Source: Cellulophaga sp. BC115SP
GTDB taxonomy: Bacteria > Bacteroidota > Bacteroidia > Cytophagales > Spirosomataceae
DNA length: 64,000 bases
Direction of reading: 5' to 3'
Assembly: GCF_009905545.1 (NCBI RefSeq)
Contig: NZ_JAAALB010000026.1
Location: 1 to 64,000, forward strand
Under the pieces are notes generated by a model. It did no database searches, was not told the DNA's origin, and saw only the letters and a list, made by a program, of their open reading frames with translations. Numbering within the stretch: the first letter of the stretch is position 1; every line of letters begins with the position of its first letter. Position numbers and translations under genes: made by a program. Of the stretch, positions 1 to 64,000 are shown in pieces.

Positions 1-75
1 GTTAAGCCCAGTACCGTTGATGATACTGCAATCAAATGCGGGAAAGTAAAAAAGCTCCAAAATATTACAAATTAG
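1..75 (+). CDS. C-terminal end of an unidentified protein (partial)
   Basis: The frame beginning at base 1 is open for 24 codons and ends with TAG at 73-75, giving a basic tail that ends KKLQNITN. A hairpin with a T-rich tail follows within 6 nt, as expected after a real gene end. The fragment is too short to identify a family, and the start lies outside the window. It could also be a chance open frame. Confidence 0.35.
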   Translation, partial: VKPSTVDDTAIKCGKVKKLQNITN

Positions 76-80
76 AAAAG

Positions 81-113
81 AAGCCACTCCAAAAGAGTGG
101 CTTTCTTCGTTTT
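81..113 (+). terminator. Rho-independent terminator after the partial gene
   Basis: The 9-bp perfect stem AAGCCACTC / GAGTGGCTT has a 5-nt loop (CAAAA) and is followed by TCTTCGTTTT. It lies immediately downstream of the stop at 75. The rest of 114-344 is AT-rich with no gene seen and presumably holds the promoter of the next gene. Confidence 0.75.
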
Positions 114-344
114 ATAAGGCTCAATACTGCAGGCTACGATACACCTACCTAAATAAATACCTATGATATCTTATTCTCAAGCTTAATAAGAGTACTTAGA
201 AAGTTTATAATCTTTGATTTTACAGGCTTATTGCCTTGAAGAGTAGTATAAAATTTTAATTTATAGTTTTTACCTATTGATTTTATCAATTTACTATATT
301 AATTTAAAGTATAAATTAAGTTGTAAATAGCTTTTCTACATTTT

Positions 345-1628
345 ATGAAAAATCTACTCCAGATACTTGTACTAAGTATATTTTATACCACTACTATAGC
401 TCAGATAAATTTGTCGGGTGCTAGCTATTCTCAGGATTTTAATCAGCTAGCTTCAGGGTTACCTCAAGGTTGGTCTATTCGAACTGGAGCTAATGCTCAT
501 AGTTTAGGCAATGATGTTTCAGGTGATTTTGTGGCTACGCCTACTCCAACAGTTATTGGAGCTAATGGGACTTATTGGAAGAATACGACTGCAAAATTCA
601 AAAACTTTGCGTCATTTAAAAGCTCACTGATAGGAAACTACGTGCAACAAGCAAGTGAGCCTGATAGAGCCTTAGGCGTAAGACAAAGCTCAACGTTGGG
701 CGATCCAGGTGCAGCATTTGTACTTTGTATTGCTAATACACAAGCATTCCAAAATTTTCAACTATCATTTGATTTACAATCTTTGGACGATACTAATGGC
801 GAACGACAAACAGTATGGTCAGTCGACTATGGAATAGGTGATAATCCATCTACTTTTTCGACTATATCAACTGGGCATACGACAGGGGCCAATCAGGTTT
901 TTAGTAATCGTATAAACACTACTCTTCCTGCATCTGTTAATAATCAAAATCAAAAAGTATGGATTAGAATCGTAACATTATCGGCGTCAACGAATCCATC
1001 AAATGCTTCTAACCCGACTCGTACCTCATCAGCGATTGACAATTTTAGTCTTTCCTATCAACTGATGCCAACTCCTATTACTTTAAGTAGCTTTACAGGA
1101 GAAGTCTTGATAAATGAAACAACGCAATTGAAATGGACAACAATTGAGGAATTGAATAATGTCTATTTCTCTGTTGAAAGAAGTACTAATATGCTTGATT
1201 TTAGGGAAATTGGAAGAGTGATTTCTCAAGGAAGTTCAAAATTACAAAAATCATATAGTCTAATTGATAAGCAGCCTGTGATGGGCTTAAATTACTATAG
1301 GCTTTGTCAGGTTGATAATGACTCAACTAGAACCTGTTTTAAGCCTATAGCGCTGAAAACAGCGTGGGTTGACTCAGAACAACAGGTTAGTATATATCCA
1401 TCCTTATTTTCAAAAAATCAGCCTTTATTATTAACTTGGATACGAGAAGAGACACCCTATATCGAGATTTATACAATAAATGGAACTTCAGTAGCTTATG
1501 AAGTACAACAAAATGGCGATAAAAAATATGTTATTCGATTGAAAGAAGACACCTTTAAGGGTTTAGCTCTTGTTTCAGTATGGTGGAATACTACCAATAT
1601 ATTGACCCAGAAGATATTGATTGAATAA
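345..1628 (+). CDS. Secreted protein with a T9SS type A-like C-terminal region
   Basis: This 427-residue protein has an N-terminal signal peptide (MKNLLQILVLSIFYTTTIAQ). Residues about 25-240 form a Gly/Ser/Asn-rich beta-type region of the kind seen in exported Bacteroidota surface proteins (ASYSQDFNQLASGLPQGW). Residues about 245-340 match the common module ITLSSF...LKWTTIEELNN...FSVERSTN...YYRLCQVD that precedes T9SS sorting domains. The last 80 residues (VSIYPSLFSKNQPLLL ... ILTQKILIE) resemble the type A sorting domain, although the usual PNP motif is replaced by YPSLF. By inference it is exported by Sec and then by the type IX system to the cell surface or medium. No enzymatic motif was seen, so the role is unknown. 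It stands alone and ends at a terminator shared with the opposing helicase gene. Confidence 0.7.
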   Translation: MKNLLQILVLSIFYTTTIAQINLSGASYSQDFNQLASGLPQGWSIRTGANAHSLGNDVSGDFVATPTPTVIGANGTYWKNTTAKFKNFASFKSSLIGNYVQQASEPDRALGVRQSSTLGDPGAAFVLCIANTQAFQNFQLSFDLQSLDDTNGERQTVWSVDYGIGDNPSTFSTISTGHTTGANQVFSNRINTTLPASVNNQNQKVWIRIVTLSASTNPSNASNPTRTSSAIDNFSLSYQLMPTPITLSSFTGEVLINETTQLKWTTIEELNNVYFSVERSTNMLDFREIGRVISQGSSKLQKSYSLIDKQPVMGLNYYRLCQVDNDSTRTCFKPIALKTAWVDSEQQVSIYPSLFSKNQPLLLTWIREETPYIEIYTINGTSVAYEVQQNGDKKYVIRLKEDTFKGLALVSVWWNTTNILTQKILIE

Positions 1629-1633
1629 AATAA

Positions 1634-1658
1634 GAAAAGCTGGATAAACCAGCTTTTC
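1634..1658. terminator. Bidirectional terminator between convergent genes
   Basis: The 10-bp perfect stem GAAAAGCTGG / CCAGCTTTTC has the 5-nt loop ATAAA. It lies between the stop at 1628 (plus) and the stop at 1664 (minus) and can serve both strands, with A/T-rich flanks. Confidence 0.75.
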
Positions 1659-1663
1659 ATGTA

Positions 1664-4600
1664 TTAGGAGAATAAATCGATGATGTCGTCTTGTGAAAGT
1701 TTTTTCAAGAAACCTTCTTCGGTACTAATTAAATCTTTTACTAAATCTTTTTTCTTTTCTTGCAATAAAAGTATCTTTTCTTCAATGGTATCCTTACAAA
1801 TCATTCGATAGGCAAATACATTTTTCTTTTGTCCGATACGGTGTGTACGGTCGATGGCTTGTTGCTCAACAGCTGGATTCCACCATGGGTCAATCAAATA
1901 AACATAGTCTGCTTCAGTAAGGTTAATACCAACGCCACCAGCTTTTAGACTCATCAAGAATACCCGACAGTTTTCGTCTTCTTGGAAACGATTTACACGA
2001 TCTTCTCTGTCCTGTGTTTTACCATCGAGATATTCATACGAAATATGATGCTTTTCAAGATGTTCTCTAATTAAATCTAACATTTTGAGAAATTGACTGA
2101 AAATCAAAATTTTATGATTTCCAGCATTCTCTTCTATCTCTCGAACAATTTCGTCTAATTTTGCCGAATTATTTTCAAGTGGAATTTCTGTGTTAATTAA
2201 TGCAGGACTATCACAAATTTGACGTAGTTTTAGCAAACCCTCAAGAATCAAGAATGAAGCTTTTTCTTTACCATCAGTAGCCATTTTTTCTACTAGCTTT
2301 TGGCGGTATTCTTCTCGGTAAGAGTCATATACCTTTCTCTGCTTTTTATCCATTTCACAGAAAATAATACTTTCTGTTTTTTCTGGTAAATCTTTAGCTA
2401 CTTCTTCTTTCGTTCTTTTTAAAACAAAAGGATAAACAATTTTACGTAAATGTGCTGCCTGTATTTTATCCTGTCCTTTGTCGATTGGTGTCGCAAATTC
2501 AGATTTGAAGAACTCTTGGCTACCTAATAAACCAGGGTTGATAAACTCCATTTGAGAGAATAAATCAAAAGTATTATTCTCGACAGGAGTACCCGTCATA
2601 ACTAGACGATTTTGAGCGTTTAATTGTTTTACAGCCTTTGAAATCAAAGAGTCTGGATTTTTGATGGCCTGAGATTCATCCAAAACAACATAATTGAACG
2701 GAAATGACTTGAATAGCTCAATATCCGAACGAACCATGCCATAGGTTGTGAGAATAATATCATATTCATGCCAATGATGATTGTTTTTTTGACGAGTACC
2801 ACCACGATGCACAAAAAGTTTCAAATCTGGGCAAAACTTGCTTGCTTCAGCCTGCCAGTTGAAGATTAGAGTAGTAGGTAGAATAACAAGATTCGTAGTA
2901 TCCTTATGTCGATTTTGTTGTTCTTGTAAAAAAGTCAACATCTGTAAAGTCTTACCAAGACCCATATCATCGGCTAGAATACCACCCCATTTGAACTCAT
3001 CAAGAAAGGAAAGCCATTTGTATCCTTCGAGCTGATAGTCACGTAAGGTCGCTTTTACATTGTGAGGAACAGCTACATTGGGAAGTTGCTTGAAATTGAG
3101 TAATTTTTGCTTTTTCTCAAACAATTCTTGCTGAACGGCAAAATTATCAATATCAGCACCTAATTCATCAAGAAGTGAAAAGTGGAGTTTTGAGACTTGA
3201 ACATTTTCCCCTTTAATTTTCCCCAACTTAAAGATATGCTCATATTTCATGAGCCATTCTTCTGGTAAAATTCCCAACGTTCCATCTTTGAGTTCTACAT
3301 AATTCTGTTTTTTCAAAACAGCTTTTTGAATTTCTTTGAGAGAAACGGTCTGATCGCCGAATACCACCTCAATTTTCATGTCAAACCAATCAATTCCTGA
3401 GCTGGTTTTTACAAAAAAGCTAGCTTTATTCGGATTGTATTTGAATTTCTTTAATTCTTGAGTACCGAATATCTTGATATTCTCTTTCTTCATTTCTTCG
3501 AAGAAATGAAATAACCAATCATTTTTCAGTACTTCGTTGAAACTTAAATGAAAGAAAGAATACTGACCTTGAGATTGAAAGTCACCGTGCAATTGCTGAA
3601 TCTTTTCGAAAATTTCTTTCTCTAAGATAGCATTTCGTTCTTGTATGAGAATATCACCATTATGATAGTCTAGGCGACTAGACTTATGGTCATACGCAAA
3701 TTCGTATTGAATAGGTTCTTTCTTGGGTATTATAGTTTTTTTAGAACCACGTTTAGGAGTTACGATTTCAACGACTGGCTCTTCAGGTAAAATTTGAGAG
3801 TAAACAAACCTTGGAACAAAAATGAGATTGTTATCCTCTTCTTTCAACATAAGTTTGGCCTCAATAAATTGAAGCTCTTCCTTTTGAATGTGCTCTTGAA
3901 GGTTCACTTCTAAATCAAATTTTTGACTTAGCGGAATAATAAAATCGTGCACAAAACCTTCAAAATCCTCTTTTTTTACCTTAATTACCCCTTGATTGTC
4001 GAGGTAGTGTAAAAGATTGGCAATTTCGGGGGAAGCTACTTTATGTAACTGCTCTCCGTATTCGCGTATCCAAAAGCTATTGAGATTAATTAATGATGCA
4101 AGTCTAATACGTTTTTTGAGAATACGTGTATAGCCTTCTAGTATAATAAATTCAGCGTCTTGGCGAAGAGTAAAAAACGGAATCACCCTTTCGCTTGATA
4201 ACGTGATTGGTGTTAATTCGTGATGCGAATTGAAATAAGGTGAGCTTGCTAGAAAAACATTTTTGCCCTGCAATAAATGAAATACCTTATCTAGCTGCTT
4301 GCTCATATACTCCTCAATAATTGGTAGAGTATCTGCCGAAACTTGTTCACGGTCAAGATAATCATGGAAGTAATTGAGACGTATTTCTTTTCTTTTAGCA
4401 AAAGATTGAATACCATCAGCATTGATGCTATTGATGGTATGAATTACCTGTAGGTCTTCGTCAGAGAGTTGCGGAAAATCTTTGAACTGAGCAGAGTCGA
4501 AAGACTTAAAGCCTGACATTTTGCCTTGACCGTTGATTTTACAAGAATGTACCTCAAATTGAACATCGTTGAGATATTTGGCATCTTTGAAATGAACCAC

Positions 4601-5536
4601 ATAGATAATCTCACGAGTTTCCTGAAGGTTGGTTTCGTCAGTATTGATTTGAAAAGCATACTCTTCTGGGCGGAAAATCTTATTGTTGATAATACGCCAG
4701 TTCTGATAAGAGCTAATTTTCTGAATGCTTTTGTCTAACTTAACTAAGGCTACAGAGCCATCTTGATTGATTTTGAAGTCAAATTTTCCCTTCAAATCAT
4801 CTTCTAAACTGAAGCCGTATTCTTGAAGAAGTTTATTTTTTTCGGAAGTATAATCACGCATTTTATCAAATGGATTATACGTACCGTATTTTTCTCGAAT
4901 AGCTAAAATAGCTTGAAGTTTATGTACACAAAGCTGCGCATCAATGGAAGCGTGGCAAGAACAAGAAGTGAAAATTTCTTGATTAAAACGTAGACGTTCA
5001 ACTTTTACATGAAATGTTTCTTGTTTGTTGGATACATCTACTTCAGCAACACCATTAAGTGCATGGGTAATATTTACCTGAAATAGGTTATCATTACGTT
5101 TTTTCCAGTCCTCTTCCTGTACCAATTGTTTGAGTGACCAATCGTCGAAGGAGCCAATTTTTAGAATATGTTGAGCTGTGATAAACTTTGGTTTTGCAGC
5201 AGTTGTAGAAACCTTTGACGAGGTTGGATTCGTTTTGATATATTCCTTTAAAGATAAAAGAGCAGCCACACGGTGTTTGCAGATACCTCCCCAGTCATAT
5301 TCGCAATTACACTTAGTTCGAATAATTGAGCCATTCCAATTTTTGATGTCAACTTGATAGAGTTTAGGACCTGACTCGCTTTTTACTTGATATTTAGCTT
5401 CTCCATCACCTTCCATTTGGATGCTTTCGAGCTTACAAGCTTTGTTGTGAAATAACTGTATTCCTTTATTATGAACTTTAGGTAACGAATTCCCTTTTAA
5501 GAACTTATCTAATTTATCGCTAATCACTGAAGACAT
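1664..5536 (-). CDS. SNF2-family DEAD/DEAH helicase with SWIM zinc finger
   Basis: This is a 1290-residue cytoplasmic ATP-dependent DNA translocase of the Snf2/Rad54-like bacterial group. A SWIM zinc-binding motif CxC...CxH lies at about residues 76-88 (CNC ... CKH), and a second CxC...CxH set lies at about 192-205 (CSC ... CVH). The helicase core is C-terminal: Walker A DDMGLGKT near 855, DESQ (motif II) near 954, GTPVENN (motif III), and motifs V/VI GGVGINLTEADYV and QQAIDRTHRIGQ near 1200-1230. An internal KKxxxxKKE-type basic linker lies around residue 600. Such proteins are thought to remodel nucleoprotein or transcription complexes, but the exact role is unknown. It is divergent from comEC with a 156-bp gap, and a TATCTTTG -7 box lies 28 nt upstream of the ATG. 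Confidence 0.9.
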   Translation of the reverse strand: MSSVISDKLDKFLKGNSLPKVHNKGIQLFHNKACKLESIQMEGDGEAKYQVKSESGPKLYQVDIKNWNGSIIRTKCNCEYDWGGICKHRVAALLSLKEYIKTNPTSSKVSTTAAKPKFITAQHILKIGSFDDWSLKQLVQEEDWKKRNDNLFQVNITHALNGVAEVDVSNKQETFHVKVERLRFNQEIFTSCSCHASIDAQLCVHKLQAILAIREKYGTYNPFDKMRDYTSEKNKLLQEYGFSLEDDLKGKFDFKINQDGSVALVKLDKSIQKISSYQNWRIINNKIFRPEEYAFQINTDETNLQETREIIYVVHFKDAKYLNDVQFEVHSCKINGQGKMSGFKSFDSAQFKDFPQLSDEDLQVIHTINSINADGIQSFAKRKEIRLNYFHDYLDREQVSADTLPIIEEYMSKQLDKVFHLLQGKNVFLASSPYFNSHHELTPITLSSERVIPFFTLRQDAEFIILEGYTRILKKRIRLASLINLNSFWIREYGEQLHKVASPEIANLLHYLDNQGVIKVKKEDFEGFVHDFIIPLSQKFDLEVNLQEHIQKEELQFIEAKLMLKEEDNNLIFVPRFVYSQILPEEPVVEIVTPKRGSKKTIIPKKEPIQYEFAYDHKSSRLDYHNGDILIQERNAILEKEIFEKIQQLHGDFQSQGQYSFFHLSFNEVLKNDWLFHFFEEMKKENIKIFGTQELKKFKYNPNKASFFVKTSSGIDWFDMKIEVVFGDQTVSLKEIQKAVLKKQNYVELKDGTLGILPEEWLMKYEHIFKLGKIKGENVQVSKLHFSLLDELGADIDNFAVQQELFEKKQKLLNFKQLPNVAVPHNVKATLRDYQLEGYKWLSFLDEFKWGGILADDMGLGKTLQMLTFLQEQQNRHKDTTNLVILPTTLIFNWQAEASKFCPDLKLFVHRGGTRQKNNHHWHEYDIILTTYGMVRSDIELFKSFPFNYVVLDESQAIKNPDSLISKAVKQLNAQNRLVMTGTPVENNTFDLFSQMEFINPGLLGSQEFFKSEFATPIDKGQDKIQAAHLRKIVYPFVLKRTKEEVAKDLPEKTESIIFCEMDKKQRKVYDSYREEYRQKLVEKMATDGKEKASFLILEGLLKLRQICDSPALINTEIPLENNSAKLDEIVREIEENAGNHKILIFSQFLKMLDLIREHLEKHHISYEYLDGKTQDREDRVNRFQEDENCRVFLMSLKAGGVGINLTEADYVYLIDPWWNPAVEQQAIDRTHRIGQKKNVFAYRMICKDTIEEKILLLQEKKKDLVKDLISTEEGFLKKLSQDDIIDLFS

Positions 5537-5564
5537 TTATCGTGCGTGTATTTTGATTAATCCG

Positions 5565-5572
5565 CAAAGATA
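5565..5572 (-). promoter_or_regulatory. Bacteroidota -7 box upstream of the SNF2 gene
   Basis: The minus strand reads TATCTTTG, an exact match to TAnnTTTG, 28 nt before the start codon at 5536. No convincing TTTG -33 element was seen at the expected spacing. Confidence 0.5.
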
Positions 5573-5692
5573 CGGATATTAGATATGGTAATTCTGGAAA
5601 ATTTCGAAAAATCCAGAAAATATTCAAATCTTATTGATACCCAATGAGTTTGGACATCCTATTAGATTTTACACCGAATCATTATTATAGTT

Positions 5693-7792
5693 ATGACACC
5701 TTTTGCACGCTTCCCTTTTTTGAGGTATGTGATATGCCTTATTGTCGGTATTTTATTGGCTCCGTATTTTGCTGGGTACAGGTTTGGACTTATGATTAGT
5801 CTGGTGAGCCTTTTTGCCTTGTATATTTTTGCCTACATAAAACTTTCGAAGAACCTGACAGGATTATTGGGCTTACTGATGGTGATAGGAATAGGTATCT
5901 TAGTGGTTGATATAAAGAAAGAAATCCTTTTCAAAAATCACTATTCAGATTTTACTGATACAAAAGCGGTTCATTTAGTGGAAATTGTGGAAATGGTAGA
6001 GGAAAAAGCAAACACATGGAAGGCAATTGCTGAAGTGAGAGAAGTAATTAAAAATGATACAATATATTCAAGTCATGGCAAAATTTTATTGTATGTCGAT
6101 AAGAAAGCAGAAAGAAAACCAGAGTTAGGAGAAAAATACTGGTTGATTAATCACTTACAAAAGATACAAGCTCCGAAAAATCCTTACGAATTTGATTTTA
6201 GGAGATACATGGAACTACAAGAAATTTTTGACCAACAATATGTAAGAAAAGGCGACTTCGTATATGCAGGTGAAACAGAACATAAAAGCATTTATTATTA
6301 TGCGATGCTATTGAATCGTTATGCAGATAGGACGGTTATCAAAGCTATTCCGAAGAAATCGGTTTATGGGGTGGTCAATGCTATGGTCTTGGGTGTAAGA
6401 GACGAGTTGGATTCGCCTTTAATGCAAGCCTATTCGGCGGCAGGTGCTATACATGTACTTTCGGTATCGGGAATGCACGTTGGTATTATTTATCAAGTGC
6501 TAATTATTTTATTAGGCTTTATTAAGAAAAGAAAAAGCCGATGGGGCCGAACAACCTTTGTGCTTGTAGTATTAAGCTTGCTTTGGTTTTATGCTTTCTT
6601 GACGGGACTTTCATCTCCGGTATTACGATCTACATTGATGTTCTCGATGGTACTAATAGCAGAGTTTATCAACAAAAAACAGAATACTTATAATACTGTT
6701 GCTTTCTCTGCTTTTGTATTGCTTTTATGGAATCCTAATTTCATTTTTCAGGTTGGATTTCAACTTTCTTATTTGGCAGTTTTAGGAATGTTAATTTTTC
6801 AACCATTATTGGTCAAATTGTGGATAACTGATATCCACAAAGGTTTTCATGTAAGAATATTGTATTGGTTTTGGGAGTTGACCTGTGTATCTGTGGCAGC
6901 TCAATTAGCTACTTTTCCACTGACGGTATATTACTTTCATCAATTTCCGTTGTACTTCTTATTCGCTAATCCTTTTGTAATATTCTTTTCTACCTTGGTG
7001 CTTTGTGTAGGTTTGCTTTTTATCGTTATATATCCTGTTTGTAAGTTATTTAAGGTGTATTTTGTTCTTGAATATCTTGGAAAGCTATTAGAATTTCTGA
7101 CGGATTTATTAAACCTTTCGGCCAAAGTAACAGAAGAATTACCTCACTCAATGATGCAATTTTTACACTTTTCAAAGTTAGAAGTAGGCATAATTTTTGC
7201 GTTGTTGATAACTTTTTCAGCATTGTGGATAACTAGGTCATTTGTGTGGATAAAAAGTAGTGTTTTATTGATGATTATACTGATATTCCTACAGGTTAAA
7301 GAGCAATTTAATATTAGTGAGCAAAAACAATTAGTTATCCACAGTATTCCGAAGGGGCACGCTATAAGTGTGTTGGATGGCACAAACGCATTGATTATTG
7401 GCGACAGCAGTTTTCTCGAAAATAAGAAAGAAATAGGCTTTAGATTAACCAATTATTTTTCAGAGAAAGGAGTGAAGGATACCTTGAGTGAAAGTTTGTT
7501 ACAAACCAATGCTACTCGAGTATTGACTTATCAACAATACAAATTACTGTATATACCTTTTAGGCTCAATAAGCAAAAAGTAGTTTCGAGTACCACATTC
7601 GACTGGGTAATTATAGGTAACAAAGCAATCAAAAAACTCGAAGATTTAGAAGGTTTGAAATACAAAGCCTTAATCTTGGATGGTTCTTGCTCAGAATATT
7701 ATGCACAAAAGATTTTGAAACAATCTGAGGAATGGGGAGTTAAAGCAGAGTATCTGCGACAAACAGGTGCCAAAGTTTTGTTTGGAAAATAA
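5693..7792 (+). CDS. comEC: ComEC/Rec2-family DNA uptake channel protein
   Basis: This 699-residue integral membrane protein corresponds to the inner-membrane channel that takes up single-stranded DNA during natural transformation. The N-terminus (about 1-75) has several hydrophobic segments and is followed by an extracytoplasmic DUF4131/OB-like part (about 90-200: LYVDKKAERKPELGEKYWL). The Competence domain follows (about 215-510), with the signature VLSVSGMHVGIIY near residue 255 and many membrane helices. The C-terminal 150 residues (VIHSIPKGHAISVLDG...) sit where longer homologues carry a metallo-beta-lactamase-like domain, but the metal-binding HxHxDH motif is absent. A shortened form of this kind is, to my knowledge, common in this phylum. 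There are no other competence genes nearby. Confidence 0.88.
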   Translation: MTPFARFPFLRYVICLIVGILLAPYFAGYRFGLMISLVSLFALYIFAYIKLSKNLTGLLGLLMVIGIGILVVDIKKEILFKNHYSDFTDTKAVHLVEIVEMVEEKANTWKAIAEVREVIKNDTIYSSHGKILLYVDKKAERKPELGEKYWLINHLQKIQAPKNPYEFDFRRYMELQEIFDQQYVRKGDFVYAGETEHKSIYYYAMLLNRYADRTVIKAIPKKSVYGVVNAMVLGVRDELDSPLMQAYSAAGAIHVLSVSGMHVGIIYQVLIILLGFIKKRKSRWGRTTFVLVVLSLLWFYAFLTGLSSPVLRSTLMFSMVLIAEFINKKQNTYNTVAFSAFVLLLWNPNFIFQVGFQLSYLAVLGMLIFQPLLVKLWITDIHKGFHVRILYWFWELTCVSVAAQLATFPLTVYYFHQFPLYFLFANPFVIFFSTLVLCVGLLFIVIYPVCKLFKVYFVLEYLGKLLEFLTDLLNLSAKVTEELPHSMMQFLHFSKLEVGIIFALLITFSALWITRSFVWIKSSVLLMIILIFLQVKEQFNISEQKQLVIHSIPKGHAISVLDGTNALIIGDSSFLENKKEIGFRLTNYFSEKGVKDTLSESLLQTNATRVLTYQQYKLLYIPFRLNKQKVVSSTTFDWVIIGNKAIKKLEDLEGLKYKALILDGSCSEYYAQKILKQSEEWGVKAEYLRQTGAKVLFGK

Positions 7793-7949
7793 AAGCTTTG
7801 GTCAATGATACCTTACGCCATGTCGAAAAACTGTTACCATTCATCACAAGCTGTTTTTAAATTCGTGTATTAAAATCTATTTTCGTTATTGGATTATTTC
7901 AAAAACCCATACTAAAGCAAGTTTATTAACTCAAACACAACCATTCAAC

Positions 7950-10526
7950 ATGCTAAAAAATGCTACTAAAGTTTCCTTGGCTATGTTGTCGCTTGGCGTT
8001 GCATTAAATGCTCAAGCGCAAGATAAAAAAGGAGATCCTAAAGCCTCTGCTGCTGCGCCAGCGGCTGTGGCTGCTCCAAAAGCTGATGCTCCTAAACCTG
8101 GACCAAAACCATACAAGGAAGTTATTACTGACAAAGCAAAAACTTCTAAAGGCTTGTTTACAGTTCATAAAATTGAAGATAAGTATTACTTCGAAATTCC
8201 TGATTCATTGATGGGTCGTGAAATTATGACTGTAACACGTGTGTCTAAATCTGCAACAGTGCCAGGTTCGGTAGGCTTGCCAGCTTATGGTGGTGAAATG
8301 CTAAACCGTCAGGTAATTCGTTTCGAAAAAGGACCAGATAATAAAGTATTCTTGCGTGGTGTTCAGTATATCAATGTGTCGGCTGATTCAACACAACCTA
8401 TCTATAAGGCTGTTCGCAACTCAAACGTTGACCCAATCGCTCAAGCATTTGAAGTAAAAGCTTTCAAAAAGGATTCTGTTTCAAAATCTACCAATACGGT
8501 AATTGATATTTCGGATTTCTTCAAAAGTGAAAACCAAATTATTTCATTGCCACCTGTAATTAAGACTGCGTACAAATTGACTACGCTTGCTCCTGATCGT
8601 ACTTATTTGACTTCTATCAAAACATACCCAATCAATACTGAGATTAGAGCGGTTCGTACTTACAATGGTGCGCCTTCTATGCCTGGTGCTCCTAGTGCGA
8701 TGCCTTCGGTTTCTTTACCTTCGGTTGCTACAACGGGTGTGATGACAATGGAAGTGAATACTTCGATGATTTTGTTACCAAAAGTACCAATGAAGAAACG
8801 TAACTTCGACCCTCGTGTTGGTTTCTTTGCAAATGGTTACACTGTTTTTGATGAAAACTCACAAAGAACAGAAGACCAAACTTTTGCAGTTCGTTGGAGA
8901 TTAGAGCCTAAAAATGCTGAAGATGCAGCAAAACAAAAGAAAGGGGAAATAATCGAGCCTAAAAAACCAATCATTTACTATATCGACCCAGCTACTCCAG
9001 CAAAATGGAGAAAATACTTGAAAGCTGGTATCGATGATTGGCAAAAAGCGTTTGAAGCTGCTGGATGGAAAAATGCTATCCGTGGTGAAATCTTGGCAGA
9101 CAACGATACTACAATTAGCCTTGAGGATGCTCGCTATTCGGCGGTTCGTTATTTTGCTTCTGATATTGAAAATGCTTACGGTCCAAACGTTCATGACCCA
9201 CGTTCAGGTGAAATTTTAGAAAGTCATATTGGTTGGTATCACAACGTAATGAAGTTGTTGAAAAAATGGTATATGACTCAAGCGGCTGCCGTAGACCCAC
9301 GTGCTCGTAAAAGCAAATTTGATGATGAGTTGATGGGTGATTTGATTCGTTTTGTATCATCTCACGAGGTTGGTCACACTTTGGGCTTGCGTCACAACTA
9401 TGGTTCAAGTAGCACAGTTCCTGTAGAGAAACTTCGTGATCCAAAATGGATTGCTGAACACGGTCACACTCCATCTATTATGGACTATGCTCGTTTCAAC
9501 TACGTGGCACAGCCAGAAGATGGCGTAAAAGATTTGTATCCAAGAATTGGAGAATATGATATTTGGGCAATCAAATGGGGATACCAGACGTTGGATGGTG
9601 CAACTCCAGAAGACGACCAAAAAACATTGAGCAAAGAGTATATCCAAGAAATTGCGAAGAATCCAAGAATTTGGTTTGGTACTGAAACTAACCCTTATGA
9701 CCCTCGCTCTCAAAGCGAATGTTTGGGTGACAACAACATGTTGGCAAGTGAATATGGTATCAAAAACTTGAAGCGTATTGTACCAAACTTGATTGATTGG
9801 ACAAAAGAAGAAGCTCAAGATTATGATATGTTGACAGAATCATACAACGAAATCGTTACACAGTATCGTCGTTATATTGGTCACGTAGTGAAAAACATTG
9901 GTGGTATTTTTGAAACACCAAAGTCAGCAGACCAAACAGGTGTTGTATATGAGCCAACGCCAAAAGCTACTCAAAAAGAAGCGATCACTTGGTTGAACAA
10001 ATATGTGTTTGATACACCAACTTGGTTATTGGATGAAAAAATTCTTTCTCGTATTCGCCCTGACCAAGGTTTAGATGCTATCTCAAGAATTCAAGATGCT
10101 GCATTGTCTAGTATTTTCTCTATCGACCGTTTACAGCGTTTGGTTGAAACTCAATCAAAATATCCAACAGCTTACGGTATCGACGAAATGTTGACAGATG
10201 TAAAATCAAACGTTTTTGCTGAGCTTAAAACTAAAAAAGCAACAGATAGCTTCCGTCGTAACTTGCAGAAAAACTACGTTGAGAAATTGATTGCAACGGC
10301 AAACGCTTCTGGCGCTTCTATGTCTGGTGGTTTCTCTTTCAGAGGTACAGTTGTACCTGCAGCAGTTGACCCTCGTAAAACTGATATTGTTTCAGTAAGT
10401 CGTGGACACTTGTTGGCATTGAGAGACGAAGTAAAAGCTAGCTTGCCATTGATTCAAGACAAAATGACTAAGTATCACTTACAAGATGTTTTGTTCAGAA
10501 TCGAAAAAGGTTTAGACCCAAAATAA
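7950..10526 (+). CDS. Zinc-dependent metalloprotease, DUF5117/DUF4953 type
   Basis: This 858-residue exported protein has a signal peptide (MLKNATKVSLAMLSLGVALNAQAQ) and an Ala/Pro/Lys-rich linker (about 25-55). The DUF5118/DUF5117-like N-terminal region (about 60-330) includes GLFTVHKIEDKYYFEIPDSLMGRE. The metzincin-type motif HEVGHTLGLRHN (HExxHxxGxxH) is near residue 472, followed by a Met-turn-like SIMDY about 35 residues later, and a DUF4953-like C-terminal part follows. The three His residues should bind zinc and the Glu should act as general base. Periplasmic or outer-membrane-associated peptidase activity is an inference; the substrates of this family are unknown. It is monocistronic, with hairpins downstream. 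Confidence 0.88.
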   Translation: MLKNATKVSLAMLSLGVALNAQAQDKKGDPKASAAAPAAVAAPKADAPKPGPKPYKEVITDKAKTSKGLFTVHKIEDKYYFEIPDSLMGREIMTVTRVSKSATVPGSVGLPAYGGEMLNRQVIRFEKGPDNKVFLRGVQYINVSADSTQPIYKAVRNSNVDPIAQAFEVKAFKKDSVSKSTNTVIDISDFFKSENQIISLPPVIKTAYKLTTLAPDRTYLTSIKTYPINTEIRAVRTYNGAPSMPGAPSAMPSVSLPSVATTGVMTMEVNTSMILLPKVPMKKRNFDPRVGFFANGYTVFDENSQRTEDQTFAVRWRLEPKNAEDAAKQKKGEIIEPKKPIIYYIDPATPAKWRKYLKAGIDDWQKAFEAAGWKNAIRGEILADNDTTISLEDARYSAVRYFASDIENAYGPNVHDPRSGEILESHIGWYHNVMKLLKKWYMTQAAAVDPRARKSKFDDELMGDLIRFVSSHEVGHTLGLRHNYGSSSTVPVEKLRDPKWIAEHGHTPSIMDYARFNYVAQPEDGVKDLYPRIGEYDIWAIKWGYQTLDGATPEDDQKTLSKEYIQEIAKNPRIWFGTETNPYDPRSQSECLGDNNMLASEYGIKNLKRIVPNLIDWTKEEAQDYDMLTESYNEIVTQYRRYIGHVVKNIGGIFETPKSADQTGVVYEPTPKATQKEAITWLNKYVFDTPTWLLDEKILSRIRPDQGLDAISRIQDAALSSIFSIDRLQRLVETQSKYPTAYGIDEMLTDVKSNVFAELKTKKATDSFRRNLQKNYVEKLIATANASGASMSGGFSFRGTVVPAAVDPRKTDIVSVSRGHLLALRDEVKASLPLIQDKMTKYHLQDVLFRIEKGLDPK

Positions 10527-10538
10527 TCAATAGCCAAA

Positions 10539-10590
10539 AGACACAGAAGTATATTCAGTAGATAAGTTCTGTTTTATGCTTCTGTGTCTA
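10539..10590 (+). repeat. Inverted repeat downstream of the metalloprotease gene
   Basis: The arms AGACACAGAAG and CTTCTGTGTCT are separated by about 29 nt. A shorter terminator-like hairpin follows at 10616. The long loop makes this one unlikely to terminate alone. Confidence 0.45.
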
Positions 10591-10615
10591 AACTATTGAG
10601 CACAATGAATTACGA

Positions 10616-10645
10616 AAATCCTACTAGCAATAGTGGGATTTTTGC
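10616..10645 (+). terminator. Rho-independent terminator of the metalloprotease gene
   Basis: The 11-bp stem AAATCCTACTA / TAGTGGGATTT has one G-T wobble and the 4-nt loop GCAA, and is followed by TTGCTTTAT. It ends about 50 nt before the DUF72 start. Confidence 0.6.
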
Positions 10646-10696
10646 TTTATATGGTAACTTTATTGTGGAATTGGATAGAGAAAAGCAATTAATGAA

Positions 10697-11605
10697 ATGG
10701 ACTTTGGAAAACTTTCAAAATTTGATGTAGAGCGTGTCGATTTTACTCTCTCTCAAGATAATGCCTTTAACTTGGAGGTATTGACTGGAACAAAATCAAC
10801 AAAACCTAAAATCTGGATAGGATGTCCCATTTGGGCAAATAAAGATTGGAATGGGAAAATATATCCGTTTAATGCCAAAAATCAAGATTACCTTTCTTTA
10901 TATGCCAAACAATTCAATACGATTGAGTTGAATGTGACACATTATCAAATCCCTAATGAAGAAACCATTAATCGCTGGTTAACCGAAACAGAAAATGGTT
11001 TTTTGTTTTGTCCAAAATTTCCTCAGGTTATCTCGCATGATAAACAACTCCAAAATGCACAAGAGCTGAGTCAGTTGTTTTGTAATAATATTTTGTCATT
11101 AGGAGATAAGCTCGGTTCTAGTTTTTTGCAATTAGCCCCACAGTTTGGTCCAAGACAACTACCTATTTTGGAGAAATATATTCAATCTATACCTCAGTCA
11201 TTAAAGTTTTCGGTCGAATTCAGAAACGAGGATTGGTTTAAAAATCCAACCATTTGGCAAAACACCCTACAAATGCTCAAATCCTATCAAGTTGGAACAG
11301 TAATAACCGACGTGGCGGGGCGACGAGATGTTTGTCATCAAAGTCTGAGTACCACTACTGCAATGATTCGTTGGGTTGGTAATGAACACCCTTCTGATTA
11401 TAAACGAATAGATGAATGGGTACAAAGAATTAAACAGTGGTTAGATAACGGCTTGGAAGAATTATACATTTTTGTACATATCTGCGAAAATACCATTGCA
11501 CCAGAAATGGCAAACTATTGGATTCAAGAACTAAATTTACATTGTAATTTGGAGATTAATCCACCAAAGTTTTTACCCAAAATAGAACAAATGAGCTTGT
11601 TTTAA
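10697..11605 (+). CDS. DUF72 (YecE-like) family protein
   Basis: This 302-residue cytoplasmic protein belongs to the DUF72 family, which has a TIM-barrel-like fold and no established biochemical function. Recognisable family blocks are IWIGCPIW (about 35-42; the usual form is GTSGW), LSLYAKQFNTIELNVTHYQIP (about 70-90), FLFCPKFPQVISHDK (about 105-119), the central FSVEFRNEDWF (about 178-188) and the C-terminal LYIFVHICENTIAPEMA (about 256-272), where most relatives read YVYFNN. The ATG at 10697 is chosen because the nearer upstream ATG at 10692 is out of frame. It appears monocistronic and is followed by the his leader region. Confidence 0.82.
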   Translation: MDFGKLSKFDVERVDFTLSQDNAFNLEVLTGTKSTKPKIWIGCPIWANKDWNGKIYPFNAKNQDYLSLYAKQFNTIELNVTHYQIPNEETINRWLTETENGFLFCPKFPQVISHDKQLQNAQELSQLFCNNILSLGDKLGSSFLQLAPQFGPRQLPILEKYIQSIPQSLKFSVEFRNEDWFKNPTIWQNTLQMLKSYQVGTVITDVAGRRDVCHQSLSTTTAMIRWVGNEHPSDYKRIDEWVQRIKQWLDNGLEELYIFVHICENTIAPEMANYWIQELNLHCNLEINPPKFLPKIEQMSLF

Positions 11606-11657
11606 GGATTATATAAATGCTTGAATCGCAGATAAATGCAAAAATAGATAGATAATA

Positions 11658-11689
11658 CTTGGTGTTTGTATATTCTTCGTCTAACTTTG
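11658..11689 (+). promoter_or_regulatory. Candidate promoter of the his operon
   Basis: A -33-like CTTG (11658-11661) and an exact -7 box TAACTTTG (11682-11689) are 20 nt apart. The his leader ATG begins only 4 nt after the box, so the transcript would start at or next to that AUG and be essentially leaderless. Confidence 0.6.
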
Positions 11690-11693
11690 CGCC

Positions 11694-11738
11694 ATGAACA
11701 GCACAATTACACATCATCATCACCACTTGATTTCCTAA
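11694..11738 (+). CDS. hisL: his operon leader peptide (14 residues, five His)
   Basis: The open frame reads MNSTITHHHHHLIS and ends in TAA. Five consecutive His codons (CAT CAT CAT CAC CAC, 11712-11726) lie about 165 nt before hisH and are followed by a strong hairpin with a T-rich tail. This is the classic layout of ribosome-mediated his attenuation: when charged His-tRNA is short the ribosome stalls on the run and a terminator fails to form. The coding call rests on the His run and context, because the frame is too short for other evidence. Its AUG lies 4 nt after the -7 box, so translation may be leaderless. Confidence 0.88.
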   Translation: MNSTITHHHHHLIS

Positions 11739-11794
11739 TCGGGAATGGGCTGATGCGTGTTTGTGCCATTTTGAAGAATTGAATTATTCAAAAT
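11701..11794 (+). promoter_or_regulatory. his leader alternative RNA structures
   Basis: Seen by eye: bases 11701-11715 can pair with 11752-11766 (12 of 15 positions), enclosing the His codons as a 1:2 stem. Bases 11741-11751 (GGGAATGGGCT) can pair with 11803-11814 (AGCCTGATTCCT) with a one-base bulge or mismatch, forming an antiterminator that uses the 5' arm and loop of the terminator. An 8-bp hairpin ATTTTGAA / TTCAAAAT lies at 11768-11794. The leader stop codon is 2 nt before the antiterminator strand, so a ribosome that finishes the peptide would cover it. The pairings are inferred and were not energy-minimised. Confidence 0.65.
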
Positions 11795-11797
11795 ATA

Positions 11798-11840
11798 CAA
11801 AAAGCCTGATTCCTAACCGAGTCAGGCTTTTTGTATTTTG
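11798..11840 (+). terminator. his attenuator (intrinsic terminator in the leader)
   Basis: The perfect 12-bp stem CAAAAAGCCTGA (11798-11809) / TCAGGCTTTTTG (11822-11833) has a 12-nt loop and is followed by TATTTTG. It lies between the leader peptide and hisH, with no gene ending just upstream other than the leader. Confidence 0.88.
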
Positions 11841-11903
11841 GCAGTATCCTAAAAATTACATTGAAGGCTCTAATCGATAAGCCTGACCATAAATTTACCG
11901 TAA

Positions 11904-12488
11904 ATGAAAACTGTAATTATTAAGTACAATGCTGGTAACGTTCAGAGTGTCATGTACGCTATGGACCGTATAGGAGCATCTTATCTTTGGACCGACGATG
12001 AGCAAGAAATTCGTACTGCTGATAAAGTGATTTTTCCTGGGGTGGGTGAGGCAAGTACAGCCATGAGTTATTTAAGAGAAAAAGGCTTGGATAAAGTAAT
12101 CCCTTCTTTGACACAACCAGTACTCGGAACTTGCGTAGGTATGCAATTGATGTGCCGCCATTCTGAAGAGAATAATACTACTTGTATGGGAATTTTTGAT
12201 TTAGATGTGAAGAGATTCGATTCAACCAATTTCAAAGTTCCTCATGTAGGTTGGAATAATATTTACAATCTCAAAACAGACTTGACACAAGGCTTACGAG
12301 AAAACAGCTATATGTATTTTGTGCATAGTTACTTTGCTGAACTAAGTCCTTATACCGTTGCTGAGTGTAATTATGTACAACCATTTTCAGCAATGCTTCA
12401 AAAAGATAACTTCTATGCAGCACAGTTTCATACCGAAATTAGTGGAAAAGAAGGTCAGTTGATTTTGGAAAACTTCCTAAAGCTGTAA
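11904..12488 (+). CDS. hisH: Imidazole glycerol phosphate synthase, glutaminase subunit HisH
   Basis: This 194-residue class I glutamine amidotransferase supplies ammonia to HisF for the fifth step of histidine synthesis (PRFAR to IGP plus AICAR). It has the nucleophile-elbow motif GTCVGMQLM (Cys near residue 80) and the C-terminal catalytic His/Glu in QFHTEISG near 174-176. The GxGEA oxyanion segment appears as FPGVGEAS near residue 48. It is the first structural gene after the his attenuator and is followed by hisA after 68 bp. Its length is typical. Confidence 0.95.
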   Translation: MKTVIIKYNAGNVQSVMYAMDRIGASYLWTDDEQEIRTADKVIFPGVGEASTAMSYLREKGLDKVIPSLTQPVLGTCVGMQLMCRHSEENNTTCMGIFDLDVKRFDSTNFKVPHVGWNNIYNLKTDLTQGLRENSYMYFVHSYFAELSPYTVAECNYVQPFSAMLQKDNFYAAQFHTEISGKEGQLILENFLKL

Positions 12489-12556
12489 CTATATAAAAGA
12501 AATCATTTTGCTCAAGCCTTTGACTTGTAGCTCAACATAAACAGAACAATATTGCG

Positions 12557-13279
12557 ATGATTCAGATTATTCCAGCAATTGATATTATCGATGGCAAGTG
12601 CGTACGTCTTACTCAAGGAGATTATTCTCAGAAAAAAACTTATAATGAAAACCCTTTAGAGGTGGCCAAGTCATTTGAAGATGCAGGTATTCAGCGTTTA
12701 CATTTGGTTGACTTAGATGGTGCTAAACAAAAACGCATTATCAACCATAAAGTTCTTGAAACAATCGCCAACAAAACCAGCTTACATATCGATTTTGGAG
12801 GAGGAGTACAGTCAGATGAAATGATTCAATTGGCTTTTGATTATGGTGCAAAACAAGTAACAGGTGGTAGCGTAGCAGTAAAAAATCCTGAGTTGTTTGA
12901 AAAATGGTTGCAAGAATATGGTGGTGAAAAAATCATTTTGGGTGCTGATGCCAAAGATGAAAAAATTGCCATTTCTGGTTGGGAAGAGTCAACAGAAAAA
13001 TCGGTTTATGATTTTGTAGGCGAATATATTGCTAAAGGAGCAAAATATACGATTTCAACAGATGTTGCCAAAGATGGTTTATTACAAGGACCAAGTTTTG
13101 ATTTATACCAAAAACTTCAAGATCGTTTTGCAGACTTACATATCATTGCAAGTGGTGGGGTATCTGAATTGAAAGATATTATTCAGTTAAACGAAATGAA
13201 TGTCTTTGGTGTAATTGTAGGAAAAGCTATTTACGAAGGGCGTATTACGTTAAAGCAATTAGCCGATTTTCATAAATAG
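12557..13279 (+). CDS. hisA: ProFAR isomerase HisA
   Basis: This 240-residue TIM-barrel enzyme isomerises ProFAR to PRFAR in histidine synthesis. The first catalytic Asp is in [20 protein letters not shown] (about residues 4-23) and the second is in [18 protein letters not shown] (about 172-189). The phosphate-binding loops are FGGGVQSDE (about 78-86) and ASGGVSEL (about 198-205). It sits between hisH and hisF in the usual order, and its length is typical. Confidence 0.95.
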
Positions 13280-13314
13280 AAAACAATATCAAGTTTACTT
13301 ATAACTTCTTATCA

Positions 13315-14070
13315 ATGCTAACGAAAAGAATTATTCCTTGTTTGGATATAAAAGACGGTAGAACTGTAAAAGGAACTAACTTCGTTAATCTCCGCGATGC
13401 TGGCGACCCTGTGGAATTGGGCGCAATTTACGCCGAACAAGGAGCTGACGAATTGGTATTTTTGGATATTACCGCAACTGTAGATAACCGTAAAACCTTG
13501 ATTGATTTGGTGCGTAATGTGGCACGTCATGTCAATATTCCCTTTACGGTAGGTGGAGGTATTTCTTCTATCGACGATGTTTCGGCTTTATTAAATGCAG
13601 GTGCCGATAAAGTTTCTATTAATTCCTCGGCCGTTCGTCGCCCTGAATTGATTAATGAGTTAGCATTACAGTTTGGATCTCAATGTATTATTGTTGCGAT
13701 AGATACTCGTTTTGTGGAGGGTGAACATATTGTGCATACGCATGGAGGACGTAAACCTACCGAATTGCGTACTATTGCCTGGGCAAAAGAAGTAGAAGAC
13801 CGTGGAGCAGGTGAAATTCTGTTGACTTCTATGGATACAGACGGTACAAAAGCTGGTTTTGCCAATGAGCTTACCGCTACTATTTCTGCAAATTCTTCTA
13901 TTCCAATTATTGCTTCTGGTGGTGCTGGAACCATGGATCATTTTACAGAAGTATTTACTACCGGAAAAGCTGATGCTGGATTAGCCGCAAGTATCTTTCA
14001 TTTTAAAGAAATAGATATTATCGAACTAAAACAGTATCTCCAACAACAAGGAATTTCAGTAAGATTATAA
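13315..14070 (+). CDS. hisF: Imidazole glycerol phosphate synthase, cyclase subunit HisF
   Basis: This 251-residue TIM-barrel cyclase partners HisH. It begins with [22 protein letters not shown] (the Asp of CLDIKDGR is catalytic, near residue 11) and has the second catalytic Asp in [12 protein letters not shown] (about 170-181). The phosphate loops are [11 protein letters not shown] (about 79-89) and [11 protein letters not shown] (about 201-211). It follows hisA after 35 bp in the same operon. Confidence 0.95.
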
Positions 14071-14087
14071 ATAAATCAAAATTGTAG

Positions 14088-14157
14088 AAGATGAATTGTG
14101 AATGATGTCATTTACAACTTATCGTTTACAATTCATCATTCACACATTTATCAATAA
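14088..14157. repeat. Small imperfect palindrome between hisF and hisIE
   Basis: GATGAATTGTGAATGATGT is echoed in the opposite sense by ACAATTCATCATTCACAC 30 nt later. The GTGAATGATGAATTG-type wording resembles the other AT-rich inverted repeats in this window (family B at 23.1, 33.0, 38.2 and 44.1 kb). It may form a hairpin in the operon mRNA. Confidence 0.5.
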
Positions 14158-14163
14158 AGAGCT

Positions 14164-14763
14164 ATGCAATTAGATTTTGAAAAACAAGGAGGCTTGATTC
14201 CTGCCGTTATTCAAGATGCCAAATCCGACAAGGTATTGATGTTGGGATATATGAATCAAGAGGCGTTGGAAAAAACAGAGAAAGAAGGTGTGGTTACATT
14301 CTTCAGTCGTTCAAAACAACGTCTTTGGACTAAAGGAGAGACTTCAGATAATTTCTTACATGTAGTCGAAATCTTAAAAGACTGTGATGAAGATACACTT
14401 TTGATTAAAGTTAATCCAGCCGGACCTACTTGTCATACAGGTGCTGATACTTGTTGGAATGAGAAAAATGCGCCAGGACAGGCAGGTTGGTTGAACTATT
14501 TAAAGGCTGTTATTCGTGAGCGCAAGAATAACCCTTCAGAAAAATCATATACAGCAAGTTTATTTGAAAAAGGAACCAATAAAATCGCTCAAAAAGTAGG
14601 AGAGGAGGCTGTAGAGCTAGTGATTGAGGCTATGGACAACAACAATGATTTGTTTAAGGGCGAAGCAGCAGACCTATTGTTTCACTATTTGGTATTGTTA
14701 GAGCAAAGAGGTATTGATTTTGACGAAATCATTGACGTACTTCGTACAAGACATAGCAAGTAG
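14164..14763 (+). CDS. hisIE: Bifunctional PR-AMP cyclohydrolase / PR-ATP pyrophosphatase HisIE
   Basis: This 199-residue fusion catalyses steps 2 and 3 of histidine synthesis. The HisI half (about 1-110) shows LMLGYMNQEALEKT, FFSRSKQRLWTKGETS and the metal-binding DCDEDTLLIKVNPAGPTCHTGADTCW (Asp and Cys ligands). The HisE half (about 115-199) shows SYTASLFEKGTNKIAQKVGEEAVELVIEAM and ADLLFHYLVLL, typical of the MazG-like pyrophosphatase fold. It is the last his gene here. hisG, hisD, hisC and hisB are not in the window, so they must be elsewhere. Confidence 0.94.
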   Translation: MQLDFEKQGGLIPAVIQDAKSDKVLMLGYMNQEALEKTEKEGVVTFFSRSKQRLWTKGETSDNFLHVVEILKDCDEDTLLIKVNPAGPTCHTGADTCWNEKNAPGQAGWLNYLKAVIRERKNNPSEKSYTASLFEKGTNKIAQKVGEEAVELVIEAMDNNNDLFKGEAADLLFHYLVLLEQRGIDFDEIIDVLRTRHSK

Positions 14764-14807
14764 CTATTGTTGAAGCTCAAACATCTTCAAACCTTTTTAT
14801 ACAAACA

Positions 14808-15152
14808 ATGGTCAATTTCATCATTAAGTATTTATTGATTGCGATTGCTGTGATTGTATTTGCTAAATACATTGATGGTATCGTAATTCAGGATGATAAT
14901 TTTATCATATCCTTGAAGGTGGCTATAGCGATGGGTTTTGTAAATACCTTCCTCAAGCCTGTTCTCAAAATTATCAGCTTTCCTATTACTATTCTTAGTC
15001 TAGGATTATTTTTATTAGTAATCAATGTGATTCTGGTGTATTTGGTGTCACATTTTGTTACGGGTTTTAATGTCCACGGCTTTGTACCTCCATTATTGTT
15101 TAGCTTTGGTATCTCTGTGGTATCCACAATTTTAGGATGGATTTTAGACTAA
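14808..15152 (+). CDS. Small membrane protein, phage holin family IV-like (PF04020)
   Basis: This 114-residue protein has four hydrophobic segments: residues about 3-22, 36-55, 57-80 and 92-112. The pattern AMGFVNTFLKPVLKIISFPITILSLGLFLLVINVILVYL is typical of the PF04020 4-TM family, which despite its name is widespread in chromosomes without a phage context. It starts 44 bp after hisIE and ends at a strong terminator, so it is probably cotranscribed with the his genes. Function unknown. Confidence 0.8.
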   Translation: MVNFIIKYLLIAIAVIVFAKYIDGIVIQDDNFIISLKVAIAMGFVNTFLKPVLKIISFPITILSLGLFLLVINVILVYLVSHFVTGFNVHGFVPPLLFSFGISVVSTILGWILD

Positions 15153-15163
15153 TAAAAAAATGA

Positions 15164-15199
15164 GTAAACCTTATCTTAATTAAGGTTTACTTTTTTTTT
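15164..15199 (+). terminator. Terminator at the end of the his operon
   Basis: The perfect 10-bp stem GTAAACCTTA / TAAGGTTTAC has a 7-nt loop and is followed by nine T residues, 11 nt after the stop at 15152. Confidence 0.88.
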
Positions 15200-15487
15200 G
15201 CGTGCCGTTTTTAGTACAAAAAAAGAAAATAATGGATTAATGGTAAAATAAAGGATTTTATTTTAAAACATTCATTATTCTTCCTATCTTCGTGCCCTCC
15301 AAAATACTCTCACTTTTCTTTTTGGCATATTTTTTGAAATGTTAGCCAACAAATTGCAAGATAAATAGTTATGTCTTTTGTGTTACCCTTGACAAGAACC
15401 GCCAATGACGTCAAGAGCACAAACCTGACAGGGTTTGTCCGATTGATAATTAATTGAGTAGTTACATTTGAATTAGTCTATTAACAC
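15200..15487 (+). other. Intergenic stretch before the TonB-like gene
   Basis: No gene was seen. A TATCTTCG (15284-15291) is one base off the -7 consensus. A small hairpin ACAAACCT / GGGTTTGT lies around 15418-15437. These two are the only structured elements noticed. Confidence 0.4.
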
Positions 15488-15991
15488 ATGAAAAAGATCC
15501 TTCTTTTATTTTTAAGCTCGTTACTTACATTTCAGATACAAGCTCAAAAGAGTAAGTATGCTTCATCTACCATAAAACCTCAAGAACGCTCCAATATAGA
15601 AAAATCACTTAATTGGGCGTCTACGTCATCTCAGCATATATCTGATACTAGAGGTTATGAAATTGGAGTTAGTGCGGCTCCTGTAGATAGAGATTCTATT
15701 TATCATGAGGTTGATATTGCACCTTCATTTCCTGGAGGTGATGAAGCTGTTCGTAGATTTATCGCTCAAAATCTTATTAGACCTAAAGGTTCAAAGGGCG
15801 AGGTTGTTTTGGTGAAGTTCTTAGTTGAACGTTATGGCGAAATTAGCAAAGTGCATATTGTAGAAAGCAATGGCGATCCTCAAATCAGTGCTGAAGCTAT
15901 TAGAGTAGTACGAAAAATGAATGCTTGGAATCCCGGTAAAATTAGAGGTATAGAGGTAGCATCGTATTATGTGTTACCTGTTCGTTTTTAA
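15488..15991 (+). CDS. Exported TonB C-terminal domain protein
   Basis: This 167-residue protein has a signal peptide (MKKILLLFLSSLLTFQIQAQ) and then a TonB_C-type domain at about 75-167: IAPSFPGGDEAVRRFIAQNL, EVVLVKFLVERYGEISKVHIVES and a C-terminal SYYVLPVRF. True TonB proteins carry an N-terminal membrane anchor and a Pro-rich spanner; here the N-terminus ends in a cleavable-looking AQ site and no spanner is present. It is probably a periplasmic protein using the fold for binding, and a role in energy transduction is doubtful. Confidence 0.8.
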   Translation: MKKILLLFLSSLLTFQIQAQKSKYASSTIKPQERSNIEKSLNWASTSSQHISDTRGYEIGVSAAPVDRDSIYHEVDIAPSFPGGDEAVRRFIAQNLIRPKGSKGEVVLVKFLVERYGEISKVHIVESNGDPQISAEAIRVVRKMNAWNPGKIRGIEVASYYVLPVRF

Positions 15992-16011
15992 ACAACGTTA
16001 CTATAAAATAT

Positions 16012-16051
16012 AAAACAAAATAGGCTCGGTCACCCGAGCCTATTTTGTTTT
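16012..16051. terminator. Bidirectional terminator between convergent genes
   Basis: An 18-bp perfect stem (AAAACAAAATAGGCTCGG and its complement) with the loop TCAC. Its outer A/T pairs serve as the T tract in either direction. The minus-strand lipoprotein stop codon overlaps its last two bases. Confidence 0.88.
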
Positions 16052-16439
16052 ATGGCGTACCATGTTGAAAGGTAACTTCTGTGGCGATTCCCATAGCACT
16101 AAATCGGATACTCATAGATAGCGCACTAGATTTCTGTGTCTTGTTTTGACAGTGTGTACCGGGTTCAAAAAAGTAGATATAGTATTTTTGATTACGGTCT
16201 GCCAGTTGTTGAATGTCTGGTTTTCCTAAATAATCATCCATATCGTTGGCACTAACACCTCTTATTTCTTCTTTCAGGCTTTTTACTTTTTCTAACATGG
16301 CTAATCGTTTGCCTTGACAACCACCTCTGTCTGATTTCCATGTTTCCAAATCGAGTCCTGCCAAGTTGGGTTGTTTGGTACAAGCCAAAGTGCTAATCAA
16401 TAGAAATATCCCAATGAACCCACTGATAATTTTTTTCAT
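16050..16439 (-). CDS. Small lipoprotein of unknown function
   Basis: This 129-residue protein has a lipoprotein signal peptide (lipobox LSTLAC, lipidated Cys near residue 20). The mature part contains a predicted helix (LAMLEKVKSLKEEIRG), a LGKPD motif followed by YYIYFFEPG, and a second Cys in HCQNKT. The LGKPD...YYIYFF layout recalls SmpA/BamE-like small lipoproteins, but this is only a weak resemblance. It starts 16 bp after the aminotransferase stop, so the two genes are probably cotranscribed. Confidence 0.65.
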   Translation of the reverse strand: MKKIISGFIGIFLLISTLACTKQPNLAGLDLETWKSDRGGCQGKRLAMLEKVKSLKEEIRGVSANDMDDYLGKPDIQQLADRNQKYYIYFFEPGTHCQNKTQKSSALSMSIRFSAMGIATEVTFQHGTP

Positions 16440-16455
16440 GTTGATAAATGTTTTA

Positions 16456-17601
16456 TTATAATTTACTCAATCGTTCGCCAGCTATCTCTAAAGTTTGATC
16501 ATCTTTGGCAAAACAAAATCTTAAAATTTTGTAATCGTTTTTCTGATGATAAAAAACAGAAACAGGAATACTTGCTACACCGATTTCTTTGGTAAGGCGT
16601 TGTGCTAATGCCAAATCGTTCTCGTCAGTAATTTTGGCATAGTTAACACACTGGAAAAAGCTACCACTTGCTGGAGTCCATTCAAATCTACTTCCCTGAA
16701 TACATGAAATAAACTTATCACGTTTTTCTTGATAAAACTTTGAAACGGACAAATAGTTATCGGGTTCTTGAAGAAACTCCGCCAAAGCATATTGGATAGG
16801 AGTTACAGTAGAAAATGTTAGCCATTGGTGCACTTTTCTAAACTCCTCGCTGAGCTGTTGTGGAGCTAAGCAATATCCTACTTTCCAACCAGTGACATGA
16901 AATGTTTTGCCAAACGAACCACAAACAAAGGTACGCTTTTGAAGTTCAGGATGACGAATAGGGCTCCAATGATTATGACCGTCAAAGATGATATGCTCGT
17001 ACACTTCATCACTAACGATAAAAATATTGGTATCCTTCACAATAGCTGCTAATTGCTCAAGATCGTCTTTGCTCATGACCGTTCCTGTTGGGTTATGAGG
17101 TGTATTGAGCAAAATGAGTTTTGTCTTTTCTGTGATTTTGGCTTTTACGACCGACCAATCAATCTGGTAATTATTTTCTGGAGTAAGCGTAACATAGACA
17201 GGAATACCGCCGTTGAGGCGAACAGCTGGCTCGTAAGAGTCGTAGTTGGGTTCGAGTAAGATAACCTCGTCGCCTGTTTGTACCACAGCTGTGATGGCGG
17301 CGTATAGTGCCTCAGTTGCACCCGACACAATCGTGACTTCTTGGTCAGGATGATAGGAAATACCGTAAAGTTCTGATGTTTTTTGTGCAATAATTTCACG
17401 CAAAGGCTGAATGCCAGATAACGGAGCATATTGGTTCATGCCTTTGCGTAAATATTTTTCGACTAATTCAATCAATTTGGGAGAGCACTCAAAATTGGGA
17501 AAACCTTGTGACAGATTGAGTGCGCCATGGTCATTGGCTAGTTTAGACATGACCGTAAAAATGGTAGTACCAATATGGGGTTGCTTAGATTGTAATTGCA
17601 T
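16456..17601 (-). CDS. PLP-dependent methionine aminotransferase (YbdL-like)
   Basis: This 381-residue fold-type I aminotransferase has NLSQGFPNFE near residue 28, the cofactor-binding NTPHNPTGTVMS (about 165-176) and SDEVYEHIIFDG (about 197-208), and the Schiff-base Lys in GSFGKTFHVTGWKVGYC near residue 231. The C-terminal RFCFAK carries the substrate carboxylate-binding Arg. The sequence resembles the E. coli YbdL / methionine aminotransferase group, which transaminates Met and aromatic amino acids and can close the methionine salvage pathway. The substrate is inferred from similarity only. It is followed by a small lipoprotein gene in the same transcription unit. Confidence 0.87.
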   Translation of the reverse strand: MQLQSKQPHIGTTIFTVMSKLANDHGALNLSQGFPNFECSPKLIELVEKYLRKGMNQYAPLSGIQPLREIIAQKTSELYGISYHPDQEVTIVSGATEALYAAITAVVQTGDEVILLEPNYDSYEPAVRLNGGIPVYVTLTPENNYQIDWSVVKAKITEKTKLILLNTPHNPTGTVMSKDDLEQLAAIVKDTNIFIVSDEVYEHIIFDGHNHWSPIRHPELQKRTFVCGSFGKTFHVTGWKVGYCLAPQQLSEEFRKVHQWLTFSTVTPIQYALAEFLQEPDNYLSVSKFYQEKRDKFISCIQGSRFEWTPASGSFFQCVNYAKITDENDLALAQRLTKEIGVASIPVSVFYHQKNDYKILRFCFAKDDQTLEIAGERLSKL

Positions 17602-17680
17602 GTAAAAAATCAGCCATTGTGAACATGCAAAATAAGGTAAGGATTAGCAAGTATCCCAACATATCGACAAGTATTAGGAC

Positions 17681-18805
17681 TTAAATTTCAAGAAACCATT
17701 CCAGATATCCTTGTTCTATAATCCCCTGAACCTCTAAGTCTTCGTTGAAAATAACCATATTGGCTTGGAAGCCTTCTTCTATCTTGCCTAAGGTTTGGTC
17801 TTGTTGGATGGCTTGAGCTGGATACGTAGATGCCATACGTAAGGATTCATCCAGAGAAATACCTACTTTTAAGTAGCAATTAATAACCCCTTGAATCATG
17901 CTAAGCGCCGAACCTGATAAAATACCATTGGTATCGACATAGCGATCGCCAGCGTGAATAAATTTATAATCGCCAGAAATGTCTTCAGTAACGGCATCAG
18001 TTATGATAAAAAGGCGTTCGCCCATCATTTTTTTCGAAATACTTACCGTCGGGTAACTTACGTGTACACCATCAGGAATAATACTTGCCCAAACATCGCT
18101 ATCATAAGTCGCACCTACAAGTCCTGGCTCACGACTCTGAAACTGCGACATGGCATTGAAAAGGTGAGTAACTCGTTTAATACCTTTATCAAAAGCTTCT
18201 GTAGCTTGTTCGTAGGTAGCAGAACTATGTCCTGCCGAGATGATAATATGGCTGTCAAGTAAGTACTCTAGTTGCTCTTTGGTAAACTCTTCTGGAGCGA
18301 TTGTCATATAGGTTGGTAACCCTTTTGACGCTTCTACCACTTGAATGAGTTCTTCATTGGTGGGCTTTCTAATAAATTCAGCTACGTGTGCACCACGTTT
18401 AGGAAAACTAAAATAAGGACCTTCCAAATGTAACCCTGCCAAGCCTTTTCCGCCTTGAGCTAAATAATCTTTAGCGACTTGGATAGCCTCTAATATTTTA
18501 TCAAGTGGCGTAGAAGAAAGAGTAATTTGAAAATGACTTGTTCCTGAACGTCGTATTTCTTGATAGGTTTTTTGAATTGTCTGAATACTTGTGCTAGAGT
18601 TGAATAAACTACCGCCACCACCATAGATTTGAATATCTACAAAAGATGGAGCAATAGAATACCCTCTCATGTCTACCGTTGAGAGTTCGCTATCAATTTG
18701 TTCCTCTGGGATAATTTGCAAAATACTTTCATCCTTGATGACAATTGCATGTTGTTCAAGAATTTTTGAGGAAGTATAAATTTTGCAGTTTTTTAATGCG
18801 TACAT
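17681..18805 (-). CDS. nagA: N-acetylglucosamine-6-phosphate deacetylase
   Basis: This 374-residue amidohydrolase-fold enzyme deacetylates GlcNAc-6-phosphate in amino sugar and cell-wall recycling. Diagnostic motifs are DIQIYGGGG near residue 57, HLEGPYFS near 127 (metal-binding Glu), GHSSATYEQA near 193, THLFNAM near 214 and ITDAV near 269 (catalytic Asp). The length is near the family norm of about 380. The next gene upstream on the same strand (NTF2-like) is 79 bp away. nagB is not in the window. Confidence 0.92.
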   Translation of the reverse strand: MYALKNCKIYTSSKILEQHAIVIKDESILQIIPEEQIDSELSTVDMRGYSIAPSFVDIQIYGGGGSLFNSSTSIQTIQKTYQEIRRSGTSHFQITLSSTPLDKILEAIQVAKDYLAQGGKGLAGLHLEGPYFSFPKRGAHVAEFIRKPTNEELIQVVEASKGLPTYMTIAPEEFTKEQLEYLLDSHIIISAGHSSATYEQATEAFDKGIKRVTHLFNAMSQFQSREPGLVGATYDSDVWASIIPDGVHVSYPTVSISKKMMGERLFIITDAVTEDISGDYKFIHAGDRYVDTNGILSGSALSMIQGVINCYLKVGISLDESLRMASTYPAQAIQQDQTLGKIEEGFQANMVIFNEDLEVQGIIEQGYLEWFLEI

Positions 18806-18884
18806 AAGCTAAATGGTTAACGTAATGAATGAGGTAAGTTTTCGTAGTAGTGTGTATAAAATAGGTTGATGAAGGGACAAACTC

Positions 18885-19727
18885 TTATTGAATTGTTTCT
18901 ACATCAATCACAATTTTCCAAGTATTTTTTGATTCTTGTTGCCAAACTCTCAGAAAACTGCCCTTGATGTCTTTATCTTGAGCTTTTCCTGAAATACTCC
19001 CATAAACACAAGCCAAGTCGGTAGCTTGTGATACGATAGTTTTGAGGCCTGTATAAATGAGTTTTTTCTGATAATTTTTTTGTAGAAAAGCTATAGCATT
19101 GGCTTTTCCCTCTATTGGGATGTTGTTATCTCTAATTAGTAAGACGTTTTCAGCAAGGTGCGGCTCGTGTGGGTTCAATGATGTTTGAGCATTTTTCCAG
19201 TAATAAAAATCCTTCATGAATACAAAACGTTCTGCTTGAATCACCGAATTACTTGATGGTTTGAAGGCACTAAATCTTTCTTTGAGTACTTGGTTGGGAT
19301 TGGCTTTGTGTGCAACACCTATGTCGGCACGAACACGCCAATCGCCTGTATTTTGCTTTTGCCAAAGCGTGACAAATGTACCAGTTGCGGAAGCTGTTGT
19401 TTGTGCGTTGGCTGAAGCCTGCCAATTACCAATAGAGTAGCCCAAATCCCCTGAAAGTGCCATTCCTGCATAGATAGGTTGCCATTGTAATAAGCCTTGA
19501 GGTTTTTTGTTTTTCCATATTTCCAGGCCATTTTGAGGCATTCCTCTGTCAAAAACTACGCCATCAGGTGCTAAAAAATAGAGAAAGGCAACTGGTGTAT
19601 TTTTATCTAATGCCATTTTAGCAAACGCTTTTTCTGTCGCAATCATTTGAGCGATAGCTTCTTTGGGTAAAGCATCCTGAAAACGGAAAGCTGTCAATAA
19701 CAAGCAGATAAGAAAAGTAAATCGCAT
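18885..19727 (-). CDS. Exported tandem NTF2-like (SnoaL/DUF4440) protein
   Basis: This 280-residue protein has a short signal peptide (MRFTFLICLLLTAFRF). Two similar halves resemble NTF2-like folds: about 22-145 (EAIAQMIATEKAFAKMALDKN ... FLAPDGVVFDRG ... YSIGNWQASANA ... TFVTLWQKQNTGDWRVRADIG) and about 160-280 (FVFMKDFYYWKN ... ENVLLIRDNNIPIEGKANAIAFLQKN ... VYGSISGK ... SFLRVWQQESKNTWKIVIDVE). Each half ends in the typical W-x-x-x-x-D strand. The function is unknown; the fold usually binds small hydrophobic ligands or acts as a cyclase/isomerase. Confidence 0.72.
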   Translation of the reverse strand: MRFTFLICLLLTAFRFQDALPKEAIAQMIATEKAFAKMALDKNTPVAFLYFLAPDGVVFDRGMPQNGLEIWKNKKPQGLLQWQPIYAGMALSGDLGYSIGNWQASANAQTTASATGTFVTLWQKQNTGDWRVRADIGVAHKANPNQVLKERFSAFKPSSNSVIQAERFVFMKDFYYWKNAQTSLNPHEPHLAENVLLIRDNNIPIEGKANAIAFLQKNYQKKLIYTGLKTIVSQATDLACVYGSISGKAQDKDIKGSFLRVWQQESKNTWKIVIDVETIQ

Positions 19728-19738
19728 ATCGTATAAAT

Positions 19739-19864
19739 ATTGAGTGATTGAGTGGTTTGTGATTAAGTGATTTTTACAAATATCTATCTTCTCAGACGTA
19801 ATGCTTTGTAAATTATAGATTAAAAATTAATCACTCATTCGCTCAATCACTCATTCACTCAATA
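19739..19864. repeat. Family B imperfect palindrome
   Basis: The left arm is made of ATTGAGTGATTGAGTGG-type wording and the right arm is its inverse (AATCACTCATTCGCTCAATC ...). The arms flank a core with GACGTAATGCTTTG. It lies in the gap between two minus-strand genes. See the other family B copies at 23.1, 33.0, 38.2 and 44.1 kb. Confidence 0.65.
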
Positions 19865-19886
19865 ATTGAAGTTACAATGAAAATAG

Positions 19887-21554
19887 TTATTTCTTAAGCC
19901 ACTCTGGGTGCTTTTTGTGAAAATCGGTAGCATCTTGGTAGATTTTGGCTACCTCCAATAACTTGCCTTCACCAAACAATTTCCCCATAAAAGTAATACT
20001 TGTTGGACGCCCTTCTGGACGGAAACCGTTGGGTAATACCACGCAAGGGTGCCCCGACAAATTGGTTAATGTCAAGTTGGCATTACCAAAGGCTGGTGAA
20101 ATATAAACGTCTATATCTTTGAGTTTAGTCTCCATATCCTGAATAAGCTTGGTACGGAGGCGATTGGCTTGTAGGTATTCTACCGCAGGAATAAAACGAG
20201 ACGCACGGAATGAATTTGGCCAAGCATTCTTGATTTGTCTGACCATCGTATCGTCTTTGCCATTGCGTGTTAGTTCATCAAATGCTGTGGCAGCCTCAGC
20301 GCTAAGGATAATGGTCATGTCTCCTACTGGATAGTTAGGAAGTTCAAGTGGTATTAACTCTGCTCCTAATTTCCGTAAAGTTGCCAAGGATAGTGAATCT
20401 TGGCTCTTGGTTGGGTAATTTCGATCAAAATCTTTTTTCAAATAAGCGATTCTGATACCTTTCAAGTCTTTTCTATTACCATTAAAACTAAACGAAGCAT
20501 CAATGGTACTGAGGTCTTTCCCGTCGGTTCCTTTAATAGCATTAAAGACAATCGCACAATCTTCGACTGTTCTACATATAGGACCAAGTTTATCCATCGA
20601 CCAGCTCAAAGCCATGGCACCTGTACGAGGTACGCGACCAAAACTTGGACGAAGTCCAGTAGTTCCACATTCGGAAGAAGGCGATACAATAGAGCCTAAA
20701 GTTTCGGAGCCAATAGCAAATGGTAATAGTCCTGCCGAAACAGAGGATGCCGAACCAGCCGACGAGCCTGACGAACCACGTTTGAGATTCCAAGGGTTTT
20801 TGGTTGTTCCTCCAAACCAAACATCTCCCCAAGCTAGCTCTCCGAGTGTTAGCTTGGCACAAAGCACAGCACCAGCTTCTTCGAGACGAGTCACGACAGT
20901 CGCATCATAGTCCAACACTTGGTCTTTGAATGGTACAGAGCCCCACGTGGTTTTATATCCTTTTTTAGCTAGTAAATCTTTTGCGCCATACGGAATACCA
21001 TGTAATAGACCTCTATATTTCCCTTTGGCTATTTCTGCGTCAGCTTTTTTGGCTTGTTGAATGGCCAAATCTTCTGTAAGGGTAATTACACACGCTAATT
21101 GTTTGTCATAGGTTTTTAGTCTTTCCAAGAAAAACTGTGTTAGTTCTAATGAGCTAATTTGTTTGGTACGAATCAATTCAGCCAATTCACGAACACTCAT
21201 AAAAGCCAAATCACTTTTATTTATAGGAAGTTTAACATTAGGGTTTGTTGAGGGAATAAACTTTGAGGGAGTTTTATCAAAAGTAAATCCTATGGGTAAA
21301 GGATTAAAGGCAACAGCTGGAGCAACCTCATTGTTGATAGGGACCTTTCGAATTTCTTCAAAATTCCTTCGATTATCAGTCACATCAAAAATCATGGAAT
21401 CAGCTTCTGCTTCCGTAAACTCCAAGCCTAATAGTGATTGGGCATGATGGATAACATTGGTTGTGATTGGTTGATTTTCAATCTTTTGATGTATAAAAGC
21501 TCCAAGGAATAAGCTACCAACGCAAGCTAATGGTAGGACGTAATGTTTTTTCAT
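19887..21554 (-). CDS. Exported amidase-signature family hydrolase
   Basis: This 555-residue protein has an N-terminal signal or anchor segment (MKKHYVLPLACVGSLFLGAFI). The amidase-signature Ser-cisSer-Lys triad is visible: Lys in GIPYGAKDLLA near residue 190, cis-Ser in the Gly/Ser-rich RGSSGSSAGSASS near 261, and the nucleophile Ser in GSETLGSIVSPSS near 288. The linking segment GTTGLRPSFGRVPRTGAMALSWS is typical of the family. Residues 25-110 form a non-catalytic N-terminal region. The substrate is unknown. It differs from GatA in being exported, and gatB lies elsewhere in the window, so it should not be read as the GatA partner. Confidence 0.86.
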   Translation of the reverse strand: MKKHYVLPLACVGSLFLGAFIHQKIENQPITTNVIHHAQSLLGLEFTEAEADSMIFDVTDNRRNFEEIRKVPINNEVAPAVAFNPLPIGFTFDKTPSKFIPSTNPNVKLPINKSDLAFMSVRELAELIRTKQISSLELTQFFLERLKTYDKQLACVITLTEDLAIQQAKKADAEIAKGKYRGLLHGIPYGAKDLLAKKGYKTTWGSVPFKDQVLDYDATVVTRLEEAGAVLCAKLTLGELAWGDVWFGGTTKNPWNLKRGSSGSSAGSASSVSAGLLPFAIGSETLGSIVSPSSECGTTGLRPSFGRVPRTGAMALSWSMDKLGPICRTVEDCAIVFNAIKGTDGKDLSTIDASFSFNGNRKDLKGIRIAYLKKDFDRNYPTKSQDSLSLATLRKLGAELIPLELPNYPVGDMTIILSAEAATAFDELTRNGKDDTMVRQIKNAWPNSFRASRFIPAVEYLQANRLRTKLIQDMETKLKDIDVYISPAFGNANLTLTNLSGHPCVVLPNGFRPEGRPTSITFMGKLFGEGKLLEVAKIYQDATDFHKKHPEWLKK

Positions 21555-21743
21555 AGAATTGATATTAGTTTGTTAAATGCATAAAAGGAGAAGGTTTTGT
21601 TCTACTCTAAAGTTAAGCCAAAATGGGAAAGAATTGTTTGATGAAAGAGAAATTTAGCTCAACATCAAAGTTTAGATGCGAAATGAAATAACAAATAATT
21701 GAGAATTTTCGAGAATAACCTATAGTCCGATTTTTTTGTTGAT

Positions 21744-21751
21744 TATCTTTG
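21744..21751 (+). promoter_or_regulatory. -7 box upstream of the 4-TM membrane protein gene
   Basis: TATCTTTG matches TAnnTTTG exactly, about 61 nt before the ATG at 21813. No clear -33 TTTG was seen. Confidence 0.45.
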
Positions 21752-21812
21752 GCACAGCAAATCTATTTGATAGCGCCACTTTGAATTTTTAACAAACAAA
21801 AAACATATTATT

Positions 21813-22250
21813 ATGTACGAGATTCTAGTAACTTCTCACTCTTACCTTCGTTGGCTTGTGTTAATGTTGGGTTTGGCTACAACGATTAGTGCCATTATGG
21901 GCAAAACTTCAAAAGCTCAGTTTTCAGATGGTGATCGTAAATTGGGTCTTTTCTTTATGATTTCATGCCACACACAATTGTTACTAGGCTTAGTTCTTTA
22001 CTTTGTGAGCCCATTTGGTGCCAAAGCATTTGAAATGGGTATGAAGGAAGTAATGGGTAATGCTTTTTATCGTAAAATCGCTGTTGAGCACGTATTTACA
22101 ATGATTATCGCAATCGTTTTGATTACGGTTGGTCATTCAAAAAATAAGCGCGAAACAAGCGATGCAAAAAGATTTAACAACGCATTGATTTTCTTTGGAT
22201 TAGGCTTACTATTGATTTTGGCTGGTATTCCTTGGAACAAAGCGGTTTAG
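21813..22250 (+). CDS. Four-helix membrane protein with conserved-looking His residues
   Basis: This 145-residue protein has four predicted membrane helices (about 10-28, 44-66, 92-112, 123-141). Histidines lie in or near the helices (SHSYLRW at 9, CHTQLLLG at 53, EHVFTM at 91, GHSK at 107), a pattern that could bind heme as in cytochrome b-type proteins, so a redox role is possible but unproven. It stands alone between two divergent regions and ends before a strong terminator. Confidence 0.65.
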   Translation: MYEILVTSHSYLRWLVLMLGLATTISAIMGKTSKAQFSDGDRKLGLFFMISCHTQLLLGLVLYFVSPFGAKAFEMGMKEVMGNAFYRKIAVEHVFTMIIAIVLITVGHSKNKRETSDAKRFNNALIFFGLGLLLILAGIPWNKAV

Positions 22251-22366
22251 GAATTAAGTATTTGTAATTGCATTATTGCGCTCTAGGCTCTAAGCTGTGA
22301 TACTTTTCAGTTTTTGGCAGCCTATAGAGGGTAAAATTAATTTTGCCCACCAACTAGACATTCTTT

Positions 22367-22406
22367 AAAAAAGGCTTATCAGATATTGCTGATGAGCCTT
22401 TTTTTT
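22367..22406 (+). terminator. Terminator after the 4-TM membrane protein gene
   Basis: A 16-bp stem (AAAAAAGGCTTATCAG with CTGATGAGCCTTTTTT, one wobble) and a 6-nt loop, ending in a T run. A separate near-palindrome GGGTAAAATTAATTTTGCCC lies just before it at 22330-22349. The remaining bases to 22572 are very AT-rich with no gene seen. Confidence 0.8.
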
Positions 22407-22572
22407 ACCTTTCAATCAAATTTGAAGATTTATCAGGAATAAAAGTTTGAAAAGTAGTTATTATTTGTAATTTTTATTAAAAAAAATATTCGATAAATTA
22501 TATAAAAACCTATTGAGGATTCTTCTTTGATTTTGAAAACACATCAATTGACCATTTTTATATAAAACTGAT

Positions 22573-22580
22573 TAACTTTG
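22573..22580 (+). promoter_or_regulatory. -7 box directly before the gmhB start
   Basis: TAACTTTG is an exact consensus match, with the ATG only 7 nt downstream. The best -33-like ATTG (22547-22550) is 22 nt upstream. The 5' leader would be only 2-4 nt. Confidence 0.5.
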
Positions 22581-22587
22581 TAAGGAT

Positions 22588-23100
22588 ATGAATAAGTGTA
22601 TTTTTTTAGATAGAGATGGTGTTTTGAACGTAGATAGAGTGGACTACGTTTATCGCATCGAAGATTTGATTATTCCCGAAGGAACAGTAGAAGCGTTGGA
22701 GCGTTTGAAGGCTGCGGGCTACTTGTTGATTGTCATTACAAACCAATCAGGTATTGCGAAGGGTATCTACACACGCGATGATGTATGGATGTGCCATAAT
22801 TACTTCCAAGAGCAATGTGGACACTTATTGGATGATCTATATTTTTGCCCTCATCACGAAAACTTCAACTCAGCATCTCTTACTCGCAAGCCTGGCTCAT
22901 TGATGATCGAAAAGGCTATTGCGAAATACCAAATTGATCCAGACCAATCTTGGATGATTGGCGATGCACATCGCGACATTAAAGCGGGGCATCGTGCGGG
23001 TGTAAAAACGATACATTTAACCGAAAAACCTGAAGAGTCATTTTCTGAAATTACCACAAATACTCTGTTGGAAGCAAGCCAGATTATTGTTCCAGCTTAG
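22588..23100 (+). CDS. gmhB: HAD-IIIA phosphatase, GmhB-like (heptose bisphosphate phosphatase)
   Basis: This 170-residue HAD-superfamily phosphatase has FLDRDGVLN at residues 6-14 (nucleophile Asp and acid/base Asp), VITNQSGIAKG near 49 (motif II), a Lys in TRKPGSLM near 108 (motif III) and MIGDAHRDIKAG near 128 (motif IV). This is the signature of GmhB/HisB-N enzymes; the first acts in LPS heptose synthesis on D-glycero-manno-heptose 1,7-bisphosphate. The zinc loop is incomplete: CPHH is present but the later CxC before RKP is replaced (SASLTRKP). HisB-N is less likely because there is no fused dehydratase and the his operon is 8 kb away. The substrate is inferred. Confidence 0.78.
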   Translation: MNKCIFLDRDGVLNVDRVDYVYRIEDLIIPEGTVEALERLKAAGYLLIVITNQSGIAKGIYTRDDVWMCHNYFQEQCGHLLDDLYFCPHHENFNSASLTRKPGSLMIEKAIAKYQIDPDQSWMIGDAHRDIKAGHRAGVKTIHLTEKPEESFSEITTNTLLEASQIIVPA

Positions 23101-23131
23101 GATTTGACAATATATTCTAACAAAAAGAATC

Positions 23132-23269
23132 AATAGAGTGAATTGTGATTGAGTGATTATTTAAAATTAGTATTCACAATGTAGGTACGTAATGCTTTGC
23201 GTCTAAATCTCTATCGTTATAACATCAAAAAAGCGGTCGAAAATAACTTTTTCGACCGCTTTTTTGATG
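23132..23269. repeat. Family B element with bidirectional terminator, copy 1
   Basis: ATTGTGATTGAGTGATTATTT wording is followed by GTAATGCTTTGCGTCTAAA and then a terminator hairpin: a perfect 21-bp stem at 23223-23243 / 23249-23269 with core AAAAAAGCGGTCGAAAA and loop TAACT. It lies between convergent gmhB and rnr. Confidence 0.8.
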
Positions 23270-23322
23270 AGATTAGAGTATTAACATTTAAGATGATTTA
23301 TGGTGCTTAGAACGCTACAACC

Positions 23323-25734
23323 TTATTTGCGTTTCTTACGGTCATTACCATGCTTGTTATCTTTACCACCTTTATAGTCTTTTTTCCTATTATCTCTACC
23401 TCTAGAGTCAGATTTTGATCTGTGACGAGAATTAAAGCGTTCTTTGTCTTTTTTACCACCACCACGGCTTTCATTAGCTCCTGCTAGCAATAAATCCATC
23501 GTTCTACGAGCTAAATTACATTCTTTTACTCTTACCTGAACTTTATCGCCAAAAGTATATACTTTACCGTTGCGCTGACCTACAATACGGAAGTTGTCTC
23601 TGTCAAAATCATAGAAATCATCTTTCAAGTCAACCATACGAACGATACCTTCTGATGCAGTTTCGGTAATTTCTACAAAAATACCGAACTCGGTTACACC
23701 CGAAATAATACCATCCCAAACACGCTCTTCTTCCATCATACTCATGTATTCTACTTGCTTGTATTTGATTGAAGCGCGTTCGGCTTCACTCGCAAGTTTT
23801 TCCATTTCAGAAGAATGTTTACATCTTACCTCCCAAGCAGCTCTTTCGAGTGGATCACCGCCGTCAAGATAATGTTGTAGCATACGATGCGCCATCATGT
23901 CAGGATAACGGCGAATTGGTGACGTAAAATGTGAGTAGAACGGAAATGCCAAACCAAAGTGACCAATAGGATCGGTGCTATATTTGGCTTTTGACATGGT
24001 ACGTACTGCCAAGCTCTCCAAGATATTTTGCTCTGGTTTTCCTTCAATACCTTCCATCAGTTGATTGAAAGAACTACTGATTTGTGCGGCTTCTGTGGCT
24101 ACCGAATAACCAAACTTCTTGGCAAAGGTAGAAAACGTGCGAAGCTTTTCGGGGTCTGGTGCTTCGTGGATACGATACACCATGGTATTGCGAGGCTCTT
24201 TTTTACGAAGTTTATACACATACTCAGCCACACGCTTGTTGGCTAATAGCATGAATTCTTCGATAAGTTTGTGAGTATCTTTACGGATTTTTTGGTAGAT
24301 ACCTAATGGTTTACCATTTTCGTCCAACTTGAATTTTACTTCAACTGTTTCAAAGTTTACCGCGCCGTTAGCAAAACGCTCGGCACGAAGAATATGCGCT
24401 AGGTTATTCAAAACCGTCAATTCATGCAAAAACGGAACTTCTGGCGTAGTAGGTTCTTCTACTTTTTTCTTACGGCCACGTTTAGGTTTTACTTCTTCTG
24501 CGGGTGTCGCAACGTCTGTAGTTTCGTTGACAGTAACTGGCGCTTCGGCAGGAGGATTATTTAGATCTAATACTTCTTGTGCCTCTTCATAAGAAAAACG
24601 CTTATCAGAGTGAATGACTGTGCGACCAAACCATTCGTTTTTGATTTTACCTTTTGATGTAATTTCGAAAATGGCCGAAAAAGTCAGTTTGTCCTCATTA
24701 GGACGTAAAGAACACAAGCCATTCGAAAGTTTTTCAGGAAGCATTGGTACTACTCTATCCACCAAATACACTGATGTGGCACGCTTGAATGCTTCTTGCT
24801 CCAAAATGGTATTGGGTTGAACATAATGCGTTACATCGGCAATGTGGATACCGATTTGATAATTACCGTTTTCGAGTTGTTCAAAACTCAAGGCATCATC
24901 AAAATCTTTGGCATCTATTGGGTCAATAGTGAAGGTGGTAATGCCACGCATATCTTTGCGTTTGGCAATTTCTGCTTCAGGAATTTTCTCTGAAATATCT
25001 TCGGCTTCTTGTTCGACACCTTCAGGAAAATGGTATGGCAAACCGAATTCGGCTAAAATAGCATGCATTTCGGTATTGTTTTCGCCAGCTTTACCTAATA
25101 CTTCCTGAATAACACCTTCCATTTTACGTTCGCCAAGAGGCCATTTGGTGATTTTTACAATCACTTTATCGCCATGCTTTACATCTTTAAGTGCTTCTCT
25201 TGGCACAAAAATGTCTTGGTACAAACGCTTAGAATCTGGTGTTACAAAAGCATAATTAGGTAGTAATTCGATAGTCCCTACAATTTCGGAGCGACCATGT
25301 TCTAGAATTTCTACAACTTCCCCTTCGGCACGGTCAGAACCTTTTTTACGTTTTGCCGAAATCAATACTTTGACAATATCGCCATCGATAGCTCCATTGA
25401 GGTCTTGGTTTGAAATCCAAACATCATCTTCACGACCCTCTACTACCACAAATGCAAATCGGGCATTGACATGGTCTACTTTCCCTGTCACAAACTCAGT
25501 GACACGGTCTATGATATAATTGCCGTCTTTTTGACGAATCAGTTTTTTGTCTTTAGTTAGTACTTCAACTAGTGTAGCAAAAAGTTCTTTTGTACTGCGG
25601 TCACGAACGGCAAAGGCTTTGTGAACTTGATTGAGCGACCAGCTACGGTCGTCGTTTAGTTCGAAAAATGATAAGATTTCATTTTTTACAGATTCGCGAA
25701 ATCTTTCTTCTTTGCTATTTTTTTGTTTAGTCAT
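23323..25734 (-). CDS. rnr: Ribonuclease R
   Basis: This 803-residue 3'-5' exoribonuclease has an N-terminal winged-helix and cold-shock region (about 1-240: FVTGKVDHVNARFAFVVV, IFVPREALKDVKHGDKV). The RNB catalytic domain starts near 262 with ITTFTIDPIDAKDFDDALSFE, which carries the catalytic Asp cluster, and includes IGLAFPFYSHFTSPIRRYPDMMAHR-type motifs near 600. An S1 domain lies at about 665-745, followed by a highly basic, Gly/Lys-rich tail. An Ala/Pro/Lys insert (about 396-425, KPKRGRKKKVEEPTTPE) interrupts the RNB domain and looks like a flexible loop. It degrades structured RNA. Confidence 0.93.
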   Translation of the reverse strand: MTKQKNSKEERFRESVKNEILSFFELNDDRSWSLNQVHKAFAVRDRSTKELFATLVEVLTKDKKLIRQKDGNYIIDRVTEFVTGKVDHVNARFAFVVVEGREDDVWISNQDLNGAIDGDIVKVLISAKRKKGSDRAEGEVVEILEHGRSEIVGTIELLPNYAFVTPDSKRLYQDIFVPREALKDVKHGDKVIVKITKWPLGERKMEGVIQEVLGKAGENNTEMHAILAEFGLPYHFPEGVEQEAEDISEKIPEAEIAKRKDMRGITTFTIDPIDAKDFDDALSFEQLENGNYQIGIHIADVTHYVQPNTILEQEAFKRATSVYLVDRVVPMLPEKLSNGLCSLRPNEDKLTFSAIFEITSKGKIKNEWFGRTVIHSDKRFSYEEAQEVLDLNNPPAEAPVTVNETTDVATPAEEVKPKRGRKKKVEEPTTPEVPFLHELTVLNNLAHILRAERFANGAVNFETVEVKFKLDENGKPLGIYQKIRKDTHKLIEEFMLLANKRVAEYVYKLRKKEPRNTMVYRIHEAPDPEKLRTFSTFAKKFGYSVATEAAQISSSFNQLMEGIEGKPEQNILESLAVRTMSKAKYSTDPIGHFGLAFPFYSHFTSPIRRYPDMMAHRMLQHYLDGGDPLERAAWEVRCKHSSEMEKLASEAERASIKYKQVEYMSMMEEERVWDGIISGVTEFGIFVEITETASEGIVRMVDLKDDFYDFDRDNFRIVGQRNGKVYTFGDKVQVRVKECNLARRTMDLLLAGANESRGGGKKDKERFNSRHRSKSDSRGRDNRKKDYKGGKDNKHGNDRKKRK

Positions 25735-26133
25735 TGATATATAATTACCTTTTATTCAAAGAAAAGGATTGTTTCAGTTATAAAATGAGAAATAATGTGT
25801 GGTGGCTGAGTTGTGCTTGGTAGTATTTGCCAATAAAATGTAAATGCTTTATGTGATTGCCATTAGCCACTATTTTGTATGAGCTAAAATGATACCAATA
25901 AGTAGATGGTGGATTTGAGAATGTGTATTTCGGTGGTGAAAAGCCCGAAATTTTTAACTTCTATTGTATGAATTGCTAGTTTTCAAATAATAAATCACAA
26001 AGTCACTCTAATACTAATTCGCTCAATACTTACACGAACAGTTCTAAATTACGATTATTCTTGTATATATGACAATATTTATAAGAATTTGGTTTACTCT
26101 GGTGCCAATAAAGAATGGTTCTATATTAGTAGC
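25735..26133. other. Intergenic region upstream of rnr
   Basis: No gene was seen. It contains a degenerate family B remnant around 25988-26030 (CACAAAGTCACTCTAATAC ... TTCGCTCAATAC). A 34-codon frame from 26069 runs into the adjacent repeat and is not considered a gene. Confidence 0.4.
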
Positions 26134-26273
26134 GTACGAAGGATTTCAAACTATTTTGGATTTGGGATGTTGAATTTCGGAAGTGTAAGCCACGTCTTTG
26201 AGTCATATTTTACAAAAAACTAAAGTAGGTTTTTATATTTCCGAAATCAGCAATAATTTCAAATCCTTCGTAT
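26134..26273. repeat. Family A palindromic repeat, copy 1
   Basis: The ends ACGAAGGATTTCAAACTATT and the inverse of AATAATTTCAAATCCTTCGT match at about 18 of 20 positions. Inner arms GAATTTCGGAAGTG and TTTCCGAAATCAGC also pair. It lies in the gap between rnr and proC. Confidence 0.75.
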
Positions 26274-26308
26274 CGTCCTAATGCCTATGGCTTATAACCT
26301 AAAGCATA

Positions 26309-27109
26309 TTATTTTGAAAGTTCTGTTGCGCGTTTTTGTGCAGCAAAGATACCTTCTTTTAAATTTTGAGCTAATAAGCCTTCCTCAAATCGCTTGAGGG
26401 CAGCTTCGGTAGTACCACCTTTTGACGCTACAGCCTTAATAAGTTCGTCGAGGCTCTTTTCTGCATTGTTGATAAGGTGAAATGATCCCAACATCGTTTG
26501 TTTTACCAATAATGCCGCCATCGAGTCCTCAAAGCCCATTTCTTTACCTGCTTCAATCATAGCTTTTACCAAATAGAAGAAATAAGCAGGACCGCTACCC
26601 GATAAAGCTGTTACAGCATCGAGCAAAGATTCTTCTTCTAAGAACACCGCACGACCAGTAGAGTTAATCAAGTTTTCAACCTTCTTTAATTGGCTCAACG
26701 TAATGTCACCAGAGGCCGCAAAAGCAGTCATCCCCATTCCCAACAATGCAGGCGTGTTTGGCATAGCTCTTACAATAATTCGGTGATTGAGCGATTCTTG
26801 TATTTTATCGATAGAAATACCAGCCATGATACTCAAAATAATTTGGTTGGGCTGGATTACTTTTTTAAGTTCTTCAGAAACTGTTGGATAGTCTTGGGGC
26901 TTAACCGACAGGATGATTAAATCGTATTCTCCGACTTTAGGAGAAATCGTATCTACTACAACACCTGCTTTTTCTGACTGAAGCGCTTCGGCTCTGGCAG
27001 CATTTTTTTCGATTAAGAATAGGTTTTCTTTTTTTACTAAATCATATTGAATAAAAGATTTGGCAAATGCCATTCCCATATTCCCCGCTCCAACAATAGC
27101 TACTTTCAT
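26309..27109 (-). CDS. proC: Pyrroline-5-carboxylate reductase
   Basis: This 266-residue enzyme performs the last step of proline synthesis. It has an N-terminal NAD(P)-binding VAIVGAGNMGMAFA (residues 3-16) and the family signature ALSGSGPAYFFYLVKAMIEAGKEMG near 160-185, followed by KQTMLGSFHL and SKGGTTEAALKRFEEG near 228. The length is typical. An exact -7 box (TAATTTTG) lies about 77 nt upstream. Confidence 0.94.
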   Translation of the reverse strand: MKVAIVGAGNMGMAFAKSFIQYDLVKKENLFLIEKNAARAEALQSEKAGVVVDTISPKVGEYDLIILSVKPQDYPTVSEELKKVIQPNQIILSIMAGISIDKIQESLNHRIIVRAMPNTPALLGMGMTAFAASGDITLSQLKKVENLINSTGRAVFLEEESLLDAVTALSGSGPAYFFYLVKAMIEAGKEMGFEDSMAALLVKQTMLGSFHLINNAEKSLDELIKAVASKGGTTEAALKRFEEGLLAQNLKEGIFAAQKRATELSK

Positions 27110-27185
27110 GATGGTTTGTTTTTGGTCAAAAATTAATTAAAATGATTATAAATTTGGTTATCAGCTGAATTTCAGTTTTGTGAAA

Positions 27186-27193
27186 CAAAATTA
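27186..27193 (-). promoter_or_regulatory. -7 box upstream of proC
   Basis: The minus strand reads TAATTTTG (exact TAnnTTTG), just after the terminator of the preceding gene. No good -33 match was seen. Confidence 0.45.
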
Positions 27194-27194
27194 C

Positions 27195-27234
27195 AACAAA
27201 AAACCTGACAGTATTGATAAAATATTGTCAGGTT
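27195..27234 (-). terminator. Terminator of the thiol-disulfide protein gene
   Basis: On the minus strand, AACCTGACAATATT pairs with AATACTGTCAGGTT (one wobble) and is followed by TTTTTGTTG. It lies 38 nt after the stop at 27272. Confidence 0.8.
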
Positions 27235-27271
27235 GATGGTTGCCTTATGGGCGAAGTATATGTTACTAAAA

Positions 27272-28426
27272 TTAATCTTTGAAGATTTCTTCTAGCTTTT
27301 TCTCTAATTCTGCTGAGCTACCTGTGTATTTGGCAATTACTTTTCCTTCTTTATCTATTAAAAATTGCGCAGGAATAGCGCTCACGCCATAGGCTGCTGC
27401 TGCAATGCTATTCCAATATTGAAGGTCGGATACTTGTTGCCAAACCAGCCCGTCTTTTTCAATGGCACGAACCCAAGCTGTTTTTTCTTGGTCGAGGCTC
27501 ACGCCCAAAATATCAAATCCCTTAGCATGAAAACGGTTATAAATTCTTACAATGTTAGGGTTTTCACGACGACAAGGTCCACACCAGCTTGCCCAAAAAT
27601 CAATCAATACATATTTGCCACGCATTGATGAAAGCGTAACCAAACTATCAGAAGGTGTTTTTAAGGAAATCTCTGGAGCTTCAGAACCGATAGCAACACC
27701 TTTCATTCTTTTGATTTGTTCCAAAAAAGATTTGATATGTGGGTTAGGAGAATTAGCTTTTTCCTTTTTGAATGTATCAGCTACCTTTTCCAATAAATCC
27801 ATATCTGTTTCTGGGTTTAGGAAATTGCCTGCTGTCCAAAGTGCCACCAACTCAGAACCCATATCAGGAATCATCGCTTTGATTTTGCCTACAGTGATTT
27901 GTTGTGCATTTTGAAATTCATTTTGGATTTTCTGCAAAGTTGCGTCGTCCTTTTTCTCCGTTGCAATGGTTACTTGTTTGTTCCAACCTTCAACCTTGGT
28001 TTGTAACTCTTGGTTAATTTTGATGATTTGGTTGAAATACTGGATATTCTTCGATTCACCTTTGATTTGGAATTTACCTCTTACTTGAGGTGTATCCATA
28101 CCATCGGCAACAACTTCTACTTTTTCGCCTCCTTCAAGAATCAAGAGTAATTTCTGACTCAAAGGCATATTGAAAAAGTTAATCAAATAATAGCCACCAC
28201 CCTCAGCAATGGGCGAATTGAACTTGAAATTATGAGCGGCATCTACATTGGCAGAGTCGATATTAACAGCCGTACCACGACCATTAATCATTTGAAGATA
28301 GACTTTTTTGTCAGGAACTACATTTTGAACTTTTCCTGTGATTTGAGCTTTTTTTGTGGCTGTGGTTTGTGCTACCATCGAGAATCCAAGCAAAACACTA
28401 AGGATACTCAAGATTGATTTTTTCAT
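27272..28426 (-). CDS. TlpA-like thiol-disulfide oxidoreductase with DUF4369
   Basis: The protein is 384 residues from the chosen ATG at 28426, which gives a clean signal peptide (MKKSILSILSVLLGFSMVAQ). An in-frame ATG 36 nt upstream would add 12 unlikely residues and lies inside an inverted repeat. The DUF4369-type beta domain spans about 25-115 (ITGKVQNVVPDKKVYLQM ...), followed by a helical linker, and a thioredoxin domain at about 245-384 carries the redox motif FWASWCGPCRRENP. These proteins act in the periplasm or at the outer membrane in disulfide reduction or exchange. It is monocistronic. Confidence 0.88.
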   Translation of the reverse strand: MKKSILSILSVLLGFSMVAQTTATKKAQITGKVQNVVPDKKVYLQMINGRGTAVNIDSANVDAAHNFKFNSPIAEGGGYYLINFFNMPLSQKLLLILEGGEKVEVVADGMDTPQVRGKFQIKGESKNIQYFNQIIKINQELQTKVEGWNKQVTIATEKKDDATLQKIQNEFQNAQQITVGKIKAMIPDMGSELVALWTAGNFLNPETDMDLLEKVADTFKKEKANSPNPHIKSFLEQIKRMKGVAIGSEAPEISLKTPSDSLVTLSSMRGKYVLIDFWASWCGPCRRENPNIVRIYNRFHAKGFDILGVSLDQEKTAWVRAIEKDGLVWQQVSDLQYWNSIAAAAYGVSAIPAQFLIDKEGKVIAKYTGSSAELEKKLEEIFKD

Positions 28427-28455
28427 AAATAAAGCGGTAACTGATAAAAGGGTAA

Positions 28456-28515
28456 AAGGCATTTATTAGACGTTTTACAAAAATAGAATCGTAATGAATG
28501 TCTAATAAATGCCTT
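28456..28515. promoter_or_regulatory. 16-bp perfect inverted repeat around the TlpA-like gene promoter
   Basis: AAGGCATTTATTAGAC (28456-28471) and its exact complement (28500-28515) flank 28 nt that contain a minus-strand -7 box TATTTTTG (28478-28485). Only one arm would be transcribed from that promoter, so a DNA operator is more likely than an RNA hairpin. A hairpin on a read-through transcript cannot be excluded. Confidence 0.6.
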
Positions 28516-28628
28516 CAGAATAATTGAGCTGTTGGCGATAGGCTTTCAGCAAGTGATTCCAGAATCATTTGCATTGAATGACATCGAATACTTGGTTTAT
28601 TCGACAGCCTTTTCCCTATGCGCTCTTA

Positions 28629-30086
28629 TTAAAGCGAGTCGAGTGTTTTTTGTAAAAGTGCGGTAGTAACTTTTGGATCGGCTGAACCTTTTGATTTTTT
28701 CATAATGTCGCCCATAAACATGCCCAAAAGCCCTTTTTTGCCGTTTTTATACTCTTTTACTTTGGCTGGATTGGCTGCCAAAACCTCATCAATTAACGAC
28801 TGAAGCGTGTCGGTATTGCTTTGTTGAATCAAATTCTTTGCTTCAGCAATCTGAAGTGGACTAGCCGACGTATCTGTTACCATCACAGGGAAAATCTGTT
28901 GCGAGGCGGTTGAGGTACTCACTTTCCCTTCATCTACAAGGTTAATCAGCTGTGCTAACTTTTCAGGAGTAATGGTTAACTGCTCAATTTCCAAATGATT
29001 GTCATTGAGATATGATTTTACCGTACCCATAATCCAGTTTGAAGCCGCTTTGTAGTTTTTGGTAAACTGACAAGTTGCGTCAAAATATTCGGCTACCTCA
29101 CGGCTATCTGTTAATACACCTGCGTCATAATCTGGCAAGCCATAAGTTTTAGTAAACTTCTCGAAAAGCTCCCAAGGTAAAGCAGGCATTTGAGCTTTTA
29201 CTTGGTTCAATAACTCTTCCGAAATATGTAGAGGTACCAAGTCTGGTTCAGGGAAATAACGATAATCGTTCATTGATTCCTTTTCACGCATACCCGAAGT
29301 ACGTCCAGTAGCAGGGTCGAAGTTACGCGTTTCCTGAATGATTTTTTCACCAGCTTCAACGGCCTCTATCTGACGAACTACCTCATAATCAATTGCTTTT
29401 TGAATAAAGCGAATCGAGTTCATGTTTTTGATTTCAACTTTTGTACCAAAAACTTTACTGCCGACTGGCATCACAGAGATATTGACATCGCAACGCAATG
29501 AACCTTCTTCCATGTTACCATCGCAAATATGCAGGTATCTTACAAGCTTGCGAACCTCGGTCATAAATTGAGCAGCCTCTTCCGATGACTTGATTTCTGG
29601 TTCTGTTACCATTTCAACCAAAGGCGTACCAGCACGGTTGTAGTCAATAAGACTGTCGCTCGAACCCTCGGCATGAAGAGATTTTCCTGCATCTTCTTCC
29701 AAGTGAATATGGTGGAATCGTACGACTTTTTCACCTGTAGATAATTTCACTTTTACGCCACCACCAATACAAATGGGGGTTTTGTCTTGTGTAATCTGAT
29801 ACCCTTTTGGAAGGTCAGGATAGAAATAGTTTTTGCGGTCAAAATATTGATATTCAGATATTTTTGAGCCAGCAGCAAAGCCCATTTTGATAGCGTACTC
29901 AACCGCTTTACGATTAAGTTTTGGCAAAGTTCCTGGGTGTCCCAGCGTAATGGGAGAAATATGGGTATTGGGCGCAGCTCCAAAAGAGGCAGAGTCTGCT
30001 GCAAAAATTTTACTCTCGGTTTGAAGTTGAGCGTGTACCTCTAGGCCAATAACAACTTCATATTTGTTTCTAATTTCTTGGTTCAC
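28629..30086 (-). CDS. gatB: Asp-tRNA(Asn)/Glu-tRNA(Gln) amidotransferase subunit B
   Basis: This 485-residue subunit of GatCAB binds misacylated tRNA and activates the acyl group with ATP. It begins with YEVVIGLEVHAQLQTESKIF (residues 9-28), then LGHPGTLPKLN (48-58), FDRKNYFYPDLPKGYQITQ (about 83-101) and LRCDVNISV near 198, and has a C-terminal YqeY/GatB tail domain (about 340-485: GLLGMFMGDIMKKSKGSADP). A TATCTTTG -7 box lies about 79 nt upstream. gatA and gatC are not adjacent. Confidence 0.95.
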   Translation of the reverse strand: MNQEIRNKYEVVIGLEVHAQLQTESKIFAADSASFGAAPNTHISPITLGHPGTLPKLNRKAVEYAIKMGFAAGSKISEYQYFDRKNYFYPDLPKGYQITQDKTPICIGGGVKVKLSTGEKVVRFHHIHLEEDAGKSLHAEGSSDSLIDYNRAGTPLVEMVTEPEIKSSEEAAQFMTEVRKLVRYLHICDGNMEEGSLRCDVNISVMPVGSKVFGTKVEIKNMNSIRFIQKAIDYEVVRQIEAVEAGEKIIQETRNFDPATGRTSGMREKESMNDYRYFPEPDLVPLHISEELLNQVKAQMPALPWELFEKFTKTYGLPDYDAGVLTDSREVAEYFDATCQFTKNYKAASNWIMGTVKSYLNDNHLEIEQLTITPEKLAQLINLVDEGKVSTSTASQQIFPVMVTDTSASPLQIAEAKNLIQQSNTDTLQSLIDEVLAANPAKVKEYKNGKKGLLGMFMGDIMKKSKGSADPKVTTALLQKTLDSL

Positions 30087-30164
30087 AGAATATTAATTTC
30101 AGTTTGAGGCAAGAATCTTCTGTATTTTTGTAAAAAAGTTTCTGCCTTGTGGAACAATCGTCTA

Positions 30165-30172
30165 CAAAGATA
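30165..30172 (-). promoter_or_regulatory. -7 box upstream of gatB
   Basis: The minus strand reads TATCTTTG, an exact consensus match, giving a 5' UTR of about 75 nt. No clear -33 element was seen. Confidence 0.45.
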
Positions 30173-30358
30173 GTAAAAAGCATGGCTCGGTATAACCAGC
30201 AAGGCTAAGTGATTGGAAATTTGATGGTTTTCAAAAAATAAATCATCCTATTCCAACCTTTTAAGTCAAGAAAAGCTCTTTGTAGTAAAATGTTCAAAAA
30301 ACACATTTTTATAATGCCTTAAGGCGTTGTATGTATTGTCCGTAAGCTTATAAACACA

Positions 30359-30904
30359 TTGAATACATTGGAACTTGAAAAAGACCTCATAAACGCTTGT
30401 TTGCAAAACGACCGCATTGCACAGCGAAAGCTCTATCAGGCTTACGCATCGCGTATGTTGGTGGTATGCTCACGCTATGCACAAAGCAAGGCCGAAGCGG
30501 AGGATATTCTTCAAGAAGCTTTTATTAAGATATTTCAAAACTTGGCTAGTTTTAGAGGTGAAAGTACGATTGGCGCATGGATTAAAAGAATTGTTATCAA
30601 TACGGCCATTAAGCATATTCGTTCACAACAGCCTTGGCAGGATATGTCGGATGTTGCTGAATTTGAAAACCATTTTTCGGACAAAGGCACGAGTATCGAA
30701 GGAATTCATTTTCAGGAATTGTTGGCCATGATTCATAAATTACCGAAGGGCTGTCAAACCGTATTTAACTTGTATGCTATTGAAGGATATCAGCACCACG
30801 AAATTGCTGAAATGTTAGGTATTTCGGAAGGAACATCAAAGTCGCAATATTCGCGCGCTAAGCAATTATTGCAAGCACAACTTTCGTATGATAAAGTAGG
30901 ATAA
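30359..30904 (+). CDS. ECF-type RNA polymerase sigma factor
   Basis: This 181-residue protein has sigma region 2 at about 20-90 (ASRMLVVCSRYAQSKAEAEDILQEAFIKIFQNLASFRGES, IGAWIKRIVINTAIKHIR) and region 4 at about 120-175 (LAMIHKLPKGCQTVFNLYAIEGYQHHEIAEMLGISEGTSKSQYSRAK). The frame has no ATG before residue 30, which would cut region 2, and is closed upstream by a stop after an ATG at 30314. The start is therefore taken as TTG at 30359; a second TTG at 30368 is also possible. It is followed by a putative membrane anti-sigma or partner protein. Confidence 0.88.
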   Translation: MNTLELEKDLINACLQNDRIAQRKLYQAYASRMLVVCSRYAQSKAEAEDILQEAFIKIFQNLASFRGESTIGAWIKRIVINTAIKHIRSQQPWQDMSDVAEFENHFSDKGTSIEGIHFQELLAMIHKLPKGCQTVFNLYAIEGYQHHEIAEMLGISEGTSKSQYSRAKQLLQAQLSYDKVG

Positions 30905-30953
30905 AGCACAAATGAAATAATATGACAAAATCTTTACTGATAAAATCACTATA

Positions 30954-31613
30954 ATGGATAATTCATCACACAATTCTTTTGAGGACCAATGGCGTGACGC
31001 CTTCGATGATGCCTCTATGACCCCATCCGACTGGGTATGGGATGGCATAGAAGCGTCCTTGGAGCAGTCTGCTCCTTCGTCGTCCGCACCAGAAGCGAGT
31101 GGTGGGATGGCCAAAGGTAGCCTTGGGCTTTATTCTGCTGGACTAGCAGTAGTGGTGTTGGTTGGTGCATGGTTATTGAAGCCTGAAGATGATAGCACTA
31201 AAGACTTGCCTGAGCAGCCGAGTGTTCATCAACAAGCAGTCGTAAAGCCTGTTCGCACTCCAGAAAAAAAACAGGATGAAAATTACGTAGTAGTTGAGAA
31301 AAATATGGAGCCTGCAACCCCAAGTATCAGGCAAGAGGAGGCTCCAACTGCATCGCAACCGATATTAGTAGAAGAACTTGTGAAAAAGTCGGTAGTTGAT
31401 TCTATTAATTTTATATCACCAACCACTACCAAAGAGATACCTGTAGCTCATGATGGATTACAAGTAAATCATAGAGTGATGGAACCAACAGTTCCTTCCA
31501 TCCAGACGCCCTATTTTGAGCCACAACCACCCGTTCCTGTCAAAACACAGAAAAAGGGCTTTTTGAAAAATGTTAAAATAACAGTCGGCGCAGGGGTATA
31601 CCAAAGACCTTAA
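30954..31613 (+). CDS. Single-pass membrane protein, putative anti-sigma partner (possibly truncated)
   Basis: This 219-residue protein starts 49 bp after the sigma gene. The N-terminus (SFEDQWRDAFDDASMTPSDWVWDGIEASLEQ) resembles the cytoplasmic head of proteins that follow ECF sigma genes in Bacteroidota. One membrane helix lies at about 57-76 (LGLYSAGLAVVVLVGAWLL), followed by a Pro/Lys/Glu-rich periplasmic stretch. The last residues (VKITVGAGVYQRP) look like the start of a beta-barrel, as in longer relatives, and the stop is 8 bp before a family A repeat. It may have been shortened by repeat insertion or rearrangement. Anti-sigma activity is inferred from position only. Confidence 0.6.
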   Translation: MDNSSHNSFEDQWRDAFDDASMTPSDWVWDGIEASLEQSAPSSSAPEASGGMAKGSLGLYSAGLAVVVLVGAWLLKPEDDSTKDLPEQPSVHQQAVVKPVRTPEKKQDENYVVVEKNMEPATPSIRQEEAPTASQPILVEELVKKSVVDSINFISPTTTKEIPVAHDGLQVNHRVMEPTVPSIQTPYFEPQPPVPVKTQKKGFLKNVKITVGAGVYQRP

Positions 31614-31621
31614 AATGTCGT

Positions 31622-31766
31622 GTACGAAGGATTTCAGGCTATTTCGGATATCGGATGTTGGATTTCGGAAGTGTAAGCTTCTGTATTTTGTAAAAAATAA
31701 ATAGGATTTTCTTTACTTCCGAAATCAGAAATCCCAAATCCGCAATAGTTGGAAATCCTTCGTATA
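31622..31766. repeat. Family A palindromic repeat, copy 2
   Basis: The ends GTACGAAGGATTTC and GAAATCCTTCGTAT are inverted. The inner arms TTTCGGATATCGGATGTTGG and CCCAAATCCGCAATAG are imperfect complements, and GATTTCGGAAGT / ACTTCCGAAATC is perfect. Copy 3 follows at an offset of 167 bp. Confidence 0.8.
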
Positions 31767-31788
31767 TCCCTAACTCCGCATTAGTACT

Positions 31789-31938
31789 GTACGAAGGATT
31801 ATAAAAACTGTTTATTTCGGATATCGGATGTTGGATTTCGGAAGTATAATCTTCTATATTTTGCAAAAAACAAAGGTATTTTACTTTATTTCCGAAATCA
31901 GAAATCCCAAATCTGCAATAGTTTAAAATCCTTCGTAC
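31789..31938. repeat. Family A palindromic repeat, copy 3 (tandem with copy 2)
   Basis: The ends GTACGAAGGATT and AATCCTTCGTAC are perfect inverses. The interior matches copy 2 closely. The trailing sequence TAACTCCGCATT also follows copy 2, so the repeated unit is about 167 bp and includes it. A 147-codon frame on the minus strand here is a product of the repeats. Confidence 0.8.
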
Positions 31939-31993
31939 ACCAGTAACTCCGCATTCTGAATTCAATACTCTTAACTTATCTTTCATTATATCT

Positions 31994-32500
31994 ATGAAAA
32001 ATCTACTCTTTTTATCAATCATATTAAGTGTTTTGGGTTGTGCTTCTAGCTCAAGTAGTGTTGTAGACTCAGAAGTGCTCAAAAATCAAACTATTGATTT
32101 GACCAAAAATAATTTGAGTGAATACATTGTTTTTGGAAATGTAGGCTTAGGATGGGGGTGTCGTACCTATGGACTGTATTTGTATGCAGGAGATCAATTG
32201 TTTGTTGATACAACTAGTGCCTACTGTAAAAATGCTGAAAATTATCGTTTTCAAGGCTATAAACTAGGTGCTACAGAAAAAGCTAAAGCTGAGCAAATTG
32301 TTCAGAAAATAAAAAACCATTTGAGCACGATTAAAGATGATGGTCAGGCTATTCAAACGATAGGTTGCCCTGGCTGTGCAGATGGAGGGATGTTATATGT
32401 ACAAGTTAAAACTAGTCAATCCTTGAAAGCATGGCGATTGGATGACATGATTGATACTCATCAGAAATTAATTGTTGAAGTGGCAACGATTAAACGTTAG
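31994..32500 (+). CDS. Cys-containing lipoprotein of unknown function
   Basis: This 168-residue protein has a lipoprotein signal (MKNLLFLSIILSVLGC, lipidated Cys near 16) and a Ser-rich linker (ASSSSSVVDSE). The mature domain has four Cys residues, in GWGCRTY, SAYCKNAEN and IGCPGCADGG, which suggests disulfides or metal binding. The C-terminal half is an alpha/beta pattern (GGMLYVQVKTSQSLKAWRLDD). No family could be named with confidence. The next gene encodes a second Cys-bearing lipoprotein 43 bp downstream, so they are probably cotranscribed. Confidence 0.72.
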   Translation: MKNLLFLSIILSVLGCASSSSSVVDSEVLKNQTIDLTKNNLSEYIVFGNVGLGWGCRTYGLYLYAGDQLFVDTTSAYCKNAENYRFQGYKLGATEKAKAEQIVQKIKNHLSTIKDDGQAIQTIGCPGCADGGMLYVQVKTSQSLKAWRLDDMIDTHQKLIVEVATIKR

Positions 32501-32543
32501 TATAAACCTCAAAACTGTAATAAACTACAAACAAATTAACATT

Positions 32544-32933
32544 ATGAAAAGGTTATTAATATTTGCCCTCTCGGGGTTACTATTATGGAGTTGTTCTAAA
32601 GGAGGAATAGGAGGGGATGGCTTGTCAGAAGAGGAAATGGATTATCAAAAATTAACCCAAATGGGGGCTGAGATTAAAGATTATGCTAAAAACAAAGCAT
32701 GTGCTGGCGACGAATGCCGTGTAATGTCGATGGGCTCTAAGGCTTGCGGTGGTCCAACACAATTTATTGTGTACTCGGTCGGAAAGGTAGATGAGAAAGT
32801 TTTGACTCAAAAAATCAATAGTTATACCGAATACGAACGTCAACTTAATATCAAATATAGTCGAATATCAGATTGTGCCATGATTGCTATTCCAACAGTA
32901 GACTGTGTGAATGGGTTATGTGTAACAAAATAA
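32544..32933 (+). CDS. Small lipoprotein with ACGGP motif
   Basis: This 129-residue protein starts at the ATG at 32544, which gives a lipoprotein signal (MKRLLIFALSGLLLWSC, Cys 17) with a Gly-rich linker. A longer in-frame reading that starts upstream overlaps the preceding gene and lacks a signal. The mature domain carries Cys residues in NKACAGDECRVM, SKACGGPTQFIVYS and a C-terminal DCVNGLCVTK. The KxCGGPxxxxxYS pattern is one I associate with small Bacteroidota lipoproteins of unknown function. It probably pairs with the preceding lipoprotein. Confidence 0.72.
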   Translation: MKRLLIFALSGLLLWSCSKGGIGGDGLSEEEMDYQKLTQMGAEIKDYAKNKACAGDECRVMSMGSKACGGPTQFIVYSVGKVDEKVLTQKINSYTEYERQLNIKYSRISDCAMIAIPTVDCVNGLCVTK

Positions 32934-32949
32934 TAGAAGCTTTATCCCT

Positions 32950-33229
32950 AATTGAGTGATTATTTTAAGATTTGTATTCTAGCGGTAAAGGCGCAAACAC
33001 TGCGTGTAAAATCAAGTGGTATTTAGTAAGATTACACATAATTCATCCTGAATTTTGTAACTAGGATGGTTTTACAATTCTTCATTAAAAAAGCGGTCGA
33101 AAAATAATTTTCGACCGCTTTTTTGCTATTAGTATGCTATATCTGACTCGGATTAAGACGCAAAGAGTTGCATCTCAATAGTTGGAATACAAATTTTAGA
33201 AGAATCAATCACTAATTCACTCAATTAGA
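32950..33229. repeat. Family B element with bidirectional terminator, copy 2
   Basis: Left ATTGAGTGATTATTTTAAG ... GTATTCTAGCGG and right GGAATACAAATTTTAGAAG ... CACTCAATTAG are inverse in sense. In between is the terminator hairpin, a 17-bp stem at 33087-33103 / 33108-33124 (AAAAAAGCGGTCGAAAA, loop ATAA). The right half also carries AAGACGCAAAGAG. It lies between the convergent lipoprotein and merC genes and fills nearly the whole 308-bp gap. Confidence 0.8.
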
Positions 33230-33241
33230 AGGATGATACTT

Positions 33242-33628
33242 CTAACACGAACAACTTGCTTTTGCTTTCCAATTGACATAATAAGCAGAAGCAATCAAAA
33301 TCGCACCAACGAAGCCTGTCAAAAATTCGTATTGCTCGCCAGTCCATAAGAGTTCGATACCTTTTACAACTAAACTTCCAAGCAATAAGGTCAAAGGAAC
33401 AATAGAATGGTGTTTGCGGTAGTCAGCAATCAATAAAGCGCCAGCCAAAGCAACACTTGCTCCAATAAACCAAATTTCCCAAGAATGATTGTGGAAAAGA
33501 CTACTTCCCAAGTAAGGCAATACTGTCATCACCACAGGAGTAGCAATACAATGAATTGCACAGATGACAGAAAGATAGAATCCTACCTTCTCAATGGGTG
33601 TTTCGTTATGTGAATGTGAGTGATGCAT
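33242..33628 (-). CDS. MerC-domain membrane protein
   Basis: This 128-residue protein has a His-rich N-terminus (MHHSHSHNETP) and four membrane helices (about 15-35, 48-66, 75-95, 100-118). The first carries ICAIHCIATPVVM, the Cys/His metal-transport motif of the MerC family. The tail ends in CSC. MerC proteins import mercuric ion, but in this phylum the family often stands alone near Zur/Fur-type regulators, so a role with zinc or another metal is more likely. An exact Bacteroidota promoter with TTGCA inverted repeats lies directly upstream. Confidence 0.82.
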   Translation of the reverse strand: MHHSHSHNETPIEKVGFYLSVICAIHCIATPVVMTVLPYLGSSLFHNHSWEIWFIGASVALAGALLIADYRKHHSIVPLTLLLGSLVVKGIELLWTGEQYEFLTGFVGAILIASAYYVNWKAKASCSC

Positions 33629-33641
33629 AATTGTAATACTG

Positions 33642-33675
33642 TTGCAAAATTAATACAATGCAACAATATTGCAAA
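33642..33675 (-). promoter_or_regulatory. merC promoter with TTGCA-type operator
   Basis: The minus strand reads TTTG (33672-33675), then exactly 19 nt, then TAATTTTG (33645-33652), a full match to the TTTG-N19-TAnnTTTG consensus. The spacer contains TGCAACAATATTGCA on the plus strand (33659-33673), an inverted repeat TGCAA-N5-TTGCA, and a third TTGCAA overlaps the -7 box. This looks like a site for a Fur/Zur-type metal repressor (inference). Confidence 0.72.
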
Positions 33676-33736
33676 CATCTACCTAAGGATATTTTGTTCC
33701 CGAGTAGTAAGTATTTTTTACTATTGATTTTAAATG

Positions 33737-33778
33737 AAAAACCTCTGTTCCTAATTGTGAATAGAAACAGAGGTTTTA
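33737..33778 (-). terminator. Hairpin after the small lipoprotein gene
   Basis: The 12-bp perfect arms AAAACCTCTGTT and AACAGAGGTTTT have a 16-nt loop. On the minus strand they are followed by TCATTT. This is a likely terminator for the gene ending at 33794. Confidence 0.6.
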
Positions 33779-33793
33779 AAAATGTCCTAATGA

Positions 33794-33925
33794 TTAATTA
33801 CGACCTTTGTAAGCTGGCTTGTCGATGCTCGTAGTACCGTAAGCAGGGCAGTTGTTTTTTCTGCCACAAGAAGTTGCCATTGCTACTACTGCCAACAAAA
33901 CCAAAATAACTGAAGCTCTTTTCAT
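33794..33925 (-). CDS. Very small lipoprotein (43 residues)
   Basis: The start ATG at 33925 gives MKRASVILVLLAVVAMATSC with a clear lipobox (ATSC, Cys 20) and a 23-residue mature peptide with a second Cys (GRKNNCPAYG). Longer in-frame readings upstream lack a proper signal. Tiny CGxKxxCPAY-type lipoproteins are found in Bacteroidota genomes, and their function is unknown. It is followed by a hairpin at 33737-33778. Confidence 0.7.
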   Translation of the reverse strand: MKRASVILVLLAVVAMATSCGRKNNCPAYGTTSIDKPAYKGRN

Positions 33926-34042
33926 GAGATATAATTTTATAAAGTTGATACCAATGATGTATTTGATAGATTTGGCCATTGAGAGGCATAATACTACAAA
34001 AATACAAATATCTCTCAAGCTTAAACTCTAATGTCCACAAAA

Positions 34043-35524
34043 TTATTGTTCGATAAGAGACAGATTTTCAGCATGTTTTACTTCTTCTTGACTTAATACT
34101 GTTGCTTGAGCTTCGGCTTTTTCGGTAGAACCGTAGCCTAAAATGTTAAGCATACCATAGCTTTCTTGTGCTGAAGCAAACAGCTGTGTCGTAATAGTAC
34201 CATCTTCCAGACGATCAACCAAGACGTGTTTTGGAGCAGGAATCAAGCAGTGTTGAATACCACCATAACCACCTAATGATTCTTGGTAGGCACCTGTATG
34301 GAAAAATCCAACATATTGACGCTCTTGACCTTCTTCAAAAATTGGCAAGTACAAATCTGAGCTATGAGCTTCGGTATTATAGAAGTCCATAGAGTCGCAA
34401 GTCAAACCACCTAAGTTTACTTTTTGATATGGCGAGCCCCAGTTGTTTACAGGAAGCATGATATATTTTTGGTTCATACCCCAAGAGTCAGGCAATTGAG
34501 TAATAAACGAACCATCAATCATGTACCATAATTCCTTGTCATTTTGGAGTTTTTGGTCAATGATTTCGTATAAAACAGCACCACTTTCGCCTACTGTGTA
34601 AGAACCAAATTCTGTAAAGATATTTGGAACAGGGACGTTATTTTTGTTACAAATCCATGAAATAGATTCCACGATTTCATCAATCATTGCTTGGTAATCG
34701 TAATTAAATTGCAATGAAGTTTGAATCGGTAAACCACCACCCAAGTCGATAGAATCTAAATCTGGGCAGATTTTTTTCATTTCACAATATTTGTAAATAA
34801 AGCGGCTCAATTCAGACCAATAGTAAGCACTGTCTTTAATACCAGTATTGATAAAGAAGTGCAACATTTTGAGCTTATACTTGCTGCTGTTCTGAATTTT
34901 GTTTTTATACAAATCCATTACATCAGAATAGCGAAGTCCCAAACGTGAAGTATAGAAAGCAAAATCTGGCTCTTCATCAGTGGCAATACGGATACCCAAA
35001 TTGACAGTCTCGGCAGTTACTGATTTATCATAAAAATCAATTTCTTTAAGATTGTCCAAAATAGGAATACAATTAAAGCCCTCATTGATTAACTCGCTGA
35101 TATATTGAGTATATAAAGGCAACTTGTAGCCATTGCAAAGAATGTAAGTAGATTTTGAAATCTTACCTTCATCATATAGCTTGCGAATAATAGGAATATC
35201 GTAAGAAGAGGATGTTTCGAGGTGAACATTATGACTCAGAACCTCTTCGACCACAAATCTAAAATGCGAAGACTTTGTACAGTAACAATACGTATAATTT
35301 CCCTTGTAATTGTACTTCTTAATAGCATTCTTAAACATGCGCTTGGCATTTTCGATATGCTCACCAATTTTTGGTAAATACGTGATTTTCAGGGGAGTCC
35401 CGTATTGTTTTATGATGTCCATCAACGGTACGTTGTTGAACATTAATTCGTTGTTTTCGTCAATGTTAAACTCAAGAGTTGGAAACTCAATCGTCTGGTC
35501 AATGAGGTCAATGTAATTTTTCAT
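34043..35524 (-). CDS. speA: Arginine decarboxylase, fold-type III (Bacteroidota type)
   Basis: This 493-residue PLP enzyme of the alanine racemase-like fold converts arginine to agmatine for polyamine synthesis. It has the PLP-Lys region NYTYCYCTKSSHFRFVVEE near residue 80, HLETSSSYDI near 105, LDSIDLGGGLPIQ (about 250-262) and the phosphate-binding IFTEFGSYTVGESG near 295. The C-terminal barrel contains NLGGLTCDSMDFY (about 372-384), with the Cys/Asp expected at the active site. The ATG at 35524 matches the family N-terminus (MKNYIDLIDQTIEFPTLEF). The frame stays open for 49 more codons upstream, but that extension is low-complexity and not family-like. Confidence 0.8.
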   Translation of the reverse strand: MKNYIDLIDQTIEFPTLEFNIDENNELMFNNVPLMDIIKQYGTPLKITYLPKIGEHIENAKRMFKNAIKKYNYKGNYTYCYCTKSSHFRFVVEEVLSHNVHLETSSSYDIPIIRKLYDEGKISKSTYILCNGYKLPLYTQYISELINEGFNCIPILDNLKEIDFYDKSVTAETVNLGIRIATDEEPDFAFYTSRLGLRYSDVMDLYKNKIQNSSKYKLKMLHFFINTGIKDSAYYWSELSRFIYKYCEMKKICPDLDSIDLGGGLPIQTSLQFNYDYQAMIDEIVESISWICNKNNVPVPNIFTEFGSYTVGESGAVLYEIIDQKLQNDKELWYMIDGSFITQLPDSWGMNQKYIMLPVNNWGSPYQKVNLGGLTCDSMDFYNTEAHSSDLYLPIFEEGQERQYVGFFHTGAYQESLGGYGGIQHCLIPAPKHVLVDRLEDGTITTQLFASAQESYGMLNILGYGSTEKAEAQATVLSQEEVKHAENLSLIEQ

Positions 35525-35603
35525 CCTACTGCGAAAAGCATAAAGCGAGTTTTTATGTTCGAAATTATTTAAGTTTGTGAGTATTCGTCCTAAGAAACGA
35601 AAA

Positions 35604-35639
35604 CCGCAAGAAATTTTACTAACGAAAATCGACTTGCGG
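35604..35639 (-). promoter_or_regulatory. Hairpin in the 5' region of the arginine decarboxylase gene
   Basis: The 7-bp perfect arms CCGCAAG and CTTGCGG are 22 nt apart, about 80 nt upstream of the chosen start. No promoter match could be found in this 396-bp divergent gap. A structured 5' UTR is possible. Confidence 0.35.
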
Positions 35640-35920
35640 AGTTTACTCATAAAAAACGTGCAAAAGTGCAATAAAAGTATGACCTTTGCAAGAATCTAAT
35701 TTGGATTTATTTTTATTTCACAATTTGATAAAATCATTCTGTCAAATTATTTGATTATCAAAGAGTTGTATCGATAAATAATTCAAGTGAGTAATATGTG
35801 AATTTTCTTGAAAATGATTCATTATCAGTTAGTTAGTTTCTTGGAAAAGTCATAGCAAATCCAAAACCACAATCTTTTTAACGAACAATGTTTTGAACTG
35901 GAAAGTTCGAGTTAAATTTT

Positions 35921-37282
35921 ATGAAAAAAGTTCACTTTATCGCTATTGGGGGGGCAGCGATGCACAATTTGGCTATCGATCTGCATAATAATGGTTATTT
36001 AGTTACGGGTTCGGACGACGAAATATATGAGCCTTCACGTAGCTTATTAGCAGCTTGTGGCTTATTGCCTACCGAAACTGGTTGGTTCCCTGAGAAGATT
36101 TCAGAAGATTTGGACTGTGTAATTTTGGGTATGCATGCCAGAGTGGACAATCCTGAATTGTTGAAAGCTCAAGAATTAGGAGTGAAAATTTACTCATATC
36201 CTGAATTTATTTATCAAAATAGCCAAAATAAGCAAAGAGTGGTGATTGCTGGAAGTCACGGAAAAACTACGATTACATCGATGGTTTTACACGTATTGAA
36301 ATTCCACAATCGCAAATTTGATTATTTGGTAGGGGCTCGTATCGAAGGTTTTGAGACTATGGCTAAACTTTCGGATGCTCCTGTGATTGTGATTGAAGGC
36401 GATGAATACTTATCATCACCCATTGATCGCCGTCCAAAATTTTTGCACTACCATCCGCACGTAGCTTTGATTTCGGGAATTGCTTGGGATCATATCAATG
36501 TATATCCTCAGTTTGATGATTATGTGCATCAGTTTGAACTGTTGGCGCAAGACTTACCAAAATCTGGTAGTTTGATTTATGACGAAACCGATTCGTTAGT
36601 AAACACTGTGGGTCAAAAAGAATATGCTGATATTCAGAAATATGCCTACAAAGCTCATCCAGCTGTGGTGAGAAATGGAAAGACTTTTTTACTATTACCT
36701 GATAAAAAAGAACTAGCAATTGAGGTATTTGGAGAACATAATCTCAAAAACCTCAACGGCGCACGTTTGATACTGAGCCAGATTGGTATCGGGGACGAGC
36801 AGTTTTATGAAGCAATTGCTTCGTTTAAAGGAGCTGCCAAGCGTTTAGAGCTAGTAGGACAAAACGATGAAACGGTGTTTTATCGTGATTTTGCTCATGC
36901 ACCATCTAAGGTGGAGGCGACAACCAAAGCGCTCAAAGGACAGTTTCCCAACCGTCATTTGGTAGCTTGCTTGGAGTTACACACTTTTAGTAGTTTGAAC
37001 AAAAACTTCTTGAAAGAGTATGCTCACAAGTTGGACGGAGCTGATACCGCAGTTGTATATTTCAGTCCTAAAACCCTTGAACACAAAAAGATGCCAGCGC
37101 TTAGTGTAGAAGAAGTCAAAGCAAATTTTGCGAACAGCAATCTCGAAGTATTTACTGATAACCAGTCTCTGAAGACATTCCTTTTGAGTAAGCGATGGCG
37201 CGGCTCAAACTTACTGATGATGTCGTCGGGGACCTTTGATGGTCTGGATTTCAAAGAATTATCTAGTCAAATACTTTCGTAA
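35921..37282 (+). CDS. mpl: Mur ligase family protein, murein peptide ligase Mpl
   Basis: This 453-residue ligase reattaches recycled murein tripeptide to UDP-MurNAc. It has an N-terminal nucleotide fold (HFIAIGGAAMHNLAIDL, residues 5-21) and the Mur-ligase ATP loop IAGSHGKTTITSMV near 109. The central motif VIEGDEYLSSPIDRRPKFLHYHP near 157 and AWDHINVYPQFDDY near 190 distinguish Mpl from MurC. The C-terminal domain (about 310-453) has DFAHAPSKVEATTKAL. It is followed after 69 bp by trpA on the same strand, though no functional link is known. Confidence 0.88.
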   Translation: MKKVHFIAIGGAAMHNLAIDLHNNGYLVTGSDDEIYEPSRSLLAACGLLPTETGWFPEKISEDLDCVILGMHARVDNPELLKAQELGVKIYSYPEFIYQNSQNKQRVVIAGSHGKTTITSMVLHVLKFHNRKFDYLVGARIEGFETMAKLSDAPVIVIEGDEYLSSPIDRRPKFLHYHPHVALISGIAWDHINVYPQFDDYVHQFELLAQDLPKSGSLIYDETDSLVNTVGQKEYADIQKYAYKAHPAVVRNGKTFLLLPDKKELAIEVFGEHNLKNLNGARLILSQIGIGDEQFYEAIASFKGAAKRLELVGQNDETVFYRDFAHAPSKVEATTKALKGQFPNRHLVACLELHTFSSLNKNFLKEYAHKLDGADTAVVYFSPKTLEHKKMPALSVEEVKANFANSNLEVFTDNQSLKTFLLSKRWRGSNLLMMSSGTFDGLDFKELSSQILS

Positions 37283-37351
37283 AATTATGGTACAGTTCGG
37301 GAAGATGAACCTTGTGTTCACTTGCTGTACATATTGAACTTTTATACAATC

Positions 37352-38128
37352 ATGAATCGTATTACTCAACTTTTTGAACAGAAAAAAAATAACGTACTAA
37401 ATATTTATTTTACAGCGGGTTATCCACAGCTCAACGATACAACAACCATTTTGAAAGCCTTGGATGAAAGTGGTGCTGATTTAGTAGAAATCGGAATGCC
37501 TTATTCAGATCCAGTGGCTGACGGTGAAACTATCCAACATGCTAATCAAGTAGCTTTGGATAATGGCATGAGTGTAAAGTTGTTGTTTGAACAACTTGCT
37601 GGCATTCGTCCTGCTATCAAAGTACCAATTTTATTGATGGGTTATATCAATCCAGTATTACAGTTTGGTATAGAAGAATTTTGTAAAAAATGTCAAGAAG
37701 TAGGAGTGGATGGTTTGATTTTACCAGACCTTCCTGCCGATGTGTATGAAGAAGATTATAAAGCAATTTTTGAGAAATATGGTATTTTAAATATCTTCTT
37801 AATTACGCCTCAAACTTCAGAAAGCCGTATTAGCCATATCGATGCTATTTCAGAAGGCTTTATTTACATGGTATCTTCGGCAAGCATTACAGGGGCAAAA
37901 TCGGGTATTTCTGATGAGCAAGAGGCTTACTTCAGTCGTATTAATGCCATGAATCTGAAAAACCCTCGTTTGATTGGTTTTGGTATTTCGGATAATGCTA
38001 CTTTCACAAAAGCATCATCACACGCAGCTGGTGCAATTATTGGTAGTGCGTTTATCAAAGTTGTAACAGAAGCAAAAGATTTATCAGTTGATATTAGTGC
38101 TTTTGTAAAATCAGTAAAAGGAGAATAA
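37352..38128 (+). CDS. trpA: Tryptophan synthase alpha chain
   Basis: This 258-residue TIM-barrel subunit cleaves indole-3-glycerol phosphate to indole and G3P. Its start ATG at 37352 gives the usual MNRITQLFEQ. Catalytic Glu is in LVEIGMPYSDPVADGETIQHAN (about 46-67) and Asp is nearby in the same block. It also has GLILPDLPADVYEEDY (about 124-139), YMVSSASITGAKSG (about 170-183) and GFGISDNATF (about 209-218). It lies about 10 kb from trpB and on the opposite strand, outside the trp operon, and no attenuator-like leader is visible upstream of it. Confidence 0.94.
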   Translation: MNRITQLFEQKKNNVLNIYFTAGYPQLNDTTTILKALDESGADLVEIGMPYSDPVADGETIQHANQVALDNGMSVKLLFEQLAGIRPAIKVPILLMGYINPVLQFGIEEFCKKCQEVGVDGLILPDLPADVYEEDYKAIFEKYGILNIFLITPQTSESRISHIDAISEGFIYMVSSASITGAKSGISDEQEAYFSRINAMNLKNPRLIGFGISDNATFTKASSHAAGAIIGSAFIKVVTEAKDLSVDISAFVKSVKGE

Positions 38129-38144
38129 AATCGTAGAATTACTA

Positions 38145-38355
38145 TATTGAGTGAATGGGTGATTGTTTTTTATCTATATTTTACCCTTAGATATACAATA
38201 TATTACTTCTAATCTCAATGCCTTTCGTCTAAAGATTTATTATCAAAAAAGCGGTCGAAAATTGTTTTTCGACCGCTTTTTTGATAAATACTTGAATGCC
38301 AAATCACAAGACTGACGAATAATCACTCATTCACTCAATCACAATTCACTCAATA
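38145..38355. repeat. Family B element with bidirectional terminator, copy 3
   Basis: Left TATTGAGTGAATGGGTGATTG and right AATCACTCATTCACTCAATC are inverse arms. The core ATCTCAATGCCTTTCGTCTAAAG resembles the GACGCAATGCTTTGCGTCTAAA of other copies. The terminator is a perfect 21-bp stem at 38241-38261 / 38266-38286 (loop TTGT) with the same AAAAAAGCGGTCGAAAA arm. It lies between convergent trpA and the T9SS protein gene. Confidence 0.82.
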
Positions 38356-38363
38356 GATATTCT

Positions 38364-41300
38364 TTACCATGCTACCGTTACAGCTCCCCGTTTTACTTGT
38401 AAAGGTGTGCCTATATTAGGCTCTGGATATTCAGGGCGATAAGTTATTTCCCAAGCATAACTATTAGGAGGTGCTAAGACACCTCTAAATTTACCGTCCC
38501 ATTCGTCTTCCCAATCATAAGATACAAATACTAATTCGCCCCAACGGTTATAGATTTTTAGGGAAAATCCTTCTTTTAAAATATGTCTAGGGAAAATTTT
38601 AAAAGTATTATTGTATCCGTCATTATTTGGGGTAAAGATATTAGGAACCATGATGTCTGGAAGACACAGGTCATACACCAAAGTGCTAGCTTTGATGCTA
38701 CAACCTTCGAGATTCGTTATTTTAACAGTATAATTGCCAACAGAAGAAACCTTAATTTTTTGAGAGGTTGCACCTGAAGGTGACCATTCATATTTCCATG
38801 TATTTCCTGCATTGCCAGGGTCAAGTTCAAGCTCTTTCCCATCAGCAATACACAAAGGAACTTCAGACTTTAGACTACTAAATGGTATCGGAAGAATATT
38901 TACATTAATATCATCGCTAGAATTACAAGCGCCATTTGAAACTAACAAAGCATAGTTTCCTGATTTTGTAGGCGTAATTTGAGGCGTTGATTCTCCAGTA
39001 CTCCATCTAAATGTCCAGTTCGGGTCTGTAGGAATACCAATTATTACGGAGGTATTTTTACAAAAAACAATATCTTCTCCTAAATCTACATACGGCTTGG
39101 ATACGGTTGAAATATTAACACTACCTCTACCTGTACAGGTATTTTGGGTGTAACTATAAGTAATAGTTTCAGTTTTGATAAAAGTTGCAGGAGTATATAA
39201 TCCTGTTGCACTGATATTGCTCGACCCACTCCATGTTCCACCCGCAGGTGTGGCACGTAGTTGTACAGGTGTCGCTCCTATACATAAGAAAGATGGGCCT
39301 GTAACACTCACTTTAGGACTTGCTTTGAAAGTAACCGTTGTACGAGCTGAGTTATTGCATTTGCCATCTAATGACGTAATCGTAACACTGTAAATACCAG
39401 CATATTGAACATTGATAGTTGGCGTAGTCGCTCCTGTGCTCCATAGTACTGTTCCTGTAGGCGTTTGATTTAGCGTTAATGTAACGGATTCTCCTTCACA
39501 TTTTACCACGGGAGGCTCGATGCTCAATTGTGTACTAGCAACTTTTAGTAACGTAATAGGAGAGGTAGAGTACTGACAACCTTCTACTGTTTCAAGAACA
39601 ATCTGATAAGTTCCCACACCCAAATTACTAATTTTATATTCTTTATCTTTTACAAAAATGCTACTCATATCTCCACTTGCTACACGATCATACACACCGT
39701 TATTTTGCTGTAAAAGCACATATTTAGCTGGAATGAATAGGTTTGTAGCTCCAAGCATAATTGTGATGCTACCATCTGTTAGACAAGTCACAGGTGTTGA
39801 GCGTGTAGTGATTGCAGTGGTTGGTAGTTTAGTAGGTTGCAAGTTAAAATCAGCATTTTGATAACACGTATTAGGACTACTTATACTTACTTGATAAACC
39901 CCTGGTCCCAGTCCAGAAAGACTACTACCTCTCAGACTAGGTACGATAGAGCCATTTTTCTTCCAAATAAAACTATAGTTGTCAGTTGGAGAAAAATTGG
40001 TTAGAGCAATAGTTCCATCTTGTGCGTTACAAGCTGTAGGGTTGGTAATAGCAGACGTAAAAGTTGCTTTAGGTCTAGCTGTAACCTGAATGTCATCACT
40101 AACAGTACATCGTGTGGTGCCTATTAATGTTTTGATAGTAACAGTATATTTTCCTGTTGTTGATACTGTAATTGAAGGTGTTGTCGCTCCAGTATTCCAC
40201 AGGTAGGTAGTGGAATTACTTAAATTTGAATTGGCTGCATTTAGTACAATAGAGCTATTTTGGCAAATATTGGTATCTGCTACCGCAAAAGGAGGAGCTT
40301 GTGCCAATATGACTTTTATCTCATCTTCTTTGATACATCCATTGCTTTCAACAAATACCTTGTAAGTGCCAGACTGAGTAACATTGAGCGTAGATAAGGT
40401 ATCAGCTAATAACCCACCGTCTTTTTGCCAAAAGTAATGGCTATTGGCTATTGTATTTTTTGAATCTAAGGTCGTACTAGCAGCACATAGCTGTATATCG
40501 TTCCCCAGATCAGGATTGGGCATTGGTTTTATCGTAAACTCTTGTGCTGGCAAAGTGGTATCAGATTTACAACGGTTTGCCATTGTTACAGTAACATGAT
40601 ACAAGCCAGGCTCAGACAGCGTTGTGCTTACCTGCAAGTCTTTGTCAGAACCGGTACCTCCTAGGGTTGCAACAGGGAAGGAGGTTTCGGGTTGTCCTTG
40701 CTGTGGAGCTGGTCCTTTATAAACTTTCCAAAGAGTTTTGGTATTTTTCAGCTTTTCACCACAGAGATGGTTGGCTTGAAATTGTGTAGGAGCCCCCAAA
40801 CAAGTGTCGCCAACCGAAATGCCAGATTGCTGATCTTGGTCGGGAGTTACGGATGTATTGTTGGGTAATCCTAATTGGCTCAATTTTCCTGCTAAATCAA
40901 ATCCTTGAAGCTTGTATTCTAAAGTATCTACTTTACTACCTGTTTGTAAAATAATATTGGGTTGACCAATTACTGCCAAATGTGTACTACCCTGAACAGC
41001 CATATATATTTTGCTGTCAGGTCCTATTTTCAGAGCTCCAAAGTTTTTGGTACTAGTACTATCAATGAGTTTTCGAGATAGACTAATGGTGGCCGAATCC
41101 TTGGAGGTTAAGTCAAACTGTAATAGTTGAGATTTAATGGAGGGATCGGCTGGTGGAAGGGTAGTGACACCCGCAGTAAGACTGGTGTACAAGCTATTAC
41201 CATCTGGCGAAAACTCAGCACCGTACAGCGTTGGAGGCGCTTTGCCTAAATCAATGACTTTTTTGTTAGAAATAGCTCCCGTAGAATCCGCAAAATCATA

Positions 41301-42590
41301 TATTTCTACATAGTTGCGATCTGGACCTGGTACTACATAAGCCATTTTGGTACCATCTTGTGAAAACTTCAAATACCCTTGCGCTTTACCCACAGAGTCT
41401 ATTTTGGCACCAATACTAATTGTTTTGGAAATAGAAACCCCATTTTTTGTAACACGATACATACGATAGGTGTTATCACCATAGTCGTGGCTAACTACCC
41501 AATAAGTAGAGTCTTTTGGTACATAAACAGAGGTCACACTTTCGGTGGTGCTATTGCTATCTAAAGGAATATTTTTCTCAATAACTTTTCCCAAACCTCC
41601 ATCTCTACGCATATCAACAATAGAGTAAGTAAGCTTTTTAGTGCCATTTATATCGGTTGTGGTAAATACATAATACGTTGACTGACAACCTTTACAGGAT
41701 GGTACAGGTACAATTACGACCCCTTGCGTAGCAGTAGAACTACCAGCTAAGGGAATGCTAGAGGATACGGAGGGCATTAGTGTTCCGTCTGTACGATACA
41801 CGTTTTTACCATCTGAATAAAAGATGGTATTTCCTTTTGTATCAGTTATTCCTGCTACACCTTCTAGGGAGTTTGTTTTACCATTTCCATCGGCAGTTGG
41901 CTCGCCACTTTGAAACAAAATACCAGCACCTTGTCCAAAATACCAATATTCTTTAGGAGGTTGTGGTGGAGGAGGTACACAGAGCTTGACATTAAGTTTA
42001 TTTTCTGTAGAACAGCCCGTCAAGGTATCTGTCACTTGGACAGAATAACAAGTTGTTGAGTCTGCCAATACAGTTTGTGTTGTATCTCCTTTCGGAAACC
42101 AGATGTATTTAAACTGTGGTTCGGCACCCCCAGTTCGATAGGGGTCAAGTTTAAGTTTATCGCCTTTACAAATGGTAGTATCTTGTTGCGAAGGATCATT
42201 GCCCAGATAAAAAGGTCGTGGGGGCTGATTGATTGTAATAACTTTGGTGTATGTTACAGGGCCAGATGTTTCATTCCTTGTTAGTGTTACCGTATAAGTA
42301 CCTGCTGTAGCATACAAGTGAGCAGAATTTAGTCGAGTAGAGGTATTTTTGTTTCCACTGGTCGGGTCGCCAAAATTCCAAAGAACACTGGTTGCCTTCG
42401 TGATATGTAGGTCACGAAACTGCGTTGCGGCCGTTGAATCTGAGCACTCGGATAAACAAAGGTTTTTTACGGCAATATAATCTGGATTACTCGTAGTTTG
42501 TCCCATACCAACTACACTCATTCCTAGGAAAAGGAACGATACCAAAAGGATATGCAAAAAATACGGATATGATTTACCAAAATTTAACAT
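38364..42590 (-). CDS. Large T9SS type B surface protein with gliding-motility C-terminal domain
   Basis: This 1408-residue secreted protein has a signal peptide (about 1-30), a PKD-like domain (about 50-125: VLWNFGDPTSGNKNTSTRLNSAHLYATAGTYTVTL), a WD40/beta-propeller-like region (about 215-560: LKFSQDGTKMAYVVPGPDRNYVEIYD, GAEFSPDGNSLYTSL) and a run of Ig-like modules that share the hook W-S/N-TGATTP-x-I-x-V and G-x-Y-x-V-x-I (near 798, 1048, 1198 and 1268). A CHU_C C-terminal domain (about 1305-1395: IMVPNIFTPNNDGYNNTFKIFP ... IYNRWGELVF) acts as the type B secretion signal. It is divergent from a PorP/SprF gene, its likely secretion or anchoring partner. The ligand or role is unknown. Confidence 0.86.
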   Translation of the reverse strand: MLNFGKSYPYFLHILLVSFLFLGMSVVGMGQTTSNPDYIAVKNLCLSECSDSTAATQFRDLHITKATSVLWNFGDPTSGNKNTSTRLNSAHLYATAGTYTVTLTRNETSGPVTYTKVITINQPPRPFYLGNDPSQQDTTICKGDKLKLDPYRTGGAEPQFKYIWFPKGDTTQTVLADSTTCYSVQVTDTLTGCSTENKLNVKLCVPPPPQPPKEYWYFGQGAGILFQSGEPTADGNGKTNSLEGVAGITDTKGNTIFYSDGKNVYRTDGTLMPSVSSSIPLAGSSTATQGVVIVPVPSCKGCQSTYYVFTTTDINGTKKLTYSIVDMRRDGGLGKVIEKNIPLDSNSTTESVTSVYVPKDSTYWVVSHDYGDNTYRMYRVTKNGVSISKTISIGAKIDSVGKAQGYLKFSQDGTKMAYVVPGPDRNYVEIYDFADSTGAISNKKVIDLGKAPPTLYGAEFSPDGNSLYTSLTAGVTTLPPADPSIKSQLLQFDLTSKDSATISLSRKLIDSTSTKNFGALKIGPDSKIYMAVQGSTHLAVIGQPNIILQTGSKVDTLEYKLQGFDLAGKLSQLGLPNNTSVTPDQDQQSGISVGDTCLGAPTQFQANHLCGEKLKNTKTLWKVYKGPAPQQGQPETSFPVATLGGTGSDKDLQVSTTLSEPGLYHVTVTMANRCKSDTTLPAQEFTIKPMPNPDLGNDIQLCAASTTLDSKNTIANSHYFWQKDGGLLADTLSTLNVTQSGTYKVFVESNGCIKEDEIKVILAQAPPFAVADTNICQNSSIVLNAANSNLSNSTTYLWNTGATTPSITVSTTGKYTVTIKTLIGTTRCTVSDDIQVTARPKATFTSAITNPTACNAQDGTIALTNFSPTDNYSFIWKKNGSIVPSLRGSSLSGLGPGVYQVSISSPNTCYQNADFNLQPTKLPTTAITTRSTPVTCLTDGSITIMLGATNLFIPAKYVLLQQNNGVYDRVASGDMSSIFVKDKEYKISNLGVGTYQIVLETVEGCQYSTSPITLLKVASTQLSIEPPVVKCEGESVTLTLNQTPTGTVLWSTGATTPTINVQYAGIYSVTITSLDGKCNNSARTTVTFKASPKVSVTGPSFLCIGATPVQLRATPAGGTWSGSSNISATGLYTPATFIKTETITYSYTQNTCTGRGSVNISTVSKPYVDLGEDIVFCKNTSVIIGIPTDPNWTFRWSTGESTPQITPTKSGNYALLVSNGACNSSDDINVNILPIPFSSLKSEVPLCIADGKELELDPGNAGNTWKYEWSPSGATSQKIKVSSVGNYTVKITNLEGCSIKASTLVYDLCLPDIMVPNIFTPNNDGYNNTFKIFPRHILKEGFSLKIYNRWGELVFVSYDWEDEWDGKFRGVLAPPNSYAWEITYRPEYPEPNIGTPLQVKRGAVTVAW

Positions 42591-43031
42591 TTGTTCGTTA
42601 TCTATGTCGTGATACCCATCTTACAATTTACTCTAATAGACCGACAACTCAATTAAAGGGTTGTATATATACGCAGAGATGGCACTAGATTTGTAGAAAA
42701 AAATCATTTATTGAATAAACAAACTGCATAACTTTATGTTCAACAGTTATTTTAAACACAATTTTATATAATTTAACGAATAAGTAGGATATTAATTTTA
42801 AAGTAAACTCTAAAACGCTTTTTTACCTTCAAAAAGGTCTTTTTTTGTTAAAACTTAATATAAAAGTGCGATTCTAGCAGCTTTTTGTGCTCAAATGAGG
42901 TCATGTTATTAAAACCTATTTGGGCATTTCTCAAAATAGTTATGATTTAAGTTTTACGATAAGCTAGAAACCTATTCAATAAAATTTTAGAGATTTACCA
43001 AGAAATATGAGAAGTAACTTTTATCTATAAT
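42591..43031. other. Divergent intergenic region between T9SS protein and PorP genes
   Basis: 441 bp, very AT-rich, with no gene seen. A short ACCTT/AAGGT hairpin flanked by T runs is near 42820-42850. It presumably contains the promoters of both genes, but no consensus -33/-7 pair was recognised. Confidence 0.3.
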
Positions 43032-44099
43032 ATGTTAAGAAAATCTATTTTAGGCTTAGGAATATTACTGGGAACTGTGCTAGTTGCGTTGGGGCAAGAC
43101 CCTCAATACTCACAGTTTTATGCAGCTCCTTTATATCTTAACCCAGCATTTGCAGGTTCGGCTATGGCACCTCGTGTGAACTTTAATCACCGTAATCAGT
43201 GGCCTTCTCTCAGTGCAAACTTTGTTACTTCATCGCTTTCGGCAGATATGTATCTCGAAAGAATCAATAGTGGCGTAGGCTTGTTGATTACAAATGATAG
43301 ACAATTTTCAAATTTAAAAACTACCGATATTGGCGCAATTTATACATACCATCTCAAATTAAGCGATGGTCTATCTGCCAATCTCGGTGTACAAGGCTCG
43401 TATGTGAGTCGTAGTATCAATTTTGGGGATTATATTTTTGCAGATCAAATTCAGTCTTATCTCAATGGTGGCGGTTATCCGTCCAGCTATAATACCAGTG
43501 ACCCAATCGTGACTGGTGGATTTGCTCCTACGATTCAATACTGGGATTTTTCTTCGGGAGGAATTGTTTATTCAGAAAGATTTTGGGCTGGACTCTCAGT
43601 ACATCACATCAATCAGCCTAATCAGTCTTTTGGTAATGCTGATGCCAAACTGCCTATGAAAATAGGCGTACAGGCTGGATACAGAATTCCTTTAGCGGAT
43701 TATGAAATTGGGAATAATTTAGGAAGTCAAATAGAAAAAGAGAAAAGCTTAACGCCTGTAGTCCATTACAAACACCAAGGAGCATTTGACCAGTTGGATG
43801 TGGGTATGTACTTGACTTATTCGCCACTTGTACTTGGTGCTTGGTATAGAGGTATTCCATTAAAAACATATAAAAAAGACAATACGACTTACTTGAGCAA
43901 CGATGCTGCGGTTATTTTGATAGGGTATCGTCAAGATAATTTTTCGATTGGTTACAGCTACGACATGACTATTTCGAGTTTAGGCTCATCGACAGGAGGA
44001 GCACATGAGCTATCACTTTCTTATGTATTTTCAGATTTGTTTGATTCAAAACCAAAATATCGTCCACGGAAAGCAGAGCTTCGTTGTCCGAAATTCTAA
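43032..44099 (+). CDS. PorP/SprF family type IX secretion-associated membrane protein
   Basis: This 355-residue protein has a signal peptide (MLRKSILGLGILLGTVLVALG) and then the characteristic family start QDPQYSQFYAAPLYLNPAFAGSAMAPRVNFNHRNQWP (residues about 22-58). The remainder consists of alternating beta-strands ending in a barrel-like HELSLSYVF. Members sit in the outer membrane and are normally encoded next to a CHU_C-bearing cargo protein that they help secrete or attach. Here the cargo gene is divergent instead of cotranscribed. It ends before family B copy 4. Confidence 0.88.
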   Translation: MLRKSILGLGILLGTVLVALGQDPQYSQFYAAPLYLNPAFAGSAMAPRVNFNHRNQWPSLSANFVTSSLSADMYLERINSGVGLLITNDRQFSNLKTTDIGAIYTYHLKLSDGLSANLGVQGSYVSRSINFGDYIFADQIQSYLNGGGYPSSYNTSDPIVTGGFAPTIQYWDFSSGGIVYSERFWAGLSVHHINQPNQSFGNADAKLPMKIGVQAGYRIPLADYEIGNNLGSQIEKEKSLTPVVHYKHQGAFDQLDVGMYLTYSPLVLGAWYRGIPLKTYKKDNTTYLSNDAAVILIGYRQDNFSIGYSYDMTISSLGSSTGGAHELSLSYVFSDLFDSKPKYRPRKAELRCPKF

Positions 44100-44135
44100 A
44101 GATATTCACCAAACATGAGCCATTCCTACATTTAG

Positions 44136-44284
44136 CGATTGAGTGATTGAGTGGATGAGTGATTATGTTAATATTTTCATTCTAGCAGTAGAGACGCAAT
44201 GATTGCGTCTAAAGCCGAGTCATATGTAGTATTTTAGTATCAAAAAAAGGGGGCGGAAAATATTTTCCGCCCCCTTTTTTGATG
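44136..44284. repeat. Family B element with bidirectional terminator, copy 4 (diverged stem)
   Basis: GATTGAGTGATTGAGTGG ... GTAGAGACGCAATGATTGCGTCTAAA is followed by a stem at about 44239-44283. Here the stem sequence is AAAAAAAGGGGGCGGAAAA with the complementary right arm, so both arms have changed together compared with copies 1-3. It lies between convergent porP and ettA. Confidence 0.78.
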
Positions 44285-44361
44285 AAAACTTGAAGAGTAG
44301 CCCCAATCTTAAAATTCGGGATAACTCATGAGTGCTTCTAGTCAATAGATGACCCTGAATA

Positions 44362-46029
44362 CTATTGTAACTTTTTGTATCTGATACGTTTTGGTGTGGC
44401 ATCTGAGCCTAAGCGTTTACGACGATTTTCCTCGTAGTCAGAGAAGTTACCTTCAAACCAATATACTTGAGAATCGCCTTCGAATGCCAAGATATGCGTA
44501 GCCACACGGTCAAGGAACCAACGGTCGTGGGAAATAACTACGGCACAACCACCAAAGTTTTCAAGAGCTTCTTCCAAAGCACGCAAGGTATTTACGTCGA
44601 GGTCGTTGGTAGGTTCATCTAAAAGTACCAAGTTAGCACCCTCTTTCAACATCATTGCCAAGTGAACACGGTTACGCTCCCCACCCGAAAGGTTGGCAAT
44701 TTTCTTTTCTTGATCAGCACCTGCAAAGTTGAACTTACTTACGTAAGCACGAGCATTAACTTGCTTGTTGCCTAACATAATTTGCTCTGTACCCCCAGAA
44801 ATAGTTTCAAAAACAGATTTTCCTGCATCTAAAAGATGGTGTTCTTGGTCTACATAAGTCATTTTAACAGTATCTCCGACTTCGAATGTTCCTGAATCAG
44901 GTGTTTCTTGACCTGAGATAAGCTTAAATAATGTCGATTTACCAGCACCGTTTGGTCCGATAATACCTACAATACCAGCTGGAGGCAATGAGAAACTAAG
45001 GTTTTCGAATAATAATTTATCGCCATAAGCTTTTGATACATTATTTACTTCAATAACCTTATTACCCAAGCGTGGTCCTGGCGGGATAAATAATTCTAGC
45101 TTATCTTCTTTTTGTTTGTTTTCTTCCGAAAGGAGTTTTTCATAAGCACCCAAACGAGCTTTAGATTTGGCCTGACGGGCTTTTGGAGCCATACGTACCC
45201 ATTCTAATTCACGTTGTAATGTTTTCTGACGCTTAGATTCGGTTTTCTCTTCCATAGCCAAGCGGTTTTGCTTTTGCTCTAACCATGAAGAATAATTTCC
45301 TTTCCATGGAATACCTTCGCCACGGTCAAGTTCCAAAATCCAACCAGCTACGTTGTCTAAGAAATAACGGTCGTGGGTTACAGCAATGACTGTTCCTTTA
45401 TATTGACGAAGGTGTTCTTCCAACCACAATACCGATTCAGCATCGAGGTGGTTGGTAGGTTCATCGAGCAATAATACGTCTGGCTCTTGCAACAACAAAC
45501 GACAAAGCGCCACACGACGTTTTTCACCACCAGAAAGATTGCCTACTAATGCCTCTGATGGAGGACAACGTAGTGCATCCATAGCTTTTTCGAGGCGAGT
45601 ATCCAATTCCCAAGCATTGAAGTGATCTAGTTTTTCTTGTACTTCTCCTTGGCGAGCCAATAATTTATCGAAGTCAGCATCTGGGTCGCCAAAAGCTTCG
45701 TTGATTTCGTCAAACTCTTTTAAAAGCCCAACAATTTCAGCGACGCCCTCTTCTACAATTTCTTTAACCGTTTTGGTTGGGTCTAATTTAGGCTCTTGCT
45801 CAAGCATTCCTACAGTATAACCTGGCGAAAACACCACATCGCCTGTGTAGCTCTTGTCTATACCTGCAATTACTCGTAACAACGACGATTTACCAGCACC
45901 GTTTAGACCAAGCACCCCAATTTTGGCACCGTAGAAAAACGAGAGATAGATATTTTTGAGAATTGTTTTTTGTGGTGGAACAGTTTTAGAAACCCGTTCC
46001 ATTGAAAAAATAATGGTTTCTTGACTCAT
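44362..46029 (-). CDS. ettA: Energy-dependent translational throttle protein EttA (ABC-F)
   Basis: This 555-residue soluble protein has two ABC domains and no membrane part. ABC1 has Walker A GLNGAGKSS near 40, signature LSGGEKRR near 165 and Walker B LLLDEPTNHLD near 188. ABC2 has GPNGAGKST near 358, LSGGERNR near 445 and LLDEPTNDLD near 468. The family arm (about 90-135) and the charged inter-domain linker (about 245-320) are present. It binds the ribosomal E site and gates elongation according to the ATP/ADP ratio. A TATCTTTG box lies about 205 nt upstream. Confidence 0.93.
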   Translation of the reverse strand: MSQETIIFSMERVSKTVPPQKTILKNIYLSFFYGAKIGVLGLNGAGKSSLLRVIAGIDKSYTGDVVFSPGYTVGMLEQEPKLDPTKTVKEIVEEGVAEIVGLLKEFDEINEAFGDPDADFDKLLARQGEVQEKLDHFNAWELDTRLEKAMDALRCPPSEALVGNLSGGEKRRVALCRLLLQEPDVLLLDEPTNHLDAESVLWLEEHLRQYKGTVIAVTHDRYFLDNVAGWILELDRGEGIPWKGNYSSWLEQKQNRLAMEEKTESKRQKTLQRELEWVRMAPKARQAKSKARLGAYEKLLSEENKQKEDKLELFIPPGPRLGNKVIEVNNVSKAYGDKLLFENLSFSLPPAGIVGIIGPNGAGKSTLFKLISGQETPDSGTFEVGDTVKMTYVDQEHHLLDAGKSVFETISGGTEQIMLGNKQVNARAYVSKFNFAGADQEKKIANLSGGERNRVHLAMMLKEGANLVLLDEPTNDLDVNTLRALEEALENFGGCAVVISHDRWFLDRVATHILAFEGDSQVYWFEGNFSDYEENRRKRLGSDATPKRIRYKKLQ

Positions 46030-46570
46030 TGTTTTTTTGTTTTATTCTAAAGGTCTATTTATATTAGTAAAATGAATATCTGGAGCCTTACGTAGCCTTT
46101 CAATAAAATGCTTGAAGCTCAATACTTTTAAGAAAAAGGATGAGTAAAGTACTAGAATTATTGACTTTAATTCAAGCAAAGTAAGTTCGGCGTCTGTAGG
46201 TTTTAGCAATTAAAAAAACTAAGAAATAAATTTGTCAAAGATACTAAAAGCAGAGTGGGGATTCAGTGTATAAGGCTTAGTTTTTATTTCCATTGGTAAT
46301 TCATAGCGATTTTAGCATGTTAATGTTAAATTTTGTCCGAATAATGGATAATCGATATGTATAATTATATTTTTTATTGAAATTCAGTATATTGCAAAAA
46401 AAATATCAAACTAATAACCGATAAAAATCCACCAACAATCAATAAATTTGTCTTATTAATTCAAATAGGTTATTAACTAGATTTTTCATTCATTTTATTA
46501 AATTATTTATTCAGTTAGATAAAATAAATGAAGTACTCAAAATCAAAAAAGCTAATATTTAACCTAAACC
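46030..46570. other. AT-rich divergent intergenic region
   Basis: 541 bp between ettA and the DUF349 gene with no gene seen. An exact minus-strand -7 box TATCTTTG lies at 46236-46243 and would give ettA a 5' UTR of about 200 nt. The plus-strand part is extremely AT-rich, and no consensus promoter was recognised for the DUF349 gene. Confidence 0.4.
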
Positions 46571-46624
46571 ATGAATCCCGTTAGAGCTATGAGCATTGCC
46601 AAAAACTCTAACCACGCAACGTAA
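46571..46624 (+). CDS. Possible 17-codon upstream ORF before the DUF349 gene
   Basis: The ATG-started frame MNPVRAMSIAKNSNHAT ends in TAA 4 nt before the ATG of the DUF349 gene, a spacing that would allow translational coupling. There is no family evidence, and it may be chance. Confidence 0.25.
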   Translation: MNPVRAMSIAKNSNHAT

Positions 46625-46628
46625 ACCA

Positions 46629-47909
46629 ATGGAAAATACAGTAAAAAACCCTGCCGAGTATGGCTATTGTAAAGATGGTAAGGTCTATTTAAAAGGATAT
46701 TTGGAATACCCAGACCGCCTGATTGGTGTTGTTCGTAACACCGAAGAAGAAGCTCTTCAGTATTTTGTTAATCGCTTTGCTATCGCAGAAAACAAAGTGA
46801 ATTTGCTTTTCTCTCAAGTAGATGAAGCTCAAAACAAAGGCTCTTACCTAACTAAATTACTCCAACTACGTAAAAACCTCGTAGAGTTTGATGGTTTGGG
46901 TAATTTCGTACCTCTACTTCACAAGTTGGATGAGTTAGAATTGCAGTTGCGTGAGCTAATTCTAAACAATCAAATCAAAAATCTTGAAATAAAGAGAGCT
47001 TTGATTGAGGAAGCTAATCAAGCTGGTGCTATTGATGACTGGGCTAGAGCGACTGATGTCATTATGGAAATCAAAACCAAATGGCTGAAGACTGGTCCTG
47101 TTGATAAAGCATTGCAAGATGGCATTGAAACTGAATTTAATGGTATCGTTGACAATTTCTTCGTTCGTCGTCGTGAATACTATGCTGAGAAAAATCGTAT
47201 CATTGACGAGAAGTTGGCTCAATTGCAACGTATCGTTGATAGTGCTCGTGCATTGCGTTACGAACAAGATGTAGATGCTGGTTTCCAAAAAGTAAAAGAT
47301 TTACAACGTGAATGGAAAACCATCTCTCAAGTACCGCCTAAAAAGCAATCTATGCTTTGGAAGCAATTCAAGCGTTCTTCTGATTTCTTCTTCGAGCGTT
47401 ATAACAATGTGAAGGGAATTGTATCGAAACCAAGAATCGATCCTCGTGCTCAACAAATGATGGACATGACTACCGAATTGGAGCGTAACTTCCCAGATCA
47501 ACCAAATATTCCACAAACAGCAGAAAAAGCAAAAGCATATCTTGTAAAATGGAAAGAGCTTTCGACTTTGGCAAAAAGTGTGGATAGAAACTTGGCAGAA
47601 CGTTTCCGTAACATTTGCGATAAGATTTTCGAAATGAACTACTTGTTGCGTGTTATCTCATACCGTCACCCTGCTTTGCACGAAAAACCACGTATCGAGC
47701 AGTTGAAGATTATGATTAACCAAATGGATTATATGACGAAGAAAGAGAAAAACGAACTAGACTCGTTTATTTCTGAATCGCAATACTCTGGTCAAATGAA
47801 TGACAAGTTGGTTATCAATAAAATCAATACACAAAAGCGCAAAATTTCAATGAAAGAAACGCTTTTGGTAGAGTTCAAGAAAGAACTAGAAACTTTGTTG
47901 GGTCAGTAA
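46629..47909 (+). CDS. DUF349 family coiled-coil protein
   Basis: This 426-residue, charged, mostly helical cytoplasmic protein starts at the ATG at 46629; a TTG 33 nt upstream in the same frame is less likely. It shows three or more repeats of the DUF349 type: ARATDVIMEIKTKWLKTGPVDKAL near 140, GFQKVKDLQREWKTISQVPPKKQSMLWKQFKRSSDFFFERY near 230, and AYLVKWKELSTLAKSVDRNLAERFRNICDKIFE near 308. Each has the W-K-x-x-G/S/P and F-x-x-x-x-D/N-x-F/Y hallmarks. The function of the family is unknown. It ends at a shared bidirectional terminator. Confidence 0.85.
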   Translation: MENTVKNPAEYGYCKDGKVYLKGYLEYPDRLIGVVRNTEEEALQYFVNRFAIAENKVNLLFSQVDEAQNKGSYLTKLLQLRKNLVEFDGLGNFVPLLHKLDELELQLRELILNNQIKNLEIKRALIEEANQAGAIDDWARATDVIMEIKTKWLKTGPVDKALQDGIETEFNGIVDNFFVRRREYYAEKNRIIDEKLAQLQRIVDSARALRYEQDVDAGFQKVKDLQREWKTISQVPPKKQSMLWKQFKRSSDFFFERYNNVKGIVSKPRIDPRAQQMMDMTTELERNFPDQPNIPQTAEKAKAYLVKWKELSTLAKSVDRNLAERFRNICDKIFEMNYLLRVISYRHPALHEKPRIEQLKIMINQMDYMTKKEKNELDSFISESQYSGQMNDKLVINKINTQKRKISMKETLLVEFKKELETLLGQ

Positions 47910-47928
47910 GATTTGATAAAGAAGCAAT

Positions 47929-47970
47929 AAAGAAAAATCCCTTTGGTGAGAGCCAAAGGGATTTTTCTTT
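47929..47970. terminator. Bidirectional terminator between DUF349 gene and trpB
   Basis: A perfect 18-bp stem (AAAGAAAAATCCCTTTGG and complement) with the 6-nt loop TGAGAG. A/T-rich outer pairs supply T tracts in both directions. It ends the trp operon on the minus strand. Confidence 0.88.
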
Positions 47971-47990
47971 ATATCAATCAAATCAAAGTC

Positions 47991-49178
47991 CTACAAATGC
48001 TTCATATAAGTTGCTAAATCTTTATCGCCACGACCAGAAAGGTTGATTACTACCGTTTCGTTGGATTTAGCTCCTAATTCTTCCAATGCCGCTAAGGCAT
48101 GAGCAGATTCCAACGCAGGAATAATCCCTTCTAGTTTTGATAATTGAAAACCAGCTTTCAAGGCAGCTTCATCAGTAATAGCAAAGAATTTCGCACGCTT
48201 AGTGTCAAATAAATGTGCGTGCATAGGACCGATGCCAGGGTAATCCAAACCTGCTGAGATAGAGTGAGGCTCTACCACTTGACCATCTTCGGTTTGCATC
48301 AAGATACTACGACTGCCATGTAATACGCCTGGCTTGCCCAAAAATGTTGTGGCTGCCGAGAAACCAGAACTAATACCATGACCACCTGCTTCTACTGCAA
48401 CTAATTGCGTTTGGGCGTCATCTAAGAAATGATAGAAAGCACCTGCCGCATTTGAGCCACCACCTACACAAGCAATCACATAATCAGGATTCGTTTTTCC
48501 TGTTTTTTCTTGTAACTGCCATTTGATTTCTTCTGAAATAACAGATTGAAAACGTGCTACCATATCAGGATATGGGTGAGGACCTACAACTGAGCCAATG
48601 ATATAGTGAGTATCTACAGGGTTGTTAATCCAGTGGCGCATGGCGTCGTTAGTGGCATCTTTCAAGGTCTTTGAACCACTTTTGGCTGCACGAACTTCAG
48701 CTCCAAGCATTTTCATACGTGCTACGTTTGGTGCTTGGCGCTCAATATCGATTTCACCCATGTACACAATACACTCCAAGCCCATCAAGGCACATACCGT
48801 TGCTGTTGCAACACCATGTTGACCAGCACCAGTTTCGGCTACGATACGTCTTTTGCCCAAACGTTTAGCCAATAATGCCTGCCCGATGGTATTGTTTACT
48901 TTGTGTGCGCCTGTATGACACAAGTCTTCACGCTTTAAGTAAATGGTAGTATTATATTTTTCAGAAAGACGTTCTGCTAAAAACAACGGCGTTGGACGAC
49001 CTACATAGTCTTTCAATAAAGCGTCAAATTCAGCTTTGAAAGCAGGGTCATTGATAATACTCAAATAATTATTTTTGAGTTCCTCTACATTAGGATACAA
49101 CATTTCAGGGATAAAAGCCCCTCCAAATTCGCCGTAGTATCCTTTTTCGTTTACATTATATTGTTGAGCTGTAGTCAT
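47991..49178 (-). CDS. trpB: Tryptophan synthase beta chain
   Basis: This 395-residue PLP enzyme condenses indole with serine. The start is taken at ATG 49178 ([25 protein letters not shown]); the frame extends three codons further only to a TTG. The PLP-Lys is in [19 protein letters not shown] (about 80-98), the catalytic Glu region is [14 protein letters not shown] (about 105-118), and the phosphate loop is [10 protein letters not shown] (about 228-237). It is the last gene of the operon. The alpha subunit gene trpA lies elsewhere. Confidence 0.95.
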
Positions 49179-49228
49179 TTGACACAAATAATTTTAAGAT
49201 ATGATTGTCTTTGGCTTTGTCACCTCTT

Positions 49229-49870
49229 TTACATTTCAACTTCTTCTGGTTTTAAGATTTTGATTAATTCACTTAGTTTATCAATATCCTTTAGCCCAGG
49301 TTCAAGTTCAAACTTACTGTTTACGTCAATTGCATGAATCCGTAATTGCTTTAAATCTAAGGTTTGAGCAGCATTTGCCAAACCTACACCACCTGCCAAG
49401 AAAAATGGTTTTTCGTTATCATAACGACTCAATAAAGACCAATCGAACGCCTGTCCTGTACCACCAACTTGTTCACCTACTTTGGTATCGAACAAGAAGA
49501 AATCACAATGAGGTTTGTAATTATGTAGCTTGGCAAAGTTGAAAGTACTGTCTACCGAAAAAGCTTTGATAATATTAACGCCTTTAAACTTCAAATTTTT
49601 ACAAAAATCAGGAAGTTCTTCTCCGTGTAGTTGAACATAATCCAAACTGTATTTTTTGACTGTATCCAAAATATAGGCTTGCGAAGCATTGACAAAAACA
49701 CCTACCTTTTTGGTTGACTTAGGAAAGGATTTCAATAAATCTTCATCAAGCTCAGTTCCGACAAATCGGCTTGATTTATGATAAAAAATAAAACCCATGT
49801 AGTCAGGTTGTAAGGCTAATACTTCACGGATGTTTTCGGCATCACGCATTCCACATATTTTTAGTCTCAT
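49229..49870 (-). CDS. trpF: Phosphoribosylanthranilate isomerase
   Basis: This 213-residue TIM-barrel enzyme performs the Amadori rearrangement in tryptophan synthesis. It begins MRLKICGMRDAENI (catalytic Cys 6), then MGFIFYHKSSRFV (about 26-38), VQLHGEE (about 79-85), the catalytic Asp in FFLFDTKVGEQVGGTGQAFDW (about 123-143) and FLAGGVGLANA (about 156-166). The C-terminal HAIDVNSKFELEPGLKD is typical. There is a 102-bp gap to trpC, the largest in the operon, with a TATTTTTG box (minus, 49912-49919) that might be an internal promoter. Confidence 0.94.
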   Translation of the reverse strand: MRLKICGMRDAENIREVLALQPDYMGFIFYHKSSRFVGTELDEDLLKSFPKSTKKVGVFVNASQAYILDTVKKYSLDYVQLHGEELPDFCKNLKFKGVNIIKAFSVDSTFNFAKLHNYKPHCDFFLFDTKVGEQVGGTGQAFDWSLLSRYDNEKPFFLAGGVGLANAAQTLDLKQLRIHAIDVNSKFELEPGLKDIDKLSELIKILKPEEVEM

Positions 49871-49972
49871 ATCTTGACGTTAGTTGTTAGGAATTTGACG
49901 TTCTTAAAAAACAAAAATACTGAAAAAACATGACATTTTTGTGGAAACAAGGGTGCTAAAAAGCCATTTAAT

Positions 49973-50764
49973 TTACTGAATCTGAGCAATTAGGGTTTTT
50001 AAGGTTTCGGCAGGGGCAGGAGTTTTCATAAATGTTTCTCCAATCAAAAAACCTCTGTATCCAACTTCTCTTAATTGCTTGATGGTTTCGGGTTGAGAAA
50101 TACAACTTTCCGAAATTTTGATGCAATGACTTGGGATTTTTTCAGCTAATTCCAGCGAGGCGTTTACGTTTTGTTCCGCAAAGTTTTTAAGGTTACGGTT
50201 ATTCACACCCACTACATCGATATACTCACATAGACTACGGTCAAGTTCTTCTTGATCATGAACCTCCAAGAGGGTTTCCATGCCTAAATCTTTTACGACT
50301 TTCCCTAGTTCGTAAATACGAGTAGGAGTAAGGTTGGCTGCAATTAATAAAATGACATCTGCGCCTAGAGCTTTAGCTTCAAAGATTTGGTATTCGTCAA
50401 TGATAAAATCCTTACGTAAAATAGGAATGGTAGGATTAGCCTTGCGTGCAGCCAAAATATCTTCGTCCGAACCACCAAAGAAATCCATATCTGTCAAAAC
50501 TGACAAGCAAGCTGCTCCAGCTTGTACATATCCCGTAGTTACTTCCTCAACTGTTACATCAGCATTGATAATACCTTTTGAAGGAGATTTTCTTTTAAAT
50601 TCAGCGATGATTCCAGTAGAAGCAGGGTTCAACAAACTGGTTTTAAGAGAATTCGTGGTTTTAGCGAAATATCCTTTTTTAGTAATCTCTTCGATTGATA
50701 CAAGGGCTTTCCTTTCGGCTACTTCGCGAGCTTTATTTTCTATTATTTTATCTAAAATTGTCAT
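49973..50764 (-). CDS. trpC: Indole-3-glycerol phosphate synthase
   Basis: This 263-residue TIM-barrel enzyme starts MTILDKIIENKAREVAERK. It has IIAEFKRKSPSKGIIN (catalytic Glu/Lys, about 52-67), AACLSVLTDMDFFGGS (about 83-98), ILRKDFIIDEYQIFEAKALGADVILLIAA (catalytic Lys/Glu, about 113-141), VGVNNRNLKNF (about 182-192) and ISESCI (about 215-220). It is separate from trpF here, whereas in enteric bacteria the two are fused. trpD starts 20 bp upstream. Confidence 0.95.
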   Translation of the reverse strand: MTILDKIIENKAREVAERKALVSIEEITKKGYFAKTTNSLKTSLLNPASTGIIAEFKRKSPSKGIINADVTVEEVTTGYVQAGAACLSVLTDMDFFGGSDEDILAARKANPTIPILRKDFIIDEYQIFEAKALGADVILLIAANLTPTRIYELGKVVKDLGMETLLEVHDQEELDRSLCEYIDVVGVNNRNLKNFAEQNVNASLELAEKIPSHCIKISESCISQPETIKQLREVGYRGFLIGETFMKTPAPAETLKTLIAQIQ

Positions 50765-50784
50765 TTCTTAAAGGTTTTAGGGCA

Positions 50785-51771
50785 TTAAGCAATAAATTTT
50801 TTGAAGGATTCAAAAGCTTTTCCACTTTCTAATGATTCTTTGGCTTTGGCAACAGCATCCTCTAAACTGAGGCTGTCACTTGCACAATACAATGCAGTAG
50901 CGGCATTTGCCAAAACTACTTCTGTTTGTGCTTTGGTTCCTTCATTGCTTAGTACCGAGGTCAAGATTTTAGCTGACTCTTCAACAGTATGTCCACCATG
51001 TAACTCTTCTGGATTACATTTTGAGAAGCCTAATTGTTTTGGAGAAATGGTTTCAATTCCTTTTTGTGTAATTAAAACAAAGTCTCCAGTCAATGAGATT
51101 TCGTCATAACCGTCTAATCCATATAATACACCGAAGTTTTTTCCTGTTTTCTGAAAAATAGCTCCATACAGTTTCAAAACTTCTTCATTATATACACCCG
51201 TAATTTGTTTCTGCACTTTTGCAGGATTCAAAATAGGACCAAGCATGTTGAAAAAAGTTTTCATGCCAAGCTCTTTACGAATTGGACCTACAAATCTCAT
51301 GGCTGGATGAAATAGCGGTGCATGTAAGAAACAAATACCTGCTTGTTCGATTTTACGACGTAAATATTCTTCATCATTTGAGAATCTTACCCCCAAGTAT
51401 TCTAATACTGTAGAAGAACCAACCGAGGATGAAACTCCATGATTACCATGTTTGGCAATGGCTTGACCAGCACCTGCTACAATAAATGAAGCTGTGGTCG
51501 AAATATTGAAAGTATCTTTACCATCACCACCAGTACCACACAAATCCATTGGGTCGTATGCCGATAGGTCAATCGTTACCGCCAAATCGAGCATGGCATC
51601 TCTAAACCCTTCCAATTCTTCTGGCGTAATAGCCTGAATCATATAAGTTGTTAGAAATGCCGCTATTTGAGAAGGATTTGCATCTCCTCTACCAATAATC
51701 GAAAGGGCTGCATAGGCCTCTTCTTGCGTTAATTGATTACCAGCAATACGTTTATTTAAAAAAGACTTCAT
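50785..51771 (-). CDS. trpD: Anthranilate phosphoribosyltransferase
   Basis: This 328-residue enzyme transfers phosphoribose from PRPP to anthranilate. It has the PRPP/Mg loop LCGTGGDGKDTFNISTTASF (about 77-96), KHGNHGVSSSVGSSTVLEYLG (about 107-127) and GPIRKELGMKTFFNMLGPILNPA (about 162-184). No glutaminase domain is fused to it; that activity is supplied by separate trpG. The length is typical. Confidence 0.95.
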   Translation of the reverse strand: MKSFLNKRIAGNQLTQEEAYAALSIIGRGDANPSQIAAFLTTYMIQAITPEELEGFRDAMLDLAVTIDLSAYDPMDLCGTGGDGKDTFNISTTASFIVAGAGQAIAKHGNHGVSSSVGSSTVLEYLGVRFSNDEEYLRRKIEQAGICFLHAPLFHPAMRFVGPIRKELGMKTFFNMLGPILNPAKVQKQITGVYNEEVLKLYGAIFQKTGKNFGVLYGLDGYDEISLTGDFVLITQKGIETISPKQLGFSKCNPEELHGGHTVEESAKILTSVLSNEGTKAQTEVVLANAATALYCASDSLSLEDAVAKAKESLESGKAFESFKKFIA

Positions 51772-51837
51772 AGTTGAAATGTTTGCTCTAGACGCTAAGT
51801 TGAAAACACTGGAATATTTTATGGAAATAAAAAGTAA

Positions 51838-52404
51838 TTAGCTTTTTACCCAGTTTTCAACCATTTTGACTCCAAACTGAGTAAGATATGCCTCTGGGTG
51901 AAATTGCACCCCACGAATATCATATTTGGTATGAGCTTCGGCCATCACAAAACCTTTTTCATCTACAGCTGTAATAATTAAGTCTTCAGGCATTGTTTCA
52001 GGAACAACCGTCCATGAGTGATAGCGACATACGTCTACTTCTTTTGGCACACCTTGAAAAAGTACTTCGTTGGGCTGAGTAATGATACATTTTGTAGTTA
52101 CCCCATGTAGTACATCGCCCATGTTGAGAAGCTTAGCTCCAAAAGCTTCGCCAATAGCTTGGTGACCAAGGCAAACGCCAAAAATACTTTTGCTTGGCGC
52201 ATATTCTTTGATAACGTCTAGTAAAATACCTGCTTCTTCAGGAATACCTGGTCCTGGAGATAGAAGGATTTTATCATATTTTTTTACTTCTTCTAAAGCA
52301 ATTTTATCATTTCTGAAAACGTCCACGTCGTTTCCTAAATCTTTGAGAATATATACAAGATTATATACAAAAGAGTCGTAATTGTCGAGTACTAAGATTT
52401 TCAT
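51838..52404 (-). CDS. trpG: Anthranilate synthase component II (glutamine amidotransferase)
   Basis: This 188-residue class I amidotransferase begins MKILVLDNYDSFVYNLVYIL and has LSPGPGIPEEAG (about 52-63), the nucleophile Cys in GVCLGHQAIGEAFG (about 76-89) and the catalytic His/Glu in GVQFHPEAYLTQFG (about 165-178). It provides ammonia to TrpE. PabA-like double use with PABA synthase cannot be excluded, but the operon context assigns it to tryptophan. It starts 36 bp after trpE. Confidence 0.94.
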   Translation of the reverse strand: MKILVLDNYDSFVYNLVYILKDLGNDVDVFRNDKIALEEVKKYDKILLSPGPGIPEEAGILLDVIKEYAPSKSIFGVCLGHQAIGEAFGAKLLNMGDVLHGVTTKCIITQPNEVLFQGVPKEVDVCRYHSWTVVPETMPEDLIITAVDEKGFVMAEAHTKYDIRGVQFHPEAYLTQFGVKMVENWVKS

Positions 52405-52440
52405 GTTTTTATGCGATTTGACCTAAAAGTCAGTTGAATA

Positions 52441-53847
52441 CTAGATTTGTTCGGCTACTTCCAATGCTTTGCGCAAGGCTGCTAATTTGTTGTGTACTTC
52501 CTGCATTTCGCTTTCGATAACAGATTTTGCCACTACACCCATTCCTGCTTGGTAATAAAGTGTGTTGTTTTTGCTCAAGAATGTACGAATAGCAATAGCA
52601 TGGTTAAAATTACCTTGGAAATCCATGTACCCAATAGCCCCACCGTAGATATGACGGTTGGTAGTTTCGAGGCGATTGATAATGGTCATAGCATTGTGTT
52701 TTGGTGCGCCTGATAACGTTCCAGCAGGGAACGTATCTGCTACCAATTGCAATGGGTTTGTACCAGCTGTCATGTGACCTGTGACCTTAGATACCAAGTG
52801 GATTACATGCGAGAAGAATTGAACTTCCTTGAAAGTTTCAACTTTAACAATATCCGAGCTACGAGACAAGTCATTGCGTGCTAAGTCAACTAACATAACG
52901 TGTTCGGCAGATTCTTTAGGGTCGGCGTGGAGCTGACGAGCCAATTCGGCATCTTTTTCGTCGTCACCCGTACGACGGAATGTGCCTGCAATTGGGTGAA
53001 TTTCAGCGAGTCCATTTTTGATTTGAATTTGTTTTTCAGGTGATGCTCCGAAAATACGGTAATTTTCATAATCAAAATAGAACATATAAGGCGATGGATT
53101 TATCGAGCGCAATGCACGATATACTTGGAAATCGTCACCTTCAAAAGTACGGCTAAAACGACGTGAAGGCACAATTTGGAATACATCTCCACGCAAACAG
53201 TGCTGAATACAAATTTTGATTACCTCACGCATTTCGTCGTCGGTAACATTTGTAATTTCATCGCCAGTTACCGTAAATGATTTTGTCGCATAGTGAGGCA
53301 AATCAAGCAACATTTCGAGCGATTCTAAAGATGGTGCTGTTGTATCATTGTATTCGTGGGCATACAATGAAAGCTCATCTTTGAAGTGATTAATCGCAAT
53401 TACATAACGATATACATAATAGATAATCTGTGGAATTTCGGTATTCTCGTTCTTTTCTTGAATCTCAATATCCTCAAAATATTCTACGGCATCATAAGAA
53501 ATATGTCCAAACATCCCGTTGGCCATTGGCGCATAATCAGGTTGTCTGTTCCATTCAAATCTTTCAGCAAAATTTAACAAAGCTTGTACAGCATCTTTGC
53601 GACGAGCTAAGGTAAATGTTTCGACGGTACCATCGGGGAAAGTTTGAGTTACCACATCGTTGTCGATGATAAAACTCGCCACTGGATCACAAGCAATATG
53701 GCTATAGCCATGCTCTTTGCCATGATAATCAGCACTTTCTAGAATTACGGTATTCTTAAACTTGTTTCTGAGTTTGAGAAATACCCCCACTGGAGTAATC
53801 GTGTCGGCTAACTTCTTTTTCTGAACGGTCTGAACGGTAAATTTCAT
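52441..53847 (-). CDS. trpE: Anthranilate synthase component I
   Basis: This 468-residue chorismate-utilising enzyme has an N-terminal domain with VILESADYHGKEHGYSHI (about 34-51), which corresponds to the LLES feedback-inhibition region that binds tryptophan. Its catalytic domain (about 200-460) shows DVFQIVPSRRFSRTF, PSPYMFYFDYENYRIFGASPE, HPIAGTFRRTGDDEKDAELA and VDLARNDLSRSSD, followed by DTFPAGTLSGAPKHNAM and GGAIGYMDFQGNFNHAIAIRT. It is the first structural gene of the operon, about 70 nt after the attenuator stem. Confidence 0.95.
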   Translation of the reverse strand: MKFTVQTVQKKKLADTITPVGVFLKLRNKFKNTVILESADYHGKEHGYSHIACDPVASFIIDNDVVTQTFPDGTVETFTLARRKDAVQALLNFAERFEWNRQPDYAPMANGMFGHISYDAVEYFEDIEIQEKNENTEIPQIIYYVYRYVIAINHFKDELSLYAHEYNDTTAPSLESLEMLLDLPHYATKSFTVTGDEITNVTDDEMREVIKICIQHCLRGDVFQIVPSRRFSRTFEGDDFQVYRALRSINPSPYMFYFDYENYRIFGASPEKQIQIKNGLAEIHPIAGTFRRTGDDEKDAELARQLHADPKESAEHVMLVDLARNDLSRSSDIVKVETFKEVQFFSHVIHLVSKVTGHMTAGTNPLQLVADTFPAGTLSGAPKHNAMTIINRLETTNRHIYGGAIGYMDFQGNFNHAIAIRTFLSKNNTLYYQAGMGVVAKSVIESEMQEVHNKLAALRKALEVAEQI

Positions 53848-53917
53848 GATGTTAGGGTGTGGTAGGTTTTCTACCTGTTAGAATCAATGGTTAACTTTTG
53901 GCAAAATCAATTGGACA

Positions 53918-53953
53918 CAAAAAAAGACCTACTGGTTGAACAGTAGGTCTTTT
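53918..53953 (-). terminator. trp attenuator (intrinsic terminator in the leader)
   Basis: On the minus strand AAAAGACCTACTG pairs perfectly with CAGTAGGTCTTTT (13 bp, loop TTCAAC) and is followed by TTTGTGTCC, so the stem runs into a T run of at least six. It lies between the leader peptide and trpE. Confidence 0.9.
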
Positions 53954-53998
53954 CGAATGATATATTTTTCCGAAAACACAATAAGGTACTGCTCAACC
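53934..53998 (-). promoter_or_regulatory. trp antiterminator pairing
   Basis: Minus-strand GGTTGAGCAGTA (53987-53998), overlapping the end of the leader peptide gene, is complementary with one G-U wobble to TACTGTTCAACC (53934-53945), which is the 5' stem end and loop of the terminator. The two structures exclude each other. The leader stop codon (53993-53995) is inside the first strand, so a ribosome that completes the peptide masks it and allows termination. Inferred by eye. Confidence 0.78.
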
Positions 53999-54049
53999 GA
54001 GTTTCGTCAGTTGCCACCACCATGCTGTATTTTTGAAATTTGTTGTCAT
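53993..54049 (-). CDS. trpL: trp operon leader peptide (18 residues, three tandem Trp)
   Basis: The frame MTTNFKNTAWWWQLTKLG ends in TGA. Three consecutive TGG codons (54014-54022) lie about 200 nt upstream of trpE and before a strong terminator. Trp is the rarest residue, so a WWW run here is very unlikely by chance. The ATG is about 25 nt downstream of the predicted transcription start. This is the standard sensor for ribosome-mediated trp attenuation. Confidence 0.92.
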   Translation of the reverse strand: MTTNFKNTAWWWQLTKLG

Positions 54050-54079
54050 TTTTAGAAAATCTGATTTTTTTATTTTTTG

Positions 54080-54109
54080 CAAACTTAATTCGAATTTTTG
54101 TTTTTCAAA
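54080..54109 (-). promoter_or_regulatory. trp operon promoter
   Basis: On the minus strand, TTTG (54106-54109), 18 nt, then TAAGTTTG (54080-54087): a close match to the Bacteroidota -33/-7 consensus. The start site is expected near 54075, about 26 nt before trpL. The rest of the gap to 54229 is A/T tracts with no gene seen. Confidence 0.75.
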
Positions 54110-54229
54110 AAAAGTTTTTCAAAAAAATACAAAAATGGTAGAATAAAAGCTTTAATCTTACTTTTGAGCACTTTAGAAAAACAGCTTTTGTTGCTGAAAA
54201 CTTATTGCCAATAGCTGAAGACCAATATC

Positions 54230-55576
54230 TTACTCCAAGATTCCAAGGTAATTAAAAGGAGAAATACGTTTTAATTCATATTTCACTTTATCACTAATTT
54301 CAAGCGAATCGATAAAGTTCGCAATCGTTTTTGACGTGATTTTTTCGTTTTTACGAGTCAAGGCTTTCAATGCCTCATAAGGTTGTGGATAACCTTCGCG
54401 ACGTAAAATCGTTTGAATCGCTTCGGCTACAACGGCCCAGTTATCTTCAAGGTCGGTATTGATAGCATCTTGGTTCAATTCCAATTTGTTCAAACCTCTC
54501 AATAATGCTGTTAATGCAATAATTTGATGTGCTACTGGCACACCCAAATTACGCAATACCGTAGAGTCAGTAAGGTCACGCTGTAAACGAGAAACTGGTA
54601 ATTTTGCCGCCAAAAACTCATACAAAGCATTTGCAATACCTACGTTACCTTCTGAGTTTTCAAAATCAATTGGGTTTACTTTGTGTGGCATCGCCGACGA
54701 ACCAACTTCGCCTGCCTTGATTTTTTGCTTGAAATAGCCCATCGATACGTATGTCCAAACATCACGGTCAAGGTCTAATACAATATTATTAAGGCGTTTG
54801 AGATTGTCCATCAAAGCCGCCAAGTTATCGTAATGCTCGATTTGTGTAGTGTATTTGCTACGAGACAAACCCAAAGAACCTACGAAGTTGTTACCGAAAT
54901 CAATCCAGCTAGTTTCAGGATATGCTACATTGTGAGCATTGAAGTTACCTGTTGCCCCACCAAATTTGGCAGAGTAAGGAATCGTTTTCAATAAGTCCAT
55001 TTGGCGCTCAAGACGTTCGGCAAATACCCAAAACTCTTTGCCTAAGCGAGTAGGAGAGGCTGGCTGTCCGTGAGTGTGTGCCAACAAAGCTACATCTTTC
55101 CACTCTTCACCCAAGGCTTTGATTTTTTCAATAACCTCTTGAAGTTTTGGTAAAACAACCGCATCCATAGCATCTTTCAACGAAAGTGGAATAGCTGTGT
55201 TGTTGACATCTTGCGAAGTCAAACCAAAGTGGATAAACTCAAGGTATTGTTCAATACCAAAATTGCTAAGTTTATGTTTGATAAAGTATTCAACCGCCTT
55301 TACATCGTGGTTGGTTACTTTTTCGGTTTCTTTGATCCAAAGAGCATCTTCTTCAGAAAAATTACGATAAATGTCACGCAAGGCTCCAAAAAGGTCTTTG
55401 CTGACACCTTCGAGTTGTGGCAATGGAATTTCGCAGAGCGCAATAAAATACTCGATTTCGATAAGGACACGGTACTTGATTAGTCCGAATTCTGAGAAAT
55501 AAGGAGCAAGACTTTCTACTTGCTTGCGGTAGCGTCCATCTACTGGAGAAATGGCAGATAATTGATTCAGTTCCAT
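54230..55576 (-). CDS. purB: Adenylosuccinate lyase
   Basis: This 448-residue enzyme of the fumarase/aspartase superfamily acts in two steps of purine synthesis. The ATG at 55576 (MELNQLSAISPVDGRYRKQVESL) is preferred over a TTG seven codons upstream. Motifs include EKVTNHDVKAVEYFIKHKL (about 81-99), HFGLTSQDVNNTAIPLSL (catalytic His region, about 113-130), HTHGQPASPTRLGKEF (about 161-176) and the flexible signature loop GEVGSSAMPHKVNPIDFENSEGN (about 280-302). A -7 box TACCTTTG lies just upstream. Confidence 0.95.
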   Translation of the reverse strand: MELNQLSAISPVDGRYRKQVESLAPYFSEFGLIKYRVLIEIEYFIALCEIPLPQLEGVSKDLFGALRDIYRNFSEEDALWIKETEKVTNHDVKAVEYFIKHKLSNFGIEQYLEFIHFGLTSQDVNNTAIPLSLKDAMDAVVLPKLQEVIEKIKALGEEWKDVALLAHTHGQPASPTRLGKEFWVFAERLERQMDLLKTIPYSAKFGGATGNFNAHNVAYPETSWIDFGNNFVGSLGLSRSKYTTQIEHYDNLAALMDNLKRLNNIVLDLDRDVWTYVSMGYFKQKIKAGEVGSSAMPHKVNPIDFENSEGNVGIANALYEFLAAKLPVSRLQRDLTDSTVLRNLGVPVAHQIIALTALLRGLNKLELNQDAINTDLEDNWAVVAEAIQTILRREGYPQPYEALKALTRKNEKITSKTIANFIDSLEISDKVKYELKRISPFNYLGILE

Positions 55577-55594
55577 AATTATGCTTTCAAAGTG

Positions 55595-55602
55595 CAAAGG
55601 TA
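55595..55602 (-). promoter_or_regulatory. -7 box of purB
   Basis: The minus strand reads TACCTTTG, exact TAnnTTTG, 18 nt before the ATG at 55576. It overlaps the TTG that would extend the frame, which supports the shorter start. Confidence 0.5.
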
Positions 55603-55702
55603 CAAAGTTTTTGCTTGCATATCCTGAGATTTAACACAACAAACACCAAGAGTTTCGAAAAAAAGCCCAAACTTTGATGAATTATTCCTTAAAGTTGAAG
55701 TT

Positions 55703-56731
55703 ATGTTATTAAATCCCAAGTTGTTGGCCACGCTACTTTCGATAGTAATTGCCATTTTTACGACTTCTTTTCTCTCTTTTTTGCCCGAGGCCAACGCCAA
55801 CATTCTCTTTATCTGTTTTATCGCTTCATTTATTATCGCAGGATTGCTAATCTATTTTACACTTGATTACTTGGTATTTCAAGAAATCAACAAGATGTAT
55901 GATACCATCAATCGTTTGAAGATGAAAGATTTTGGGGTTTCTCGCAAAAAGCTCTACAAAAATGCCAATCCACTCAAAAAACTGAATGATGAATTGTTTG
56001 TCTATGTTTCTAAAAAGGAACAAGAAGTTAATGAGTTAAAAAGACTTGAAAAATATCGTCGTGAATTTTTAGCCAACGTATCGCACGAACTTAAAACGCC
56101 CATTTTTGCAGCACAAGGTTTTGTTCATACGCTATTAGATGGAGCTATGGACGACGAGCGTGTACGAGTGAAGTTCTTGACCAAAGCTGCCAAAAGTTTG
56201 GATGGGCTCGATATTTTGGTAAAAGATTTACTCACACTTTCTCAAATGGAAACAGGGGATATTCGCATGAATCGTGAGCGTGTAGATGTCAAACAAATTA
56301 CGAAAGAAGTTTTTGAACAATTAGAAAGTAAGGCCGAAACCAAAAATGTGAGCCTTCAAATAAAATCTCCTGAAAGTCAAGTTTGGGTAAAAGCCGACGC
56401 ACAGCGTATTGGTCAAGTGATTACCAATTTGGTTGAAAATGCGATTAAATACGGAAATGAAGACGGAAAAGTATTGGTATTATTTGAAGATGAAAAGAAA
56501 GATTGGCGTATTTCGGTAAAAGATAATGGACCAGGTATTGCTCCAGAGCACTTAAGCCGAATTTTCGAACGTTTTTACCGTGTCGATAAAGCCCGCAGTC
56601 GCTCGGATGGTTCTTCTGGATTAGGGTTGGCTATTGTAAAGCATATTTTGAATGCACATAAAACCAAAATTACGGTAGCATCTAAACCCGATAAAGGCAC
56701 CTCTTTTTCATTTAAGTTATCGAAAGAATGA
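55703..56731 (+). CDS. Membrane sensor histidine kinase (PhoR/ResE-like)
   Basis: This 342-residue protein has two membrane helices (about 5-25 and 34-56) with almost no periplasmic loop, so it likely senses within the membrane or cytoplasm. A HAMP-like linker with a coiled region follows (about 60-115). HisKA has the phospho-acceptor His in ANVSHELKTPIFAAQGFVH near residue 133. HATPase_c (about 230-342) has the N box TNLVENAIKYG, G1 VKDNGPGIAPEHLSRIFERFYRVDKARS, and G2 GSSGLGLAIVKHI. No response regulator is adjacent, so the partner is unknown. It is divergent from purB. Confidence 0.9.
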   Translation: MLLNPKLLATLLSIVIAIFTTSFLSFLPEANANILFICFIASFIIAGLLIYFTLDYLVFQEINKMYDTINRLKMKDFGVSRKKLYKNANPLKKLNDELFVYVSKKEQEVNELKRLEKYRREFLANVSHELKTPIFAAQGFVHTLLDGAMDDERVRVKFLTKAAKSLDGLDILVKDLLTLSQMETGDIRMNRERVDVKQITKEVFEQLESKAETKNVSLQIKSPESQVWVKADAQRIGQVITNLVENAIKYGNEDGKVLVLFEDEKKDWRISVKDNGPGIAPEHLSRIFERFYRVDKARSRSDGSSGLGLAIVKHILNAHKTKITVASKPDKGTSFSFKLSKE

Positions 56732-56786
56732 GAGAGCTTTGAGTGATGAGTTTTGAGTTGTGAGTGATGAGTTGTCCTTTGCCCTT
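56732..56786. repeat. GAGTGATGAGTTTTGAGTTGTGAG-type repeat, left part
   Basis: Short overlapping GAGTGATGAG words follow the kinase stop. An inverse-sense counterpart (CACAATTCGCAACTCATAATTC) occurs at about 57139-57165, so the pair may be arms of a long palindrome around 56732-57170. Confidence 0.4.
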
Positions 56787-56830
56787 GCCTAAAATACAAG
56801 TTATTAAATATTGTCTTATATTCCTTTTAT

Positions 56831-56893
56831 AGCGCGGTAGGTGCGAAAGACTTCACGATAGTTGGTGTTCTTTTGCCCCTACGGCGCTTTTTT
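56831..56893 (+). terminator. Long imperfect hairpin with T tail after the sensor kinase gene
   Basis: A 20-position stem (AGCGCGGTAGGTGCGAAAGA / TCTTTTGCCCCTACGGCGCT) has two mismatches and one wobble, with an 18-nt loop, followed by TTTTTT. It acts most simply as a terminator of the kinase gene. Its length would also suit a small structured RNA. The rest of the 446-bp gap is AT-rich with no gene seen. Confidence 0.65.
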
Positions 56894-57177
56894 ATTCAAG
56901 TTTATCAAAAAAATTAGGTAAAAATGTTGAACTATTTATCCATTTTTTTAATTTCGTAAATAGTTACGTAAGTGATTACTTATTTTGAAGTGCTAAGTAA
57001 AATTATATTACTATGCTGTATGTATTATGCTCTATAAAAGGTTTAATATCTTTTCTTTTCTAGGAAACCAAAGAAACATTTTACCGAGTGCCCATAGCTG
57101 ATAACCGAAAGCTAAATGATTCAATCTTATTTTTTACTCACAATTCGCAACTCATAATTCAGCATTTATACTATCCC

Positions 57178-57660
57178 ATGATTCAAATTAGAACTTTTCA
57201 ATCGCACGACACAGAGCAAATTGTAAATTTGATTCTGACTATTCAACAAGTGGAGTTTCAGGTGCCAATCACTATCCAAGACCAACCCGATTTGTTAGAA
57301 ATACCCAATTTTTATCAACATGGTAATGGTGATTTTTGGGTGGCTGTTCAAGGCGATGAGGTAGTAGGTACCATTGCCCTCATTGACTGTGGCGGACCAA
57401 TTGGTGCTATCCGTAAAATGTTTGTGAAGAAGGAATTTAGAGGAAAAGAATTAGGCATTGCACAAAAACTGCTTGATACACTTACAACAAAGGCGCAAGA
57501 GGCACAAATGCAACATCTTTATCTTGGTACAATAGAGCGTTTACAAGCTGCTATCCGTTTTTATGAAAGAAATGGCTTTACTTATATCCCCAAACAAGAT
57601 TTACCATCAAGCTTCCCAATCATGGCTGTAGATACACATTTTTATGTGAAGGAAATATAG
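57178..57660 (+). CDS. GNAT-family N-acetyltransferase
   Basis: This 160-residue protein starts at the ATG at 57178 (MIQIRTFQSHDTEQIVNLIL). The frame extends upstream without a family-like sequence. The acetyl-CoA-binding motif A appears as IRKMFVKKEFRGKELGIAQKLLDTL (about 78-102), and the C-terminal LGTIERLQAAIRFYERNGFTYI (about 119-140) is standard for GNAT. The substrate is unknown. It precedes a family C repeat and the OYE cluster but is probably separate from them. Confidence 0.84.
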   Translation: MIQIRTFQSHDTEQIVNLILTIQQVEFQVPITIQDQPDLLEIPNFYQHGNGDFWVAVQGDEVVGTIALIDCGGPIGAIRKMFVKKEFRGKELGIAQKLLDTLTTKAQEAQMQHLYLGTIERLQAAIRFYERNGFTYIPKQDLPSSFPIMAVDTHFYVKEI

Positions 57661-57664
57661 AAGG

Positions 57665-57770
57665 AGGGGTTAGGGAACAGGCAAAAAGGCAACGAGTGAA
57701 ATAAGAGAAAACGTGTTCGTATTTGGTCCATCACTGATGCCTAGTGCCTGTTCCCTCACAACTTCCCTAA
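57665..57770. repeat. Family C imperfect palindrome, copy 1
   Basis: AGGGAACAGGCA (57672-57683) is matched by its exact inverse TGCCTGTTCCCT (57745-57756), with further partial pairing (GGCAACGAGTG against CACTGATGCC). Copy 2 with similar words is at about 59858-59943. Confidence 0.65.
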
Positions 57771-57773
57771 ACT

Positions 57774-57789
57774 TGTGACCTAGGTCACA
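57774..57789. promoter_or_regulatory. CRP-type palindrome TGTGA-N6-TCACA before the first OYE gene
   Basis: TGTGACCTAGGTCACA is a perfect 16-bp palindrome matching the classical Crp/Fnr operator half-site TGTGA with its inverse. It lies 57 nt before the ATG at 57846. A GAACTTTG sequence (one base off the -7 box) is at 57811-57818, so the palindrome is about 20-40 nt upstream of the predicted -7 element. A Crp/Fnr regulator gene is 3.4 kb downstream in the same cluster. Confidence 0.65.
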
Positions 57790-57845
57790 GGTTCGAGTGC
57801 CTACTTTGTATGAACTTTGTAACATCAATCAAAACAACATGGGTT

Positions 57846-58949
57846 ATGTTATTTAAGTCATATTCGTTAGGAAATATTTCGCTTAAGAATCGTATTGTCA
57901 TGCCACCTATGACACGTTCGAGAGCTGCAAAAGGTGACGTAGCAACCGATTTAATGGCCGAGTATTACAGCCAAAGAGCATCTGCAGGTTTAATTATTTC
58001 GGAAGGAACACAAATATCTAAGCAAGGTCAAGGCTACGCTTGGACGCCTGGGATTTATACGCCAGAACAAGTAGCAGGCTGGAAAAAAGCCACAAATGCC
58101 GTTCATCAATATGGCGGAGTAATGTTTGCTCAACTATGGCATGTTGGGCGGGTATCACACACTTCTTTACAACCCGATGGTCAAGCGCCAGTATCTTCAT
58201 CGCCTCTAGTAGCTGAGGGGGTAAAAGTATTTATCGATCCAGAAAATAGAGGTCCAGAAGCGGGTGTTGGTGGTATGATTCAACACTCAGCCCCTCGTCC
58301 TTTAACCATTCCTGAAATCAAGTCAATTATCCAAGACTTTGCAAAAGCTGCCCAAAATGCGCTAGATGCTGGTTTTGACGGAGTAGAGCTACATGCAGCC
58401 AACGGGTATCTCATCAATCAATTTATCGACAGTCAAGCCAATACTCGTACCGACGAATACGGAGGAAGCTTAGAAAATCGACTTCGTTTTTTGAAGGAAG
58501 TGGTGGAAACTTTGTGCCATGTAGTAGGTAAAGAGCGTGTAGGAGTAAGGTTAGCACCTTTGACTACCTTGCAAGGCTGTGTCGATGACAACCCTGAAGA
58601 AACATATTTGGCGGCGGCAACTTTGCTACAAGATTTGGGTGTAGCATACATCCATATTGCGGAGGCAGATTGGGATAATGCGCCAGATATGCCTATCGCG
58701 TTCAAAAATGCACTTCGTCAAGCGTTTAAAGGCACGATGATTTATGCAGGAAAGTATAGTAAGGAGCGTGCAGAAAAAGCCTTGGCGGAAGGATGGGCAG
58801 ATATGATTGCTTTTGGTCGTCCGTTTATTGCTAATCCAGACTTACCTGCCAGATTGCAAAATGACTGGCCTCTCAACGAAGGCGACCGAACCAAATACTT
58901 TGGAGGTGGTGCTGCAGGATACACAGACTATGGCGTATTTGGTGAATGA
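57846..58949 (+). CDS. Old Yellow Enzyme family ene-reductase (NemA-like), first copy
   Basis: This 367-residue FMN TIM-barrel enzyme reduces activated C=C bonds (quinones, enones, nitro compounds) using NAD(P)H. The ATG at 57846 (MLFKSYSLGNISLKNRIVMPPMTRSRA) matches the family start; an ATG 36 nt upstream overlaps the promoter-like region. FMN-binding and active-site motifs are FAQLWHVGRVSHTS (about 97-110), ELHAANGYLINQFIDSQANTRTDEYGGSLENR (His/Asn pair near 180-183 and Tyr near 200) and C-terminal MIAFGRPFIANPDLP. It opens a cluster with a DJ-1-like protein, a second OYE and a Crp/Fnr regulator. Confidence 0.9.
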   Translation: MLFKSYSLGNISLKNRIVMPPMTRSRAAKGDVATDLMAEYYSQRASAGLIISEGTQISKQGQGYAWTPGIYTPEQVAGWKKATNAVHQYGGVMFAQLWHVGRVSHTSLQPDGQAPVSSSPLVAEGVKVFIDPENRGPEAGVGGMIQHSAPRPLTIPEIKSIIQDFAKAAQNALDAGFDGVELHAANGYLINQFIDSQANTRTDEYGGSLENRLRFLKEVVETLCHVVGKERVGVRLAPLTTLQGCVDDNPEETYLAAATLLQDLGVAYIHIAEADWDNAPDMPIAFKNALRQAFKGTMIYAGKYSKERAEKALAEGWADMIAFGRPFIANPDLPARLQNDWPLNEGDRTKYFGGGAAGYTDYGVFGE

Positions 58950-58960
58950 GCTAGGCTCTA

Positions 58961-59086
58961 ACAATTTCGGATTGGGGATTTCTGATTTCGGAAATATAGA
59001 GACTTATCTTCGTGTTTGTAGAATGTAATTCAAAGTACTATAATACACTTACTTCCGCAATCCGCCCTCCGCCATCCGCAATCAAA
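58961..59086. repeat. Family A palindromic repeat, copy 4 (ends missing)
   Basis: TTTCGGATTGGGGATTTCTGATTTCGGAAAT and the inverse-sense ACTTCCGCAATCCGCCCTCCGC ... CCGCAATC resemble the inner arms of the other family A copies, but the GTACGAAGGATTT ends are absent. It fills the gap between OYE 1 and the DJ-1-like gene. Confidence 0.65.
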
Positions 59087-59097
59087 TTATTTATTTT

Positions 59098-59841
59098 ATG
59101 AAAAACATCGTATTGACAATCGCTCTGAGCGTGTTGTCTTTCTGGGGTATTGCCCAGACAAAATCAAAAGGAAAAATCTTAATTGTGCTTTCAAGTCATG
59201 CCGAATTAGGTAATACTGGTAAACAAACAGGATATTATTTGAGCGAAGTAAGTCACCCTTGGGAAGTATTTACCAAAGCTGGTTACGAAGTTGACTTTGT
59301 AAGTCCACAAGGTGGGCAGCCTCCTGTTGACGGATTTGATTTGACAGACCAGGTAAATAAAGAGTTTTGGGAAAACGCTGTTTACAAAAACAAGTTAGAT
59401 CATACACTTACGCCCAAACAAGTAAAAGCCTCGAACTACGTAGCGATTCATTATGCAGGAGGACATGGTACCATGTGGGATTTTCCCAATAATGAGGAAT
59501 TAGCCAAAATAGCGAGTAAAATTTATGAAAAAGGCGGTGTGGTTAGTGCTGTTTGTCACGGACCTTCAGGCTTATTGAATATTCGTTTGGGCAATAATCG
59601 CTATTTACTAGAAGGAAAAAATGTAGCAGGTTTTTCAAATGAGGAAGAAATTGCCGTGAAACTAGAGAAAGTTGTACCATTTTCTTTAGAAGACGAACTC
59701 AAAAAACGTGGTGTCCATTATTCCTCTGCTCCAGCATGGTCTGAATATGTAGTAGTAGATGGCAAATTAATAACAGGTCAAAACCCTCAATCTGCAAAGA
59801 AAATGGCAGAGGAAGTGGTTCTTGTATTGGGAAAGAAATAA
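59098..59841 (+). CDS. Exported DJ-1/PfpI (Hsp31-like) family protein
   Basis: This 247-residue protein has a signal peptide (MKNIVLTIALSVLSFWGIAQ), unusual for the family, which is mostly cytoplasmic. The DJ-1 fold is clear: ILIVLSSH near 28, EVSHPWEVFTKAGYEVDFVSPQGG (about 50-73), AIHYAGGHGTMWDFPNN (about 118-134), nucleophile Cys in VVSAVCHGPSGLLN near residue 153, and FSNEEEIAVKLEKVVPFSLEDEL near 181. The pattern is closest to the glyoxalase III/Hsp31-like subgroup, which detoxifies methylglyoxal. The position between two ene-reductases suggests defence against reactive electrophiles in the periplasm (inference). Confidence 0.87.
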   Translation: MKNIVLTIALSVLSFWGIAQTKSKGKILIVLSSHAELGNTGKQTGYYLSEVSHPWEVFTKAGYEVDFVSPQGGQPPVDGFDLTDQVNKEFWENAVYKNKLDHTLTPKQVKASNYVAIHYAGGHGTMWDFPNNEELAKIASKIYEKGGVVSAVCHGPSGLLNIRLGNNRYLLEGKNVAGFSNEEEIAVKLEKVVPFSLEDELKKRGVHYSSAPAWSEYVVVDGKLITGQNPQSAKKMAEEVVLVLGKK

Positions 59842-59857
59842 GTTTTTCACTCAAAAC

Positions 59858-59943
59858 AGGGGATAGGCAAAGAGGCATTAGGCATCAGTTTTATGGTAAA
59901 TACTTAAAAAACTAACTACTGGTGCCTAGTGACTCACCCCTCT
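59858..59943. repeat. Family C imperfect palindrome, copy 2
   Basis: GGGGATAGGCAAAGAGGCATTAGGCATCAGT is partly complementary to ACTGGTGCCTAGTGACTCACCCCT further on (TTAGGCATCAGT against ACTGGTGCCTAG, 10 of 12). The words match copy 1. It fills the gap before the second OYE gene. Confidence 0.6.
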
Positions 59944-59952
59944 TACAAAAAA

Positions 59953-61074
59953 ATGAACTCAACAATCAATCTATTCGCACCAACTACGGTTGGAACATTG
60001 GCATTGAAAAATAGAATTGTGATGGCGCCCATGACACGTGCGCGCAATTTCGATGGCATTCCAAATGATAATAATGCACTTTATTATCAGCAAAGATCAG
60101 GCGCTGGACTTATCATTACCGAAGGAACAGCCATTTCGAATACGGCTATGGGAGTGTTACATATTCCAGGGCTTTATACTGCTGAACAAGTTGAAGGTTG
60201 GAAAAAAGTAACTTCGGCAGTACATCAAAAAGGTGCAAAAATCTTTACCCAGTTGTGGCATGTCGGACGTGTGTCGCACGTATCCAATCAGCCCAATGGT
60301 CAGGCGCCAGTAGGGGCGTCGGATATTCAAGCAGAAAATTCTTTTGCTTGGGGATATGATGAAAATGGGAAAGAGACCTTTGTGAAATGTTCAAAACCTC
60401 GTGCTTTGACGACTGAGGAGGTAAAAGAAGTAGTACAAGATTTTGCAAAAGCTGCCAAAAATGCCATTGAAGCAGGCCTTGATGGGGTAGAGCTTCACGG
60501 AGCAAATGGCTATTTGATTGAGCAGTTCTTAAATCCAATGATTAATAATCGTACCGATGAATATGGTGGTACGATTCAAAATCGCTCAAGATTTTTGCTT
60601 GAAGCTATAGATGCTTGTATTGCCGAAATCGGTGCTTCAAAAGTAGCTATTCGTTTGACCCCCTATGGAGGTATGCACGAGTTGCCACATTATGATGAAA
60701 TAGACTCAACCTATCAGTATCTAGCTGAAGAGTTATACAAAAGAGGCATTGCATTTATCCATCTCATGGACCAACAATCGAGAGGTAGTTATGCTTTGCC
60801 TGATGGATTCTTGGCGCGTTTTCGTACTTGGTATAAGGGCGTAGTGATTTTGGCAGGAGGTATGAATCGTCTGAAATCACAAGAACTTATCGATGCCAAT
60901 TTGATTGATTTGGCTGGTTTTGGAGAAGACTTTATCGCCAATCCAGATTTGGTTGAACGCCTCAAGAACAATTGGCCAATAACCCCACCCAACCGAGCAC
61001 TACATTATGGCTTGATGTTGGAAGGGTATATAGACTGGAAGACTTACGAGGAAGAACAGTTGGTGAATGGGTGA
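59953..61074 (+). CDS. Old Yellow Enzyme family ene-reductase, second copy
   Basis: This 373-residue FMN enzyme is paralogous to the first OYE. The ATG at 59953 (MNSTINLFAPTTVGTLALKNRIVMAPMTRAR) is chosen over a GTG at 59929 that lies inside repeat copy C2. Motifs are IFTQLWHVGRVSHVS (about 97-111), ELHGANGYLIEQFLNPMINNRTDEYGGTIQNR (His/Asn near 180-183, Tyr near 200) and AGFGEDFIANPDLV near 330. The substitution HGAN for HAAN and a different substrate loop suggest a different specificity. It is followed by the Crp/Fnr gene after 117 bp. Confidence 0.9.
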   Translation: MNSTINLFAPTTVGTLALKNRIVMAPMTRARNFDGIPNDNNALYYQQRSGAGLIITEGTAISNTAMGVLHIPGLYTAEQVEGWKKVTSAVHQKGAKIFTQLWHVGRVSHVSNQPNGQAPVGASDIQAENSFAWGYDENGKETFVKCSKPRALTTEEVKEVVQDFAKAAKNAIEAGLDGVELHGANGYLIEQFLNPMINNRTDEYGGTIQNRSRFLLEAIDACIAEIGASKVAIRLTPYGGMHELPHYDEIDSTYQYLAEELYKRGIAFIHLMDQQSRGSYALPDGFLARFRTWYKGVVILAGGMNRLKSQELIDANLIDLAGFGEDFIANPDLVERLKNNWPITPPNRALHYGLMLEGYIDWKTYEEEQLVNG

Positions 61075-61152
61075 TTGGAGATTTAGAAAAAAGGGTTTTA
61101 TCCCAACCCCTCAACTTACCATCACTCACTCAATAATACATCTTTTGCCTCC

Positions 61153-61191
61153 ATACATTGGTATTCGTCGATACCAATGTATTTTTGTTTT
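61153..61191 (+). promoter_or_regulatory. Perfect palindrome over the Crp/Fnr gene promoter
   Basis: ATACATTGGTAT (61153-61164), TCGTCG, then its exact complement ATACCAATGTAT (61171-61182) forms a 30-bp dyad. It overlaps a promoter made of ATTG (61157-61160), 19 nt, and the -7 box TATTTTTG (61180-61187), with the ATG 4 nt after. It looks like an autoregulatory operator. The stem followed by TTTTTGTTTT could instead terminate the preceding OYE transcript. Confidence 0.7.
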
Positions 61192-61770
61192 ATGGATGCA
61201 AAGACTTTTTTACGAAACCATATTGCCGAAATTGTTGAGATTGACGAAGATACATTCGAAGAGGTTTTTACTTTTTTTAAACCTAAACAGGTAAAAAGAA
61301 AAGAACTGCTCATTCGTGGTGGAGAAACTGTTTTACAAGAATATTTTGTGGTAAAGGGTTGTCTTAAAACCTTTTGTCACGACGAGCATGGGCGTGAGCA
61401 TATCGTACAATTTGCCTTAGAAAGTTGGTGGGTTTCAGATTTCCCTGCACACGCTTCGCAGGCACGTGCCACTATGTGCGTAGAAGCCCTAGAGCCCTGT
61501 GAAGTATTGGAGCTTACCTACGAAGCACGTGAGGAAATTTGTCGCAAGTGGCATTCAATGGAACACTTTTTTAGGAAAAAGTCTAATGCTGGTTATGTAG
61601 CACTCCAAAAACGTATTTTGTCTTTATTGCAAAACTCAGCTCAAGAAAAGTACGATTTACTTTTGACTCAATATCCACAACTCTTCCAAAGGGTTTCAAA
61701 AACCTTGATTGCAGCCTATCTGGGCGTTTCTCGCGAAACCTTGAGCCGCCTTGGTAAGCATAATAAGTAA
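61192..61770 (+). CDS. Crp/Fnr family transcriptional regulator
   Basis: This 192-residue protein has an N-terminal cNMP-binding beta-roll (about 20-115: VKRKELLIRGGETVLQEYFVVKGCLKTFCHDEHGREHIVQFALESWW), in which the cAMP phosphate-binding GE...RS/A motif is not obvious, and a short C-terminal HTH (about 165-190: FQRVSKTLIAAYLGVSRETLSRLGKH) with the recognition-helix R-E-T-x-S-R. No Fnr-type iron-sulfur Cys cluster is present. The ATG at 61192 is preferred; another in-frame ATG five codons upstream lies within the palindrome. It probably regulates the OYE cluster and itself (inference from operator sites). Confidence 0.88.
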   Translation: MDAKTFLRNHIAEIVEIDEDTFEEVFTFFKPKQVKRKELLIRGGETVLQEYFVVKGCLKTFCHDEHGREHIVQFALESWWVSDFPAHASQARATMCVEALEPCEVLELTYEAREEICRKWHSMEHFFRKKSNAGYVALQKRILSLLQNSAQEKYDLLLTQYPQLFQRVSKTLIAAYLGVSRETLSRLGKHNK

Positions 61771-61785
61771 AATGATGAATTTTAA

Positions 61786-62000
61786 ACTATTACGGATTTC
61801 AGATATTGGATTTCGGAAGTATAGCCCACTTTTTAAATTATAAGTCGGAAGACGTTATTAGTTAATAGTATATCGGTTATTTGAAGGTGTTCATAATCAA
61901 AATGTTATGTCCTGGTTGCACCTCAGGTATACTATTGATTTAATCCTTCCTTTCTACTTAAGTATATTTCCGCAATCTGAAATCCCAAATCCGCAATAGC
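61786..62000. repeat. Family A palindromic repeat, copy 5 (long centre)
   Basis: TACGGATTTCAGATATTGG ... TTTCGGAAGTATAG and the inverse-sense ATATTTCCGCAATCTG ... CCCAAATCCGCAATAG match the inner arms of copies 2 and 3, but the centre is about 115 bp instead of about 40. It lies between the convergent crp and DUF4249 genes. Confidence 0.72.
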
Positions 62001-62005
62001 CACTA

Positions 62006-62869
62006 CTATTCGTACCATTTGTCTGCTCTTAGCATTACGCCGTTGTAGCCAGCAAAAACGCCATATCCCCCTATCATGTTTGAATATAGCTTCATGGGCT
62101 CACTACTGGAGAGGTCATTGATTTGTGAAAATTCTTTGTGGTAACGATAATAATGCTCGTCGGTCTGACAGATATAAAACATAAAATTACCTGTATGGCT
62201 TTTCTCCAATCTTTTGTAAGGATAGATACCGCCTACAATCGGATATTCGATTATGCCATTTTGAATATTGTCGTCAGAAATAGTTCGCTGCGCATCTACA
62301 CCTGTAAGATAGGTTTTGTGCTCAAGTGTATCTGTTTCATAGTTGAGACCAAAAGCAGCATAATAGTTTTTCTCGTTTCCAATATCTTTCCATCGTAAAT
62401 AGTATGGCAGAGAAGCCATAGGATTTTCAAGATTAAAAGTCGCTCTGGTTACAGAAACCGTATTGGAGTCAATCGTGCTAGGAATGATACAACTGGCAGA
62501 AACGCTATCTCCCTTGGGTGTAGTGACTAGTAAGCGATATTGCTTTTGAGCTTCAATTTTGAAAAAGTTTTTTGACGAAATATATTTTTTCAACTGTTCA
62601 TTCCACTGAAGAATTACCTCTTGATTTTGTTCATTTCTTAAAATTACTCTAGCATTACTAATGTATTGATTTGAAGTGCCTGAGCCCTCGCCGACAGTGG
62701 GTGTCGTCATTTTGACTGTCACCTGAATGACGGTATCTTGAGGCGATAAAAAACATAATACATAGGGATGGGTGGTTGATTTTACGATAGAATCTTCCTC
62801 AAAAACACCAAAATTTTCACAACTGCACATCGTGAGCAGTAGGACAAAAAGATAGATACACTTTTTCAT
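62006..62869 (-). CDS. DUF4249 family outer-membrane-linked lipoprotein
   Basis: This 287-residue protein has a lipoprotein signal (MKKCIYLFVLLLTMCSC, Cys 17). The mature part shows the DUF4249 pattern: PYVLCFLSPQDTVIQVTVKMTTP (about 36-58), NARVILRNEQNQEVILQW (about 72-89), YRLLVTTPKGDSVSASCIIP (about 106-125) and a beta-rich remainder. DUF4249 proteins are encoded directly downstream of TonB-dependent receptors in Bacteroidota, as here (3-bp gap), and probably act as surface partners of the receptor. The substrate is unknown. Confidence 0.86.
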   Translation of the reverse strand: MKKCIYLFVLLLTMCSCENFGVFEEDSIVKSTTHPYVLCFLSPQDTVIQVTVKMTTPTVGEGSGTSNQYISNARVILRNEQNQEVILQWNEQLKKYISSKNFFKIEAQKQYRLLVTTPKGDSVSASCIIPSTIDSNTVSVTRATFNLENPMASLPYYLRWKDIGNEKNYYAAFGLNYETDTLEHKTYLTGVDAQRTISDDNIQNGIIEYPIVGGIYPYKRLEKSHTGNFMFYICQTDEHYYRYHKEFSQINDLSSSEPMKLYSNMIGGYGVFAGYNGVMLRADKWYE

Positions 62870-62872
62870 AGG

Positions 62873-64000
62873 TTAGAATTTGATTTGATAACTAATAGAT
62901 GGGATAATAGGAAATAAACCTTTGCGGTAAAGTTTACGCTGTGTTGAATTAGGGGCGTCTTGACTTTCATAGTAAAAAGGATTTACGCGGTTGTAAGCAT
63001 TGAATACGCCCAACTCCCAGACACGCAGAAATTTTTTCTTTTGTTTTGAAAAACGAACATTCACGTCCAAACGATGATAGTCAGCCGCTTTAAAGTTTCC
63101 TCTTTCATCATAAACACGTGCCACTACGAGCGAACCATCTGAAGTTGGGTAGTCTGACTGGACAGGGAACTGATGCGTTTCGGGTATATATTGCCCAATA
63201 GGAACCGTCAGGGTATTGCCTGTGGCATAAATCCACGAACCAGACAAGGTAATATGAGGCTTGAGCTGATAAATACCAACCAACGATAAAGCATGACGAC
63301 GGTCGTAGCGAGGGAAAAACTCTTTCCCATTGTTTAGGTCAGCAAAACGATGTTTGACCTGCGACAACGTATAACTAATCCAGCCCGTTAGGCGACCTGT
63401 GTTTTTCTGTAGCAAAACTTCCATTCCGTAGGACTTTCCTGTGCCTATAGCAATATTGTCTTCCCAGTTAGAGCCATCCAATCGTTTATTGGCTTTGATG
63501 TCTAATAGTAAAAAACTAGCTCCATCCTTGTATCCAATCACGTTTTCTAAAGATTTATGATAACCTTCTACAGATAAAGAAAAAGGAGAGTTGCTGAAGT
63601 TTTTGGTAAAACCCAAAGTCACTTGGTCTGAGCGTTGAGGAGGAATTTTGGAACCTGACGAAACCCATAGGTCTGTTGGCAAGTCTAATGATGAATTGGA
63701 TAATAAGTGCAAATACTGGCTCATTCTTGCGTAAGAAGCCGTAATGTTCAAATTTTTAGTAGCCTGAAAAGAAGCATTCAAACGAGGTTCGAGATTATGG
63801 TAAGCTTTGCTATCTACAAAATAATTGGAGGCTCTTAAGCCAGCACGTACCTGTATTTTTTCTGAAATACGCCAAGTGTCTTCAAGATAAATAGCGCTTT
63901 CTATACCATTGGTTTGCTTAATTCTATCGGTGTTTATGCTTTGCGAATATTGATTGTAGATATAGGCACTTGGGGTAAATTGGTGATGGGTTGCCAATAT
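62873..64000 (-). CDS. TonB-dependent outer membrane receptor, C-terminal part (cut by window end)
   Basis: The frame is open to the last base of the window, so only the C-terminal 375 or so residues are present. They form the end of a 22-strand barrel: alternating aromatic strands (VRAGLRASNYFVDSK, ATKNLNITASYARMSQYLHLLS, LTGWISYTLSQVKHRFADLN), the typical FFPRYDRRHALSLVGIYQ and a C-terminal VNPFYYES ... ISYQIKF with terminal Phe. The plug and TonB box are outside the window. It is cotranscribed with DUF4249. The ligand cannot be inferred. Confidence 0.88.
   Translation of the reverse strand: MLATHHQFTPSAYIYNQYSQSINTDRIKQTNGIESAIYLEDTWRISEKIQVRAGLRASNYFVDSKAYHNLEPRLNASFQATKNLNITASYARMSQYLHLLSNSSLDLPTDLWVSSGSKIPPQRSDQVTLGFTKNFSNSPFSLSVEGYHKSLENVIGYKDGASFLLLDIKANKRLDGSNWEDNIAIGTGKSYGMEVLLQKNTGRLTGWISYTLSQVKHRFADLNNGKEFFPRYDRRHALSLVGIYQLKPHITLSGSWIYATGNTLTVPIGQYIPETHQFPVQSDYPTSDGSLVVARVYDERGNFKAADYHRLDVNVRFSKQKKKFLRVWELGVFNAYNRVNPFYYESQDAPNSTQRKLYRKGLFPIIPSISYQIKF

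Follow-up and report, generated by a model that had tools for sequence, protein, structure and literature searches.

A probable ribosome-mediated attenuator with a predicted leaderless leader peptide ahead of hisHAF-IE in a Flectobacillus-like member of the Bacteroidota

The hisHAF-IE genes in the window, i.e. the whole stretch of 64,000 nucleotides analysed here (contig C126 of a 7.08-Mb assembly), are very probably controlled by a ribosome-mediated transcription attenuator, with translation of the leader peptide starting on a leaderless mRNA. The geometry of promoter and ORF, the conservation, three pairings in the leaders designated type A and a switch in folding models were found in silico. 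The HisH protein is 98% identical to the HisH of Flectobacillus longus and of Flectobacillus sp. BAB-3569, and thus the organism is called Flectobacillus-like (Bacteroidota). The features in the window are listed in Table 1.

According to the sequence, the leader ORF consists of the codons ATG AAC AGC ACA ATT ACA CAT CAT CAT CAC CAC TTG ATT TCC TAA at 11694-11738, and the stop codon is located at 11736-11738. A leader of 14 residues with five consecutive His codons upstream of hisH had been described in the earlier note, and it was confirmed by this reading. The terminator had been described there as a perfect 12-bp hairpin. It is actually longer; the arms 11795-11812 and 11819-11836 form 18 pairs, including one G-U, around a 6-nt loop. 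The fold of the leader region has a value of -58.7, against a mean of -30.55 for 200 dinucleotide shuffles (z -7.53). The window was scanned for ATG-initiated ORFs of 9-35 codons with three identical residues consecutively (18 residue types), followed by a perfect GC-containing hairpin and a T-run at most 200 bases away. Only two matches were obtained, the His leader and a Trp leader. No Rfam family matched at the gathering cut-off in the whole window. The best sub-threshold match was Thr_leader (32 vs 55 bits) at 11759-11836, which includes the terminator, and no His_leader row was present among the sub-threshold matches listed.

Table 1. Positions of the attenuator elements, the his genes and the Trp leader in the window
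Feature	Position	Strand	Basis or remark
Sigma-A -7 box TAACTTTG	11682-11689	+	Bacteroidota consensus TAnnTTTG; read from sequence
Leader ORF MNSTITHHHHHLIS, 14 residues	11694-11738	+	Predicted +1 at A of ATG (leaderless); start site inferred from box spacing
Five regulatory His codons (CAT CAT CAT CAC CAC)	11712-11726	+	Sequence; used as simulated stall positions
Segment 1, 5' strand of 1:2 protector stem, within leader ORF	11701-11719	+	Folds; swap test
Segment 2, 3' strand of 1:2 protector stem	11751-11766	+	Folds
Antiterminator 5' strand, first base 3 nt past leader stop codon	11741-11751	+	Folds; swap test
Antiterminator 3' strand, overlapping terminator 5' arm and loop	11803-11814	+	Folds
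AT-rich spacer hairpin	11768-11794	+	Folds only
Intrinsic terminator with a U-rich 3' arm	11795-11836	+	Folds; both-side changes
hisH	11904-12488	+	TIGR01855, above cut-off
hisA	12557-13279	+	TIGR00007, above cut-off
hisF	13315-14070	+	TIGR00735, above cut-off
hisIE (bifunctional)	14164-14763	+	NF002747, above cut-off
Trp leader MTTNFKNTAWWWQLTKLG before trpE	54049-53993	-	Window scan
Trp leader box	54080-54087	-	30 nt before ATG; predicted 26-nt 5' UTR
Trp leader terminator	53924-53951	-	Hairpin before trpE

The box TAACTTTG ends 4 nt ahead of the leader ATG. In Flavobacterium psychrophilum, the sigma-A box TAnnTTTG is located at -12 to -5 from the mapped transcription start (PMC9723704). Thus +1 would be the A of the ATG, and the His leader is probably leaderless, as judged from the box spacing. 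A leader ORF beginning at the predicted transcription start was absent from the earlier note.

The same arrangement was searched for at 110 hisH loci, which comprise 30 of the matches of a first search (52 of 59 genomes matched) and, from a second search with 157 matches, the best 80. The box followed by an ORF of 10-30 codons with at least three His was found at 59 of the 110 loci when gaps of 0-12 nt were allowed; 58 of these 59 loci have a gap of 4 nt, and one has a gap of 5 nt. The two sets of loci overlap in organisms, and of the 61 leaders with the 4-nt gap that were read, 50 are distinct. In 20 rounds of dinucleotide shuffles, the combination of box, short gap and His-rich ORF was found in none, and chance is therefore excluded. 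Among the remaining 51 loci, some are cut off by a contig end. The leader of L065 lies beyond the scanned 700 bases and was recovered by the covariance model described below, and leaders with two His are present at L025, L027 and L073. No leader was seen at some hisH loci, including all those of Chitinophaga and Paludibacter. L210 and L213 have his leaders with a variant box, TAnnTTTA, 4 nt before the ATG. A hairpin with a T-run follows 59 of 61 hisH leaders.

Alternatively, the same attenuator may not be leaderless: transcription would start further upstream, and the TAnnTTTG 4 nt before the ATG would not be a used -7 box. Leaderless mRNAs are uncommon in those Bacteroidota in which they have been measured: they make up 5.5% in F. 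psychrophilum (PMC9723704), and about 3.7% of 5' UTRs are under 10 nt in B. thetaiotaomicron (literature figure). The Trp leader of the same window also shows a different spacing (Table 1). However, the 4-nt gap of the hisH loci is maintained despite diverged peptide and flanks. In this genome, TAnnTTTG-N4-ATG occurs at 174 sites, vs 136 for the pattern read backwards. Twenty of the listed sites (L149-L168) were selected by eye. Of these, 13 head ORFs of at least 118 codons, some of which run off the end of the fetched sequence without a stop, and no further amino-acid leader was found among the 20. This suggests a set of leaderless protein genes in this genome. An upstream start is thus unlikely, and the leaderless start is preferred.

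A covariance model, R1, was built from 42 leaders and run against 200 genomes of the family. By a count of the listing, 103 of the 200 contain a full-length match at E <= 1.1e-13, and about 20 of these supplied model sequences and so match by construction. The matches were counted irrespective of a following hisH, and in G036 a strong match lies on a different contig from its hisH. A tally of 179 of 200 was set aside because it includes terminator-only fragments. The leader was read in Flectobacillus, Arcicella, Siphonobacter, Spirosoma, Larkinella, Fibrisoma and Dyadobacter, and also in Rudanella, Rhabdobacter, Telluribacter, Arsenicibacter, Fibrella and Arundinibacter. Twenty weaker R1 hits were fetched. 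They comprise six Tyr-run leaders, six more divergent his leaders, one Trp leader before trpE and one Cys-rich ORF, and six without a leader (L206, L212, L214, L215, L218 and L219).

The pairings in type A leaders were examined by a swap test, in which the duplex energies of cognate and swapped segments were compared over 18 type A lineages of our own choice. The test is alignment-free, and it was used because, as read from the columns, MAFFT does not bring the antiterminators of the two type A subgroups into register. For the 1:2 stem (the whole ORF against the 45 nt after the stop), none of 20000 permutations was as good as the cognate combination. For the 2:3 pairing, 1 of 20000 was as good, and for the terminator (3:4), 0 of 20000. 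The leader ORF against the terminator 5' arm, which served as negative control, showed no cognate preference (11545/20000). The 2:3 test was not significant within the GTTCTG subgroup of type A (3135/20000) and gave 43/20000 within the other subgroup. The 2:3 signal therefore consists of the difference between the subgroups and the signal of the other subgroup, and part of it is explained by shared ancestry; relatedness inflates both the conservation and the swap tests. In the terminator, changes on both sides were found at 4 of 10 consensus pairs (27 type A sequences). Using the type A alignment, RNAalifold drew the terminator and nothing else. The 1:2, 2:3 and 3:4 pairings thus each pass the cognate-vs-swapped test over the 18 lineages, which supports the attenuator reading.

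The switch was then simulated with the RNA transcribed only to the terminator loop and with a ribosome assumed to block the positions from 18 nt upstream to 12 nt downstream of the A-site codon's first base. In the window sequence, the antiterminator captures the core of the terminator 5' arm to 0.87-0.88 when the ribosome is stalled at any His codon, and to 0.00 when it is at the stop codon or when there is none. The mean capture for 32 distinct type A leaders is 0.79 when stalled, 0.32 at the stop and 0.45 without a ribosome, and the difference between stalled and stop exceeds 0.2 in 28 of the 32. Over the 18 lineages this difference is 0.46, vs 0.04 (sd 0.02) with shuffled spacers. The mean of 0.45 without a ribosome indicates that the untranslated state is not uniformly terminating in type A. 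In the equilibrium fold of the complete RNA of the window sequence, the terminator forms with or without the stalled ribosome. Thus, the antitermination decision would have to be kinetic and made during transcription.

According to the mechanism proposed here, RNA polymerase would start at position 11694, the first base of the leader ORF, and the bare 5' AUG could be loaded by a ribosome as soon as it has emerged. When His-tRNA is ample, the ribosome would arrive at the stop codon (11736-11738) and cover the antiterminator strand 3 nt further on. Then the terminator 11795-11836 would form, and transcription would stop before hisH. When His-tRNA is scarce, the ribosome would stall on the five His codons and the 1:2 stem would be broken. 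Then 11741-11751 would pair with 11803-11814, the terminator 5' arm would be sequestered, and the polymerase would enter hisHAF-IE. An untranslated leader would fold into the 1:2 stem and leave the terminator free in this sequence, which is not general in the relatives. In this scheme we infer the start site, the leaderless initiation, the kinetics and the response to histidine.

The hairpin might instead merely terminate the transcript of the upstream DUF72 gene or a small His-peptide transcript, with hisH having its own promoter. The DUF72 gene (PF01904) ends at 11605 on the same strand, as this explanation would have it. However, the type A hairpin is coupled to the leader through the 2:3 and 1:2 pairing, and it is kept at loci where no adjoining DUF72 gene was found. 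In several relatives the hairpin ends a few bases from the hisH start. This explanation is highly improbable, and the hairpin is regarded as a part of the attenuator.

Type B (Dyadobacter-like) comprises 18 distinct leaders from Dyadobacter, Telluribacter, Rhabdobacter, Arundinibacter and kin. The His codons, the 4-nt gap and the downstream terminator are kept in these leaders. The swap tests, which low divergence weakens in type B, were not significant for 2:3 (2419/5000 and 945/20000) or for 1:2 (12424/20000). RNAalifold draws a 1:2-like stem in type B, and the switch is seen in 8 of the 18 leaders. Between the type B leader and the terminator, a nearly invariant linker, TGTAATAAGGTTGAATACA with its flanks, is present (L013, L018, L023, L024, L026, L027, L046, L047, L054, L059, L060, L063, L064, L066, L068, L072, L076 and L079), and the linker of L018 differs by one base. 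The linker was considered as a general conserved regulatory element. This was rejected, as exact copies of its 19-mer core are found in 5 of 59 relatives, once per genome and always just upstream of hisH.

Another regulator, such as an RNA-binding protein or a T-box-like tRNA, may act on the leader, at least in the type B relatives. There the antiterminator is unsupported, yet the near-invariant linker with its hisH-only 19-mer core is kept. On the other hand, the type B leaders retain the His codons and the 4-nt gap, and the window holds no Rfam family at the cut-off. Rfam includes a T-box model. We consider such a regulator very unlikely, and attenuation by a translating ribosome is the preferred reading.

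Leaders for other amino acids were also found. For trpE, 30 loci were scanned out of 56 genomes that gave a match, and at 29 of the 30 a leader with adjacent Trp codons (WW) lies before the gene. Four of these 29 leaders have the box 4 nt before the ATG; the number is 5 with the longer ORF of L251, and 7 when the variant TAnnTTTA is also accepted for L265 and L270. Therefore, a leaderless start is no automatic by-product of the promoters of this family. The Trp leader of L217 gave a sub-threshold match to Trp_leader (35.9 vs 41 bits). The Tyr-run leaders of L200-L205 (e.g. MNQTINTYRAYYYYYALPV) precede an aminotransferase gene. In this genome, the Tyr leader MNQSINTYRAYYYYALQA is located at G000:C185:98089 (-) (L311) with a box gap of 5. 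Its downstream gene encodes a class I/II aminotransferase (PF00155; best NCBIfam matches below cut-off) and is followed by a prephenate dehydrogenase gene (PF02153, PF20463), i.e. an aminotransferase-tyrA pair, which was seen in this genome only. Tyr-rich leaders were found in 13 of the 30 loci scanned (L220-L232), the 30 being drawn from 58 matching genomes, and the box lies 4-5 nt before the start codon in 10 of the 13 when the upstream ATG of L230 is counted. In the Tyr leaders, the stop codon lies right beside a strand that is complementary to the 5' arm of the terminator. A similar plan serves the Tyr-run leaders and some Trp leaders.

A Cys-rich ORF beginning with MKTLCTYCLYSC was observed at L216 (G032:C156, about 1440-1560, -), with the box 4 nt before the ATG and a terminator. 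The ORF and terminator are located directly 5' of a tRNA-Cys gene; the tRNA query matched 1 of 59 genomes, that of L216 itself, twice.

In this genome the his pathway is split over three places. Contig C56 holds hisG (PF01634), hisD (PF00815) and an aminotransferase gene (PF00155) together, and the last is read as hisC from its position. The hisB gene is a 401-codon frame on contig C1 (L113, G000:C1:163977), away from hisGDC and hisHAF-IE. The earlier note had pointed out that hisG, hisD, hisC and hisB are not upstream of hisH, and these contigs are where they were found. It had further suggested that the two halves of the pathway could be tuned separately, or that a second leader exists at the other locus. 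The second leader is absent here, since no short ORF with at least three His was detected in the 700 bases upstream of hisG or of hisB. Separate tuning fits, as only hisHAF-IE shows an attenuator among the three his loci, and it is predicted from the sequence that the parts of the his pathway can be regulated differently.

Where both hisG and hisH were listed for a relative, the two genes are far apart or on separate contigs, save in three genomes (G046, G047 and G054) in which hisG is within 5 kb of hisH. The hisG loci of the Spirosoma-like genus of G007 were scanned (30 loci; 35 of 36 genomes had hisG), and a conserved Arg/His ORF of the MISQRATHSPFRHRRHHRGC type was found 5' of hisG in 24 of the 30 loci. 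The box is located 4-5 nt ahead of its ATG, and this ORF is also predicted to be leaderless (L139, L282-L310; also L129 and L134). A terminator-like hairpin follows 2 of the 24 Arg/His ORFs, vs 59 of 61 hisH leaders in the same test. At the loci read, a second promoter-like box was observed further downstream.

The his leader of E. coli and other gammaproteobacteria shares the short leader, the tandem His codons, the mutually exclusive stems and the intrinsic terminator (PMC9413887). The leader described here differs in the Bacteroidota sigma-A box, the predicted leaderless start, the location before hisHAF-IE only and the lack of an Rfam match at the cut-off. The Firmicutes His-leader attenuators also have a row of His codons, a terminator and an antiterminator (PMC2965389, PMC9413887); they contain three to five His codons (PMC9413887) and belong to another phylum, and the descriptions consulted make no mention of a leaderless start. 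The leaderless trpL of Sinorhizobium meliloti is an attenuator leader of 14 codons, and its RNA begins with the ATG, as is predicted here (PMC7298713); it differs in having Trp instead of His and in its phylum. The mycobacterial polycysteine leaderless short ORFs, likened here by a title cited in PMC13236596, share the run of a single residue and are named there a cysteine-responsive attenuator; the residue is Cys and the phylum is another one. Structured 5' elements at hisG and pheA of Flavobacteriaceae share the phylum, the suggested leader-peptide attenuation and the lack of an Rfam hit (PMC9723704). The his element there sits at hisG, not hisH, and it is likened by its description, apart from its sequence and leader start. 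The Bacteroid-trp RNA (RF01692) is a Bacteroidetes motif whose name suggests trp control (PMC2864571). The window gave no gathering-level hit to RF01692.

Candidate attenuators in Bacteroidetes/Chlorobi were reportedly mentioned by Vitreschak et al. in 2004. No description of a leaderless hisH attenuator was recognised in a literature search of open-licence papers in partial text. The hisH attenuator would work like the classical his attenuator, and leaderless attenuator leaders are already known in S. meliloti and mycobacteria.

Flavobacteria lack Shine-Dalgarno sequences, and where leaderless messages have been measured they are few (PMC9723704). We tentatively put forward a broader possibility for Spirosomaceae-type Bacteroidota, although we lean against it in its full extent. 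His sensing may be built on leaderless initiation, with the AUG fixed at +1 and immediately engaged by the ribosome; this may be a distinct attenuator class of this group, reused for Tyr and, in some genera, also for Trp, and in the Dyadobacter type the base-paired antiterminator may be replaced by the near-invariant linker with a partner of its own. The R1 model uncovered Tyr- and Trp-run leaders, and one part of a split his pathway would have its own control. The His leader with its predicted +1 start (58 of 59 loci) beside the leadered Trp leader forms a natural pair in one genome. This pair could show how leaderless RNA is loaded with ribosomes, and whether ribosomes in this phylum keep up with the transcribing polymerase.
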